From positions 1 to 39,097 of the forward strand of contig JAQVVD010000013.1 of the NCBI GenBank assembly GCA_028699155.1: DNA of 39,097 nucleotides, written 5' to 3'. The position numbers were made by a program, and so were the translations under genes. Below, piece after piece: positions 1 through 39,097 of the stretch (the stretch's first letter is position 1; every line of letters starts with the position of its first letter). Below the pieces are notes generated by a model that was not told where the DNA came from, did no database searches, and saw only the letters and a program-made list of their open reading frames with translations. This DNA comes from Candidatus Peribacteraceae bacterium (GTDB lineage Bacteria > Patescibacteriota > Gracilibacteria > Peribacterales > Peribacteraceae).

Positions 1-558
1 TGTTTTGCTTGCTGGAAGGTCTTCAGAAAAGCACTTCAGAATATTTCTGATTTTGAATGTCGAGATTTTGGCGTACCGGACGTGCATAGGAGAAGTGTAG
101 AGGAACTTCTCCTAGGGGAGAGCCTACGCAAAGACTTCGACAGGATCATTGAAGATGCGACGCAGCACGGGAAACTGACAGAAGACCACTGGACAGATCT
201 GGTAATCGCCTACAGGCAGGGGCAGAGCCTGCTGCAGGAAATACCGAATTTCTACGCAGACGACGACCAGCATCTCTACACGCTCGACCGCAGGCGCGAA
301 GCCCTACTGCACGAAACAGTGCACCGCACACTGCACCGCCTGGATGAAATGTTGCGCGTTCTAAGCAAGTGCGGGATTGACTGGACCGCGTACGAAGAGA
401 ACATGACCGAGCTCAGAAGCCTGCTGCAGGTAGTGGAAGATCTCACGCCTCAATGGCAGCAGGAATCGCCATATATGGCTGCATTCGAGGATATCCTTCA
501 CTTGAACAGGAAGATTCAGACACTGCTGCAACAGACGATGGCGGGGAGAATCTCCTAG
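1..558 (+). CDS. Unknown helical protein, 5'-truncated by the window edge
   Basis: The reading frame is open from base 1 with no stop, so the gene very probably begins outside the window. The first internal start codon is a GTG at 82, with no clear ribosome binding site. The visible 185 residues are rich in Leu, Glu, Gln and Arg and look all-helical, with heptad-like stretches but no membrane segment or signal peptide. I recognise no family. Its TAG stop overlaps the stop of the convergent pnp gene within the palindrome CTAG at 555-558, so there is no intergenic space or terminator between the two genes. Function unknown. Confidence 0.6.
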   Translation, partial: CFACWKVFRKALQNISDFECRDFGVPDVHRRSVEELLLGESLRKDFDRIIEDATQHGKLTEDHWTDLVIAYRQGQSLLQEIPNFYADDDQHLYTLDRRREALLHETVHRTLHRLDEMLRVLSKCGIDWTAYEENMTELRSLLQVVEDLTPQWQQESPYMAAFEDILHLNRKIQTLLQQTMAGRIS

Positions 559-2798
559 AACCTCCGCGGGGGGCGGGAACCTCCACGCTGAGGAGGTCGG
601 CCGCCGCTGCGTGGGGGGCCGCTCGGGCGATCCACGTATCCTTCCGGGCGCTCAGTCATCTGCTTGAGTGACATGCGCGTCTTGCCGTCGATCGGATCGT
701 ACTCGACGCACTTGGCCTTCACCTCGTCACCCAGCTTGAGCACGTCCTCCACCTTCTCCGTACGCTGCCACTGGAGCTCGGAGATGTGGATCATGGCATC
801 TTTGCCGCGCAGGAACTCCACAATCGCGCCCACGCCATCAATGATGCGCACGACTTTGCAATCGTAGACCTTGCCGATCTCCGGCTTGGCGACGATCCCC
901 TCGATCCACTCCTTGGCCTTCTGCATGGAGTCGCCGTTCTTGGCAGTCACGAAGATGAGACCGCTGTCTTCGATATCGATTTCTACATCCAGTTCCCTCG
1001 TGATCTTCTGGATTGTCTCTCCGCCCTTTCCGATCACCAGACGAATATCATCGGGATTGATGGTAATCGTCTCAATGCGCGGCGCATGAGGACTCAATTC
1101 TTTGCGTGGCTCCGCGAGCGCAGCAAGCATAGTCTTCAGAATCTGCATACGCCCATCGTGTGCGCGCTCCAATGCTTCCTTAAAAACGGAATCGGGCAGC
1201 CCCTTAATTTTTATATCCATCTGGATTGCAGTGATCCCCTTGTCTGTCCCGGTTACTTTAAAGTCCATATCTCCGCCGAAATCCTCTTCGTCCTGCAGGT
1301 CGGAGAGAATGACATACTTTCCCTTCTCCTCATCAGAGATGAGCCCCAGAGCAATCCCCGATACAGGAGCGCTGATAGGAACGCCCGCAGCCATGAGCGC
1401 AAGCGTGGAACCACAGGTGGCAGCCATGGAAGAAGAACCGTTGCTCTCCAGAATTTCAGTCACCGTACGAATCGTGTACGGAAAGTCTTCTTCCTTGGGC
1501 AGCACGGGCTCGATTGCGCGCTGCGCAAGATTGCCGTGCCCAATCTCGCGATTGCCGACAAACAGGCGATTGCTCGTCTCACCTACCGAGAACGGCGGGA
1601 AGTTGTAGTGGTGCATGTAGTGCAACTCCCTCTCGCCTTCCATTCCTTCCACGAGCTGCTTATCGCCCGGAGCGCCGAGCGTACAAGTGGTCATACCCTG
1701 CGTTTCGCCGCGCTGGAAAAGCGCGCTCCCGTGCACGAAGTTCGGGAGAATATCCACGAGAGCACCGATGGGACGGATCTCGTCCACCTTCCTGCTGCTC
1801 ATGCGGATGCCGTCTTCCAGAATCAGGCGCCGGACTTCGGCTTTGATGATTTTGTCCACGAGCTGCCCCGCCTTGGCATAGAGAGCCTGTAGCTCCTCGT
1901 TGCCTTCTGCAGAACCGTACTTCTCCTCCAGCTTCTGTGCAGCGCCGTCCATGTACTCATTGAAAATACGGCGGCGCTCCAGTTTGGGGAGCGGATCTTT
2001 GATCGCTTTGTTGGCAGCAGGCAACACCCAGTCTTTGAGCAGTTGCATCACTTCGTCCTTCACGGGCTCCTCTTCAATCACGATACGCGGCTTGCCGATC
2101 TCCTTCTGGATCCCGGCGAAGAACTTGGCAATCTTCTGCGCCCACTTCTTGCCGAATTCGATGGCGCGAAGCACCTCCTCCTCTGGCACCTGGTTCGCAG
2201 CAGCCTCGATCATGACAACACGCTCCGCCGATGCAGTGAGGAACATGTCCAGATCACAACGCTTGCGAGCCTCGCGCGAAGGATTGAGGACCAGTTCGCC
2301 GCCAATGAGCCCAACGCGTACCGAGCCCAGCGGCCCGTCCGCGGGCGCTCCGGAGAGCGCGACCGCGAGGTTTGCGGCATTCGCCGAGGCGACATCGTGC
2401 TCATGCTCAAAGTCGTAGCAGAGTACCGTGCAGAAGAGCTGAATGTCATTGTGGAACCGCTTATCGAACATGGGACGGAGCCCGCGGTCGATCACGCGAC
2501 CCATTAAGACATAATCGTCGCCGGGGCGTCCCTCGCGCTTGCGGAAACGGCTGCCTGCGATCGTACCACCTGCGTAGTACTTCTCCTGATACACGACCTG
2601 CAGAGGGAGAAAATCGACGCCACCGCGGGCTTTGGAACTCATGGTGCAGTTGCCCATGCAAACGGTATCACCCATCTGGCAGAGCGTTGTGGAATCAGCC
2701 TGATTGCCGAGTAATCCTGTCCGGAACGTCAGCGACTGATCACCGAGCTCCAACATATATTCCTTCTGCGCAGAGAAGGCGCTGTGCTGTGTAGACAT
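555..2798 (-). CDS. pnp: Polyribonucleotide nucleotidyltransferase (PNPase)
   Basis: Phosphorolytic 3'-5' exoribonuclease of RNA turnover, normally a homotrimer. All family domains are visible in 747 residues: first RNase PH domain (about 15-150), helical linker (about 245-325), second RNase PH domain (about 340-560) with the phosphate-binding FQRGETQ (361-367) and the catalytic aspartates D506 and D512 (equivalent to E. coli D486 and D492), a KH domain (about 575-635, VIGKGGETIQKI), and an S1 domain (about 641-712). The last 30 residues form a Gly/Pro/Arg tail with RGG-like repeats, which E. coli PNPase lacks and which may add RNA affinity. It follows rpsO and a TrpR-like gene on the same strand, echoing the classic rpsO-pnp arrangement. 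The ATG at 2798 has no clear Shine-Dalgarno sequence. Confidence 0.97.
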   Translation of the reverse strand: MSTQHSAFSAQKEYMLELGDQSLTFRTGLLGNQADSTTLCQMGDTVCMGNCTMSSKARGGVDFLPLQVVYQEKYYAGGTIAGSRFRKREGRPGDDYVLMGRVIDRGLRPMFDKRFHNDIQLFCTVLCYDFEHEHDVASANAANLAVALSGAPADGPLGSVRVGLIGGELVLNPSREARKRCDLDMFLTASAERVVMIEAAANQVPEEEVLRAIEFGKKWAQKIAKFFAGIQKEIGKPRIVIEEEPVKDEVMQLLKDWVLPAANKAIKDPLPKLERRRIFNEYMDGAAQKLEEKYGSAEGNEELQALYAKAGQLVDKIIKAEVRRLILEDGIRMSSRKVDEIRPIGALVDILPNFVHGSALFQRGETQGMTTCTLGAPGDKQLVEGMEGERELHYMHHYNFPPFSVGETSNRLFVGNREIGHGNLAQRAIEPVLPKEEDFPYTIRTVTEILESNGSSSMAATCGSTLALMAAGVPISAPVSGIALGLISDEEKGKYVILSDLQDEEDFGGDMDFKVTGTDKGITAIQMDIKIKGLPDSVFKEALERAHDGRMQILKTMLAALAEPRKELSPHAPRIETITINPDDIRLVIGKGGETIQKITRELDVEIDIEDSGLIFVTAKNGDSMQKAKEWIEGIVAKPEIGKVYDCKVVRIIDGVGAIVEFLRGKDAMIHISELQWQRTEKVEDVLKLGDEVKAKCVEYDPIDGKTRMSLKQMTERPEGYVDRPSGPPRSGGRPPQRGGSRPPRRF

Positions 2799-3018
2799 AA
2801 GAGAAAAGGAAAAGAGGTACAGTGCCCCTTTCCTCCAAAGTGTTGTACTCCCCCTACTGGAATGGATTCACATGCGAGATCCGCCGCAGCGGGACTCAAA
2901 CGTAAACCCAATGTAAGGGAAAACTGAAACGATGGAGGGAAGGAACGCACGTACAGTATAAACCCGGCAGAGGGGAAAAAGAAGTGAAAAAGGACCGAAT
3001 TGCACAGCAGTGACGCCG

Positions 3019-3327
3019 CTACCAGGAGGCAGCCGAATTCTTCTTGAGCTTCTTTAAAAAGAGCGGGAAACCGCCGCTCCCGAACTTCATCTGGCGCGAA
3101 CCCCGCGTGATTTTGCTGATGCTGACATGAAGTTTCTTTGCGATATCGCGCTGCGGCGAACCGGCATGAAGTTCCTGAATGAGTTGCCACCGTTCCGCGA
3201 GCGAAGCGAGCTCCTGCGGTGTCATCAAATCCTCCAGAAGAAGTTTCGCCTCCTTCTCCGAACCAATGGAGGAAAAGAGTTGGTAGAGCTCGCGAAGATG
3301 CTTCGGCGGAATCGCCATACCAAACAT
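3019..3327 (-). CDS. TrpR/YerC-type helix-turn-helix regulator
   Basis: A 102-residue protein with the TrpR-like fold of the YerC/YecD group. The core has the family pattern LMTPQELASLAERWQLIQEL, then a spaced SPQRDIAKKLHVSISKITRGS, which is the helix-turn-helix. It probably binds DNA as a dimer, but the ligand, if any, cannot be read from sequence; YerC relatives are not known to need tryptophan. The C-terminus is basic (KLKKNSAAS). It lies between rpsO and pnp, likely in one transcript. Starts are possible at 3327 or 3318. A tandem duplicated motif (AGGTTGTAGG twice, 3331-3361) sits just upstream and supplies an AGGAGG about 14 nt before 3327. Family assignment is good; role unknown. Confidence 0.8.
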   Translation of the reverse strand: MFGMAIPPKHLRELYQLFSSIGSEKEAKLLLEDLMTPQELASLAERWQLIQELHAGSPQRDIAKKLHVSISKITRGSRQMKFGSGGFPLFLKKLKKNSAASW

Positions 3328-3368
3328 CCTACTACCTACAACCTCCTGCCTACAACCTGGATACACCC

Positions 3369-3638
3369 TTACCTCTTGAGCTTGTTGGACTCCAGCACCT
3401 GTTGGTACACATCCGCATCGTTCATACGGAGGTAGTTGAGGAGCGTGCGGCGGCGTGCAACTTTGCCAAGCAATCCGCGACGGGCGGAAAAATCCTTCGC
3501 ATGCTCCTGCAGGTGCTTGGTGAGAAGCGTGATCTCTTTGGTGAGAATCGCAATCTGGACCTGCGGGGAACCGGTATCCTTGTCGTGCGTACGGTGTTTC
3601 TTGATGAGCGTCTTCTTGGTCGTACCCTTAATTGACAT
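3369..3638 (-). CDS. rpsO: Small ribosomal subunit protein uS15
   Basis: An 89-residue uS15, the standard length. The conserved motifs HDKDTGSPQVQIAILT (18-33), LTKHLQEHAKDFSARRGLL (38-56) and NYLRMND (68-74) are present; these helices contact 16S rRNA helices h20-h22. I chose the ATG at 3638 because the protein then starts exactly at the family N-terminus. The upstream sense strand carries no Shine-Dalgarno sequence; it has a C-rich CCCCCTCC instead. It is the first gene of the rpsO/TrpR-like/pnp unit and has a leader of about 85 nt from the promoter at 3730-3757. In E. coli S15 represses its own mRNA; whether that happens here is not known. Confidence 0.97.
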   Translation of the reverse strand: MSIKGTTKKTLIKKHRTHDKDTGSPQVQIAILTKEITLLTKHLQEHAKDFSARRGLLGKVARRRTLLNYLRMNDADVYQQVLESNKLKR

Positions 3639-3729
3639 AAAACAGGAGGGGGATGAAATGGAGAAGTGAAGAGTGCACGCCCCTTTCACCGAGAGCGCGG
3701 CTTTTGTGCGAACCATCGCACGGCAATCA

Positions 3730-3757
3730 ATTCTACGCATAGAAACGTCTTTTGCAA
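3730..3757 (-). promoter_or_regulatory. Promoter of the rpsO unit
   Basis: On the reverse strand there is a -35 TTGCAA (3752-3757), a 16-nt spacer and a -10 TAGAAT (3730-3735). The predicted leader of about 85 nt before rpsO contains a perfect 6-bp hairpin (GTGCGA, loop TGGT, TCGCAC; 3707-3722). Such a leader is where S15 autoregulation acts in other bacteria; that link is inference. Confidence 0.6.
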
Positions 3758-3783
3758 GGCAGATAGACGTGTTTCTTGCGCGG

Positions 3784-3827
3784 AGGGTGAAAATGAGAGT
3801 GGACTCTCGTTCACCCTGTGGTAGGAT
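3784..3827 (+). promoter_or_regulatory. rmuC promoter overlapped by a long inverted repeat
   Basis: The inverted repeat at 3784-3817 has an 8-bp outer arm (AGGGTGAA/TTCACCCT) and a 5-bp inner arm (GAGAG/CTCTC) around TGGA. It overlaps a plausible promoter, -35 TGGACT (3800-3805), 16-nt spacer, -10 TAGGAT (3822-3827), which ends 9 nt before the rmuC start codon. The repeat would lie upstream of the transcription start, so it looks more like a DNA operator than an RNA hairpin. The promoter call is tentative. Confidence 0.45.
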
Positions 3828-3836
3828 GGGCGCACT

Positions 3837-4973
3837 ATGGAATACGTACTCAGCACACTGATCGGTATGGTCGTTGGTGCAGCACTCGTCTCCTTCTTCC
3901 TCAAGAAGATGCGAGAAGCCTCTTCCCCCGATGAGAAACTGCAAAATCTCGAAGAGGAATTGCGTACGATCAAGAAAGAGAAAATCGAGCTCGAAACCAA
4001 AGGGAAGGAACGGTACGCAATGAACCAGAAACTAGAGGCAAAAAATGAAACGCTGCAACAGAAGAATGAGGAGCTGAATCGGGAGGTGACTACATTCAAA
4101 ACAAATGAAGCGGCACTCAGGAAAGAGCACGACAAGAAGATGCAGGAGGTGAGTGCAATGAAAGACAGTTTTGAAGAAGAGAAACTGCGCATTCGCCGCG
4201 CAGATGAGGAACGGAAGAAACACCAGGAAGAGGAACGGGATCGCCTGTGGGCAGAGCATGAAAACAGCGTGATTGCTACATTGAGCGATCTCTGCAAACA
4301 GCCGCAATTCGGTTTTCCCTGCTATGACAACACGCATCTGCCGCAGGGATTCCATGGCAAATTGAAACCGGATTTCCTCGTGGAGTTCCTGGGACAGTAC
4401 GTCATTTTTGATGCGAAAGTCTCCAAGGCATCTAACCTGCAAGTCTACATTTCGGAGCAGGTGAAAAAGACTGCGCAGAAGGTAAAAGGAGAGGAACAGA
4501 TCTACCCGACAATCTATCTTGTCGTGCCGACGATCGCTGCGCAGGAACTCAGGAAAACGTCATTCTACGAAGAGGGATTTTCCTTCTTCGTGATCACTTC
4601 GGAAGCTTTGGAACCAATCCTGGCGAGCCTCAAACGCATTGCATCGTACGAATTCGCGCAGGAAATGGACCCGCAGCAACGTGAACATATCGTGGATATG
4701 CTCGCACAACTGGACTTTCACATTTCCACGAGAAACACTGCGGATTACGTCTTGCTGCAGCACGGAGTGGAGACGCTGAACAGAGTAAGAGAACTGGACC
4801 CGGAACTCGCGAAAGAAATCGTGGTGAAGAAGGAGAAGATACGCCATCTCAACTTCAACACGGCGGAAAATAAAGGACTCATCGCAAATCCGGTGAAAGT
4901 GCTGGAGAAACTGCACGCACTCATCGAACCAACGCCGAAAATTTCGCAGCAGGAAATCGATTCGTTAAAGTAA
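3837..4973 (+). CDS. RmuC-like membrane-anchored nuclease-fold protein
   Basis: A 378-residue protein. Residues 3-22 form one N-terminal membrane anchor, about 30-145 a long charged coiled coil, and about 155-290 a globular domain with KPDFLVEFL...VIFDAKVSK, matching the PD-(D/E)xK signature (D, then D-x-K) of the RmuC family. RmuC proteins limit DNA inversions and rearrangements; the molecular mechanism is poorly known. The C-terminal 90 residues are again helical. It is followed after 48 nt by pcrA, so the two DNA-maintenance genes are probably co-transcribed. The family is judged from architecture and the short motif; another restriction-endonuclease-fold protein is the alternative. Confidence 0.65.
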   Translation: MEYVLSTLIGMVVGAALVSFFLKKMREASSPDEKLQNLEEELRTIKKEKIELETKGKERYAMNQKLEAKNETLQQKNEELNREVTTFKTNEAALRKEHDKKMQEVSAMKDSFEEEKLRIRRADEERKKHQEEERDRLWAEHENSVIATLSDLCKQPQFGFPCYDNTHLPQGFHGKLKPDFLVEFLGQYVIFDAKVSKASNLQVYISEQVKKTAQKVKGEEQIYPTIYLVVPTIAAQELRKTSFYEEGFSFFVITSEALEPILASLKRIASYEFAQEMDPQQREHIVDMLAQLDFHISTRNTADYVLLQHGVETLNRVRELDPELAKEIVVKKEKIRHLNFNTAENKGLIANPVKVLEKLHALIEPTPKISQQEIDSLK

Positions 4974-5021
4974 GAGATTTTCTTGGGACGCGCGATCGAT
5001 TCCACCCTAGAATACCAGCCC

Positions 5022-7304
5022 ATGCCCGCTCCCGATCCCATCTTCGGACCATTGAATGAACCGCAGCAGGAAGCCGTAAAGAATAGTAACGGCCCGCTGC
5101 TCATTCTTGCCGGAGCAGGGAGCGGCAAAACGCGCGCGCTCACGCACCGCATCGCGTACCTGATGCAACAGGGAGTGCAACCCTGGCAGATACTCGCAGT
5201 GACATTCACGAACAAAGCGGCGAATGAAATGAAGGAACGCATCCGGGCGATGCTGCACATAACCGAGCAGGAGGATATGGCCGCCCGCTTCGGCATCAAC
5301 GGAATCACCACGAGCGGATCCGGCAGGCTGCCGACCATGGGAACGTTCCACTCCATCTGTGCGCGCATCCTGCGCCGCGACATCGAACACTTGGGACGCG
5401 AACGCTCCTTCGTGATTTACGATGGCGACGACCAGGTGAAACTCATGAAAGAAGTGCTGAAGGAAATGGGCGTGGACGAGAAAGAGCTGAAACCGAAGGC
5501 TGCTCTCTCGTACATCGGGCGTTTCAAGAGCGAAGCAATCAGCCCCAAGGAAGCTGCTGAGCAGGCATCCTCCGCGCGCCTGCAACAAGTTGCGCGCGCG
5601 TATGCGCTGTACCGAAAAGCGCTGCATGATGCGAACGCGCTCGATTTCGATGATCTGATCCTGGAAACGGTAAAACTCTTCCACGAATGCCCGAACATTC
5701 TGGATCGCTACCAGGAAACCTGGCGGTACCTGAACGTGGACGAGTATCAGGATACCAACCATGCGCAGTACCTCTTCATTACGCTGCTCGCCCAGAAGTA
5801 CAGGAACCTCTGCGTCATCGGCGATCCGGACCAGTCCATCTACGCATTCCGCGGCGCCGACATCCGCAACATCATGGAATTCAAGAAAGACTATGCAGAT
5901 GCGAAGGAGGTGAAACTCGAGCAGAATTACCGCTCCACGCAGGTAGTGCTGGATGCGGCAGACAGTGTCATCGCACTGAATCCCAACCGCCCGGAAAAGA
6001 AGATGTGGACGGAGAGGAAAGAGGGGCCAAAGCTCCTCCTGCACGAAGTGCGCGACGAGCGCGCGGAAGCGCAGGAAGCAATCAAGGCAGCGGAGAATAC
6101 GTGTGCGGACGGCGTTCCATTCAACGAGCAGGTCGTCCTGTACCGGACGAATGCACAATCCCGTCTGTTCGAAGAGGCATGCATGCGATCGGGAATCCCC
6201 TACCGCATCATTGGCGGGGTGAAGTTCTACGCACGCCGCGAAGTGAAGGATGTACTCGCGTATCTGCACGTGCTCCTGAATCCGAACGACACGGTAGCAC
6301 TGCTGCGAATCCTGAATGTCCCCACGCGCAAGATCGGGCTGACGACGCTGGGGAAACTCCAGGAACATGCCAACCGACATGGTCTGACATTCTGGGAGAC
6401 CCTGCAGAACGCCGAGAAAGTGCAATCGATAAACGCAGCGACGCTGGAACGCATAACAGCCTTCACGGAACTCATTGAACGGTATCGCAGCAAAACGGAG
6501 AAGGAGGTCGTATCACACCTGACCCTCAGTCTGCTCAACGCGTTGCATATGGAAAAATGGCTGCGCGACGACACACAGGAAGGGGAAGAGCGCTGGGAGA
6601 ACGTGCAGGAACTCATCACCGTGATGCACAAGTACGATTCCCTGGAACCCATGCTCTCTCTGACCAGCTTCCTGGAAGAAGCCGCACTCATCTCAGAAGT
6701 GGATGCACTGCAGGACAATACCAGCGATGCTCTGACGCTGATGACGCTGCACCTGTGCAAAGGGCTGGAATTCGAACACGTGATGATTGCAGGATGTGAG
6801 GAGGGAATATTCCCGCACAGCAACTGCCTCTTTGATAAAGAGCAACTGGAAGAAGAGTGCCGGCTCATGTACGTGGGAATGACGCGGGCGAAGACGCGCC
6901 TCACGCTCTTTCATGCGCGCAGCCGCATGCTCTGGGGAGAGACGCAGGCAAACGCGCCCAGCAGGTTTCTAGACGAACTACCGGAGAACATTCTGGAGCG
7001 GCGCAGCGACGATGTCCTGAGCGCATTTGCCTGGGCATCGAAAGCCGGCCAGCAGAAAGCTTTTAGCGGCATCGAGCCGTTCCGCCAGGAACACGCAAAC
7101 CTGGATGGCGTCGAATTCAACCAGGACATTTCGTTTGAGGAAGATATGAACCAGGAAACGCTGACGGAAGGGACGCGTATCCGGCACCCGTCATTCGGAA
7201 CAGGCACCATCCTCTCCAAAAGAGGCGACGTCGTCACCATTCAATTCGATTCGGGAGAACGCAAGAACTTTGCGCTGAGCATCGCGCCGCTCACGATCAT
7301 CTAG
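5022..7304 (+). CDS. pcrA: UvrD/PcrA-type superfamily 1 DNA helicase
   Basis: A 3'-5' DNA helicase for repair and for clearing proteins from DNA. The 760 residues carry the SF1A motifs in order: Q-motif LNEPQQEAV, Walker A AGAGSGKT (near 30-37), TFTNKAANEM, Walker B/motif II VDEYQDTN, motif III GDPDQSIYAFRGAD, motif IV QNYRST, motif V LMTLHLCKGLEFEHV, and motif VI YVGMTRAKTRL. The last 45 residues (GTRIRHPSFGTGTI...) are the PcrA-type Tudor-like tail that binds RNA polymerase in PcrA/UvrD. I prefer the ATG at 5022; an in-frame TTG at 4983 would add 13 residues with no family match. Its stop overlaps the convergent SLH gene in CTAG (7301-7304). Confidence 0.96.
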   Translation: MPAPDPIFGPLNEPQQEAVKNSNGPLLILAGAGSGKTRALTHRIAYLMQQGVQPWQILAVTFTNKAANEMKERIRAMLHITEQEDMAARFGINGITTSGSGRLPTMGTFHSICARILRRDIEHLGRERSFVIYDGDDQVKLMKEVLKEMGVDEKELKPKAALSYIGRFKSEAISPKEAAEQASSARLQQVARAYALYRKALHDANALDFDDLILETVKLFHECPNILDRYQETWRYLNVDEYQDTNHAQYLFITLLAQKYRNLCVIGDPDQSIYAFRGADIRNIMEFKKDYADAKEVKLEQNYRSTQVVLDAADSVIALNPNRPEKKMWTERKEGPKLLLHEVRDERAEAQEAIKAAENTCADGVPFNEQVVLYRTNAQSRLFEEACMRSGIPYRIIGGVKFYARREVKDVLAYLHVLLNPNDTVALLRILNVPTRKIGLTTLGKLQEHANRHGLTFWETLQNAEKVQSINAATLERITAFTELIERYRSKTEKEVVSHLTLSLLNALHMEKWLRDDTQEGEERWENVQELITVMHKYDSLEPMLSLTSFLEEAALISEVDALQDNTSDALTLMTLHLCKGLEFEHVMIAGCEEGIFPHSNCLFDKEQLEEECRLMYVGMTRAKTRLTLFHARSRMLWGETQANAPSRFLDELPENILERRSDDVLSAFAWASKAGQQKAFSGIEPFRQEHANLDGVEFNQDISFEEDMNQETLTEGTRIRHPSFGTGTILSKRGDVVTIQFDSGERKNFALSIAPLTII

Positions 7305-8980
7305 TATTCGAAGACCGTGGAGCGTACGACAGGCGTTTCCCCCGCAACCCAGTGGAATGACTGGCTTCCATCCGTCCAGCGCACTGCGCCGGCTTCCGCG
7401 ACGCTGCCGGGCTCGTTGAGGCGCAGCTGCAGCGATGCCTTCGAAGCGCCGGAGGGAATGCGCACATCCGCGTAGAGCGTAAGAATGCGCGGGCGGTCCT
7501 CAAATGAGCCGAAGATCACGGGGATATCGGAGCAGGTGATCTGGCTCCCGATGAGAGTGCAAGCGCTCCTTTCATTCGTGCCGTCAGCACCGAGCCAGAC
7601 GTTGTCCAGCGTGACGCCGCCGATCTGATCCGCCTGAATGACAAGCTCCGTCACCGCGAGATCAGGATTCTGTGCGCCCTCGGCAATGTGCCCGGCGAAA
7701 CGGAACGCACCGATGCGCATCTGGTTCCCCGCGAGGAGTATGGTGCGCGGACCTGAGGGATTGCTGATTTCTGTAATCGTAGACTGGGCAGTCTGAAAAA
7801 CTGGGAATGTGTCTGTGGAGTACGCCGATTGGTTCTTATTGTTCCATGCACCATTGCCTTCCACGCCTATACGTTGCACCTGCACCACGTCACCGCTCAC
7901 GCCACCGGCATGTATGGCTTTCACCACAGCACGAACATAGAAGGAGAATTCCTTCTCCTTCGGAATCGTCAATTTGCCGCGTTGCAGCGGCAGGCGATAC
8001 TCGATGAACGCCCCCTGCTGGACAGTATCCATGTATGCACGACCAAGCAGGCGCGTGTTCTCGTCATAGACGAGGAACGAATCGATGGATTGCACATCCA
8101 TGATTCTCACGACCACAGATGTGACGTCGAGAGGCTGAGCCTCACTGAAAATAGAAGCGCCGGCCAGCACGGGAGATACCTCACCAAGGGGAAGGAACTG
8201 CTGCATGACGACCGTATCGGAATCCGGATCCAGAGGATCCAGCTCCAGGACCGCGCCTGTGTTCTCGAGAAGAGGGAATACCTCGGCAGTATTCGAAGTA
8301 TCGGCTTGGTCCTGCTCCTCCTCCCCTGCATCAATCGGGATGTTCCCCTTCTCTGCAGCCGAGAGCGCAGCAAGTTCCCCATGAGACTGGGCAAGGAAAC
8401 GAACAACCAGCCGTGCCATATCCCCGCGAGTCAGGTACATCCCGGGGGCAGGATTCTCCGGCAGATTGATGCCGAGAGCATCGGCCACATTCAGGTAACG
8501 CTGGTACCACGGCCCCACGGTCGCAGTGGGATTGAGATTGAATACGACAGAAAGAATCTTCAGCGCTTCCACGTACTGCACAGTACGCGCAGGCTGGAAC
8601 TCCCAGAGCTCCGGAGCGATTCCCTCCTCCTGGTTCCCCTCTACGATACCCAGTGCCTTCGCCCTGCACACATGGGGTGCGTACCACTCATTCGCGAACA
8701 CGTCAGGAAAGCATGTGAGCTCATATGCAGGCTGCGTAGCAGCGGGAAGGAGCGTCATGGCAATCTTCAGGAACTCGGCACGGTTGAGAAATGCGCCGGG
8801 ACGGAACGTTCCATCCGGATTGCCCTCAACCACCCCCTCCTGCGTCAGGACGCTGATCGCAATAGCGGTAGATCTCTCTGTAGGCGCATCGCTGTATGGC
8901 AGATTGCTCGTGTCATACGTGCGCGCCGCCGCAACGGCGGGAAACAGGAAACAGCAAAGAAGCAAGAAGGTGTTTCGCAT
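7301..8980 (-). CDS. Secreted S-layer homology (SLH) domain protein
   Basis: A 559-residue exported protein. A signal peptide covers about 1-19. Three SLH modules follow: about 28-80 (SDAPTERSTAIAISVLTQEG, GNPDGTFRPGAFLNRAEFLKI), about 88-145 (CFPDVFANEWYAPHVCRAKALGI) and about 155-197 (WYQRYLNVADALGI, LTRGDMARLVVRFL). SLH domains usually anchor proteins to cell-wall polymers. An acidic Glu/Asp/Gln linker follows (about 205-245), then about 310 residues of beta-rich sequence without a family I can name. Four cysteines lie in the SLH region and two more pair-like Cys near 470-480. It lies 82 nt downstream of aroB on the same strand and may be read through from that unit, or use a TATACT box 10 nt before its ATG. 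Confidence 0.88.
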   Translation of the reverse strand: MRNTFLLLCCFLFPAVAAARTYDTSNLPYSDAPTERSTAIAISVLTQEGVVEGNPDGTFRPGAFLNRAEFLKIAMTLLPAATQPAYELTCFPDVFANEWYAPHVCRAKALGIVEGNQEEGIAPELWEFQPARTVQYVEALKILSVVFNLNPTATVGPWYQRYLNVADALGINLPENPAPGMYLTRGDMARLVVRFLAQSHGELAALSAAEKGNIPIDAGEEEQDQADTSNTAEVFPLLENTGAVLELDPLDPDSDTVVMQQFLPLGEVSPVLAGASIFSEAQPLDVTSVVVRIMDVQSIDSFLVYDENTRLLGRAYMDTVQQGAFIEYRLPLQRGKLTIPKEKEFSFYVRAVVKAIHAGGVSGDVVQVQRIGVEGNGAWNNKNQSAYSTDTFPVFQTAQSTITEISNPSGPRTILLAGNQMRIGAFRFAGHIAEGAQNPDLAVTELVIQADQIGGVTLDNVWLGADGTNERSACTLIGSQITCSDIPVIFGSFEDRPRILTLYADVRIPSGASKASLQLRLNEPGSVAEAGAVRWTDGSQSFHWVAGETPVVRSTVFEY

Positions 8981-9062
8981 AGTGAAAAGGAGTATACGCT
9001 CCTATACGATGAGAGGAAGGAAGAAGCTGAAGATCAATGAAAATTGAGCGGCACGTCACCTA

Positions 9063-10109
9063 TCACCTGCAGGCGGCAAGGAGCGCGGCTTTCGTTACGG
9101 GAAGCATGCTGCTCGTACCGATGGAGGGCGGCACGGCAATGCGCACGTCCCCGTCGCTCCGAACATTCTTGTCGCTCAGGATGACCTCCCAAATATCGCG
9201 CGCCTGCATGCCAACCGGCAAATCGATGGGCATGGAAAGCTGCGTGAGCAATGTTTCAATGCGATCATACGCCTCCGATCCGGCAATGCGCATTTCGATG
9301 AGCATGCCGATCCCTACCGCCTCCGCATGGGAGAGGGAAAAATGCGAGAGCGCCTCGATTGCATGCCCCACCGTGTGCCCGAAATTGAGCAGGAAAGCGG
9401 TCTGTCCGTCCTTTGCCCCACGCTCCAGGACATCAACCTTCGCATGCGCCGCATTCTGTACGCAGACTTCCAGCAGCTCCCGATCGCCCGCAAGGCACTG
9501 CTCCACATGCTCCTCCACCCAGCCGAAGAATTCTGCATCCGTCAGCGATGCAACCTTGAGAATTTCCACCAGCCCTTCCTCTATCTGATGCCTGGGGAGC
9601 TCCTGTAGGAACGACGTATCGGCGAGCACGGCGCTGGGATACCAGAGCGTGCCGACCATGTTCTTCACTTTGCCGACGTTCACGTACGTCTTCCCTCCGA
9701 TGGCGGCATCCGCCATGCCAAGCAGATTGGTCGGCACATGAATGCAGCGAATCCCGCGCGCAAACACGCTGGAAGTGAAACCGCCAAGATCGGTCACCAT
9801 CCCGCCGCCGACATTGATGAGCACACTGTGTGTGCTGGCATGGAGCAGAACCAGTTCCTCCACAATCCGTTCAACCTGCTCGAACGATTTGGAAGATTCG
9901 CCGCTGGGAATCGGAATGCTTGCAGCCTCCGGCAGGAGCGCCTGCACCTTCTCTGCAATGGGCTCAAGCGACGCATCGTAGAGAATGACGAGCAGATCTG
10001 CCTCCAGCTCCCCCGTGATGTGCGGCAACTCCTCCAGCGCTCCGTCGCCGACGACGACGGAGCATGTGCGCTGAGAGGATGCTGGCACTGTCAGGTGAAT
10101 CTCTTTCAC
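9063..10109 (-). CDS. aroB: 3-dehydroquinate synthase
   Basis: The second enzyme of the shikimate pathway, converting DAHP to 3-dehydroquinate with NAD+ and a divalent metal. The 348 residues fit the family length (about 350). Visible motifs are the NAD-binding GGGMVTDLGGFTSSVFARGI, then GGKTYVN, the metal ligand Glu in EEGLVEILK, and the two ligand histidines in LNFGHTVGHAIE and SHAEAVGIGM. The last is normally HGEAV, so an Ala replaces the Gly next to a ligand His. It sits 78 nt downstream of prephenate dehydratase and so falls under the Phe attenuator at 11,503-11,649 if the unit is one transcript. Sugar-cyclase relatives (2-deoxy-scyllo-inosose synthases) are a less likely alternative given the neighbours. 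Confidence 0.92.
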   Translation of the reverse strand: MKEIHLTVPASSQRTCSVVVGDGALEELPHITGELEADLLVILYDASLEPIAEKVQALLPEAASIPIPSGESSKSFEQVERIVEELVLLHASTHSVLINVGGGMVTDLGGFTSSVFARGIRCIHVPTNLLGMADAAIGGKTYVNVGKVKNMVGTLWYPSAVLADTSFLQELPRHQIEEGLVEILKVASLTDAEFFGWVEEHVEQCLAGDRELLEVCVQNAAHAKVDVLERGAKDGQTAFLLNFGHTVGHAIEALSHFSLSHAEAVGIGMLIEMRIAGSEAYDRIETLLTQLSMPIDLPVGMQARDIWEVILSDKNVRSDGDVRIAVPPSIGTSSMLPVTKAALLAACR

Positions 10110-10187
10110 GCCGAGGATTGTACCGTTCTGTACGCAACTGTCACGCTTCCGATCGAGAGCAGCGATGCATATTCGATAGGAACCCGC

Positions 10188-11135
10188 TCATTGCGTCGCA
10201 GATGAATCTGAATTGACGCAGAGATTCCAGCTCCCCAGCCATTTCACCTCCTGAATGGCAGGATGTGCATCAAGCTGGTCAGCAAGAATGTGCAACTCTC
10301 TGGGGGATCCCTCGCGCTGCATCTCAACATAGAACGTGTACTGCTTCTCGCCGATCGCACGGCTGTGAAGCGACGTCAGATCAACGCGCGCATTCGCAAT
10401 CATGCTGGTGATCAGCCCCAGAACACCGCGCCTGTTCTCGGGTGTCACCAACGCCGCATGCCGTTCTGCCTCCGCAAATGGGAGATGATTCTCTGGATTT
10501 TGGTGCACCATGAAGAACTGCGTAATATTTTGAGCAGCGGGCAAATCAGCGACATCTTCCGCAAGAACGTTCAGATTCAGCTCCTGCAAAGCAATGCGAG
10601 ACGACAGGCATATCGATTCCGGGTCGCCGGAATGCGCAATGTGTTTCGCCGCCATGGCCGTGTTAGGCATCGGATGCTCCCCCAGCTCCACTGGGAAGCC
10701 CCGTCGGATGAACGTACGGCATTGATCCAGTCCTTTCTGATGGGAATAGACGTGCCTGGCAGAAGAAAGATCCGATCCTGGGACGCCGCCGGCACACATA
10801 CTGACCTGAAGGTTCGCTTCTCCCACGATACGCACGGCCTTGCTCCGAAAATGATCGAGATGCGGCCACACAATCCCGCCAGATGAATTCTCTATTGGAA
10901 TGAGGCCGTATTCTCCGCTCTCCACTGCCCCCCAAACTTCATCAATATGACCGTGATAATCGATGGCCATCGAAGGATGAGCAGCCTGCAGCATGCGAGC
11001 AGCCTGATCAGAGAACGAATACTTTTCGAGCGCGTGTAACCTCATATTGGAAGGCAGTACCAGATTGGAGGAAGCGGCAGTGTCTCCATACGAATCAGAG
11101 GTGCAATCCGGAGAAGAGAGTGAGGGAGTAGTCAT
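10188..11135 (-). CDS. pheA: Prephenate dehydratase with C-terminal ACT domain
   Basis: Converts prephenate to phenylpyruvate, the committed step to phenylalanine. From ATG 11135 the protein has 315 residues. A 30-residue Ser/Thr-rich N-terminus is followed by the catalytic domain (about 31-210) with YSFSDQAARML, LIPIENSSGGIVW (78-90) and AAQNITQFFMV. The ACT regulatory domain spans about 228-308, with RRGVLGLITSM and HSRAIGEKQYTFYVEM. Two substitutions stand out: the catalytic Thr-Arg-Phe is Thr-Gln-Phe (T205-Q206-F207), and the Phe-binding ESRP of the ACT domain reads HSRA. The gene is monofunctional; a chorismate mutase-like gene is divergent on the other side of the promoter region. An in-frame ATG at 11045 is an alternative start. 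Confidence 0.88.
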   Translation of the reverse strand: MTTPSLSSPDCTSDSYGDTAASSNLVLPSNMRLHALEKYSFSDQAARMLQAAHPSMAIDYHGHIDEVWGAVESGEYGLIPIENSSGGIVWPHLDHFRSKAVRIVGEANLQVSMCAGGVPGSDLSSARHVYSHQKGLDQCRTFIRRGFPVELGEHPMPNTAMAAKHIAHSGDPESICLSSRIALQELNLNVLAEDVADLPAAQNITQFFMVHQNPENHLPFAEAERHAALVTPENRRGVLGLITSMIANARVDLTSLHSRAIGEKQYTFYVEMQREGSPRELHILADQLDAHPAIQEVKWLGSWNLCVNSDSSATQ

Positions 11136-11160
11136 AGAAAAATGGGAAATGGGAAATACA

Positions 11161-11481
11161 TTACCGATCGTCATGCAGGCGCGCCTGCCGAAGAAGATCG
11201 TGCAGCATGATTTCACGAACCTTCTGCTGACCTGCTGCCTGCAGTACTTGTAAATGAAGAACGAGCGTAGCCTCATCAGGAAAAACGAGAGGAGAACTCC
11301 CGTTCCTTTCGTAGAGGAAGGACGTACGCAATACAACATGGCCATGGAGCAATAAATGGTGAATTGCCTCTCGGTCTGGCACAGAGACGCCTTCGATCGG
11401 CAGCGAAGAGATTGGATCGGACTGATCGGACACTGCGCCCCGTTCAGTGCATGGTTCTGAAGAAAATGTGACGGTAGACAT
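11161..11481 (-). CDS. Unknown 106-aa protein, first gene after the Phe attenuator
   Basis: Lies between the attenuator terminator and pheA: its ATG is 21 nt past the T-tract and its stop is 25 nt before the pheA start, so it is well placed to be the first structural gene of the unit. The N-terminal 30 residues are Ser/Thr/Asp-rich and low in structure, resembling the N-terminus of the following PheA (both read M-[ST]-T-x-[ST]-x-S-S-x-x-C-T). The C-terminal half (about 36-106) is predicted helical, with VLHLQVLQAAGQQKVREIML. I recognise no family. It may instead be untranslated leader; codon choice looks ordinary and the frame is open for its full length. Confidence 0.5.
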   Translation of the reverse strand: MSTVTFSSEPCTERGAVSDQSDPISSLPIEGVSVPDREAIHHLLLHGHVVLRTSFLYERNGSSPLVFPDEATLVLHLQVLQAAGQQKVREIMLHDLLRQARLHDDR

Positions 11482-11502
11482 AGAATGAAAGAAAAAATAA
11501 AT

Positions 11503-11540
11503 ACAAAAACCCCGCCTCGGTCGTAGGGAGGGAGAAGGAG
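11503..11540 (-). terminator. Attenuator terminator of the pheA-aroB unit, with competing antiterminator segment
   Basis: On the reverse strand the arm CCCTCCCT (11525-11532) pairs with AGGCGGGG (11510-11517) around a 7-nt loop, with one C-C mismatch, and is followed by TTTTT (11505-11509) and more T. The segment CTCCTTCTCCCTCC (11527-11540), which includes most of the 5' arm, is complementary over 13 pairs with a single bulged T to GGAGGGGAAGGAG (11587-11599) inside the leader-peptide gene. The two structures exclude each other, as in ribosome-controlled attenuation. Confidence 0.85.
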
Positions 11541-11565
11541 GTGCGAATCCGCGTGAATCAGTCTC

Positions 11566-11649
11566 TTAGTAGCTCAGACGCATCAGCTCCTTCCCCTCCA
11601 TAAAATAGGAGAACTGGAAGGTGCCGAAGATAAACGTCTGGCGCGACAT
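11566..11649 (-). CDS. Phe-rich leader peptide of the pheA-aroB unit (attenuator peptide)
   Basis: A 27-residue ORF with Phe at positions 6, 8, 11, 13 and 16 and Tyr at 15 and 27, ending in TAA at 11566-11568. Its start codon is only 10 nt past the -10 box, so translation would be leaderless or nearly so. A 6-bp stem (TGGCGC/GCGCCA) can form around the start codon. The Phe codons lie just before the segment (codons 17-22) that can pair with the terminator's 5' arm. A ribosome starved for Phe-tRNA would leave that segment free and allow antitermination; a ribosome reaching the stop would let the terminator form. This is the logic of E. coli pheL, but the peptide is not obviously homologous to PheL. 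It resembles the divergent leader at 11751-11801 (shared F-[IV]-F-G-[ST]-F). Confidence 0.85.
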   Translation of the reverse strand: MSRQTFIFGTFQFSYFMEGKELMRLSY

Positions 11650-11659
11650 GTGTGCGCCA

Positions 11660-11687
11660 ATTGTACGATTCGAATCTCCTCTGTCAA
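11660..11687 (-). promoter_or_regulatory. Promoter of the leader/pheA/aroB unit
   Basis: Consensus -35 TTGACA (11682-11687 on the reverse strand), 16-nt spacer, -10 TACAAT (11660-11665). The leader peptide ATG follows 10 nt later. It is back to back with the forward promoter at 11713-11741; the two -35 boxes are 25 nt apart. Confidence 0.85.
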
Positions 11688-11712
11688 GAAGGAGAGTCAT
11701 TTCGAAGCCTGT

Positions 11713-11741
11713 TTGACAGCATCACCATAGGAACGTATATA
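11713..11741 (+). promoter_or_regulatory. Promoter of the leader/chorismate mutase/rsmA unit
   Basis: Consensus -35 TTGACA (11713-11718), 17-nt spacer, -10 TATATA (11736-11741). The forward leader peptide ATG is 9 nt downstream, again suggesting a leaderless message. Confidence 0.87.
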
Positions 11742-11750
11742 CTGAAGGCG

Positions 11751-11801
11751 ATGCAGGCAAAGGCCTTCGTATTCGGTTCCTTTTATACCTTCTTCCAGTA
11801 G
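11751..11801 (+). CDS. Phe-rich leader peptide of the chorismate mutase unit (attenuator peptide)
   Basis: A 16-residue ORF with Phe at positions 6, 8, 11, 14 and 15 and Tyr at 12, ending in TAG (11799-11801). Five of 16 codons specify Phe. The stop codon overlaps AGAGGGG (11800-11806), which is perfectly complementary to CCCCTCT (11850-11856) in the 5' arm of the downstream terminator. Ribosomes that reach the stop would cover this segment and permit termination; stalling at the earlier Phe codons would expose it. The peptide shares the order F6-[IV]-F8-G9-[ST]-F11 with the reverse leader at 11566-11649, suggesting that one attenuator arose from the other. Confidence 0.85.
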   Translation: MQAKAFVFGSFYTFFQ

Positions 11802-11847
11802 AGGGGCGGAACCGCAGAACCTAAGAAAGCACTCCGAAAATCGTTCT

Positions 11848-11876
11848 CACCCCTCTGCAGAGACTGAGGTGTTTTT
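11848..11876 (+). terminator. Attenuator terminator before the chorismate mutase gene
   Basis: CACC...TC pairs with GA-GGTG across a loop that contains CTCTGCAGAG, followed directly by TTTTT (11872-11876) and CTGT. It sits 47 nt after the leader peptide stop and 20 nt before the structural gene, the expected place for an attenuator. Its 5' arm (11850-11856) has the alternative partner at 11800-11806. Confidence 0.75.
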
Positions 11877-11896
11877 CTGTATTCCCCGAAAGAAGC

Positions 11897-12430
11897 ATGA
11901 TCGAGAAAAGTCAGGCAGATGCGGCAGCGCTCAAACGGCTCAGAGATGAGATCGATACGGCGGATGCAGATCTCATCCGGGCAATCGGAACGGAACAGGG
12001 AAACGGAGAGTTCGCGGCCGCGCGCGTGGAATTCACGCGCGCATTTCAGAGGCTATTCGGTGGAAATACGCAAGCGACGCAGGAAGCGGCACACCTGCTT
12101 CATACACTGGAACAGAACCTGCCACGGCCTCCGAGTGGAACTGCCATACGGGCATTGCTCCGGGGGTTTGCTGCACGAGCGAGAGTCCGCATGCACAAGA
12201 ACGTTACCAGAGACCTCGATCGCGAAGCGGCAGTAACGAATACGTGGAAGCAAAATGCGGAAGTGAGCGGCGTGGACCCGGCAACCGCAGTAGCCATCTT
12301 CCAGATGATTCTTGCGACATCGATCCGTATGCAGGAGTTGCAAATTCAAGGTACGCTAGCCGCATGCAAGGAGAAAGAAGCCTCAGCGAAACAGTCCGGC
12401 AATTCTGCGCCGCACATCATTTGCACCTGA
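11897..12430 (+). CDS. Chorismate mutase-like protein (AroQ fold) with a mid-helix insertion
   Basis: Probably converts chorismate to prephenate. The first helix starts with LKRLRDEIDTADADLIRAI (12-30), the AroQ signature with its active-site Arg (R16). After about 50 extra residues the family pattern resumes: IRALLRGFAARARVRMHKNV (84-103), with the second Arg and the Lys, then RDLDREAAV (105-113) with the Asp/Glu positions, and GVDPATAVAIFQMILATSIRMQ (125-136 for the end) with the terminal Ser/Gln. At 177 residues it is about twice the size of a minimal AroQ domain because of the insertion (about 31-83). The Phe attenuator upstream supports the assignment independently. Its 3' end overlaps rsmA by 67 nt. 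Confidence 0.75.
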   Translation: MIEKSQADAAALKRLRDEIDTADADLIRAIGTEQGNGEFAAARVEFTRAFQRLFGGNTQATQEAAHLLHTLEQNLPRPPSGTAIRALLRGFAARARVRMHKNVTRDLDREAAVTNTWKQNAEVSGVDPATAVAIFQMILATSIRMQELQIQGTLAACKEKEASAKQSGNSAPHIICT

Positions 12431-13176
12431 ATACGAACTTAGGGCAGCACTACCTGATTGATGAGGAAATCCTGGAAATGATTATCACGACTGCCGCACT
12501 GCAATCGGATGATAGTGTAGTAGAAATCGGTCCGGGCATCGGCGTGCTTACGAAGAAACTGCTGGAGAAGGCTCGCACCGTATTGGCAGTCGAGCTGGAT
12601 GCGCGGGTGATCCCGCTGCTCCACGAATTTGTCGGGAAACACAGCAACCTGCAGGTGATACACGATAACGCACTCAGAGTTTGTTTCCCGGAGGAACCGT
12701 ACAAGATCGTTGCGAATATCCCCTACCACATTACTTCGCCTTTGCTTCGACACGCATTCATGGAATCGAAGACAACCCCTGTGTCTATGACACTACTGAT
12801 ACAGCGCGAAGTAGCGGAGAAAATATGCGATGAGAACGATGCGGGAATGCTCACGGTGCTCGTGCGGCTCTTCGGAAAACCGCGCATTGCCGCACTCGTA
12901 CCGCCGTCTGCATTCCTTCCTCCGCCGAAAGTGAATTCGGCGGTCCTGCACATAGAGTGTTTCGCAGAGCCGCTGGTGGAACCGCAGGTGATCGAGAAGA
13001 TCTTCACGCTCACAAAGCTGGCATTCGGGCAGAAGCGCAAGATGCTGCGCAACACGCTCGGCGCGCTCCCCGATGGAATGGAAAAACTCTCGCAGGCGCA
13101 CATTGATCCTAAACGCAGAGCGCAGACGCTCTCCATCGAAGAGTGGATTGCGCTTGCGCGTTCTTTTGGAGCGTAG
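12364..13176 (+). CDS. rsmA: 16S rRNA adenine-N6,N6-dimethyltransferase (KsgA)
   Basis: Dimethylates two adjacent adenines in helix 45 of 16S rRNA during small-subunit maturation. The 270 residues match family length. Motifs: LGQHYLIDEEIL at the N-terminus, SAM-binding VVEIGPGIGVLT, the acidic strand VLAVELDARV, and the catalytic NIPYHITSPLL (family NLPYxI), then the C-terminal FGQKRKMLRNTL. The ATG at 12364 is chosen because the next residues lead directly into the family start; it lies 67 nt inside the chorismate mutase-like gene in another frame, so translation is probably coupled. This places a ribosome-maturation enzyme downstream of a Phe attenuator. Confidence 0.96.
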   Translation: MQGERSLSETVRQFCAAHHLHLNTNLGQHYLIDEEILEMIITTAALQSDDSVVEIGPGIGVLTKKLLEKARTVLAVELDARVIPLLHEFVGKHSNLQVIHDNALRVCFPEEPYKIVANIPYHITSPLLRHAFMESKTTPVSMTLLIQREVAEKICDENDAGMLTVLVRLFGKPRIAALVPPSAFLPPPKVNSAVLHIECFAEPLVEPQVIEKIFTLTKLAFGQKRKMLRNTLGALPDGMEKLSQAHIDPKRRAQTLSIEEWIALARSFGA

Positions 13177-13272
13177 AACGGAGTTTTTGGCAATTCTACG
13201 CCTAAAAATCAGGACAAAAAGGAAAAAGAAGGGGCCGAAGAGATCAACGAATGCAACGAAAAGATACTGTGT

Positions 13273-14874
13273 ATGTACGTCATTCTCCTATTGCTCGTTG
13301 GTCTCTTTGTCCTCCTTTTCATGCGCCCTTCGCACATTTCCTACGCATTCCTTGGCAGCTTTTTGCTCACAATCTTCTGCCTCCGATGGTGGCAGCGCAC
13401 CTCGTACGCGCCACTCACCTGGATACTCTTTGCGATCCTCGCACTCTTTGTAATCCTCGCATTCCTTTCAAATACAAGAAAACCGCTGTTGGCACTCGCG
13501 GGGATTCTCGGACTCCTCCTGGCCATGCTGTCCGTCGCCCGCACAACGCATATACCGGATGCAATGAGCATCGATGCATTCGCAAACGGTACATACGTGC
13601 ATGTGCGGGGCGTGATCGCGGCGGAACCGGATCGCAGGCCGATGAAGACGAAGTACACGGTGGAAACTCTGGAACTCCTCAATGCGTCCGGTGCGGCGAT
13701 CGCGCAGGTGAAAGGGAAAATCCTGGCGACAGACAACGGGCAGTGGCCGGAGTACCGGTACGGCGACACAGTGCTCGTATCGGGAAAACTAGAGAAACCT
13801 GAGGCAATCGAAACATTCCAGTACGACAGGTACCTGAGCCGCTACGGAATCTATGCCGTGATGTACCGCGCAGGCATACGGAGCGAGTACGAAGGGAGAA
13901 GCGGCAGAAGAAGCCTCTTTGCAATGAAAGAAACCTTCGAGGCGCAGATCAACCGCATCTATCCCGAACCGCACGCATCCTTCATGGCGGGGCTGCTCAC
14001 GGGATCGCGGCGGGGCATACCTGAACGGCTGATGGAACAGTTCAATGTCACGGGGCTCACGCACATCATCGCCATTTCCGGCTACAACATCACAATCGTC
14101 ATCTCGATCATCGCAGGCGCGCTCTTCTGGTTGCCGCTGAAATGGCGATTCGTGCCGGCGATAATGGCAATCGCGCTCTTCACGCTGTTCGTGGGAGCGA
14201 GTGCGGCAGTGGTGCGCGCGTCGATCATGGGAATACTCGGACTCCTCGCCCTGCAGGCGGGACGGCAGTACGACGTGCGCCTTGCAATTCTATGGACGCT
14301 CTTCTTCATGCTTGCCTGGAACCCGAAGTACCTCTGGTACGATGCCGGATTCCAACTCTCGTTCCTTGCAGTGCTGGGTCTCACGGAATGCGCCCCGCTG
14401 CTGGAGCGATGGTTCGCCAGAGTGCCGCAGGTACTCGGCATGCGTGAATCGTTGCAAATGACATGCGCGGCGCAGCTGGCCGCCGTGCCGCTGATCATCT
14501 TCCTCTTCGGAAGACTCTCGCTCATCGCGCCGATCGCGAACGTGCTGGTCGCGCCCTTCATCCCTCTGGCAATGCTCTTTGGATTCGCGGGAACTCTGGT
14601 AAGTTTCATCGCGTTCTTCCCAGGACAACTAATCGCGTACCTCGGATGGGGATGCCTGGAGTGGATTGTGCGCGTCTCGGGAGCACTGGCACGACTACCG
14701 TTCGCATCAGTCAGCACCCCGAGCATCAATGTGTTTCTCATAGCCGGATACTACTGCGTGTTGGCGGCTATGCTTGTGCGCCAGCGCAGACGAAGCATGG
14801 GAATCTCTGTTCCTACCACTCATACACATACACCTTCCGAACCCGCCGCTTGCAAGGCACTTCGATCACTGTGA
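13273..14874 (+). CDS. comEC: ComEC/Rec2-type DNA-uptake channel, without the metallo-beta-lactamase domain
   Basis: The membrane channel for uptake of single-stranded DNA in natural competence. The 533 residues hold three N-terminal membrane segments (about 1-85), an extracytoplasmic OB-like domain (about 95-200; YGDTVLVSGKLEKPEAIETFQYDRYLSRYGIYA) and the multi-helix Competence domain (about 215-505) with the hallmarks GLTHIIAISGYNITI and SAAVVRASIMG. The C-terminal metallo-beta-lactamase-like domain of longer ComECs is absent, as in some other lineages. It follows rsmA by 96 nt. A weak inverted repeat (TTTTTGGC/GCCTAAAAA, 13184-13208) lies between the genes and might reduce read-through. 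The 3' end overlaps the convergent methyltransferase gene by 62 nt. Confidence 0.9.
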   Translation: MYVILLLLVGLFVLLFMRPSHISYAFLGSFLLTIFCLRWWQRTSYAPLTWILFAILALFVILAFLSNTRKPLLALAGILGLLLAMLSVARTTHIPDAMSIDAFANGTYVHVRGVIAAEPDRRPMKTKYTVETLELLNASGAAIAQVKGKILATDNGQWPEYRYGDTVLVSGKLEKPEAIETFQYDRYLSRYGIYAVMYRAGIRSEYEGRSGRRSLFAMKETFEAQINRIYPEPHASFMAGLLTGSRRGIPERLMEQFNVTGLTHIIAISGYNITIVISIIAGALFWLPLKWRFVPAIMAIALFTLFVGASAAVVRASIMGILGLLALQAGRQYDVRLAILWTLFFMLAWNPKYLWYDAGFQLSFLAVLGLTECAPLLERWFARVPQVLGMRESLQMTCAAQLAAVPLIIFLFGRLSLIAPIANVLVAPFIPLAMLFGFAGTLVSFIAFFPGQLIAYLGWGCLEWIVRVSGALARLPFASVSTPSINVFLIAGYYCVLAAMLVRQRRRSMGISVPTTHTHTPSEPAACKALRSL

Positions 14875-15349
14875 GAGGCTGCCTGTTCGGGAAGACGAAT
14901 GCGTGCGACACCACGCGCGTGCCGCGCCGGAGCTCTGCGGTGAATTTCTGTTCCAGTTTCGCCATAAGGCTCGGGCAGAGGTAGAGGAAGATGGCATCGG
15001 CATCGGAGACATTCCGTTTGAGAAACGATCCGAATTTCCACTGTACCTTCTCGCCGGAAAGCAGCGTCTTCAGCCGACCCCAAAGGTACACGGTGTAGAC
15101 GGATTCAATTGCGATGGCACGGATGGCGGAGCATTTGCGCAACGCGGCGATGAGTGTCCTGCCATCGCCCGCGCCCAGATCATAGACGACCTGCCCGGGC
15201 AGCAAGCGCGCACTGTCGACCATCGCCTCCACGACGCGCGCCTCGGTCGGAACATACGGCACCCGAACCCATACATGCGCAATCATCGTGCATGTAAGGA
15301 GGAACAGCAGAACCGTAAGAGTAACTAACAGGACATCAAGAAGAACCAT
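14813..15349 (-). CDS. Membrane-anchored FAM173-type SAM-dependent methyltransferase
   Basis: A 178-residue protein with one N-terminal membrane helix (about 3-25), then a short class I methyltransferase domain. The SAM-binding loop is VVYDLGAGDGRTLIAAL (about 53-69), preceded by VPYVPTEARVVEAMVDSARL and followed by AIAIE and GTRVVSHAFVFP. This order is that of the FAM173/ATPSC-KMT group, whose eukaryotic members methylate lysine in ATP synthase subunit c; the substrate here is unknown. A TAGGAT box lies 6 nt before the ATG, so the message may be leaderless. The gene ends inside the convergent comEC. Confidence 0.78.
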   Translation of the reverse strand: MVLLDVLLVTLTVLLFLLTCTMIAHVWVRVPYVPTEARVVEAMVDSARLLPGQVVYDLGAGDGRTLIAALRKCSAIRAIAIESVYTVYLWGRLKTLLSGEKVQWKFGSFLKRNVSDADAIFLYLCPSLMAKLEQKFTAELRRGTRVVSHAFVFPNRQPLTVIEVPCKRRVRKVYVYEW

Positions 15350-15486
15350 GGGCGCATCCTACAACGCTGCTCACGCGAAGACGAGTGCCGCATTGCGGAG
15401 AAACAATTTGCAAAAATGTATGGATGCCAGCAATCAGCTAGTACAGTGTGCCGGAAAGACCGCACATACTTCACCCCATTACATCC

Positions 15487-16134
15487 ATGGAAAAACCCGC
15501 CCAGTGTTCACTCAGGCTCCATGTACTCCAAGGGCTCTTCGTCGGACTGCTCGTCGGCATGAACCTGCTTGGCAATAAGATCACAACGATCTTCGGCATT
15601 TCTGTCTCTGTCAGCATTTTCATGGTCCCCCTCACGTTCCTTATCACGGATATCGCGGAAGAAGTGTACGGGAAAGACGTGGTATCGCACTTCATTGTGA
15701 GCGGAGTAATCACGTTGATTCTCATGTTCCTCTACACCGGATTCTTCGTCTGGCTGCCGCCGAACGAGCGCTTCACGTACAATGCGGAATACCAGCTGGT
15801 TTTCGGCTCAAGCATGCGCATTATCATCGCAAGCCTCATCGCATTCCTCCTGGCCCAGTACCACGATATTTGGGCATTCGCGTTCTGGAAGAAGAAGACG
15901 CATGGCAAAGCACTCTGGCTGCGCAACAACCTCTCCACGTGGGTATCGCAGGCAATCGACACCATGGTCTTCATGATGATCGCCTTCTACCACGTCACGC
16001 CGAAATTCACGCTGGGCTTCATCATCAGCCTCTCGATCCCCTACTACCTCTTCAAGCTTGCATTCGCCGTGCTGGATACGCCGTTCGTCTACCTGGGCGT
16101 GTGGTGGCTGCGCCGGGAGAAAATACGTGCGTAA
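15487..16134 (+). CDS. Queuosine-precursor transporter (VUT/YhhQ family)
   Basis: A 215-residue integral membrane protein with six predicted membrane segments. The family hallmarks are visible: GNKITTIFGISVSVSIFMVP, FLITDIAEEVYGK (the conserved TDxxxExYGK), and WLRNNLSTWVSQAIDTMVFM (the conserved RN...SQ..D). YhhQ relatives import queuosine precursors such as preQ0/preQ1, which would fit a host with little de novo synthesis. I prefer ATG 15487; an in-frame GTG at 15448 would add 13 residues. The gene ends 46 nt inside the convergent repeat-protein gene. Confidence 0.85.
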   Translation: MEKPAQCSLRLHVLQGLFVGLLVGMNLLGNKITTIFGISVSVSIFMVPLTFLITDIAEEVYGKDVVSHFIVSGVITLILMFLYTGFFVWLPPNERFTYNAEYQLVFGSSMRIIIASLIAFLLAQYHDIWAFAFWKKKTHGKALWLRNNLSTWVSQAIDTMVFMMIAFYHVTPKFTLGFIISLSIPYYLFKLAFAVLDTPFVYLGVWWLRREKIRA

Positions 16135-18335
16135 GACTTCCTCTCTTTCAGGAAACGCTTGTACAGCTTCTGGAAACGGAGAGTCGCCCGCTGCACGGGC
16201 GTCATCTTTCTGCGTGTATGCAGAGCAAAGGCGCCGAATCCGACGGCAGCAACGACCGCGCACAGCGCGATGATGTACAGCAGGATCCTGGCGGCTTGTG
16301 CCAGAAACCCCAGGAGTCGCTCCCCGAATGTGGGGAAGAGTTCGGCGCGCTGCGCAGGCGTCAGGCTGCTGAGGAGCATCTCGCGCTGGGCATCATTGAA
16401 CTTCTTGAAGAGCTTGGCGCGCTGCTCCGGCGTGAGTTTTTCAAGAAACCCGGTGAACGCATCCGGACTGAGTTTGAAGAGTATGCGGTACAGCACGGCA
16501 ACATCGAGCGGGGAGAGCAGTTCATAGAGCGCATCGGGGGGGAGTTTGGAGAAGAGCTCCGCAAGCGCATCCGCATCGAGCCGCTCCAGAATCACGCCCA
16601 AATCCTCGGCATCCAGATGCCCCAGAGTCTCTGCAAGCATCTCCGGTCCCAAACGGGAGAGAACGTCACGCAGCGCCTCCGGTTCAAGCCAGGGAAGAAT
16701 GGCGGCAAGTTCCTCCGCAGAAAGAGCGGAGAGCATCTGTGCATACATCTCTTCGGTTACAACCGGAAAGAGCTTCGCGCGTGCAGTCGGTCCGATTCTG
16801 GTGAGCAACTTCGCCTGCTCCGCAGGCGGAAGCGACTCAAGGAGCTTCATGCGCTCTGCAGTAGTCAGCTTCCCGAGGACCGTGAGCAGATCTTCATATT
16901 GCAAATTCCCCAGTGTCTGCGCGAGCATAGCAGGAGGAAGTTTCTGCAACGTGAGCGTAAGGTCTTCGGGGGAAAGTGACGCGAGTACATCTCCCAAGTC
17001 ATCCGATGTGAGCTTGTCGAGAACCTGCGCGAGTGCTGCTGGCGGGAGGGCGGTGAGAACTTTGCCAAGATCTCTGGGGGAGAGAGCGATGAGCACTCTG
17101 CCAAGATCCTCCGGGCTGAGCGTGCTGAGTGTTTGTGCGAGCGCCGCAGGAGGCAGCGCCGTGAGTACCCCACCAAGATCGTCAGGTGAGAGCGTTGTGA
17201 GCACCGTTCCCAGGCCTGCAGGACTGAGCCGCATGAGCGTCTGCGCCAGCGCTTCCGGAGGGAGAGCTGTGAGGACATCGCCAAGATCCTCCGGGGAAAG
17301 ATCGGTGAGGACTGCTCCCAGATCCTGTGCACTCAAACACCCCAGGGTTTGCGCGAGCGCCTCGGGAGAGAGGGCTGTGAGGACATCGCCGAGCGCCTCG
17401 GGAGAGAGAGCTGTGAGGACGTTGCCGAGCGCCTCGGGAGAGAGTTTTCCCAGCGTCTGAGCCAGAGCATCGGGGCTGAGCGTAGTGAGCAGGGATGCCA
17501 GAGCCTCCGGCTCCAGCTTGGTCAGCACTTCTCCCAGATCTTCAGGGCTGAGTTTCCCCAGCACTTCCGCCGCCCCCTCCGGTCCCAGCTTCTCCAGAGC
17601 AGCTGCCAGATCCGCAGGCTTGAGTTTACCCAAACTATCGGCGAGCAGATCCGGGCTCAGGCCGCGCAGGAACTCCAGGAGGCCTTCCGGCGTCAATTTG
17701 GCAAGCAGTTCGCCGAGTGCCTCGGGGTTGAGCTTTCCAAGAAGTCCGGCGAACGCATCAGGGGTCAATCTTTTGAGGAAATCACGAAGACCGTCCGGCG
17801 TGAGATTCCGGATCATATCCATGAATGCGCCTGGCGACAGCTTCTGCAAGAGAGCAGAGAGCGAATCCGGCACGAGATTCTTGAGGAGGGCGCCCAGACT
17901 GGCAGGGCTGAGGCTGGTGAGGAACTTCTCAAGATCTGGCGTAGGCACATCATCGAGCAAATTCCGGAAATCAGGCGAATCGAGTGAAGTCAGATGATCT
18001 ACAAATTCCGTTTCGGCACTCAGGCGATCGCCAGCTCCTCCGCAAGTCGTGGGCACGCCATTGGAACCCAGCGTACCGAAACAGAGAATTTCCCAGTTGC
18101 GGTCGCGCCGCTGCGAACTGGCACTTCCATCACGCGATGGTGCTGTCAGTTGTGTATCATTGCCCCCTCCCGTAGGCGCAGCAATGGTATCCACCCCCCA
18201 CATCAAATCAGGTATGGGACCGAACCTCTCAGTCTCGTGCATGACAAGCGCCTGGACACCCCCTGCGTAGAACACGGCAGTGAGCGCGATCGCCAGCATG
18301 ACGAAGTATGCGGGAGAAAATCGGCGAAAAGCCAT
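16089..18335 (-). CDS. Surface-exposed solenoid protein of 45 gapless 12-residue repeats with a C-terminal membrane anchor
   Basis: A 748-residue protein. A signal peptide or anchor covers about 7-30. A 100-residue Gly/Ser/Asp-rich region with two Cys follows. Residues 130-669 consist of exactly 45 consecutive 12-residue units with no insertion or deletion, consensus L-[ST]-P-E-[AD]-L-[GA]-x-[VT]-L-[TG]-x. In the middle, units alternate in threes, giving a 36-residue higher-order repeat. A membrane helix at about 680-706 is followed by a 40-residue Arg/Lys-rich cytoplasmic tail. The expected fold is an all-helical superhelix reminiscent of MgtE-N/FliG-type repeats, displayed outside the membrane; binding partner unknown. 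ATG 18335 is preferred over 18383 because the signal segment then starts at once. Confidence 0.88.
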   Translation of the reverse strand: MAFRRFSPAYFVMLAIALTAVFYAGGVQALVMHETERFGPIPDLMWGVDTIAAPTGGGNDTQLTAPSRDGSASSQRRDRNWEILCFGTLGSNGVPTTCGGAGDRLSAETEFVDHLTSLDSPDFRNLLDDVPTPDLEKFLTSLSPASLGALLKNLVPDSLSALLQKLSPGAFMDMIRNLTPDGLRDFLKRLTPDAFAGLLGKLNPEALGELLAKLTPEGLLEFLRGLSPDLLADSLGKLKPADLAAALEKLGPEGAAEVLGKLSPEDLGEVLTKLEPEALASLLTTLSPDALAQTLGKLSPEALGNVLTALSPEALGDVLTALSPEALAQTLGCLSAQDLGAVLTDLSPEDLGDVLTALPPEALAQTLMRLSPAGLGTVLTTLSPDDLGGVLTALPPAALAQTLSTLSPEDLGRVLIALSPRDLGKVLTALPPAALAQVLDKLTSDDLGDVLASLSPEDLTLTLQKLPPAMLAQTLGNLQYEDLLTVLGKLTTAERMKLLESLPPAEQAKLLTRIGPTARAKLFPVVTEEMYAQMLSALSAEELAAILPWLEPEALRDVLSRLGPEMLAETLGHLDAEDLGVILERLDADALAELFSKLPPDALYELLSPLDVAVLYRILFKLSPDAFTGFLEKLTPEQRAKLFKKFNDAQREMLLSSLTPAQRAELFPTFGERLLGFLAQAARILLYIIALCAVVAAVGFGAFALHTRRKMTPVQRATLRFQKLYKRFLKERKSYARIFSRRSHHTPR
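17355..17444. repeat. Near-identical 36-bp tandem repeats within the solenoid gene
   Basis: Two 36-bp units (17355-17390 and 17391-17426) differ at only three positions, and a third half-copy follows to 17444. They encode units 15-17 of the solenoid. DNA-level identity here is much higher than between other units, indicating a recent duplication. Confidence 0.85.
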
Positions 18336-18400
18336 CGTTCTATGATAGCACACTTTGCACGCAGCCTCCAGAGCGAAAACCAACAGAGAGATGCTTTAGG

Positions 18401-18429
18401 TTGCGCATAAGCGCGCAAGCCATTACCCT
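18401..18429 (+). promoter_or_regulatory. Promoter of the cyclophilin lipoprotein gene
   Basis: -35 TTGCGC (18401-18406), 17-nt spacer, -10 TACCCT (18424-18429), then only 7 nt to the ATG at 18437, so the message is predicted leaderless. The box sequences are off-consensus. Confidence 0.5.
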
Positions 18430-18436
18430 GCCTGCG

Positions 18437-19114
18437 ATGAAAAAACTCCTCCTTACGCTTTGTTCGCTCGCGCTGCTCGCAGGATGCAAGGGCAGCGATT
18501 CCGCTTTCACCGGTATGCACACCGTCCTCATCAAAACGTCCCTGGGAGATATCACCGTAGATATAGACGCCGATGCCGCGCCCAAGACGGCGGAAAACTT
18601 CCTCACGCATGTGCAGGACGGCTACTACAACGAACTGACGTTCCACAGGGTGATACCCGATTTCATGATCCAGGGAGGTGACCCCCTCGGCAACGGTACG
18701 GGGGGCGAGAGCATTTGGGGCGGGAGCTTCGAGGATGAAATCAACGCCAAGAGTTACAACCTGCACAAACAACTGCTCAGGGATATGACAGACGAGAACC
18801 TCCCCGCAGAACTGGCGAAGATGACAGTGAAGGAGTACTACGAAAAAGAGGGATACCAGTACGACAATTCGCTCAAGTCACTCCCGATGGAACGGGGCGC
18901 AATCGCCATGGCGAATGCGGGTCCTAACACGAATGGCAGCCAGTTCTTCATCATCCAGCGGGGGGAAGGAACGCCGTGGCTGGAGGGGAAACACACGGTA
19001 TTCGGAAAAGTAACTGCAGGAATGGACGTAGTGGACGCCATCGCGGCAGTGGAACGGAATGCAGGCGACCAACCGCTCGAGCCAGTCACATACACAATGC
19101 AATTCGTACAGTAA
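18437..19114 (+). CDS. Cyclophilin-type peptidyl-prolyl isomerase, lipoprotein
   Basis: Catalyses cis-trans isomerisation of prolyl bonds, here outside the cytoplasmic membrane. The 226 residues begin with a lipoprotein signal (MKKLLLTLCSLALLAG, lipid-modified Cys17). Cyclophilin motifs follow: TAENFLTHVQDGYYNELTFHRV with the catalytic Arg context FHRVIPDFMIQGGDPLGNGTGG, then AMANAGPNTNGSQFFI and WLEGKHTVFGKV. Between the two halves there is an extra lysine/glutamate-rich segment of about 45 residues (about 100-145). I start at ATG 18437 because it opens the signal peptide and sits behind a promoter-like sequence. It is divergent from the solenoid gene. Confidence 0.93.
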   Translation: MKKLLLTLCSLALLAGCKGSDSAFTGMHTVLIKTSLGDITVDIDADAAPKTAENFLTHVQDGYYNELTFHRVIPDFMIQGGDPLGNGTGGESIWGGSFEDEINAKSYNLHKQLLRDMTDENLPAELAKMTVKEYYEKEGYQYDNSLKSLPMERGAIAMANAGPNTNGSQFFIIQRGEGTPWLEGKHTVFGKVTAGMDVVDAIAAVERNAGDQPLEPVTYTMQFVQ

Positions 19115-19118
19115 CAGG

Positions 19119-19472
19119 TTACGCGCGCCGATGCTCCGCCAGGCGCATCTGCTCGCGCACGCTCTCGCACCAGGCTTTCCCCGGATCACCGCCCCAGAGC
19201 AGCCAGGCGATGAGACCGTTGCTCGGGCGTTCCGGATTGCCGAAATCTTTGCCGCGCTTATCTACCTCATGCCGCGCGAAGAAGCTGTACATGCGGAGAA
19301 TGGTCTGCGGCGAGAGCCGGCGGCGATTCTGAAGATCCCGCGCGCGGGCGATGCCGACCGGGGTGCCTCCGCGACCGAACTTGCGCCGGAGGCGCAGCCC
19401 TTCCGCCGCGTATGCGGCGACTTCCTGCGGAGGAATGAAATCAATGTGCTGGTACCTTGAAGGGAGACCCAT
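19119..19472 (-). CDS. Small phage-type protein of unknown function
   Basis: A 117-residue protein. It has the pattern FIPPQEVAAYAAEGLRLR, FGRGGTPVGIARARDL, LSPQTILRMYSFFARH and IAWLLWGGDPGKAWCE. I recall this pattern from small proteins encoded near structural genes of tailed phages and prophages, where the function is not established. ATG 19472 is chosen because the family pattern begins a few residues later; the frame is open upstream to 19625, but that part runs through the palindromic repeat at 19603-19662 and looks non-coding. It converges on the cyclophilin gene with 4 nt between stops and lies just outside the left edge of the AT-rich island. No other phage gene is nearby. Confidence 0.6.
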   Translation of the reverse strand: MGLPSRYQHIDFIPPQEVAAYAAEGLRLRRKFGRGGTPVGIARARDLQNRRRLSPQTILRMYSFFARHEVDKRGKDFGNPERPSNGLIAWLLWGGDPGKAWCESVREQMRLAEHRRA

Positions 19473-19549
19473 CGAATCACAGCATAGCACAGGAAAAACA
19501 TGCGGATACATCCAATCGCGAAGGCAAGCTCCGCTGATCTGAAGCGATA

Positions 19550-19563
19550 CCGTGGGAGAATCG
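19550..19563. other. Possible attachment-site fragment: 14 bp of tRNA-Glu T-arm
   Basis: The 14 bases at 19550-19563 are identical, and in the same orientation, to 27619-27632, which encode the T-arm and start of the 3' acceptor strand of the intact tRNA-Glu(CTC). The tRNA is on the reverse strand, so its 3' part points toward this fragment. This is the geometry expected when an element integrates into the 3' end of a tRNA gene. Fourteen bases is short and no integrase gene is visible. Confidence 0.4.
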
Positions 19564-19602
19564 CCCGTCTTCGTCCTGCGGACTACGCCGAGGCTCTGAA
19601 CC

Positions 19603-19662
19603 CAAATAGATGAAATTGCCATCACGGCGCAGTCAGCGGCGGCTGACGAAGACGGATGGCAG
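19603..19662 (-). repeat. 60-bp palindromic element, copy 1
   Basis: Matches 39037-39096 in inverted orientation at 57 of 60 positions. It contains a 45-nt two-stem palindrome: TGCCATC/GATGGCA outside (19617-19623/19655-19661) and GTCAGC/GCTGAC inside. One end includes CTGCCA, which in the other copy is the 3' end of tRNA-Glu(TTC). A third, partial copy of the core is at 38766-38781. It resembles a REP-type or tRNA-associated palindrome. Confidence 0.8.
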
Positions 19663-19973
19663 AACAGCGCGGTCGTGAGCTTACGACTTTGAGTCCCAGA
19701 GAGCGATTTTGGGGGTCTGGGTTTTAGGGAACCAAAGGCACCACGGTCGGGGTTTTCGGGGGCTGAATGTTACAAATGTGACAGTAGAACAGGGGATGTC
19801 TCATTCTGGATAATATTAGTTATTGTTTTAGATAAGCCATATATTGTCAATCATTGACTCAAACATCAAATTACGATTATTTATCAAATATAAACAGACC
19901 AACGAAGCCAAGAGTTGAGTAGCAACAGTTAACCACCGAATCGGTTTCATCAGATGTTGTACGAGGTGTCAGC
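19663..19973. promoter_or_regulatory. 311-bp non-coding, AT-rich island entry region with two palindromes
   Basis: No convincing gene. The base composition shifts here from the GC-rich flank to AT-rich sequence. There is an imperfect 16-bp palindrome at 19768-19783 (TGTTACAAATGTGACA) and a perfect GTCAAT-C-ATTGAC at 19846-19858, the second overlapping a -35-like TTGACT (19854-19859). These could be operators for the island genes. The 12-mer GGCACCACGGTC at 19737-19748 recurs at 27588-27599 on the other side of the island in the same orientation. All are sequence observations; function is inferred. Confidence 0.4.
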
Positions 19974-20258
19974 GTGAAAATTCTCTCGAGAGATCTCAAT
20001 CCTCTTGTGGTTGTAAATGCCATTGAAAATGCTCTTCGTGAACATGGTGGAATCGAGGGGTTGGAGTATATTTTGATTTTGTGTTCAGACGTTGCTACTC
20101 GTGGAGCCGCTGAATTTACACCTGCTGCACAGTCGTCTCTCCGTCAGGTCATTAATGGCTTCACACAACAGGTAAGAGAACTCATGCAGCGCCCTGATGT
20201 GCCTCCTTTTGAAGTGCTATTTCACAAGGGATGTGTGAGTCGCATTTGCACAAATTGA
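19974..20258 (+). CDS. Unknown 94-aa protein, first gene of the AT-rich island
   Basis: Starts at GTG 19974 behind a recognisable GAGGT ribosome binding site 7 nt upstream, one of the few clear Shine-Dalgarno sequences in the window. The protein is soluble, with an alternating helix/strand pattern (VVVNAIENALREHGGIEGLEY, then ILILCSDVATRG). Two Cys are close to the C-terminus. I recognise no family. It precedes the M20 hydrolase by 60 nt. Confidence 0.55.
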   Translation: MKILSRDLNPLVVVNAIENALREHGGIEGLEYILILCSDVATRGAAEFTPAAQSSLRQVINGFTQQVRELMQRPDVPPFEVLFHKGCVSRICTN

Positions 20259-20318
20259 ATAAGAAATAATCGGAATTCTTTAACTATGAGGTAATATGCC
20301 CAGTAACCATTTTATTGC

Positions 20319-21302
20319 ATGTTTGAAAATCCTGCTCTCGCACTGGAGGCACTGATCAACATCCCATCACCAACGGGAGAAGAGGCAGAAATTGCACACG
20401 CACTCCAGAATTTGATAGCCAAAGAAATCCCCCTCGATCTCCTTGAATTGCAGGAGGTTGAAAAATATCGATGGAACGTGATCGGTATTCGGGGCAATCC
20501 TGAAATTTTCTTCTCCAGTCATTTGGATACCGTTCCGGTAACTGCATTGTTTCATTCGACGCCTGAAACTATTTACGGCACAGGAGCCTGCGACGCGAAA
20601 GGCCAGATTGCCGTTCAGTTGGCTGCAATAGCACAGGCAAGGAAAAAAGGGGTAGCCGATTATGGCTTCTTTTTTGTGGTGGGGGAAGAAGTGAACAGCG
20701 TTGGGGCAAAACACGCCATTCGACATCCCGCCATCAAAGGAAAAATTGTGCTCAATGGAGAGCCGACCGGCAACCGATTTGTGAGCCGCAGCAGAGGTTT
20801 CGCGCATTACCTGCTTACGGCGAAAGGTCAAAGCGTTCACACGTCTCTGGATCGGTTCGATTCAGCAATCCATGCCCTAATTTCTGATGCTGACCGTATC
20901 CTCGAAGCGGACGATAGGCATGATCATCTGAACATAGGCAGAATCAGAGGCGGAACAGCAGCAAACGTGGTAGCGGATTATGCTGAGGCCCACCTGTCAT
21001 TTCGGCCTCTAGCCGAGAACGATATTTCACCGGATCGATTCAAGGGGCTCCTTCAGCACTGCGAAATACGTCTCTTCGATTCCATCAAACCAATGGAACT
21101 ATTCGTTCCAGAGCAGCATCAAGATCGCTCGATAGAAGTATCTTACAGTTCGGATGCCGTTCATTACGCTAGCGTGTTCGAGCGCGTCATGATGTTTGGT
21201 CCGGGTTCGATGGAGTACGCTCACAGTCCGAATGAACAAATCCTCAAACGAGAATTGCTTGAGGCGACGGAACAACTTTCCGCGCTGCTCTGCCATGTCT
21301 AA
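20319..21302 (+). CDS. M20-family metallohydrolase (ArgE/DapE/LysK-like deacylase)
   Basis: A 327-residue zinc hydrolase that probably removes an acyl or aminoacyl group from an amino acid derivative. Metal-site motifs are complete: SSHLDTVP (His68, Asp70), GTGACDAKG (bridging Asp92), VVGEEV (catalytic Glu123, ligand Glu124), NGEPT (Glu148) and AHSPNE near the C-terminus (last His). The catalytic domain is interrupted by the usual dimerisation domain (about 155-250). The substrate is unknown; ArgE, DapE and LysK differ by features I cannot resolve by eye. Its stop overlaps the GNAT start codon by 8 nt, so the deacylase and acetyltransferase are translationally coupled. Confidence 0.88.
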   Translation: MFENPALALEALINIPSPTGEEAEIAHALQNLIAKEIPLDLLELQEVEKYRWNVIGIRGNPEIFFSSHLDTVPVTALFHSTPETIYGTGACDAKGQIAVQLAAIAQARKKGVADYGFFFVVGEEVNSVGAKHAIRHPAIKGKIVLNGEPTGNRFVSRSRGFAHYLLTAKGQSVHTSLDRFDSAIHALISDADRILEADDRHDHLNIGRIRGGTAANVVADYAEAHLSFRPLAENDISPDRFKGLLQHCEIRLFDSIKPMELFVPEQHQDRSIEVSYSSDAVHYASVFERVMMFGPGSMEYAHSPNEQILKRELLEATEQLSALLCHV

Positions 21303-21729
21303 TTTTATCATTCGTGTTGTTGATGGTGATTCCCCACTGCTCGTGGACATCCTAAAATTACGCGCAGAAGTATTTATCCATGAACAAGGGGTTTCTCCTG
21401 CCGATGAAATTGATAATTTAGATGGGCAAGCAACGCACATCGCGGCTGTGTTTAATGAAGTGGTGATCGGAACGTTACGAATGCTTCCTGAGAACGGCCA
21501 ACTCCATGTTGGACGATTTGCCGTTCGGAAGAACCACAGAAAACGAGGCATCGGCTCCGACCTTCTCCGAGCCGCAGAACGATATGCTTCCGAAAACAAT
21601 TTCTCTGGAATCATTCTTGCAGCACAAATTTCAGTCGTTCCGTTCTATGAAAAACGTGGTTATTCAAAATATGGCGATGTATTTCTTGACGCTGGAATAG
21701 ATCATGTCTGGATGAGTAAAAAATTTTAA
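21295..21729 (+). CDS. GNAT-family N-acetyltransferase
   Basis: A 144-residue acetyltransferase. The N-terminal RAEVFIHEQGVSPADEID and the D-G-x-A-x-H segment that follows are typical of the ElaA/YjcF-like branch. Motif A with the acetyl-CoA loop is VGRFAVRKNHRKRGIGSDLL (about 75-94), and the C-terminal strand has VPFYEKRGY. It overlaps the M20 hydrolase by 8 nt. An acetylating and a deacylating enzyme side by side suggest a protected-amino-acid route, as in arginine or lysine biosynthesis, but the substrate is not shown by sequence. Confidence 0.88.
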   Translation: MSNFIIRVVDGDSPLLVDILKLRAEVFIHEQGVSPADEIDNLDGQATHIAAVFNEVVIGTLRMLPENGQLHVGRFAVRKNHRKRGIGSDLLRAAERYASENNFSGIILAAQISVVPFYEKRGYSKYGDVFLDAGIDHVWMSKKF

Positions 21730-21767
21730 TTTGCCACTATTTGGAAAATGGAGGCAATATTTAGACG

Positions 21768-21796
21768 TTGACATTACATACATAAATATACATAAT
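21768..21796 (+). promoter_or_regulatory. Promoter of the radical SAM/argS/carbamoyltransferase unit
   Basis: -35 TTGACA (21768-21773), 17-nt spacer, -10 CATAAT (21791-21796), with 7 nt to the ATG at 21804. A leaderless transcript is predicted. Confidence 0.7.
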
Positions 21797-21803
21797 AACA
21801 GTT

Positions 21804-22889
21804 ATGCCCCATTGTGATAAGGCTCAATTATCCGTGCTTTTGAACAACCAGTGCAATCTGAAGTGTGGTTATTGCTACGTTGGTGATACCGAACGCGCTG
21901 ATCCGACGATCGTTGATCTCGATTTTGTGAAATGTGCGATCAAGGATTTTTTTGAGAAGTTCGCCAGTAGGCAGATCCGCTTTTTTGGAAACGGAGAGCC
22001 GACGCTCGCATTTACTCAAATGCAAAAAATCAGAAATTGGGTGCATGACATCACCAGCGGGAACTGCTTGTTTGAGCTGCAAACCAACGGTTACTTCTCG
22101 AAAAAAATTGCTGATTGGGTAGCGAAGAATATCACCAACGTGTGGATATCCTGCGATGGACCTCCTGATATTCAGGACCGATACAGGCGTACTCCATGCG
22201 GTCAGCCAACCTCGAAAATCGTGGAAGGGAATATTAGGTCACTCGCGCCCCAAGTGCCGGTTTTGGGATGCAGGGCAACCGTTGGGGGACATAACGTTGC
22301 CAGGCAAAAGGAGATGATCGATTATTTCCATTCGCTGGCGATAAGGGCGGTCATGTCTGATCCGATGTTCGCACCTGTCAAAAGTAATGGCGATGCTCCG
22401 ATTCAAAAAGTCGATCTGATGGAGTATGCCCGACATTTTCTGGAGGCGAGAAAATATGCCGAACAGAAGGGGGTCTTCTACGGGAGCATTCTTTCCGTGA
22501 ATTTCGATCGTGCGACGCAGCATTTTTGCCGAGCGTGCATTCCCTATCCTCATCTGACTCCGGACGGCCTCGTCACGTGCTGCGATATGGCATGTAATGG
22601 AGATGATCCAAAAATGCAGGACCTTGTCTATGGGAGGTATATTCCTAGTGAGAAGAGGATTGCATATGACCAGGAAAAGATCCGAGTGATTACGACCAGA
22701 ACGGCTGATAACATGCCGGAATGTCAGGACTGCGAAGTGCTATATAATTGTGCAGGCGCGTGCTTGGGCGAAGCTCTGAACGAGACGGGCAGCATCTTCG
22801 GCATAAAAAAAGAGGTATGCGAGGCGATACGATTCTTGGCTCAACATATGCCTTTGAATCAGGGAACATACCCTTTTTTGCATCCATAA
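21804..22889 (+). CDS. Radical SAM enzyme with SPASM-like C-terminal cysteine region
   Basis: A 361-residue radical SAM protein. The [4Fe-4S]/SAM site is C17-x3-C21-x2-C24 (CNLKCGYCYVG), followed by the glycine-rich FFGNGEPTLAF. The C-terminal third holds cysteine clusters typical of SPASM domains, which carry auxiliary Fe-S clusters: FCRACIPYPHLTPDG, TCCDMACNG, and CQDCEVLYNCAGACLGE. SPASM enzymes usually modify peptides or proteins (RiPP maturases, sulfatase-activating enzymes), though some act on small molecules. No precursor peptide is obvious next to it. It starts the second transcript of the island and is followed 21 nt later by an arginyl-tRNA synthetase gene. Confidence 0.9.
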   Translation: MPHCDKAQLSVLLNNQCNLKCGYCYVGDTERADPTIVDLDFVKCAIKDFFEKFASRQIRFFGNGEPTLAFTQMQKIRNWVHDITSGNCLFELQTNGYFSKKIADWVAKNITNVWISCDGPPDIQDRYRRTPCGQPTSKIVEGNIRSLAPQVPVLGCRATVGGHNVARQKEMIDYFHSLAIRAVMSDPMFAPVKSNGDAPIQKVDLMEYARHFLEARKYAEQKGVFYGSILSVNFDRATQHFCRACIPYPHLTPDGLVTCCDMACNGDDPKMQDLVYGRYIPSEKRIAYDQEKIRVITTRTADNMPECQDCEVLYNCAGACLGEALNETGSIFGIKKEVCEAIRFLAQHMPLNQGTYPFLHP

Positions 22890-22910
22890 AACGACTTCCC
22901 CCCTCTAAAA

Positions 22911-24917
22911 ATGTCAGAAACCCCACTTGAATCTGAAGACCAACATGAATCTTCGACACAGCCAAAGAAAGATCGAAAAACCCAGGTTACCGTGAATGGG
23001 CTTATAAAATCAGTAGAAGCTGATATTATCCATAATATGACCGACGATTCATTGCAGAAATGGCGTGGTAAGGTCGATGCCGACTTGCGTGGTACGATCC
23101 TGAAGAAAAAGGAGCACAGTGTTCATAGCAAGCTCCCCGCTCTCACTGAGTATCCTTTTAATGTGCTTATGTCTGAATTGTCCGCGATGGGACTTCAAGG
23201 ATCATCGGGGGAAGAACAATTATTTTTCTCCCCCCCTCCCACAAATGTTCCTGCTGCCATAGGAGCAGATCTAGCGTGCAATATTGCCGGATACGCAAAA
23301 AAGAACGGTGCTTCTTTACAGGAGACCGCCTCTCGTATCGCTGACAAGTTAAGAGCCCATCCGCTTGTCGAGAGTGTGAGCCTTGCTGGGCCGTTCGTGA
23401 ATGTTTGTCTGCGCAAGGCGGAATTTGCAGGGAAAACCTTCGAATCCATTCGAGGACTCGGCAATCATTACGGCCATTTTAATGAGGGCAATGGTGCCGT
23501 TGCTTTTTTCGATTTTTCTCATCCCAATATTGCAAAGAATATGACCGTCGGACATCTGCGGTCCACACTTATCGGTGATGTTCTATGTAACATTCACGAG
23601 GCAGGTGGATATGTGCCGATCCGGGGCAATTATCTTGGTGACTGGGGGACTCAATTTGGGAAATTGATTTACGAATATAGAAAAGAGCTGGAGCGGGATC
23701 CGGAAGGTTTGCAGAAACGCCTTTACGAGGATCCCATTAGTACGTTGATGGAGCTATATCGCGCATTCGTAAAACGCGAAGAGGAAGATGAGACGGCTCT
23801 GGTAGAAGCTCGCGAAAATTTCCTCAAACTCGAACATGGGGACGTGGAAATCACCGCGCTCTGGGAAAAATTTCGAGCGTGGAGTTTGGAAGCGTTCGAA
23901 AAGGTCTACAAGCGTCTAGGGATTGATTTTGATACGTTCCAAGGAGAGAGTGCGTTCGCGAAACTCGCACTGGAAGTGATACAAGATGGTTTGGACAAGG
24001 GGATTTTCAAAAAGGATGGAGATGGTTCAGCCGTTTTTCCACAGCAACTTGTTCTCTTGCCTGGAGGCAAGGAAGTTGAAATGGAAAAGGATGAAATCGT
24101 TCTCAAACCTTCAGGCGCGACGGTGTATCTGACGCGTGATCTTGCAGCCATCAGATATCGGGCACAGGAGTTGGGCGCGAAAAAACTTGTATACGTTATC
24201 GGTAAAGAACAAGAAAAGCACTGTGCCATGCTATTTAGAATGGCGGAACAACTCGGCTATATCCAGCTTGGGCAAGCCCAACATTTCCCGTTTGGGCATA
24301 TGACAGTTGGTGGAAAAAAAATGGGTAGCCGGAAAGGGCAAGTGATGTTGATGACGGATATTTTAGATGAAGCTATTGAGAATGCTGCTTCCCTTCTTAG
24401 GAAACACAATGCTGAAAGCGAAAGGGAGGCATCGACTGATGACGATGCTATTGCCCAAAAAGTAGCCATTGGCTCTCTCTTCTTTAACGATCTCAAACAA
24501 AATAGGGAAAGGAATATTGAATTTGACCCAGAGAAATCTGTTGCCATTGAGGCGGGTCAAGGACCGTACATTCAATACAGTTATGCGAGAATAAATGGCA
24601 TCCTACGTGGACTGGAAATCCCGGATGAATCCCGTCGCATACCTCAAGAACTAAATCTTGAAGAGTCTATGTTGACTCTGCATCTCTCTCAATTCCCGGA
24701 GGCTGTGGCGGAAGCTCTCCAAAATGGTGTTCCGCATAAGATCGCAACATACCTGGATCAGCTTTGTAAGCTCACCAATACATTCTATCAGAATCATCAT
24801 GTGCAAAAATCAGAAGGAGACCAGCGCGTCTTCCGCATTAGGTTGATGCTTGCATGCAAGCAAGTACTTGAGAATGCCGCTAAACTTATCCATTTGCCAT
24901 TGCCCGAACACATGTAA
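22911..24917 (+). CDS. argS: Arginyl-tRNA synthetase (class I) with N-terminal extension
   Basis: Charges tRNA-Arg with arginine. The 668 residues comprise an extension of about 80 residues without family match, the ArgRS N-terminal Add-1 domain (about 85-190), the Rossmann catalytic core with SHPNIAKNMTVGHLRST (203-219) and GDWGTQFG, the KMSKS equivalent KKMGSRKG (469-476), and the DALR anticodon-binding domain (from about 545: QGPYIQYSYARINGIL to the end PEHM). The HIGH motif is TVGH; the first His is also replaced in other ArgRS groups, so this need not mean loss of activity. The surrounding island suggests an acquired copy, for resistance or for supplying Arg-tRNA to biosynthesis. It could equally be the cell's only ArgRS; the window cannot tell. 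Confidence 0.93.
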   Translation: MSETPLESEDQHESSTQPKKDRKTQVTVNGLIKSVEADIIHNMTDDSLQKWRGKVDADLRGTILKKKEHSVHSKLPALTEYPFNVLMSELSAMGLQGSSGEEQLFFSPPPTNVPAAIGADLACNIAGYAKKNGASLQETASRIADKLRAHPLVESVSLAGPFVNVCLRKAEFAGKTFESIRGLGNHYGHFNEGNGAVAFFDFSHPNIAKNMTVGHLRSTLIGDVLCNIHEAGGYVPIRGNYLGDWGTQFGKLIYEYRKELERDPEGLQKRLYEDPISTLMELYRAFVKREEEDETALVEARENFLKLEHGDVEITALWEKFRAWSLEAFEKVYKRLGIDFDTFQGESAFAKLALEVIQDGLDKGIFKKDGDGSAVFPQQLVLLPGGKEVEMEKDEIVLKPSGATVYLTRDLAAIRYRAQELGAKKLVYVIGKEQEKHCAMLFRMAEQLGYIQLGQAQHFPFGHMTVGGKKMGSRKGQVMLMTDILDEAIENAASLLRKHNAESEREASTDDDAIAQKVAIGSLFFNDLKQNRERNIEFDPEKSVAIEAGQGPYIQYSYARINGILRGLEIPDESRRIPQELNLEESMLTLHLSQFPEAVAEALQNGVPHKIATYLDQLCKLTNTFYQNHHVQKSEGDQRVFRIRLMLACKQVLENAAKLIHLPLPEHM

Positions 24918-24945
24918 ATTCCCCCTTGGTCTTGTTAGTCCCAGT

Positions 24946-26643
24946 ATGCAAAAAGATCCCTATATTATCGGCTTCTCCGATTCGGTTCACGACAGATCGG
25001 TCTGCTTGTTCAAAGGCAGTACTCCGTTGGTGGCTATCGAAGAGGAGAGGCTTACACGGGTAAAACATGCTCTCGATATCTTCAAGGAATCGAGAAAAGA
25101 TCCGTCCTTATTCATGAAATTGAAACTGGAACTCTCTCCTGCAGCCCAGAATGAAAAAAATTTACTCAGAAGCATCCAATATTGTCTCGACGCTCATTCA
25201 CTCTCACTCGATCAAATTGATTATTTCGTTGGTAATTCACTCCACCTCTTTTTCCCTTTCCGAGATCGATCGTTGTACGTCAACCATCATCTGGCACATG
25301 CGGCTTCCGCATTCTTTGCCTCCGGCTTCGATGACGCCGCCATCCTGATCATGGACGGCTACGGCGATCCCGTTGCATCGGGGGAATATGAAACGGTGCT
25401 GATCGCTGATGGATCTGGGAACGATTTGCGCGTCGTCTCGACTGTCTCTGGGCAGGTCAGCAACTATTACGACATGGAAAATTCCCTCGGGGTCTTTTAT
25501 CGAATCGGGACTCTTTTGGCAGGATTCGGTCTATTCGATGAGGGGAAAGCGATGGGGCTCAGCGCCTACGGGAAACCAAAATATTATGAACGTATTGCCG
25601 CACATATTTGCTATGGGGATGCAGTTGTGAAGGTTGATAATAAATCGATTTGGGAAGAGCTGTCTCTGGCTATTGTCCCGCGTGATGCATTTGAGGTACG
25701 GGCGGATGTTGCCGCTTCTTTCCAGAAACATCTCGAAGAGATCGTTGCTCATTATGCTGACATTGCGAAGAAGAAAACGGGGAAAACACGACTCTGCATA
25801 GCAGGCGGCACTGGCCTCAATTGCGTATCGAATGCAAAATTACTGTTAAGTGGTCAATTCGATGATGTTTTCGTCTTTCCTGCTACTGGAGATAACGGCA
25901 TTTCGCTGGGCAGTGCATACTACTTGGCGCACACGGTTCTCCGTCTGCCGCGAACTCCACAGCTGCCTGCAGCGTATCTAGGTCGCGATTATTCTGATGA
26001 AGAATGCGAACGAGCATTGCAAATGTGCAAAGGCCAGGTTGAATACCGGAAAATGACGACGGAAGAGCGCTGCGCTGAAGCGGTGAGGCTTCTACTTGAT
26101 CACGATATACTCATGTGGTTCCAGGGCGGTTCCGAGATCGGACCGCGTGCACTTGGGCATCGGAGTATCTTGGCAAATCCTGATAATAAAAAAACCAAGG
26201 ATTACATCAATGAAAAGGTGAAGTTCCGCGAGATGTTCCGTCCTCTTGCACCCATTGTGCTTGAGGATCAAGCATCGAAATATTTTCGCATTCCAAAGGC
26301 ATCACCCTATATGTTGTTTTCCCCTCCCATTCAGAAAATCACGAAGGAAGTTGCCCCAGCAGTTGTGCATGTGGACAATACCGCCCGCTTGCAGACCCTC
26401 AATAAGACCCAGAATCCTATTCTCTACGAAGTCATCAGCCGATTTGGTTCTTCATCCGGATGCCCAATTGTGCTGAATACGTCGTTTAATGGGAAAGACG
26501 AACCTATTGTCGAAACCCCCCAGGAGGCAATTCGGACGTTTCTTGGCTCGCCAGTGTCACACTTGTTCTTGGAATCGTTTTATGTGAAAAAATTGCAAAT
26601 AAATGATCAATCCAAGATGATGCCCGAATTGGAAAGAACTTAA
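24946..26643 (+). CDS. NodU/CmcH-family carbamoyltransferase
   Basis: Transfers a carbamoyl group from carbamoyl phosphate, through carbamoyl-adenylate, to a hydroxyl or amine of a small molecule. The 565 residues contain the N-terminal Kae1-like domain with metal-binding NHHLAHAASAFF (113-124), IMDGYGD, GLFDEGKAMGLSAYG and the nucleotide-site GGTGLNCVSNAKLL, and the C-terminal YrdC-like-paired domain with GSEIGPRALGHRSILANP, KFREMFRPLAP and VLNTSFNGKDEPIVETP. Relatives decorate Nod factors, cephamycin, novobiocin, tobramycin and ansamycins. I start at ATG 24946, 28 nt after argS. This gene is the strongest sign that the island makes a decorated small molecule. Confidence 0.92.
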   Translation: MQKDPYIIGFSDSVHDRSVCLFKGSTPLVAIEEERLTRVKHALDIFKESRKDPSLFMKLKLELSPAAQNEKNLLRSIQYCLDAHSLSLDQIDYFVGNSLHLFFPFRDRSLYVNHHLAHAASAFFASGFDDAAILIMDGYGDPVASGEYETVLIADGSGNDLRVVSTVSGQVSNYYDMENSLGVFYRIGTLLAGFGLFDEGKAMGLSAYGKPKYYERIAAHICYGDAVVKVDNKSIWEELSLAIVPRDAFEVRADVAASFQKHLEEIVAHYADIAKKKTGKTRLCIAGGTGLNCVSNAKLLLSGQFDDVFVFPATGDNGISLGSAYYLAHTVLRLPRTPQLPAAYLGRDYSDEECERALQMCKGQVEYRKMTTEERCAEAVRLLLDHDILMWFQGGSEIGPRALGHRSILANPDNKKTKDYINEKVKFREMFRPLAPIVLEDQASKYFRIPKASPYMLFSPPIQKITKEVAPAVVHVDNTARLQTLNKTQNPILYEVISRFGSSSGCPIVLNTSFNGKDEPIVETPQEAIRTFLGSPVSHLFLESFYVKKLQINDQSKMMPELERT

Positions 26644-26684
26644 AGAAAAATTGGAACTAAGGTTTCTTTAATTTACCAACATTG

Positions 26685-27464
26685 ATGCCAATTATTATTC
26701 CAGTAAAGGCAGTAATAGATGGCATTGGATATGGCCGCACTGTAAATCAATTGATTGATCTATTTGTGAAGACAGAGATGGAGAAAAGAGGAGTGAAGGG
26801 TTTTAAGGCTGCTGTCATCGAAATGTTCGATGACAGCAGGAGTCCAATTGTCCATTTAGATGATGATGTGGTCTTCCAATTTGAGTTCAAGGAAGAGGGC
26901 ATTGCTAATGCCTCGGACGTGGGAAAAGTGAAGTCAATTAATTTGAAGGATGTAAAGAATATCAAAGCAATTGAGGACTCATTAGATCCCAATTCAGCCA
27001 AGTGCTACATCATTCAGTGGGGAAAACCACATACTACCGATTGGATTCTCTCTTATGATTTCCGATACAACAAAAAGGTTGCAAAGGAGAAACTGAATAG
27101 AGCGCGTGAATTTATAGCGGCTTGCAATAAATTGGATACGTCACGTTCTTTCCATGTACTCGTGTATCTCCTCTGGTCTGCATTGGAATTGATATTAGAC
27201 GTACGCCTGTGGCTTCTTCCTAATCACAAGCCAACTGAAGAACATAGAGACCGAAGGATAAAACTGGAAAGACTTTCGAAGACCTCTGGCCTTCTGAGCC
27301 CTGAATTCTGCAAGGCGTTCAAGTGTTTTTCGCAGCACAAAGATTCGGCACGTTATGCCATTGGAGAAGTAAGAAAAACAAAAAAATTCAACGAACAGCG
27401 AATTACAGACACCATCTCTTTGCTAGAGGGAGAACTCAATGAAGACCCCTATCTACAGTTTTAA
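26685..27464 (+). CDS. Unknown 259-aa protein, last gene of the island
   Basis: A soluble protein with no family I can name. The first half looks alpha/beta with an acidic patch (HLDDDVVFQFEFKEEG); the second half (about 140-250) is helical, with HVLVYLLWSALELILDVRLWLL and a basic stretch after it, somewhat like HEPN-type nuclease folds, but I do not find a clear R-x4-6-H motif. Base composition is the most AT-rich of all genes here, suggesting a different origin from even its island neighbours. A TTG directly before the ATG is in frame; ATG 26685 is preferred. It ends in a region with a 6-bp hairpin (27495-27512). Confidence 0.65.
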   Translation: MPIIIPVKAVIDGIGYGRTVNQLIDLFVKTEMEKRGVKGFKAAVIEMFDDSRSPIVHLDDDVVFQFEFKEEGIANASDVGKVKSINLKDVKNIKAIEDSLDPNSAKCYIIQWGKPHTTDWILSYDFRYNKKVAKEKLNRAREFIAACNKLDTSRSFHVLVYLLWSALELILDVRLWLLPNHKPTEEHRDRRIKLERLSKTSGLLSPEFCKAFKCFSQHKDSARYAIGEVRKTKKFNEQRITDTISLLEGELNEDPYLQF

Positions 27465-27494
27465 GAAGCCGAGACCTTCAAAGACAGGGTGCCC

Positions 27495-27512
27495 CCTTAG
27501 ATCACCCTAAGG
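27495..27512. other. Hairpin after the last island gene
   Basis: CCTTAG and CTAAGG form a 6-bp stem with loop ATCACC, 30 nt after the stop of the 259-aa gene. No T-tract follows, so a role as terminator is uncertain. Confidence 0.35.
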
Positions 27513-27586
27513 CATCGCTTTGCACGTGCTAGTGTTAACGCCCCACGAAGAATCAACCTGGATATAGCGAAAGTATTGCTGCGTAT

Positions 27587-27607
27587 GGGCACCACGGTCT
27601 GGTGCCC
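27587..27607 (-). other. Strong hairpin downstream of tRNA-Glu(CTC)
   Basis: GGGCACCA/TGGTGCCC, a perfect 8-bp stem with a 5-nt loop, begins 4 nt after the tRNA 3' end (reverse strand). It may stabilise or terminate the tRNA transcript although there is no T-tract. It contains the 12-mer GGCACCACGGTC also found at the opposite island edge (19737-19748). Confidence 0.5.
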
Positions 27608-27611
27608 GTAG

Positions 27612-27686
27612 TGGCAGCCCGTGGGAGAATCGAACTCCCGTTACAAGGATGAGAACCTTGCGTCCTAACCACTAGACGAACGGGCC
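27612..27686 (-). tRNA. tRNA-Glu (anticodon CTC)
   Basis: A 75-nt tRNA including an encoded CCA. The D-arm has TCTAGTGGTTAGGA, the anticodon stem GCAAGG/CCTTGT encloses TTCTCAT (anticodon CTC), and the T-arm is GGGAG-TTCGATT-CTCCC. The acceptor GGCCCGT pairs with ACGGGCT with a terminal G-U. It has its own promoter (27697-27724). It marks the right edge of the AT-rich island, and its T-arm sequence recurs as a fragment at 19550-19563. Confidence 0.95.
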
Positions 27687-27696
27687 AACGGTGCAA

Positions 27697-27724
27697 ATTG
27701 TACGGAGAACAAGCATGCGTGCAA
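27697..27724 (-). promoter_or_regulatory. Promoter of tRNA-Glu(CTC)
   Basis: -35 TTGCAC (27719-27724 reverse), 16-nt spacer, -10 TACAAT (27697-27702), 10 nt before the mature tRNA 5' end. Nearly the same 35-nt sequence, one mismatch apart, precedes the second tRNA-Glu locus at 38708-38735. Confidence 0.75.
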
Positions 27725-27781
27725 AGGAAGTTCGCGCGAATTGCACTTTGCACTTCCCGGAAGTGCGCTATCCTTTCCCCT

Positions 27782-28354
27782 ATGCGAATCTTCGCACTAC
27801 AGACGGACAAGCAGAAGATCATCCGGCGCTTCTGCCACGACCACGAAGGTGAGTCCGTAGTCTATTTTACGCACTACCACGGATTATCGTTCCTGTTCCG
27901 CGCGCTCAAGGATGTGCTCTACACCATCGCAATCATCGCGATTGGAGCACTGGCAATCTTCCTGAACCTGCACGTGGGCTGGACGTTCGGCATCCTGGGA
28001 GGCATCTGGTTCTTCTTCATATTCATCAACCTCATGAAGATTTACATCGACTGGCGGTACGACTTCATCGTCGTGACAACAGATAAAGTGATTCTGGTGG
28101 ACCAGACATTCCTCTTCAAACAACAAATCATGCCGATACACATAGAAAACATCGGCGGCATCAGCACGTTCACGCAGTTCTGGGACATCTTCCCGTTCGG
28201 AGGGATGTTCATCCACCTCAAAGAAGGACTCGGGGGCAAAGATATAGAAATCAGGTACGTGCCGCGTTCGCAGGCTCTGGCGGGGAAAATCTCCGACGTG
28301 GTGACGCGCTACCAGCGCCACAACTACCAGAAAGAGTTGTCGGCAAGAGAGTGA
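27782..28354 (+). CDS. Bacterial PH-domain-like membrane protein
   Basis: A 190-residue protein. The soluble N-terminus (1-40) is followed by two close membrane helices (about 45-65 and 70-92), then a PH-like domain with YDFIVVTTDKVILVDQTFLF, a long strand-rich middle, and VPRSQALAGKISDVV at the C-terminus. This layout matches the YdbT/bPH2-like proteins, whose biochemical role is largely unknown. ATG 27782 is chosen over an open frame upstream because that part runs into the tRNA promoter. The stop is 12 nt from the convergent uvrC stop. Confidence 0.7.
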   Translation: MRIFALQTDKQKIIRRFCHDHEGESVVYFTHYHGLSFLFRALKDVLYTIAIIAIGALAIFLNLHVGWTFGILGGIWFFFIFINLMKIYIDWRYDFIVVTTDKVILVDQTFLFKQQIMPIHIENIGGISTFTQFWDIFPFGGMFIHLKEGLGGKDIEIRYVPRSQALAGKISDVVTRYQRHNYQKELSARE

Positions 28355-28366
28355 ACGTCTTCTGCC

Positions 28367-30724
28367 CTACAGGGATGCCCGGAGGCTCGTAAGCTGCGCC
28401 TGCGTGAGGAACGGGCGCAGATCCGCATCTGATGCGTTGCGGATACTCGCAATGGAACCGAACTCTCTGAGGAGGCGTTTCTTCGTCTGCACACCGATGC
28501 CCGGGATCTCGTCCAACGCGGAGGAGACTGCATGTTTCTTCCCGCGGGCTTCGCGGTGCCGGTTGGCGAACCTGTGTGCTTCGTCACGCAGCCGCATGAG
28601 CAGGAATTTCGCCTGAGAATCCGATGGGAAGAGAACGGACGCCTTCCGTCCGCGGACGAACACTTCTTCTTCACGCTTCGCGAGAGAGATGAGAGGAATA
28701 TCCAGATGCAGCTCATTGAGCACAGATGCAACCGCACCCAGTTGCCCTTTGCCGCCATCAATGACAAGCAAATCGGGGCGCGACTGTAATGAGAGATCTG
28801 CTTTGTGTTCGGAAGCAATCGATACCATCACCACGATATCCGCGAACTTCGGATCAAGTTTCTTCGCTTTCGTGATGGCATCCGCCAACGCCTTCGGCGG
28901 AGTAATCACATGGCGGAATCCGACTTCGGCGTAGTATTCCTGCAACGTAGTCTTGGTGATGACATACACCTTCTCTTCCCTGAGCCGGGCAAGGAGTTTG
29001 CGAAGGAGGAACTGCCCGAGGCGATCACCGCGATAGGCATCCTTTACCCAGAACGTTTTGAGCTCCGTCACTCCGCCCTTGTGCGTAGAGGAACGTACGA
29101 AAGCGACCAGTTCTTCCCCCTTGCGCGCGACGAGGAAATCCTTGTAGCTAATGCCAGCGGGATCCAGATCATCGGGATGTTTGGCAACGGTTTCTTCGAT
29201 GAATTTCTGTTCCGCCTTACGGGCTTTTCCGAACTTGATGCCACGCCCGTTCCACTGCTTCTCCTCCTGCTTCACATTGCGAACAAGATGCAGGAGCCGG
29301 CGCCTGAGCACTTCCTGCAGAGCTGCATAGTCATCCACCTCCCCCTCTTTGAGCGTGCGGATGGTAAAGGAGCGATACTGATCGTTCGCGGTTTTGCCGT
29401 TCTTGAGCACCGCCATGCTCCCCACTGTTTCCGTCCCGCTCAGGTGGGAGATGTCGTACCCCTCTATGCGCCTGGGAAGCGTGGAGAGAGCAAGGGCAGC
29501 CTGCAGTTCCTTGAGCGTATCCTCGGCATCCTGTTGCGCCGCTTCCCACCGCGCCAGCTGCTGCGCGACTTTCTGCCGCGCATTCTCCTGCGCCATGAGG
29601 AGGAGCTGCACTTTCTTTCCGCGCTCAGGCACGGCAATCGTGACGCGCTTTCCCCGGCGCTCACTCAGCCATTCCTCCAGGAGTTCCTGCCCTTCCGGCG
29701 CTTCGTCCACGACGACCGTATCGGGAAAATCGGGCGTGGAAGAGTAGTACTGAGGAAGGAACTGCGTGATTGCGGCAGACGGAGCGTCCACATGTCCTGC
29801 GAGAGCGAAACTGTGTTCGCCAACCAGCTTGCCGCCGCGTTCGCGCAGGAGCACCACCTGCACGCGGTCTCTGAGGAGCGCCGTGCCGATGAAATCCGTA
29901 TTCATGCCCGACGTGTCCGAAACGATCTGCCGCTCCTCCAGCTCTCGGACATACTGCAGCGTGTCGCGCAGCTGCGCCGCTCTCTCGAACTTCCGATCGA
30001 GAGCGGCCTGCTGCATCTCCTCCGTGAGCTTGCGACGCGCGGCATCATGGTCTCCGCGGAAGAAACGGAGGAGTTGCTCAATCGCCTGCAGGTACTGGGC
30101 GCGGCTATAGCTCCCCGTACCAAGCCCGCAGTGCTTGCCGATCTGGCACTCCAGCGGGGGAACGTTGTAGATCGGCACATCCGCATCCGCTCCGCTGCGA
30201 GCGATGCGGTTGAGCTTCTCAATCGTCTGGGCCGACGTGCGGTACGGGAACGCCAGATGGAGGGCCTCGAGCAGGCGCCGCACGCTGAACGCACTCACGT
30301 ACGGACCGAAGTATTTGGCGCCATCCTGCTCCAGCCTGCGCACGACCTCCACGCCGGGGAACGAATCCTGCACGGCGATGCGGACGTAGACGTAGTTCTT
30401 GTCGTCCTTCATGAGCACGTTGTACTTGGGCTTGAGTTCCTTAATGAGATTGGTTTCCAGTACCAGCGCCTCCAGTTCCGTCCGGGTAACCGTCACTTCG
30501 AGATCGGCGATTTTAGCGACGAGAGACTGTTTCCAAGGCCCCAGAGAATCGCCTTTCGCAGGGAGAACGTAACTCTTGAGCCGGCTGCGGAGATTCTTGG
30601 CTTTCCCGACGTAGAGCGCCTCTCCTTTCGCGTTGAGCCAACGATACACCCCCGGAGAAGCGGGAGCTTTGGCAACGATGGATCGGAGTTGTGCGAGATG
30701 AGGATTCTTGACGGGAACTACCAT
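28367..30724 (-). CDS. uvrC: UvrC excinuclease subunit with an acetyltransferase (GNAT) domain inserted
   Basis: The dual-incision nuclease of nucleotide excision repair. The 785 residues compare with about 600 for normal UvrC. The GIY-YIG nuclease domain is at about 20-100 (GVYRWLNAKGEALYVGKAK), the Cys region about 185-205, and the UVR motif about 240-262. The RNase H-like nuclease has D424 (GYDISHLSG), D656 (LLVIDGGKGQLG) and H717 (RDEAHRFAN), and the helix-hairpin-helix domain covers the C-terminus (IPGIGVQTKKRLLREFG). Between EVLRRRLLHL (471-480) and D656 about 160 residues are inserted. They carry GNAT features: VKDAYRGDRLGQFLLRKLL (560-578) and YYAEVGFRHV (597-606). All catalytic residues are kept and the frame is intact. 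ATG 30724 is preferred over GTG 30742. Confidence 0.95.
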   Translation of the reverse strand: MVVPVKNPHLAQLRSIVAKAPASPGVYRWLNAKGEALYVGKAKNLRSRLKSYVLPAKGDSLGPWKQSLVAKIADLEVTVTRTELEALVLETNLIKELKPKYNVLMKDDKNYVYVRIAVQDSFPGVEVVRRLEQDGAKYFGPYVSAFSVRRLLEALHLAFPYRTSAQTIEKLNRIARSGADADVPIYNVPPLECQIGKHCGLGTGSYSRAQYLQAIEQLLRFFRGDHDAARRKLTEEMQQAALDRKFERAAQLRDTLQYVRELEERQIVSDTSGMNTDFIGTALLRDRVQVVLLRERGGKLVGEHSFALAGHVDAPSAAITQFLPQYYSSTPDFPDTVVVDEAPEGQELLEEWLSERRGKRVTIAVPERGKKVQLLLMAQENARQKVAQQLARWEAAQQDAEDTLKELQAALALSTLPRRIEGYDISHLSGTETVGSMAVLKNGKTANDQYRSFTIRTLKEGEVDDYAALQEVLRRRLLHLVRNVKQEEKQWNGRGIKFGKARKAEQKFIEETVAKHPDDLDPAGISYKDFLVARKGEELVAFVRSSTHKGGVTELKTFWVKDAYRGDRLGQFLLRKLLARLREEKVYVITKTTLQEYYAEVGFRHVITPPKALADAITKAKKLDPKFADIVVMVSIASEHKADLSLQSRPDLLVIDGGKGQLGAVASVLNELHLDIPLISLAKREEEVFVRGRKASVLFPSDSQAKFLLMRLRDEAHRFANRHREARGKKHAVSSALDEIPGIGVQTKKRLLREFGSIASIRNASDADLRPFLTQAQLTSLRASL

Positions 30725-30753
30725 GGCAAGCGTATGGTACACTCACTCGCCGC

Positions 30754-31590
30754 ATGGAGAATATGCCACTCGTTTCGGCACTTGTCCTCAATTACAAAAA
30801 TCCGCAGTACACGGTGAACTGCGTGCAGAACCTGCTCAGGCAGACAATCGCAGACAGAATGGAAATCCTGGTGGTGGATAACCACTCCTCCGACGACTCG
30901 ATCGGCGTACTGCGCAATCGCCTGGGCGGAAAGAGGAACGTGCGTATCATTGAAACGCCATCAAACCTGGGATTCGGCGCAGGCAATAACCGGGGAGTTC
31001 GCTATGCGAGAGGCAAGTACCTCCTGATTATAAACCCGGATACGGAACCGGAGCCGAAAGCTCTGGAACAATTGGTGCACATGATGGAGGAGGATGCAAC
31101 GATCGGCATTATCGCGCCGAAACTCGAATTTTCAGACAAGAGCACGCGCGACTCTTTTCGCCGATTCCCAAGCGTGACCGATTTTATCATCAAACGCACT
31201 CCGTTGCGCCACCTGCTGCACGAACGGCTCAACAGGTACTTGCGCAGGAGCATGCAACCGACCGAAACGTGCGATGTGGAGTGGGTGGTCGGCGCATGTA
31301 TGCTGGTACGGCGATCACTCTATGAATCGCTCAGCGGATTCGATGAGCGGTACTTTCTCTTCCTGGAAGATACGGATCTCTGCCGTCGATGCTGGGACGC
31401 AGGATTCCGCGTGGTCTTTAGCCCGCAAACGATCGCCGCGGACCGCAAGCAGCGGCTGAGCGGAGACGGGTTCCTGCCTATCCTGCTCAAAAAAACAGGA
31501 AGGATTCACGTCGTGAGCGCCATGAAGTACTTCTGGAAATGGAGGGGGAAATCGTTGCCAGATACGAGCAGGATCCGCCTTCCGGAATGA
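30754..31590 (+). CDS. GT2-family glycosyltransferase (rhamnosyltransferase-like)
   Basis: A 278-residue GT-A glycosyltransferase. The N-terminal strand is VSALVLNYKNPQYTV, followed by ILVVDNHSSDDS, the metal/nucleotide site LLIINPDTEP (DXD-like), WVVGACMLVRR and FLEDTDLCRR (catalytic base region). This order is typical of the WbbL/RfbF-like rhamnosyltransferases that build surface polysaccharides; donor and acceptor cannot be read from sequence. It is divergent from uvrC with only 29 nt between starts; a TATGGT box (30732-30737) could serve it. No membrane segment. Confidence 0.9.
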   Translation: MENMPLVSALVLNYKNPQYTVNCVQNLLRQTIADRMEILVVDNHSSDDSIGVLRNRLGGKRNVRIIETPSNLGFGAGNNRGVRYARGKYLLIINPDTEPEPKALEQLVHMMEEDATIGIIAPKLEFSDKSTRDSFRRFPSVTDFIIKRTPLRHLLHERLNRYLRRSMQPTETCDVEWVVGACMLVRRSLYESLSGFDERYFLFLEDTDLCRRCWDAGFRVVFSPQTIAADRKQRLSGDGFLPILLKKTGRIHVVSAMKYFWKWRGKSLPDTSRIRLPE

Positions 31591-31609
31591 ATTTCCCGCC
31601 CCTTTTAAG

Positions 31610-31638
31610 TTGACCTATCCAGCACACTTCCGTACCCT
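31610..31638 (+). promoter_or_regulatory. Promoter of the bL25 gene
   Basis: -35 TTGACC (31610-31615), 17-nt spacer, -10 TACCCT (31633-31638), 21 nt before the ATG at 31660. Confidence 0.6.
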
Positions 31639-31659
31639 TGCGCAGCGATAGATTCATCT

Positions 31660-32346
31660 ATGGAGATGATCCCTTTGTCAGTACAGGCACGCATGAAAGA
31701 AAGCACGCCGCAGCAACTCCGCAGGCAGGAGATAGTGCCATGCGTCGTCTACGGGAACGATACGGAAAACATCTCAGTAGAGTGCGACCACAAGACGCTG
31801 CTCAAGACCTTTACGAAAGCGGGAGAGAGCACGCTTGTTGAACTCGAAGTGAATGGGAAGAAGATCCCCGTGCTCTTTCATGCAATCACCTTTCACCCCG
31901 TCACGGACAAGATTACACATGTGGACTTCTACGCCGTGAACATGAAGAAGGAGATCGAAGCGCACGTACCAATTCACCTGGTGGGAGAATCCCCCGCAAT
32001 CAAGGAGTTGGGAGCCGTGCTCGTCACATCCGCAGACCACCTGACAATCAAATGTCTGCCGGCGAATCTGCCGCACGCGCTGGAGGCGAACATCTCCTCC
32101 CTCGCGGCGTTCGGCGATACGCTCACAGTCGCAGAGATACCCATTCCCCAGGGCATCAAAGTGTTGGAAGATGCGGAACATGTGATTGCGAGTGTGCAGG
32201 AACCGCGGCGCGCTGAAGAGGAGACAGTCGCTGCACCGGAAGAGGGCGCGGAAGGAACGGCAGAGGGAGAGGAAGCGAAAGAAGGCAGCGGGGAAGCAAA
32301 TGCAGAGGAGGGAGGAAAGGAGAAGAGCGCGAGGAAAGAATCTTAA
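31660..32346 (+). CDS. rplY: Large ribosomal subunit protein bL25 (CTC form)
   Basis: Binds 5S rRNA in the central protuberance. The 228 residues contain the N-terminal 5S-binding domain (about 1-95; QLRRQEIVPCVVYGND, VLFHAITFHPVTDKITHVDF) and the C-terminal TL5/CTC beta domain (about 100-185; VPIHLVGESPAIKELGAVL). The last 40 residues are a Glu/Gly/Ala/Lys-rich tail, as seen in other long bL25 proteins. The alternative start at Met3 is possible. Followed 14 nt later by the DUF3048 gene. Confidence 0.95.
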   Translation: MEMIPLSVQARMKESTPQQLRRQEIVPCVVYGNDTENISVECDHKTLLKTFTKAGESTLVELEVNGKKIPVLFHAITFHPVTDKITHVDFYAVNMKKEIEAHVPIHLVGESPAIKELGAVLVTSADHLTIKCLPANLPHALEANISSLAAFGDTLTVAEIPIPQGIKVLEDAEHVIASVQEPRRAEEETVAAPEEGAEGTAEGEEAKEGSGEANAEEGGKEKSARKES

Positions 32347-32360
32347 ATTGATCAGCCTGC

Positions 32361-33410
32361 ATGCACGCTATGAAGAAGCTCTTCACGCAGATTCTCCTCT
32401 TGGCGGTACTCCTGCTCACGCTGCTGGAAGCAGCATTACTCATAGGCGCCACTGCCTCGTTCGAGAATTTCGAAGAGAGCACAATAGGCGCAGTGCAACC
32501 GCGGTACACGGGAGAAATACGGAACGGAAACACCTTGTGGCAACGCCTCCTCTCCAATCTACCGCTTGTGCCATTCGGCAAGAGGAAAGTGACGCTGGTC
32601 GCAGTCATGATCGAAAACCATGAAGACGCGCGCCCAAACCAGGAGGGATTGGAAAGGGCGCTCCTCGTAGAAGAATGGCTGGTGGAAGGTTTCATCTCGC
32701 GTTTCGTCGCAGTCTTCGATGTAAACAGCCTGCCGGAGAGAGTCGGTCCCGTGCGGTCTATCCGACCGTACTTCCTGGAAGGGCTGTTGCCGTGGCGTGT
32801 CATACTCTTCCATGCAGGAGGCAGCCCGGAAGCATTGGAAATGGCTGAGCAATCCAAGAGCATGGTTACAATCAACGGCATCTCCGGAACCTACTACAAC
32901 CACTTTGAACGGGACGCGGCGCTCAACCCGCCGCATGATCTGTTCATCGAACGCGACCAGATGCTGGAAATTGCAGGCGAATTCAAAGAGCACAGAACAG
33001 CTTGGCCTCCGTTCACGCACGGATTCGCCAAAGAGGCACCGACGGCCCGGTCAATCAGCATGAATTTCTTCAACCCGGAACACAATGTCCGCTATACGTT
33101 CTCTTCCGCCTCGCAGAAGTACGCGCGGTCGAACGGGCGCGTGGACTACCAGGCACGCCCGGAAAACGTCCTCATCCTGGAGATGCCCATAGAAGAAATC
33201 GGCGAGCATGGAAGGTTGCAGATACCCGTGAGAGGGCGGGGGAAACTGCTGCTCTTCCGCGCAGGAAACGTGTACGAAGGTACGTGGCAAAAGGGCGGTC
33301 CCAATGCCTCCTTCTCGTTCTCAAATATGGAAGGAGAACCTCTCGCATTCTCCAGAGGGCAAACGTGGATGACAGTGCTGCCCACGCTGGAAAGAGTGGA
33401 ATGGGAATGA
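32361..33410 (+). CDS. DUF3048 (YerB-like) membrane-anchored or exported protein
   Basis: A 349-residue protein with an N-terminal hydrophobic segment (about 7-28). DUF3048 features follow: VAVMIENHEDARPNQEGLERALLVEEWLVEG (split over about 80-112), ISRFVAVFD, ERVGPVRSIRPYFLEG and ILFHAGGSPEAL; the C-terminal part has GKLLLFRAGNVYEGTW and FSRGQTWMTVLP. The family is linked to the cell envelope but has no agreed function. An ATG 9 nt further in (32370) gives the more usual Met-Lys-Lys start. The 3' end (33367-33421) is duplicated downstream at 33485-33539. Confidence 0.85.
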   Translation: MHAMKKLFTQILLLAVLLLTLLEAALLIGATASFENFEESTIGAVQPRYTGEIRNGNTLWQRLLSNLPLVPFGKRKVTLVAVMIENHEDARPNQEGLERALLVEEWLVEGFISRFVAVFDVNSLPERVGPVRSIRPYFLEGLLPWRVILFHAGGSPEALEMAEQSKSMVTINGISGTYYNHFERDAALNPPHDLFIERDQMLEIAGEFKEHRTAWPPFTHGFAKEAPTARSISMNFFNPEHNVRYTFSSASQKYARSNGRVDYQARPENVLILEMPIEEIGEHGRLQIPVRGRGKLLLFRAGNVYEGTWQKGGPNASFSFSNMEGEPLAFSRGQTWMTVLPTLERVEWE

Positions 33411-33490
33411 GAATCTGCGCTGAATCCGCCGTAGCCCAATTCATCGAACAGTGCCTGCAGAAGAAAAAAGAGGCGAAGGCGGATGGATGA
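33407..33490 (+). CDS. Possible 27-aa small ORF coupled to the DUF3048 stop
   Basis: The start overlaps the DUF3048 stop as ATGA (33407-33410). The peptide begins MRICAESAVAQF and ends in a Lys/Glu-rich tail. It exists because of the duplicated segment that follows, so it may be only a by-product of that rearrangement. No family match. Confidence 0.25.
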   Translation: MRICAESAVAQFIEQCLQKKKEAKADG

Positions 33491-33539
33491 CGGTGCTGCC
33501 CACACTGGACAGAGTGGAATGGGAATGAGAATCTGCGCT
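33485..33539 (+). repeat. 55-bp duplication of the DUF3048 gene end
   Basis: 33485-33539 repeats 33367-33421 with three mismatches, offset by 118 bp. The second copy carries the last 14 codons of DUF3048 and its stop without the rest of the gene, and abuts the stop codon of the convergent ATP-grasp gene. This looks like the remnant of a tandem duplication or slippage event. Confidence 0.9.
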
Positions 33540-35922
33540 ACGCTTTGCGCAGGAAATCCGGCAGGAGCAACGGCGGCTGGATATCGGGAATCTCCTCTAC
33601 GAGCGAGAGGTCTTCCAGCGCAATGCGACCGATGTAGAGACGGGAGAGCGCACCGCCATCGCGGAGGTACTTCTCGATGGCGCGCAACCCGCGGAAGTAC
33701 ACGATGCTCTTGGTGAATGCGCCCGGCTGCGACGTATCGGAAAGCCCGCGCTTCATTGCAACAGCCTGCAGGAGGGCTTTCTCGGAATCATAACCCAACT
33801 CCTCTTGCAGGTACTCCCTCGTTTCGGCAAAGGAATGCTCCATGCCGAAAGCCGCGCCGAGCAGATTGCGGGGCGCATTGTAGCGCTTCTCGTGATTCGG
33901 ACCGTAGACCAGATTCTGGTTGTGCGTGGCAAGGCCTTCCTGCGTCTCCAGGTACCCGGCGCAGCCGCGCCGGAAGAGCGCGTAAGGCTGGAGCGCTCCG
34001 TTCTCTGCAATGAGTATATGCGTCTCAATCTCATGCTTGATGAGGGCATCAATGTGCAGGGGGGTAAACTGCGCATTCTCGCGTAGGTAGATGGATTGTC
34101 CGCCCACCGTGCAATCTGCAACGACCTTGCTGCGCAACGACACCGTCCACTCATGCAAACCATACTGTTTCAATGCTCCCTCAAAACGCTCTTTTGCTTC
34201 CTCCGAAGAGAGACATGCATCCGATGAAGGCGGCAAATCACAGGCGCTGCGATTGTGCAGAACGGCGCTCGCAGCGCGAATGAGGGAAGAAGTCGGCTTG
34301 CCGTAGAGCACGGCAGAAAGCGAGGTAAACCGCGCCGCATCCCCGCGAGCCTGCAGGAGCTCTATGCGTTGCAGGAGCTCGGCGCGTTTCTTCTCCAGCA
34401 GGAACCCGATTGCGCAGTCGCTGTCCACCGGCTCCTGCAGGCGCCGTACCACATCCGCAAGATCTGGGAGCTGCGGATAATAGAAGACGGGGTTGTAGCG
34501 TCGGTCTGCCCGCAGGCGTTGCAACTCTTCAACAACGTTGGAAGGTTTCAGGTACTTGAGTAACAGTAAATCCTTATCATACTGACCCAACACGCGGTCA
34601 ACCGCATGAAAATCCTGTTTCACGGTAGAGTGCCTGACGGAACCCGACCGTTTCCTGGAAGGATCTATCAGAAAATCGGAGAGGTCGCGCCGCCCGATCA
34701 CGACGCGCTCAGAAGTTCCGGGAGCAGAGAGACGATGCACGAGCGTCTGTATCTTCTTGCCGCTGAGAGTGAACTTCACGCGATACGTGCCCGCCTGTAC
34801 GTCAACCGGCTCAGCGGCGCCGTGCTCCAGCAGTTCGCCAAGAAGGTCTTCTGAGAACTTCGTTCGTTCCCGATCGGGAGCAATGAGGCACGGTTCCTCA
34901 AACGTGCTCCCTCCTGCAGCAATCGTAATCACCTCTTTGAGACCCAGAACCGGACGATCGTCCGGAGTTGCTTCCTTGCGCTTGCGCTTCTTCACCTTCT
35001 CGCCGAAGAGATCCTGCCCGATGCGTACGCCTTTTTCGGGTGAACTGACAGAGAGTCCCTGCACGCGCTCGAGGCGCGCCCGGAGCGGAGCCAGATTAGC
35101 GATCTGCACGCTCAGACCCGCGCGCGCGTTCACTTCCAGAACAGCGGGACCAATCTGCTCATCAATAGTCACGTCAACCGCGAGGTACCCGATGTTGGTG
35201 ACATGCTGAATTTTCGAGCAGACAAGCAGTATTTCATCCCATTGGGGAATTTGGTGCCCGGAAGGAGATCCTCCATGGGGCAGCTCCGAAATCATGTGAT
35301 GGTACTGGGCAGCGTAGGTCGTCACCCCTTTCGCAATGTCGATACCGATTCCTACGCCCCCCAAATGGAGGTTTGCTTTCCCCTCGCTCTCCGCAGTAGG
35401 GATGCGGAGCATCGCCATAACCGGAACGAGATTGAATACAATCACGCGTATGTCGGGCAATCCGACCGGCCGGAACGGGGTGAAGCACTCATGCGGATAG
35501 AGAATCTGCTCGAAGAACGCAGTGTCGCGCCGACCCCCGAGGGAGAACTTGCCGTCGAGGATATCCTCAATGTGTTCCGTGAGTTCCTCCTGCGACATCG
35601 CTCCATTGCCGCTGCGGAGAAAATTCCCCTGCTTGTCACGCCCCTTCAGAATGACGATCCCCTCTCCTCCGAACCCGCTGTTAGGCTTGAGGACACATTC
35701 GTTGGGAAGCTTGGAAAAATCGAAGACATGGAGCTGTTCCCGCGTCTCTACGCGCGCGTAAATCTTCGCCGCAGGAATGCCTCGTGCCATGAGGAACGCC
35801 TTTGTCTTGAGCTTATCATCAGCCATCGCAATGGCCTTCTTGGGATTGAACGGCTTCACGTAGAGGAGGTTCCTCGCGTTGATGCCGAGCATGCCGTGGT
35901 GCGAAAGGATGTGGGTGAACAT
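33538..35922 (-). CDS. ATP-grasp ligase / retropepsin-like / DUF1704 metallopeptidase fusion
   Basis: A 794-residue multidomain protein. Residues 1-290 form an ATP-grasp ligase of the RimK-related, glutamate-ligase-like type: KTKAFLMARGIPAAKIYA, the loop KPNSGFGGEGIVI (79-91), FFEQIL, DIRVIVFN and the metal site AVLEVNARAGL (260-270). Residues 325-425 resemble the RimB-type retropepsin-like (Zn_protease) family, beginning RPVLGLKEVI and ending VVIGRRDLSDFLIDPSRK, but the expected Asp-Thr-Gly-Ala is not visible, so it may be inactive. Residues about 440-794 are DUF1704 (MATCAP-like metallopeptidase) with HEIETH (630-635, HExxxH) and ETQEGLA (659-665). It is coupled to the 7TM gene as TAATG with a GGAGG site, one of the best Shine-Dalgarno sequences here. 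Substrate unknown. Confidence 0.85.
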   Translation of the reverse strand: MFTHILSHHGMLGINARNLLYVKPFNPKKAIAMADDKLKTKAFLMARGIPAAKIYARVETREQLHVFDFSKLPNECVLKPNSGFGGEGIVILKGRDKQGNFLRSGNGAMSQEELTEHIEDILDGKFSLGGRRDTAFFEQILYPHECFTPFRPVGLPDIRVIVFNLVPVMAMLRIPTAESEGKANLHLGGVGIGIDIAKGVTTYAAQYHHMISELPHGGSPSGHQIPQWDEILLVCSKIQHVTNIGYLAVDVTIDEQIGPAVLEVNARAGLSVQIANLAPLRARLERVQGLSVSSPEKGVRIGQDLFGEKVKKRKRKEATPDDRPVLGLKEVITIAAGGSTFEEPCLIAPDRERTKFSEDLLGELLEHGAAEPVDVQAGTYRVKFTLSGKKIQTLVHRLSAPGTSERVVIGRRDLSDFLIDPSRKRSGSVRHSTVKQDFHAVDRVLGQYDKDLLLLKYLKPSNVVEELQRLRADRRYNPVFYYPQLPDLADVVRRLQEPVDSDCAIGFLLEKKRAELLQRIELLQARGDAARFTSLSAVLYGKPTSSLIRAASAVLHNRSACDLPPSSDACLSSEEAKERFEGALKQYGLHEWTVSLRSKVVADCTVGGQSIYLRENAQFTPLHIDALIKHEIETHILIAENGALQPYALFRRGCAGYLETQEGLATHNQNLVYGPNHEKRYNAPRNLLGAAFGMEHSFAETREYLQEELGYDSEKALLQAVAMKRGLSDTSQPGAFTKSIVYFRGLRAIEKYLRDGGALSRLYIGRIALEDLSLVEEIPDIQPPLLLPDFLRKA

Positions 35923-37481
35923 TATTCCTCCTGCATATGCTTGAAGACCTCGCGGAAACGGAAGTACTCCACAAGCCGCAAGCCTGTCCATCTGCCGAGA
36001 ATCACATTGCAAACCAGCGTGAGGAGAATGAATTCCGGATACGCAAGCACGAGGGACTGCAGCGCGTTAGACTGCACAATGAACACGCAGAGCAACGACG
36101 CGAGCACTGTTTCTCCGATACCGAGAATCGCGCTGTACCAGCCTTCTTCCGCCTTCATATTGAGGAAACTCTCCGAGAGAGTGGACATGATGAGGAGGAT
36201 GAAGATGGTGTCTCCGGAGAGCGTGAGCCCAAAGAAAGCGCCGATCCCCAGAAGCAGGAGCAGCGTAATGCTCACGACGGTCAGAATGATGGCGACTTTC
36301 GGAATGTACAGGAGACGCCAGCGCCTCATGGCTGCGCGTGTCGCATAGCCTGTGACGAGAATGAAGAGGAGGAACGAAACGCCGATGGGCCAGCCGAGCG
36401 CCAGGAAACTCAGTGCGATGACTGAGGGCATGTAGAGGCCGAATGTCGTCACGCCGACCACCTGCTTGAGGAATGCGAGAATCGTCGCAATGACAGGGAG
36501 CATGAGGAGTAGGATGACAGTCATGCTCGAAACGCCATGCGTGAGCATGTAGTTCACCAGCGAAGAGAGCAGGTTCCACGGCCTGACTGCCGTGCTGGAT
36601 TCATCGACAACGAGAAAATCGAAATCCCACTGCGTTAAGCGATCGAGAAACTCGTCCGGATTCGCGACCGAGAAGAGCGCGCTCAGCGCCTCTCTGCGCG
36701 TGACGATGATACGGTCCGGCCTGAGGATGGAAAAGGGTCCGCGAGCCGTGCGCGCGAGCGTGTTGAGTCCGCGATCCGTCAGGAGAATGACCGTCTGCCT
36801 CTGGAGCTCTGCGAGGCGGTCGTCATCCTTCTCCAGCGTATGCAACAGTGCCTGCAGGCCGGAGATGCCATCAGACCAGATCACGATGGACTCCGCTCCA
36901 GACAGCGCACCCACCTCCTTCTTGATGACGTTCGCAAGCGTCTTCTCATCGCCGATCGGAATGCCTCCCGCATCCGGGCGAATGACGCGAAGGAAGGTGC
37001 CGTTCTGCTCAGCCTCCCGCTGGTGAAAGACAATCTTCTCCGGCGGCACGGCAGCATCCGCTATGAGAATAATCTTCCTCTCGTACACAGTAATCGTATG
37101 TTCCGCTTCCGCACGGACTTCCTCACCGTTCACGCGGGAAGTGATAACGAGGCGAATCAGGGTGGTACCCGGCTTCTCCGGCGTGTACACGGCCTCAATA
37201 CTCCTGCTGATCGGCTGGGAGACGCCCTCGCGGTACCAGCGGTACTGCGCCTGCTCATCCGCGCCCACGCTGGCAGAAGCATCCAGAACCACTGTACGGC
37301 CTACCGCCACATCCGTAGGTCCCGTAATAGCTGCAGTGATCATCGGCGCCGCCTCATGCTCGGCATCATCCGGAACTTCCTGCGCCTGTGCCGACAGAGC
37401 GCCAAGGGAAAGAGAGATGCCGAGGAGGAAGGACGCCGAGAGTTTCCGCATGCGAAAATTGAGGAAAGGAAAGAGCCGCAT
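35922..37481 (-). CDS. 7TM protein of the transglutaminase-associated 7TM family, with an Ig-like extracellular domain
   Basis: A 519-residue membrane protein. A signal peptide (about 10-33) is followed by an Ig/PKD-like domain (about 45-130; GRTVVLDASASV, YRWYREG), an alpha/beta domain (about 130-300) and seven membrane helices (about 315-505). The 7TM part has family features such as FLKQVVGVTTFGLYMPSVIA and GRWTGLRLVEYFRFREVF. In Proteobacteria this 7TM module is encoded next to RimK-related ATP-grasp ligases and retropepsin-like proteins, just as here. The usual inactive transglutaminase domain is not recognisable; the alpha/beta domain takes its place. The start at 37481 overlaps the hpf stop as TGATG; Met at 37451 is an alternative. 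The stop overlaps the ATP-grasp start (TAATG). Confidence 0.85.
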   Translation of the reverse strand: MRLFPFLNFRMRKLSASFLLGISLSLGALSAQAQEVPDDAEHEAAPMITAAITGPTDVAVGRTVVLDASASVGADEQAQYRWYREGVSQPISRSIEAVYTPEKPGTTLIRLVITSRVNGEEVRAEAEHTITVYERKIILIADAAVPPEKIVFHQREAEQNGTFLRVIRPDAGGIPIGDEKTLANVIKKEVGALSGAESIVIWSDGISGLQALLHTLEKDDDRLAELQRQTVILLTDRGLNTLARTARGPFSILRPDRIIVTRREALSALFSVANPDEFLDRLTQWDFDFLVVDESSTAVRPWNLLSSLVNYMLTHGVSSMTVILLLMLPVIATILAFLKQVVGVTTFGLYMPSVIALSFLALGWPIGVSFLLFILVTGYATRAAMRRWRLLYIPKVAIILTVVSITLLLLLGIGAFFGLTLSGDTIFILLIMSTLSESFLNMKAEEGWYSAILGIGETVLASLLCVFIVQSNALQSLVLAYPEFILLTLVCNVILGRWTGLRLVEYFRFREVFKHMQEE

Positions 37482-37804
37482 CACCGGGAACGCGGCAGCA
37501 ACGTGCGCTCTTTGTACTTCTTCACCTGGGGCTCCAGCTTCTCGATGCAACGATCTACTGCTTCCACGACATCGGGGCGCCGAGATTCCGCCCGGAGCAT
37601 TTTACCAGGCAGATCGAGCGTGACGGAGACCTTGATCTGGTCTCGATCCTTCTTCGTGCTGCGTCGCTCCGCATCAATGCGTATGGAAGAAGCTTCATCT
37701 TTCACGCGCTTGCAGTACGTCGCGAGTTTTCCGATTTTGCGCGCGATGACGAGGAATTCGCGGTCAGTGTAGTGGAAATCCTTCTCGAAATGTTGGACGT
37801 TCAT
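37481..37804 (-). CDS. hpf: Ribosome hibernation-promoting factor (HPF/YfiA, short form)
   Basis: A 107-residue protein of the HPF/RaiA fold that binds the decoding centre of idle ribosomes. Residues 1-95 follow the family beta-alpha-beta-beta-beta-alpha order: MNVQHFEKDFHYTDREF, helix KIGKLATYCKRV, strands IRIDAERRSTKKDRDQIKVSVTLDLPGKMLRAESRRPDVVEAVDRC (in pieces), helix IEKLEPQVKKYKER. The C-terminal dimerisation domain of long HPF is absent. ATG 37804 is the family start. It is first in a three-gene unit with the 7TM and ATP-grasp genes (TGATG overlap), linking a stationary-phase factor with the membrane system. Confidence 0.88.
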   Translation of the reverse strand: MNVQHFEKDFHYTDREFLVIARKIGKLATYCKRVKDEASSIRIDAERRSTKKDRDQIKVSVTLDLPGKMLRAESRRPDVVEAVDRCIEKLEPQVKKYKERTLLPRSR

Positions 37805-37883
37805 AGAGAGGAGAAAAAGATGGAAAGAGAATAGCATGGCTGGTCCAAGAACGCAGCCCCTTATGCATGAGGATACGCACCGC

Positions 37884-37897
37884 GTGATCAGGATCAC
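37884..37897. promoter_or_regulatory. Perfect palindrome upstream of hpf and the Cys-rich gene
   Basis: GTGATC-AG-GATCAC in the 182-bp gap between the divergent hpf and Cys-rich genes. It resembles a binding site for a dimeric regulator. A weak forward promoter (TAGACA 37928-37933, 17 nt, TATCGT 37951-37956) lies beside it. Confidence 0.35.
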
Positions 37898-37986
37898 AGA
37901 TCCATGGCAAATATGCTGAAGCAGCTGTAGACAACGCCGCCACGCGACAGTATCGTAAATGCATCTTATCCCTCACCCAACCAACT

Positions 37987-38079
37987 ATGTGGTCCAATGA
38001 CGATGGCAAAGGCGGTTGCTGCGGCAGTTGCTGCGGATTCACCTGCGGTGGCGGCGGCTGCGGCTGCGGCAGCTGCTAA
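37987..38079 (+). CDS. 30-aa Cys/Gly-rich peptide
   Basis: A short ORF, ATG to TAA, with eight cysteines in 30 residues (positions 11, 12, 15, 16, 20, 25, 27, 30) and 12 glycines. The first nine residues are polar (MWSNDDGKG). The spacing CC-x2-CC-x3-C-x4-C-x-C-x2-C resembles small metal-binding peptides such as metallothioneins, but a RiPP precursor is possible too. It is followed within 30 nt by a strong bidirectional terminator, supporting a real transcript. There is no clear Shine-Dalgarno sequence. Not a known family as far as I can tell. Confidence 0.6.
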   Translation: MWSNDDGKGGCCGSCCGFTCGGGGCGCGSC

Positions 38080-38094
38080 GAACCGACCTACAGC

Positions 38095-38130
38095 AAAAAA
38101 GAGAGGGCCTGCATGCGCAGGCTCTTTTTT
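38095..38130. terminator. Bidirectional intrinsic terminator
   Basis: GCCTGC-ATGC-GCAGGC (38107-38122), extended by AGA/TCT after a GG bulge. It is flanked by AAAAAA on the left and TTTTTT on the right, so it has a U-tract on both strands. It serves the convergent Cys-rich gene and the 121-aa membrane protein gene. Confidence 0.9.
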
Positions 38131-38134
38131 GCAC

Positions 38135-38500
38135 TCAGCGCACGCGCACATGCATCCAGTACACATTGAGCTGCTCCATAGAGGTGCTGCGCTGCCGCTC
38201 GCGGCGCGCAGCATGCACGCGCACGGACCTGTCTCTGCGCAGTGTAAGGAGCGCGTGCAGTGCGAATCCTGCAAGAAGAAGGAGTACGCCAATGAGCATC
38301 TGAGAGGCAAAACCGCTCCACAACGTGGCGGGAGCGGCGGCATGCAGATCCGCCTGTTCGAAGAGGAGTGCGCCCTGGCCGGTCACTTGTGTGATTTCCT
38401 GCGCCCACGTTTGCTGCTGTGCAGCAACGACCAAGAGGAGCATGCCGGCTGTGAAGCATGCGGAGCGGGAAAAGCAGAGGATTCTGTGTGTATTTGACAT
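38135..38500 (-). CDS. Small exported membrane protein of unknown function
   Basis: A 121-residue protein: signal peptide (about 1-33, ending QQQTWAQ), a short extracytoplasmic part, one membrane helix (about 67-87, MLIGVLLLLAGFALHALLTL) and a basic cytoplasmic tail (RRDRSVRVHAARRERQR). I recognise no family. It has a near-consensus promoter 11 nt upstream and ends at the bidirectional terminator, so it is a single-gene unit. Confidence 0.7.
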   Translation of the reverse strand: MSNTHRILCFSRSACFTAGMLLLVVAAQQQTWAQEITQVTGQGALLFEQADLHAAAPATLWSGFASQMLIGVLLLLAGFALHALLTLRRDRSVRVHAARRERQRSTSMEQLNVYWMHVRVR

Positions 38501-38511
38501 AATACGAATAT

Positions 38512-38540
38512 ATTATACTGCATAATTACAGTAGGTGCAA
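38512..38540 (-). promoter_or_regulatory. Near-consensus promoter of the 121-aa membrane protein
   Basis: -35 TTGCAC (38535-38540 reverse), 17-nt spacer, -10 TATAAT (38512-38517). The ATG is 11 nt downstream, so the message should be leaderless. Confidence 0.8.
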
Positions 38541-38609
38541 GAACACGCGGAACGTACACAACGAGCACAGAGTACAAAAAAGTACAAAATGAAAAGAGAA
38601 AAACAGGTC

Positions 38610-38668
38610 AAAAGTGAAGAATGAAAAAATCTTTCTTGGTTAATATTTTTCATTTGTCTTCCACTTTT
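38610..38668. repeat. Imperfect AT-rich inverted repeat
   Basis: AAAAGTG and ATGAAAAAAT (38610-38630) face ATTTTTCAT and CACTTTT (38645-38668). This could form a long weak hairpin between the membrane protein promoter and the tRNA-Glu promoter. I see no gene in 38541-38707 and no clear role for the repeat. Confidence 0.5.
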
Positions 38669-38707
38669 CATTTCCTCTTTCCCACTTTTTATTCCCGCGT
38701 TCTTCCT

Positions 38708-38735
38708 TTGCACGTATGCTTGTTCTCCGTACAAT
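38708..38735 (+). promoter_or_regulatory. tRNA-Glu-type promoter, separated from the intact tRNA
   Basis: -35 TTGCAC (38708-38713), 16-nt spacer, -10 TACAAT (38730-38735), matching the tRNA-Glu(CTC) promoter almost base for base. Ten nt later, where a tRNA should begin, stands GACCCCA (38746-38752), but the rest of a tRNA does not follow. The intact tRNA lies 222 nt further on. Confidence 0.7.
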
Positions 38736-38765
38736 TCGCAACGTTGACCCCACGTGCCCGGCGAA

Positions 38766-38781
38766 GTCAGCCGCGGCTGAC
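38766..38781. repeat. Partial copy of the palindromic element core
   Basis: GTCAGCCGCGGCTGAC, the core of the elements at 19603-19662 and 39037-39096, followed by CGAAGTCGGAT as in copy 1 with one change. The outer TGCCATC/GATGGCA arms are not kept. It lies between the tRNA-type promoter and the fragmented tRNA copy. Confidence 0.75.
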
Positions 38782-38823
38782 GAAGTCGGATCGCCCGGTC
38801 TAACACGTATCTTTCACAGCAAT

Positions 38824-38945
38824 GACCCCATCGTCTACCAGCCGTCGCTCTCGCTACGCTTGAGCTGTGGCCGGCAGGGTGGTTAGGACGCCAGGTTTCT
38901 TGCCTCGCCGTAGCGCGCAGCGCGAAGGAGGGTCATCCTGGTAAC
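38824..38945 (+). pseudogene. Fragmented tRNA-Glu copy with two insertions and no T-arm
   Basis: Three blocks match the intact tRNA-Glu(TTC) in order: 38824-38837 (acceptor and D-stem, one mismatch), 38879-38898 (D-loop to anticodon stem) and 38933-38945 (anticodon loop to variable region). A 41-nt insertion (38838-38878) sits in the D-arm and a 34-nt insertion (38899-38932) in the anticodon loop; the T-arm and 3' acceptor are missing. ACAGCAATG occurs just before (38816-38824) and just after (38944-38952). It cannot fold as a tRNA as it stands. Confidence 0.8.
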
Positions 38946-38967
38946 AGCAATGCGATCTTTTCTTTGC

Positions 38968-39042
38968 GGCCCCATCGTCTAGTGGTTAGGACGCCAGGTT
39001 TTCATCCTGGTAACGGGAGTTCGATTCTCCCTGGGGCTGCCA
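38968..39042 (+). tRNA. tRNA-Glu (anticodon TTC)
   Basis: 75 nt with an encoded CCA. Acceptor GGCCCCA/TGGGGCT (terminal G-U), D-arm TCTAGTGGTTAGGA, anticodon stem CCAGG/CCTGG around TTTTCAT (anticodon TTC), T-arm GGGAG-TTCGATT-CTCCC. There is no promoter directly in front; the tRNA-type promoter is 222 nt upstream. The last bases (TGCCA) double as the first arm of the palindromic element 39037-39096. Confidence 0.95.
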
Positions 39043-39096
39043 TCCGTCTTTGTCAGCCGCGGCTGACTGCGCCGAGATGGCAATTTCATCTATTTG
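39037..39096 (+). repeat. 60-bp palindromic element, copy 2, fused to the tRNA-Glu 3' end
   Basis: 57 of 60 positions match copy 1 (19603-19662) in inverted orientation. The outer arms TGCCATC (39038-39044) and GATGGCA (39076-39082) and the inner TCAGCCGCGGCTGA form a two-stem palindrome. It begins within the tRNA's CCA end and runs to the window edge. Confidence 0.85.
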
Positions 39097-39097
39097 A

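Follow-up and report, generated by a model that had tools for sequence, protein, structure and literature searches.

The window analysed here is a stretch of 39,097 nt (contig JAQVVD010000013.1) from a host genome of 44 contigs and 1.18 Mb placed in Candidatus Peribacteraceae (Peregrinibacteria, CPR); a first-pass annotation made from the letters had correctly guessed a CPR bacterium. A KsgA-based search of named genomes returned about 47 Peribacteraceae, Peribacteria and Peregrinibacteria MAGs as nearest relatives, and with the prephenate dehydratase (PDT) protein as direct query the same collection gave no match. The intergenic region 11482-11896 contains two promoters placed back to back; a Phe-rich ORF begins within about 10 nt of each, and a hairpin with a T run comes after the ORF. 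To the left, on the reverse strand, lie a 106-aa ORF (11161-11481), PDT (10188-11345; PF00800, 5.4e-34) and the 3-dehydroquinate synthase gene aroB (9063-10109). The 106-aa ORF, the first after the reverse leader, has no family match and overlaps the longest PDT ORF, whose true start is probably internal, near 11137. To the right, on the forward strand, a chorismate-mutase-like (CM-like) gene (11897-12430; CM_2, E 2.2e-7) is followed by ksgA and a comEC-like gene. The CM_2 match spans the C-terminal half of the profile only and no solved-structure relative was found by sequence, so the assignment as a chorismate mutase is probable. The earlier suggestion that the downstream genes fit Phe synthesis holds for PDT, aroB and the CM-like gene in the window, and for PDT, CM-like and DAHP synthase genes in relatives. 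An SLH-domain surface protein (7301-8980) and a PcrA-like helicase (4983-7304) adjoin the aro genes, and similar neighbours occur at loci of two other genomes (G096 and G012).

Two divergent leaders

In every leader of the first set compared, region 1 lies in the regulatory codons, region 2 follows soon after, and regions 3 and 4 are the 5' and 3' arms of the terminator; the 1:2, 2:3 and 3:4 helices are present in each of these leaders and are mutually exclusive. The PDT-side leader is encoded on the reverse strand. Its promoter, found by a promoter scan, has 11/12 matches (TTGACA, 11682-11687; TACAAT, 11660-11665; spacing 16); the -10 hexamer ends 10 nt before the start codon, and the transcript is expected to be near-leaderless. 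The leader ORF (11566-11649; MSRQTFIFGTFQFSYFMEGKELMRLSY, then a stop codon) has 27 aa, including 5 Phe, and is kept in relatives. Region 1 (TCGGCACC, 11620-11627) lies inside the Phe-codon block. Region 2 comprises a part that pairs with region 1 (GGAGCTGA, 11583-11590) and the antiterminator 5' arm (GGGGAAGGAG, 11587-11596); region 3, the antiterminator 3' arm (CTCCTTCTCC, 11531-11540), overlaps the 5' arm of the terminator. In the 2:3 helix, 11596-11587 pairs with 11540-11531 over 10 continuous bp, or 13 with a bulge. The 3:4 hairpin at 11509-11542 folds with -9.2 kcal/mol and has its T run at 11509-11505.

The CM-side leader has the same order of elements on the forward strand. Its hexamers were read directly (TTGACA, 11713-11718; TATATA, 11736-11741; spacing 17), with the -10 hexamer 9 nt before the start codon and TATACT at spacing 19 as an alternative; the promoter scanner did not report this promoter. 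The ORF (11751-11801; MQAKAFVFGSFYTFFQ, then a stop codon) has 16 aa, again with 5 Phe. Region 1 (TCGGTTCC, 11773-11780) can form 7 pairs with GGAACCGC of region 2 (11808-11815), and the antiterminator 5' arm (GTAGAGGGG, 11798-11806), which overlaps the stop codon, pairs with region 3 (CCCCTCTGC, 11850-11858). The terminator hairpin (11848-11871) is weak, at -5.2 kcal/mol, and is followed by a T run at 11872-11876. Both ORFs and both 2:3 helices lie where the first-pass annotation had put them. Its back-to-back consensus promoters are borne out on the reverse side, whereas the forward one is less perfect; the T-tract terminators it described are present on both sides but modest, with T5 each, and a simple terminator scan detected neither.

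Conservation and amino-acid classes in Peribacteraceae

Phe-rich short ORFs are not rare: several others in the window's ORF list are as rich. The two leaders alone are therefore compatible with chance, and Phe richness by itself was rejected as evidence. Conservation in relatives excludes chance. At PDT loci of relatives, recovered with the PDT protein, similar leaders are visible by eye, for example in G016 (MTTQIFSFGFSFFPFSAGKKPMRLK and another ending in LPQTFFYGFSYFSYLMGKVPYCVRS) and G043 (MSARTFAFGFTSFSFSAGKEPMCLS and MPQRVTFYGFFYSFYLAGKKSYDA). Ten aligned leaders of six genomes served to build a covariance model (R1); both window leaders are in this seed and so match by construction, while the remaining genomes are free of that. 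R1 matches 66/74 family genomes at E <= 0.1, dozens of them below 1e-10, and often finds two or three neighbouring leaders; these E-values are rough, owing to a short calibration. At the lenient E <= 0.1, leaders occur in 38 of 40 sampled genera. In a class-wide sample of 242 genomes at E <= 1e-4, 31 family genomes match, and the approximately 198 genomes outside the family gave a single marginal match. The leader at named ksgA loci usually adjoins ksgA and diverges from it, and R1 matched none of the 11 non-Peribacteria ksgA loci.

Two side observations come from other members of the class. At L025:158, a locus with a PDT-like match in one genome of another family (G056), the leader MKTTTISSQSFFFSYFYYSRGK is accompanied by a strong GAGGAAAGTAG/CTACTTTCCTC antiterminator; this may be an attenuator outside Peribacteraceae that is either related or convergent. 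The PDT matches at L027 (G067), L018 and L023 carry 6-11 in-frame TGA codons, and we take these to be class members in which TGA is recoded. Such recoding is known for some Gracilibacteria and Absconditabacteria.

The mirrored arrangement, which the first-pass annotation had singled out as undescribed, is not the essential feature of the system. G016 and G043 have all four elements on the same strand, in the order leader 1, PDT, leader 2 and CM, and ksgA diverges from leader 1. The closest homologue of the CM-like gene of the window is found in G037, where it has a location of its own, likewise behind a Phe leader. Because relatives carry the pair in tandem, a function for the mirrored arrangement as such was discarded, and the tandem leaders together with the separate homologue indicate that the mirrored pair is best read as a local rearrangement. 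A shared plan and motif favour the claim that the two leaders are paralogous, but duplication and convergence imposed by a common structural constraint are hard to separate in 25 codons.

The same attenuator design occurs with Leu codons before leuA. R1 also matched Leu-codon leaders, among them MQQKGLLLGLLLLLLTEGGRLRA in the host genome, 53 nt before a leuA match; a Leu model (R2) found strong Leu leaders in 46 family genomes, and 13 Leu leaders stand directly before leuA genes, 32-303 nt away. The design probably also serves Ser before serA and Pro before proB. Ser-rich leaders precede serA at 9/12 loci; eight share [MV]N[GST][AS]Y[VI]LxC[AS]P[VI]SS, including MNSAYVLNCSPVSSWSSL of the host, and the ninth, from G013, is VTCQRSSSSCSCSSSSRKGCVGA. 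Pro leaders (...FTPPRAG...) occur upstream of proB at several loci, with MQRTLSSFVPCPPPPRGRR in the host. Ser and Pro leaders were chosen by codon counts and by eye upstream of selected genes, without a shuffled control, which makes these classes less secure than Phe and Leu; the names LeuA, ProB and SerA denote best matches (NCBIfam, Pfam), mostly below curated cut-offs. With Phe, Leu, probable Ser and probable Pro leaders, the host genome carries all four classes, and the Phe-attenuator account of the first-pass annotation is supported as one case of a wider system in the same genome.

Promoters are a common property of the leaders. Among 74 leaders, 65 have a promoter with at least 8/12 matches upstream. 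The distance from the end of the -10 box to the start codon is 5-12 nt in 72%, compared with 6% for shuffled upstream sequences; start codons were picked by rule, and some leaders have more than one candidate. Transcription usually starts 6-8 nt past the -10 box, so this spacing leaves almost no 5' UTR, which suggests that the leader ORFs are leaderless or nearly so. The lack of a Shine-Dalgarno motif was dropped as a special mark of the leaders, because long ORFs at the same loci also lack one; in the window hardly any long ORF carries such a motif (0-2 of 43). A TANNNT box lies about 7-10 nt before the start codon at several structural genes (3837, 8980 and 10109 on the reverse strand, 30754), and leaderless mRNAs may be common in the family.

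Alternative helices and predicted switching

Column-wise covariation was assessed in an alignment of ten sequences made from sequence only. Helix 1:2 is 86% paired with 10 both-side changes, a value reached by 0/500 shuffles, and slid registers give at most 61% paired. A compensatory example is TCGGC-GCCGA, with a Phe codon, against ACGGC-GCCGT, with a Tyr codon. In the same alignment the core of helix 2:3 is nearly invariant and its covariation signal is weaker and approached by some slid registers, for which reason exchanging arms between leaders gives the better evidence for this helix. In that test, pairing energy within each of 74 leaders was compared with the energy after arms had been exchanged between leaders. 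Arm windows were set by codon position and the T run, without pairing information. The boundary between regions 3 and 4 was moved after the outcome of a first run had been seen, with the position of the L008 terminator 5' arm relative to the T run as reference; with the first boundaries the 3:4 signal was absent and the 2:4 control caught 2:3 pairing, while the 1:2 windows were unchanged between the runs and gave an identical outcome. The own partner pairs better in 2:3 (z -11.9), 1:2 (z -10.0) and 3:4 (z -6.8), each with 0/20000 permutations, counts that are not strict probabilities as the test ignores shared ancestry. Relatedness should improve the fit of swapped partners and thus weaken the signal. 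The controls 1:3, 2:4 and 1:4 display no own-partner preference across the 74 leaders (|z| <= 0.6). The upper part of 2:3 has wholly different sequences between orthologues while maintaining pairing: TATTGCGT/ACGCAATA in G016, CGTATG/CATACG in G043 and TATAGTC/GACTATA in G033. The Phe codons and both competing helices, whose conservation in related genomes the first-pass annotation had made decisive, are thus kept with compensatory changes, most strongly for 1:2 by alignment columns and for 2:3 by exchanged arms.

These helices bear on a rival reading in which the short ORFs encode small hydrophobic peptides with a protein-level role in the membrane or in signalling and the hairpins are incidental. 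The peptides are indeed hydrophobic and have a recurring motif, [FY]-G-F ... G-K, but the codons for G and GK lie in the RNA arms of 1:2 and 2:3, and those arms co-vary. The leader ORF of G037_1 and that of the CM-leader orthologue in G037 end ahead of the GGGGAAGG or GAAGGAG arm, yet the arm persists in the RNA, so what is conserved there is the RNA and not the peptide. Phe is moreover swapped for Leu, Ser or Pro to suit the downstream gene. A peptide function of this kind is accordingly most improbable, and we continue with the leaders as regulatory RNAs.

Folding with a ribosome placed at successive codons was proposed in the first-pass annotation. We modelled the footprint by masking the RNA to 15 nt past the start of the A-site codon and computed pair probabilities; the choice of leaders, the arm windows and the 15-nt footprint are cut-offs of our own, with one setting each. 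At the middle regulatory codon the median P(anti) is 0.75 and the median P(term) 0.00, and the antiterminator is favoured in 64/74 leaders; the remaining 10 do not favour it in this simple model. With the ribosome at the stop codon the median P(term) is 0.93 and the terminator is favoured in 74/74, an outcome partly built in, as the terminator was defined from the stop-codon fold. The informative part of the modelled folding is therefore the change along the codons: in most leaders the antiterminator gives way to the terminator where the regulatory block ends. The expected pattern, antiterminator at Phe or Leu codons and terminator at the stop codon, is thereby reproduced. Most Ser and Pro leaders also adopt alternative structures in the footprint model; no clear antiterminator at the middle codon was seen there for the Ser leaders of G096, G093 and G098 and for some Pro leaders.

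Relatives show cleaner predicted switching than the window's forward leader. Together with the weak terminator, this suggests that the element on the CM side may work inefficiently or be in decay. It could even be a decayed remnant, with the PDT attenuator alone functional, as the hairpin energy, the imperfect -10 box and the low predicted P(anti) would have it; its 1:2 and 2:3 arms are intact, however, and the CM-like orthologue in G037 also lies behind a short 16-aa leader (MISQGILYGFSYPSFT). We regard complete loss of function as unlikely, and treat both window elements as attenuators below.

A genuine switch could also work without amino-acid-specific stalling, for example if the leader RNA were bound by a riboswitch ligand, by a protein or, in the manner of a T-box, by tRNA, and terminator/antiterminator alternatives alone would fit such sensors. 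The antiterminating positions, however, match the regulatory codons and do not extend past the last one, and codon identity tracks the pathway. No Rfam 15 family, leader families such as Phe_leader and Leu_leader included, scored above its gathering threshold either in the window or at any of 10 related loci, the intergenic region gave chance-level matches only against Rfam, and the T-box covariance model found no match in the window, the intergenic region or the 10 related loci. A sensor of another kind is very unlikely, and the elements work like the Rfam leader families yet belong to none of them.

Attenuation model and known systems

Both window elements are thus very probably ribosome-mediated transcription attenuators that sense charged tRNA-Phe, a model that draws on predicted Phe-codon-rich ORFs directly after promoters, conservation, mutually exclusive and co-varying helices, a terminator (weak on the forward side), footprint switching and matching pathway genes downstream. 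From these we infer ribosome stalling, termination and the response to starvation. The promoter abuts the leader ORF, so the first codons of the transcript would be those of the leader peptide. With little Phe-tRNA available, the ribosome would stall in the Phe block and cover region 1; region 2 (GGGGAAGG...) would then pair with region 3 (...CCTTCCCC) and block the terminator, and the PDT/aroB or CM genes would be transcribed. With plentiful Phe the ribosome would reach the stop codon and cover region 2, leaving regions 3 and 4 to form the terminator. Without translation the 1:2 hairpin would sequester region 2, again permitting termination. The two leaders belong to a Peribacteraceae-wide set in which regulatory codons (Phe, Leu, and probably Ser and Pro) are exchanged on one structural plan.

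Ribosome-mediated attenuation is a known kind of mechanism. The leader-peptide attenuators of Enterobacteria include pheL/pheM and trpL/leuL. They share with the present leaders a codon-rich short ORF, the 1:2/2:3/3:4 alternatives, a terminator before the operon and cognate synthesis targets. The Peribacteraceae leaders differ in their CPR phylum, in ORFs that abut the promoter, in the lack of an Rfam match at the gathering score and in the reuse of a single plan for Phe, Leu and probably also Ser and Pro. Mycobacteria have leaderless polycysteine uORF attenuators. Leader-peptide attenuators are also described in Actinobacteria (PMC1262725); these and the mycobacterial cases likewise represent leader-peptide attenuation outside Proteobacteria, the mycobacterial short ORFs being leaderless too, but, compared by description only, they involve other amino acids and other targets. 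In Bacillus, histidine leader peptides precede hisS paralogues (Naville and Gautheret 2010, PMC2965389); as here, related leaders stand before paralogous genes outside Proteobacteria, but for His only. That report knew leader-peptide systems only from Proteobacteria and Actinobacteria, plus its own Firmicutes case. Salmonella mgtCBR has proline-codon leader ORFs (PMC3641672); there leader translation steers alternative hairpins with Pro codons involved, as here, while the targets are Mg2+ transport and virulence genes, unlike proline synthesis here. A search of open-access journal literature found no paper on attenuation in CPR/Patescibacteria. What is new is the lineage, the interchangeable amino-acid classes and the persistence in genomes without detected leuA or PDT. 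To our knowledge, Ser and Pro leaders before biosynthetic genes have no precedent.

The usual picture of CPR bacteria is one of amino-acid auxotrophy and sparse regulation. For the first Peribacteria genomes, synthesis of Ala, Ser and Gly only was reported (PMC4736985). The present leaders extend leader-peptide attenuation to a deep-branching uncultured group and would place it before early or committed steps of Phe and Leu, and probably Ser and Pro, synthesis in a CPR family. The genes behind Phe leaders include PDT, CM-like and DAHP synthase genes; several of these leaders are instead followed by small genes of unknown function. PF00800 was detected in 25/74 family genomes, and many genomes with Phe leaders are without a detected PDT; there the leaders precede small uncharacterised proteins, CM-like genes or DAHP synthase. 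Among the 46 genomes with Leu leaders, leuA was undetected in 26. This points to small uncharacterised proteins that, where PDT or leuA was not detected, seem to be under the control of Phe or Leu supply. We offer a tentative reading, plausible rather than probable, in which Peribacteraceae use one interchangeable plan with near-leaderless ORFs for several amino acids, including Ser at serA and Pro at proB, and in which retained Phe and Leu attenuators control conserved small proteins after biosynthetic loss, perhaps sensing external supply. If so, attenuation in putative symbionts may have become a sensor of externally supplied amino acids.

Some further observations concern the genes behind these leaders. 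In genomes without detected leuA, Leu leaders precede small uncharacterised proteins (L210-L239, L077, L104, L113), several of which (L219, L220, L229, L231, L233) share, by eye, an R[YFM]xxxERxMMRxxGIxVxxP-like motif. Two other leaders, MRLWTLVYRACSYRFTAGSAMTCADHS and MRLWTLVYRDFSHPFTTGSAMACADHS, occur at L101:502 and L107 (G088, G090), and at L101 the next ORF begins, by eye, like a LysE/RhtB-type exporter.
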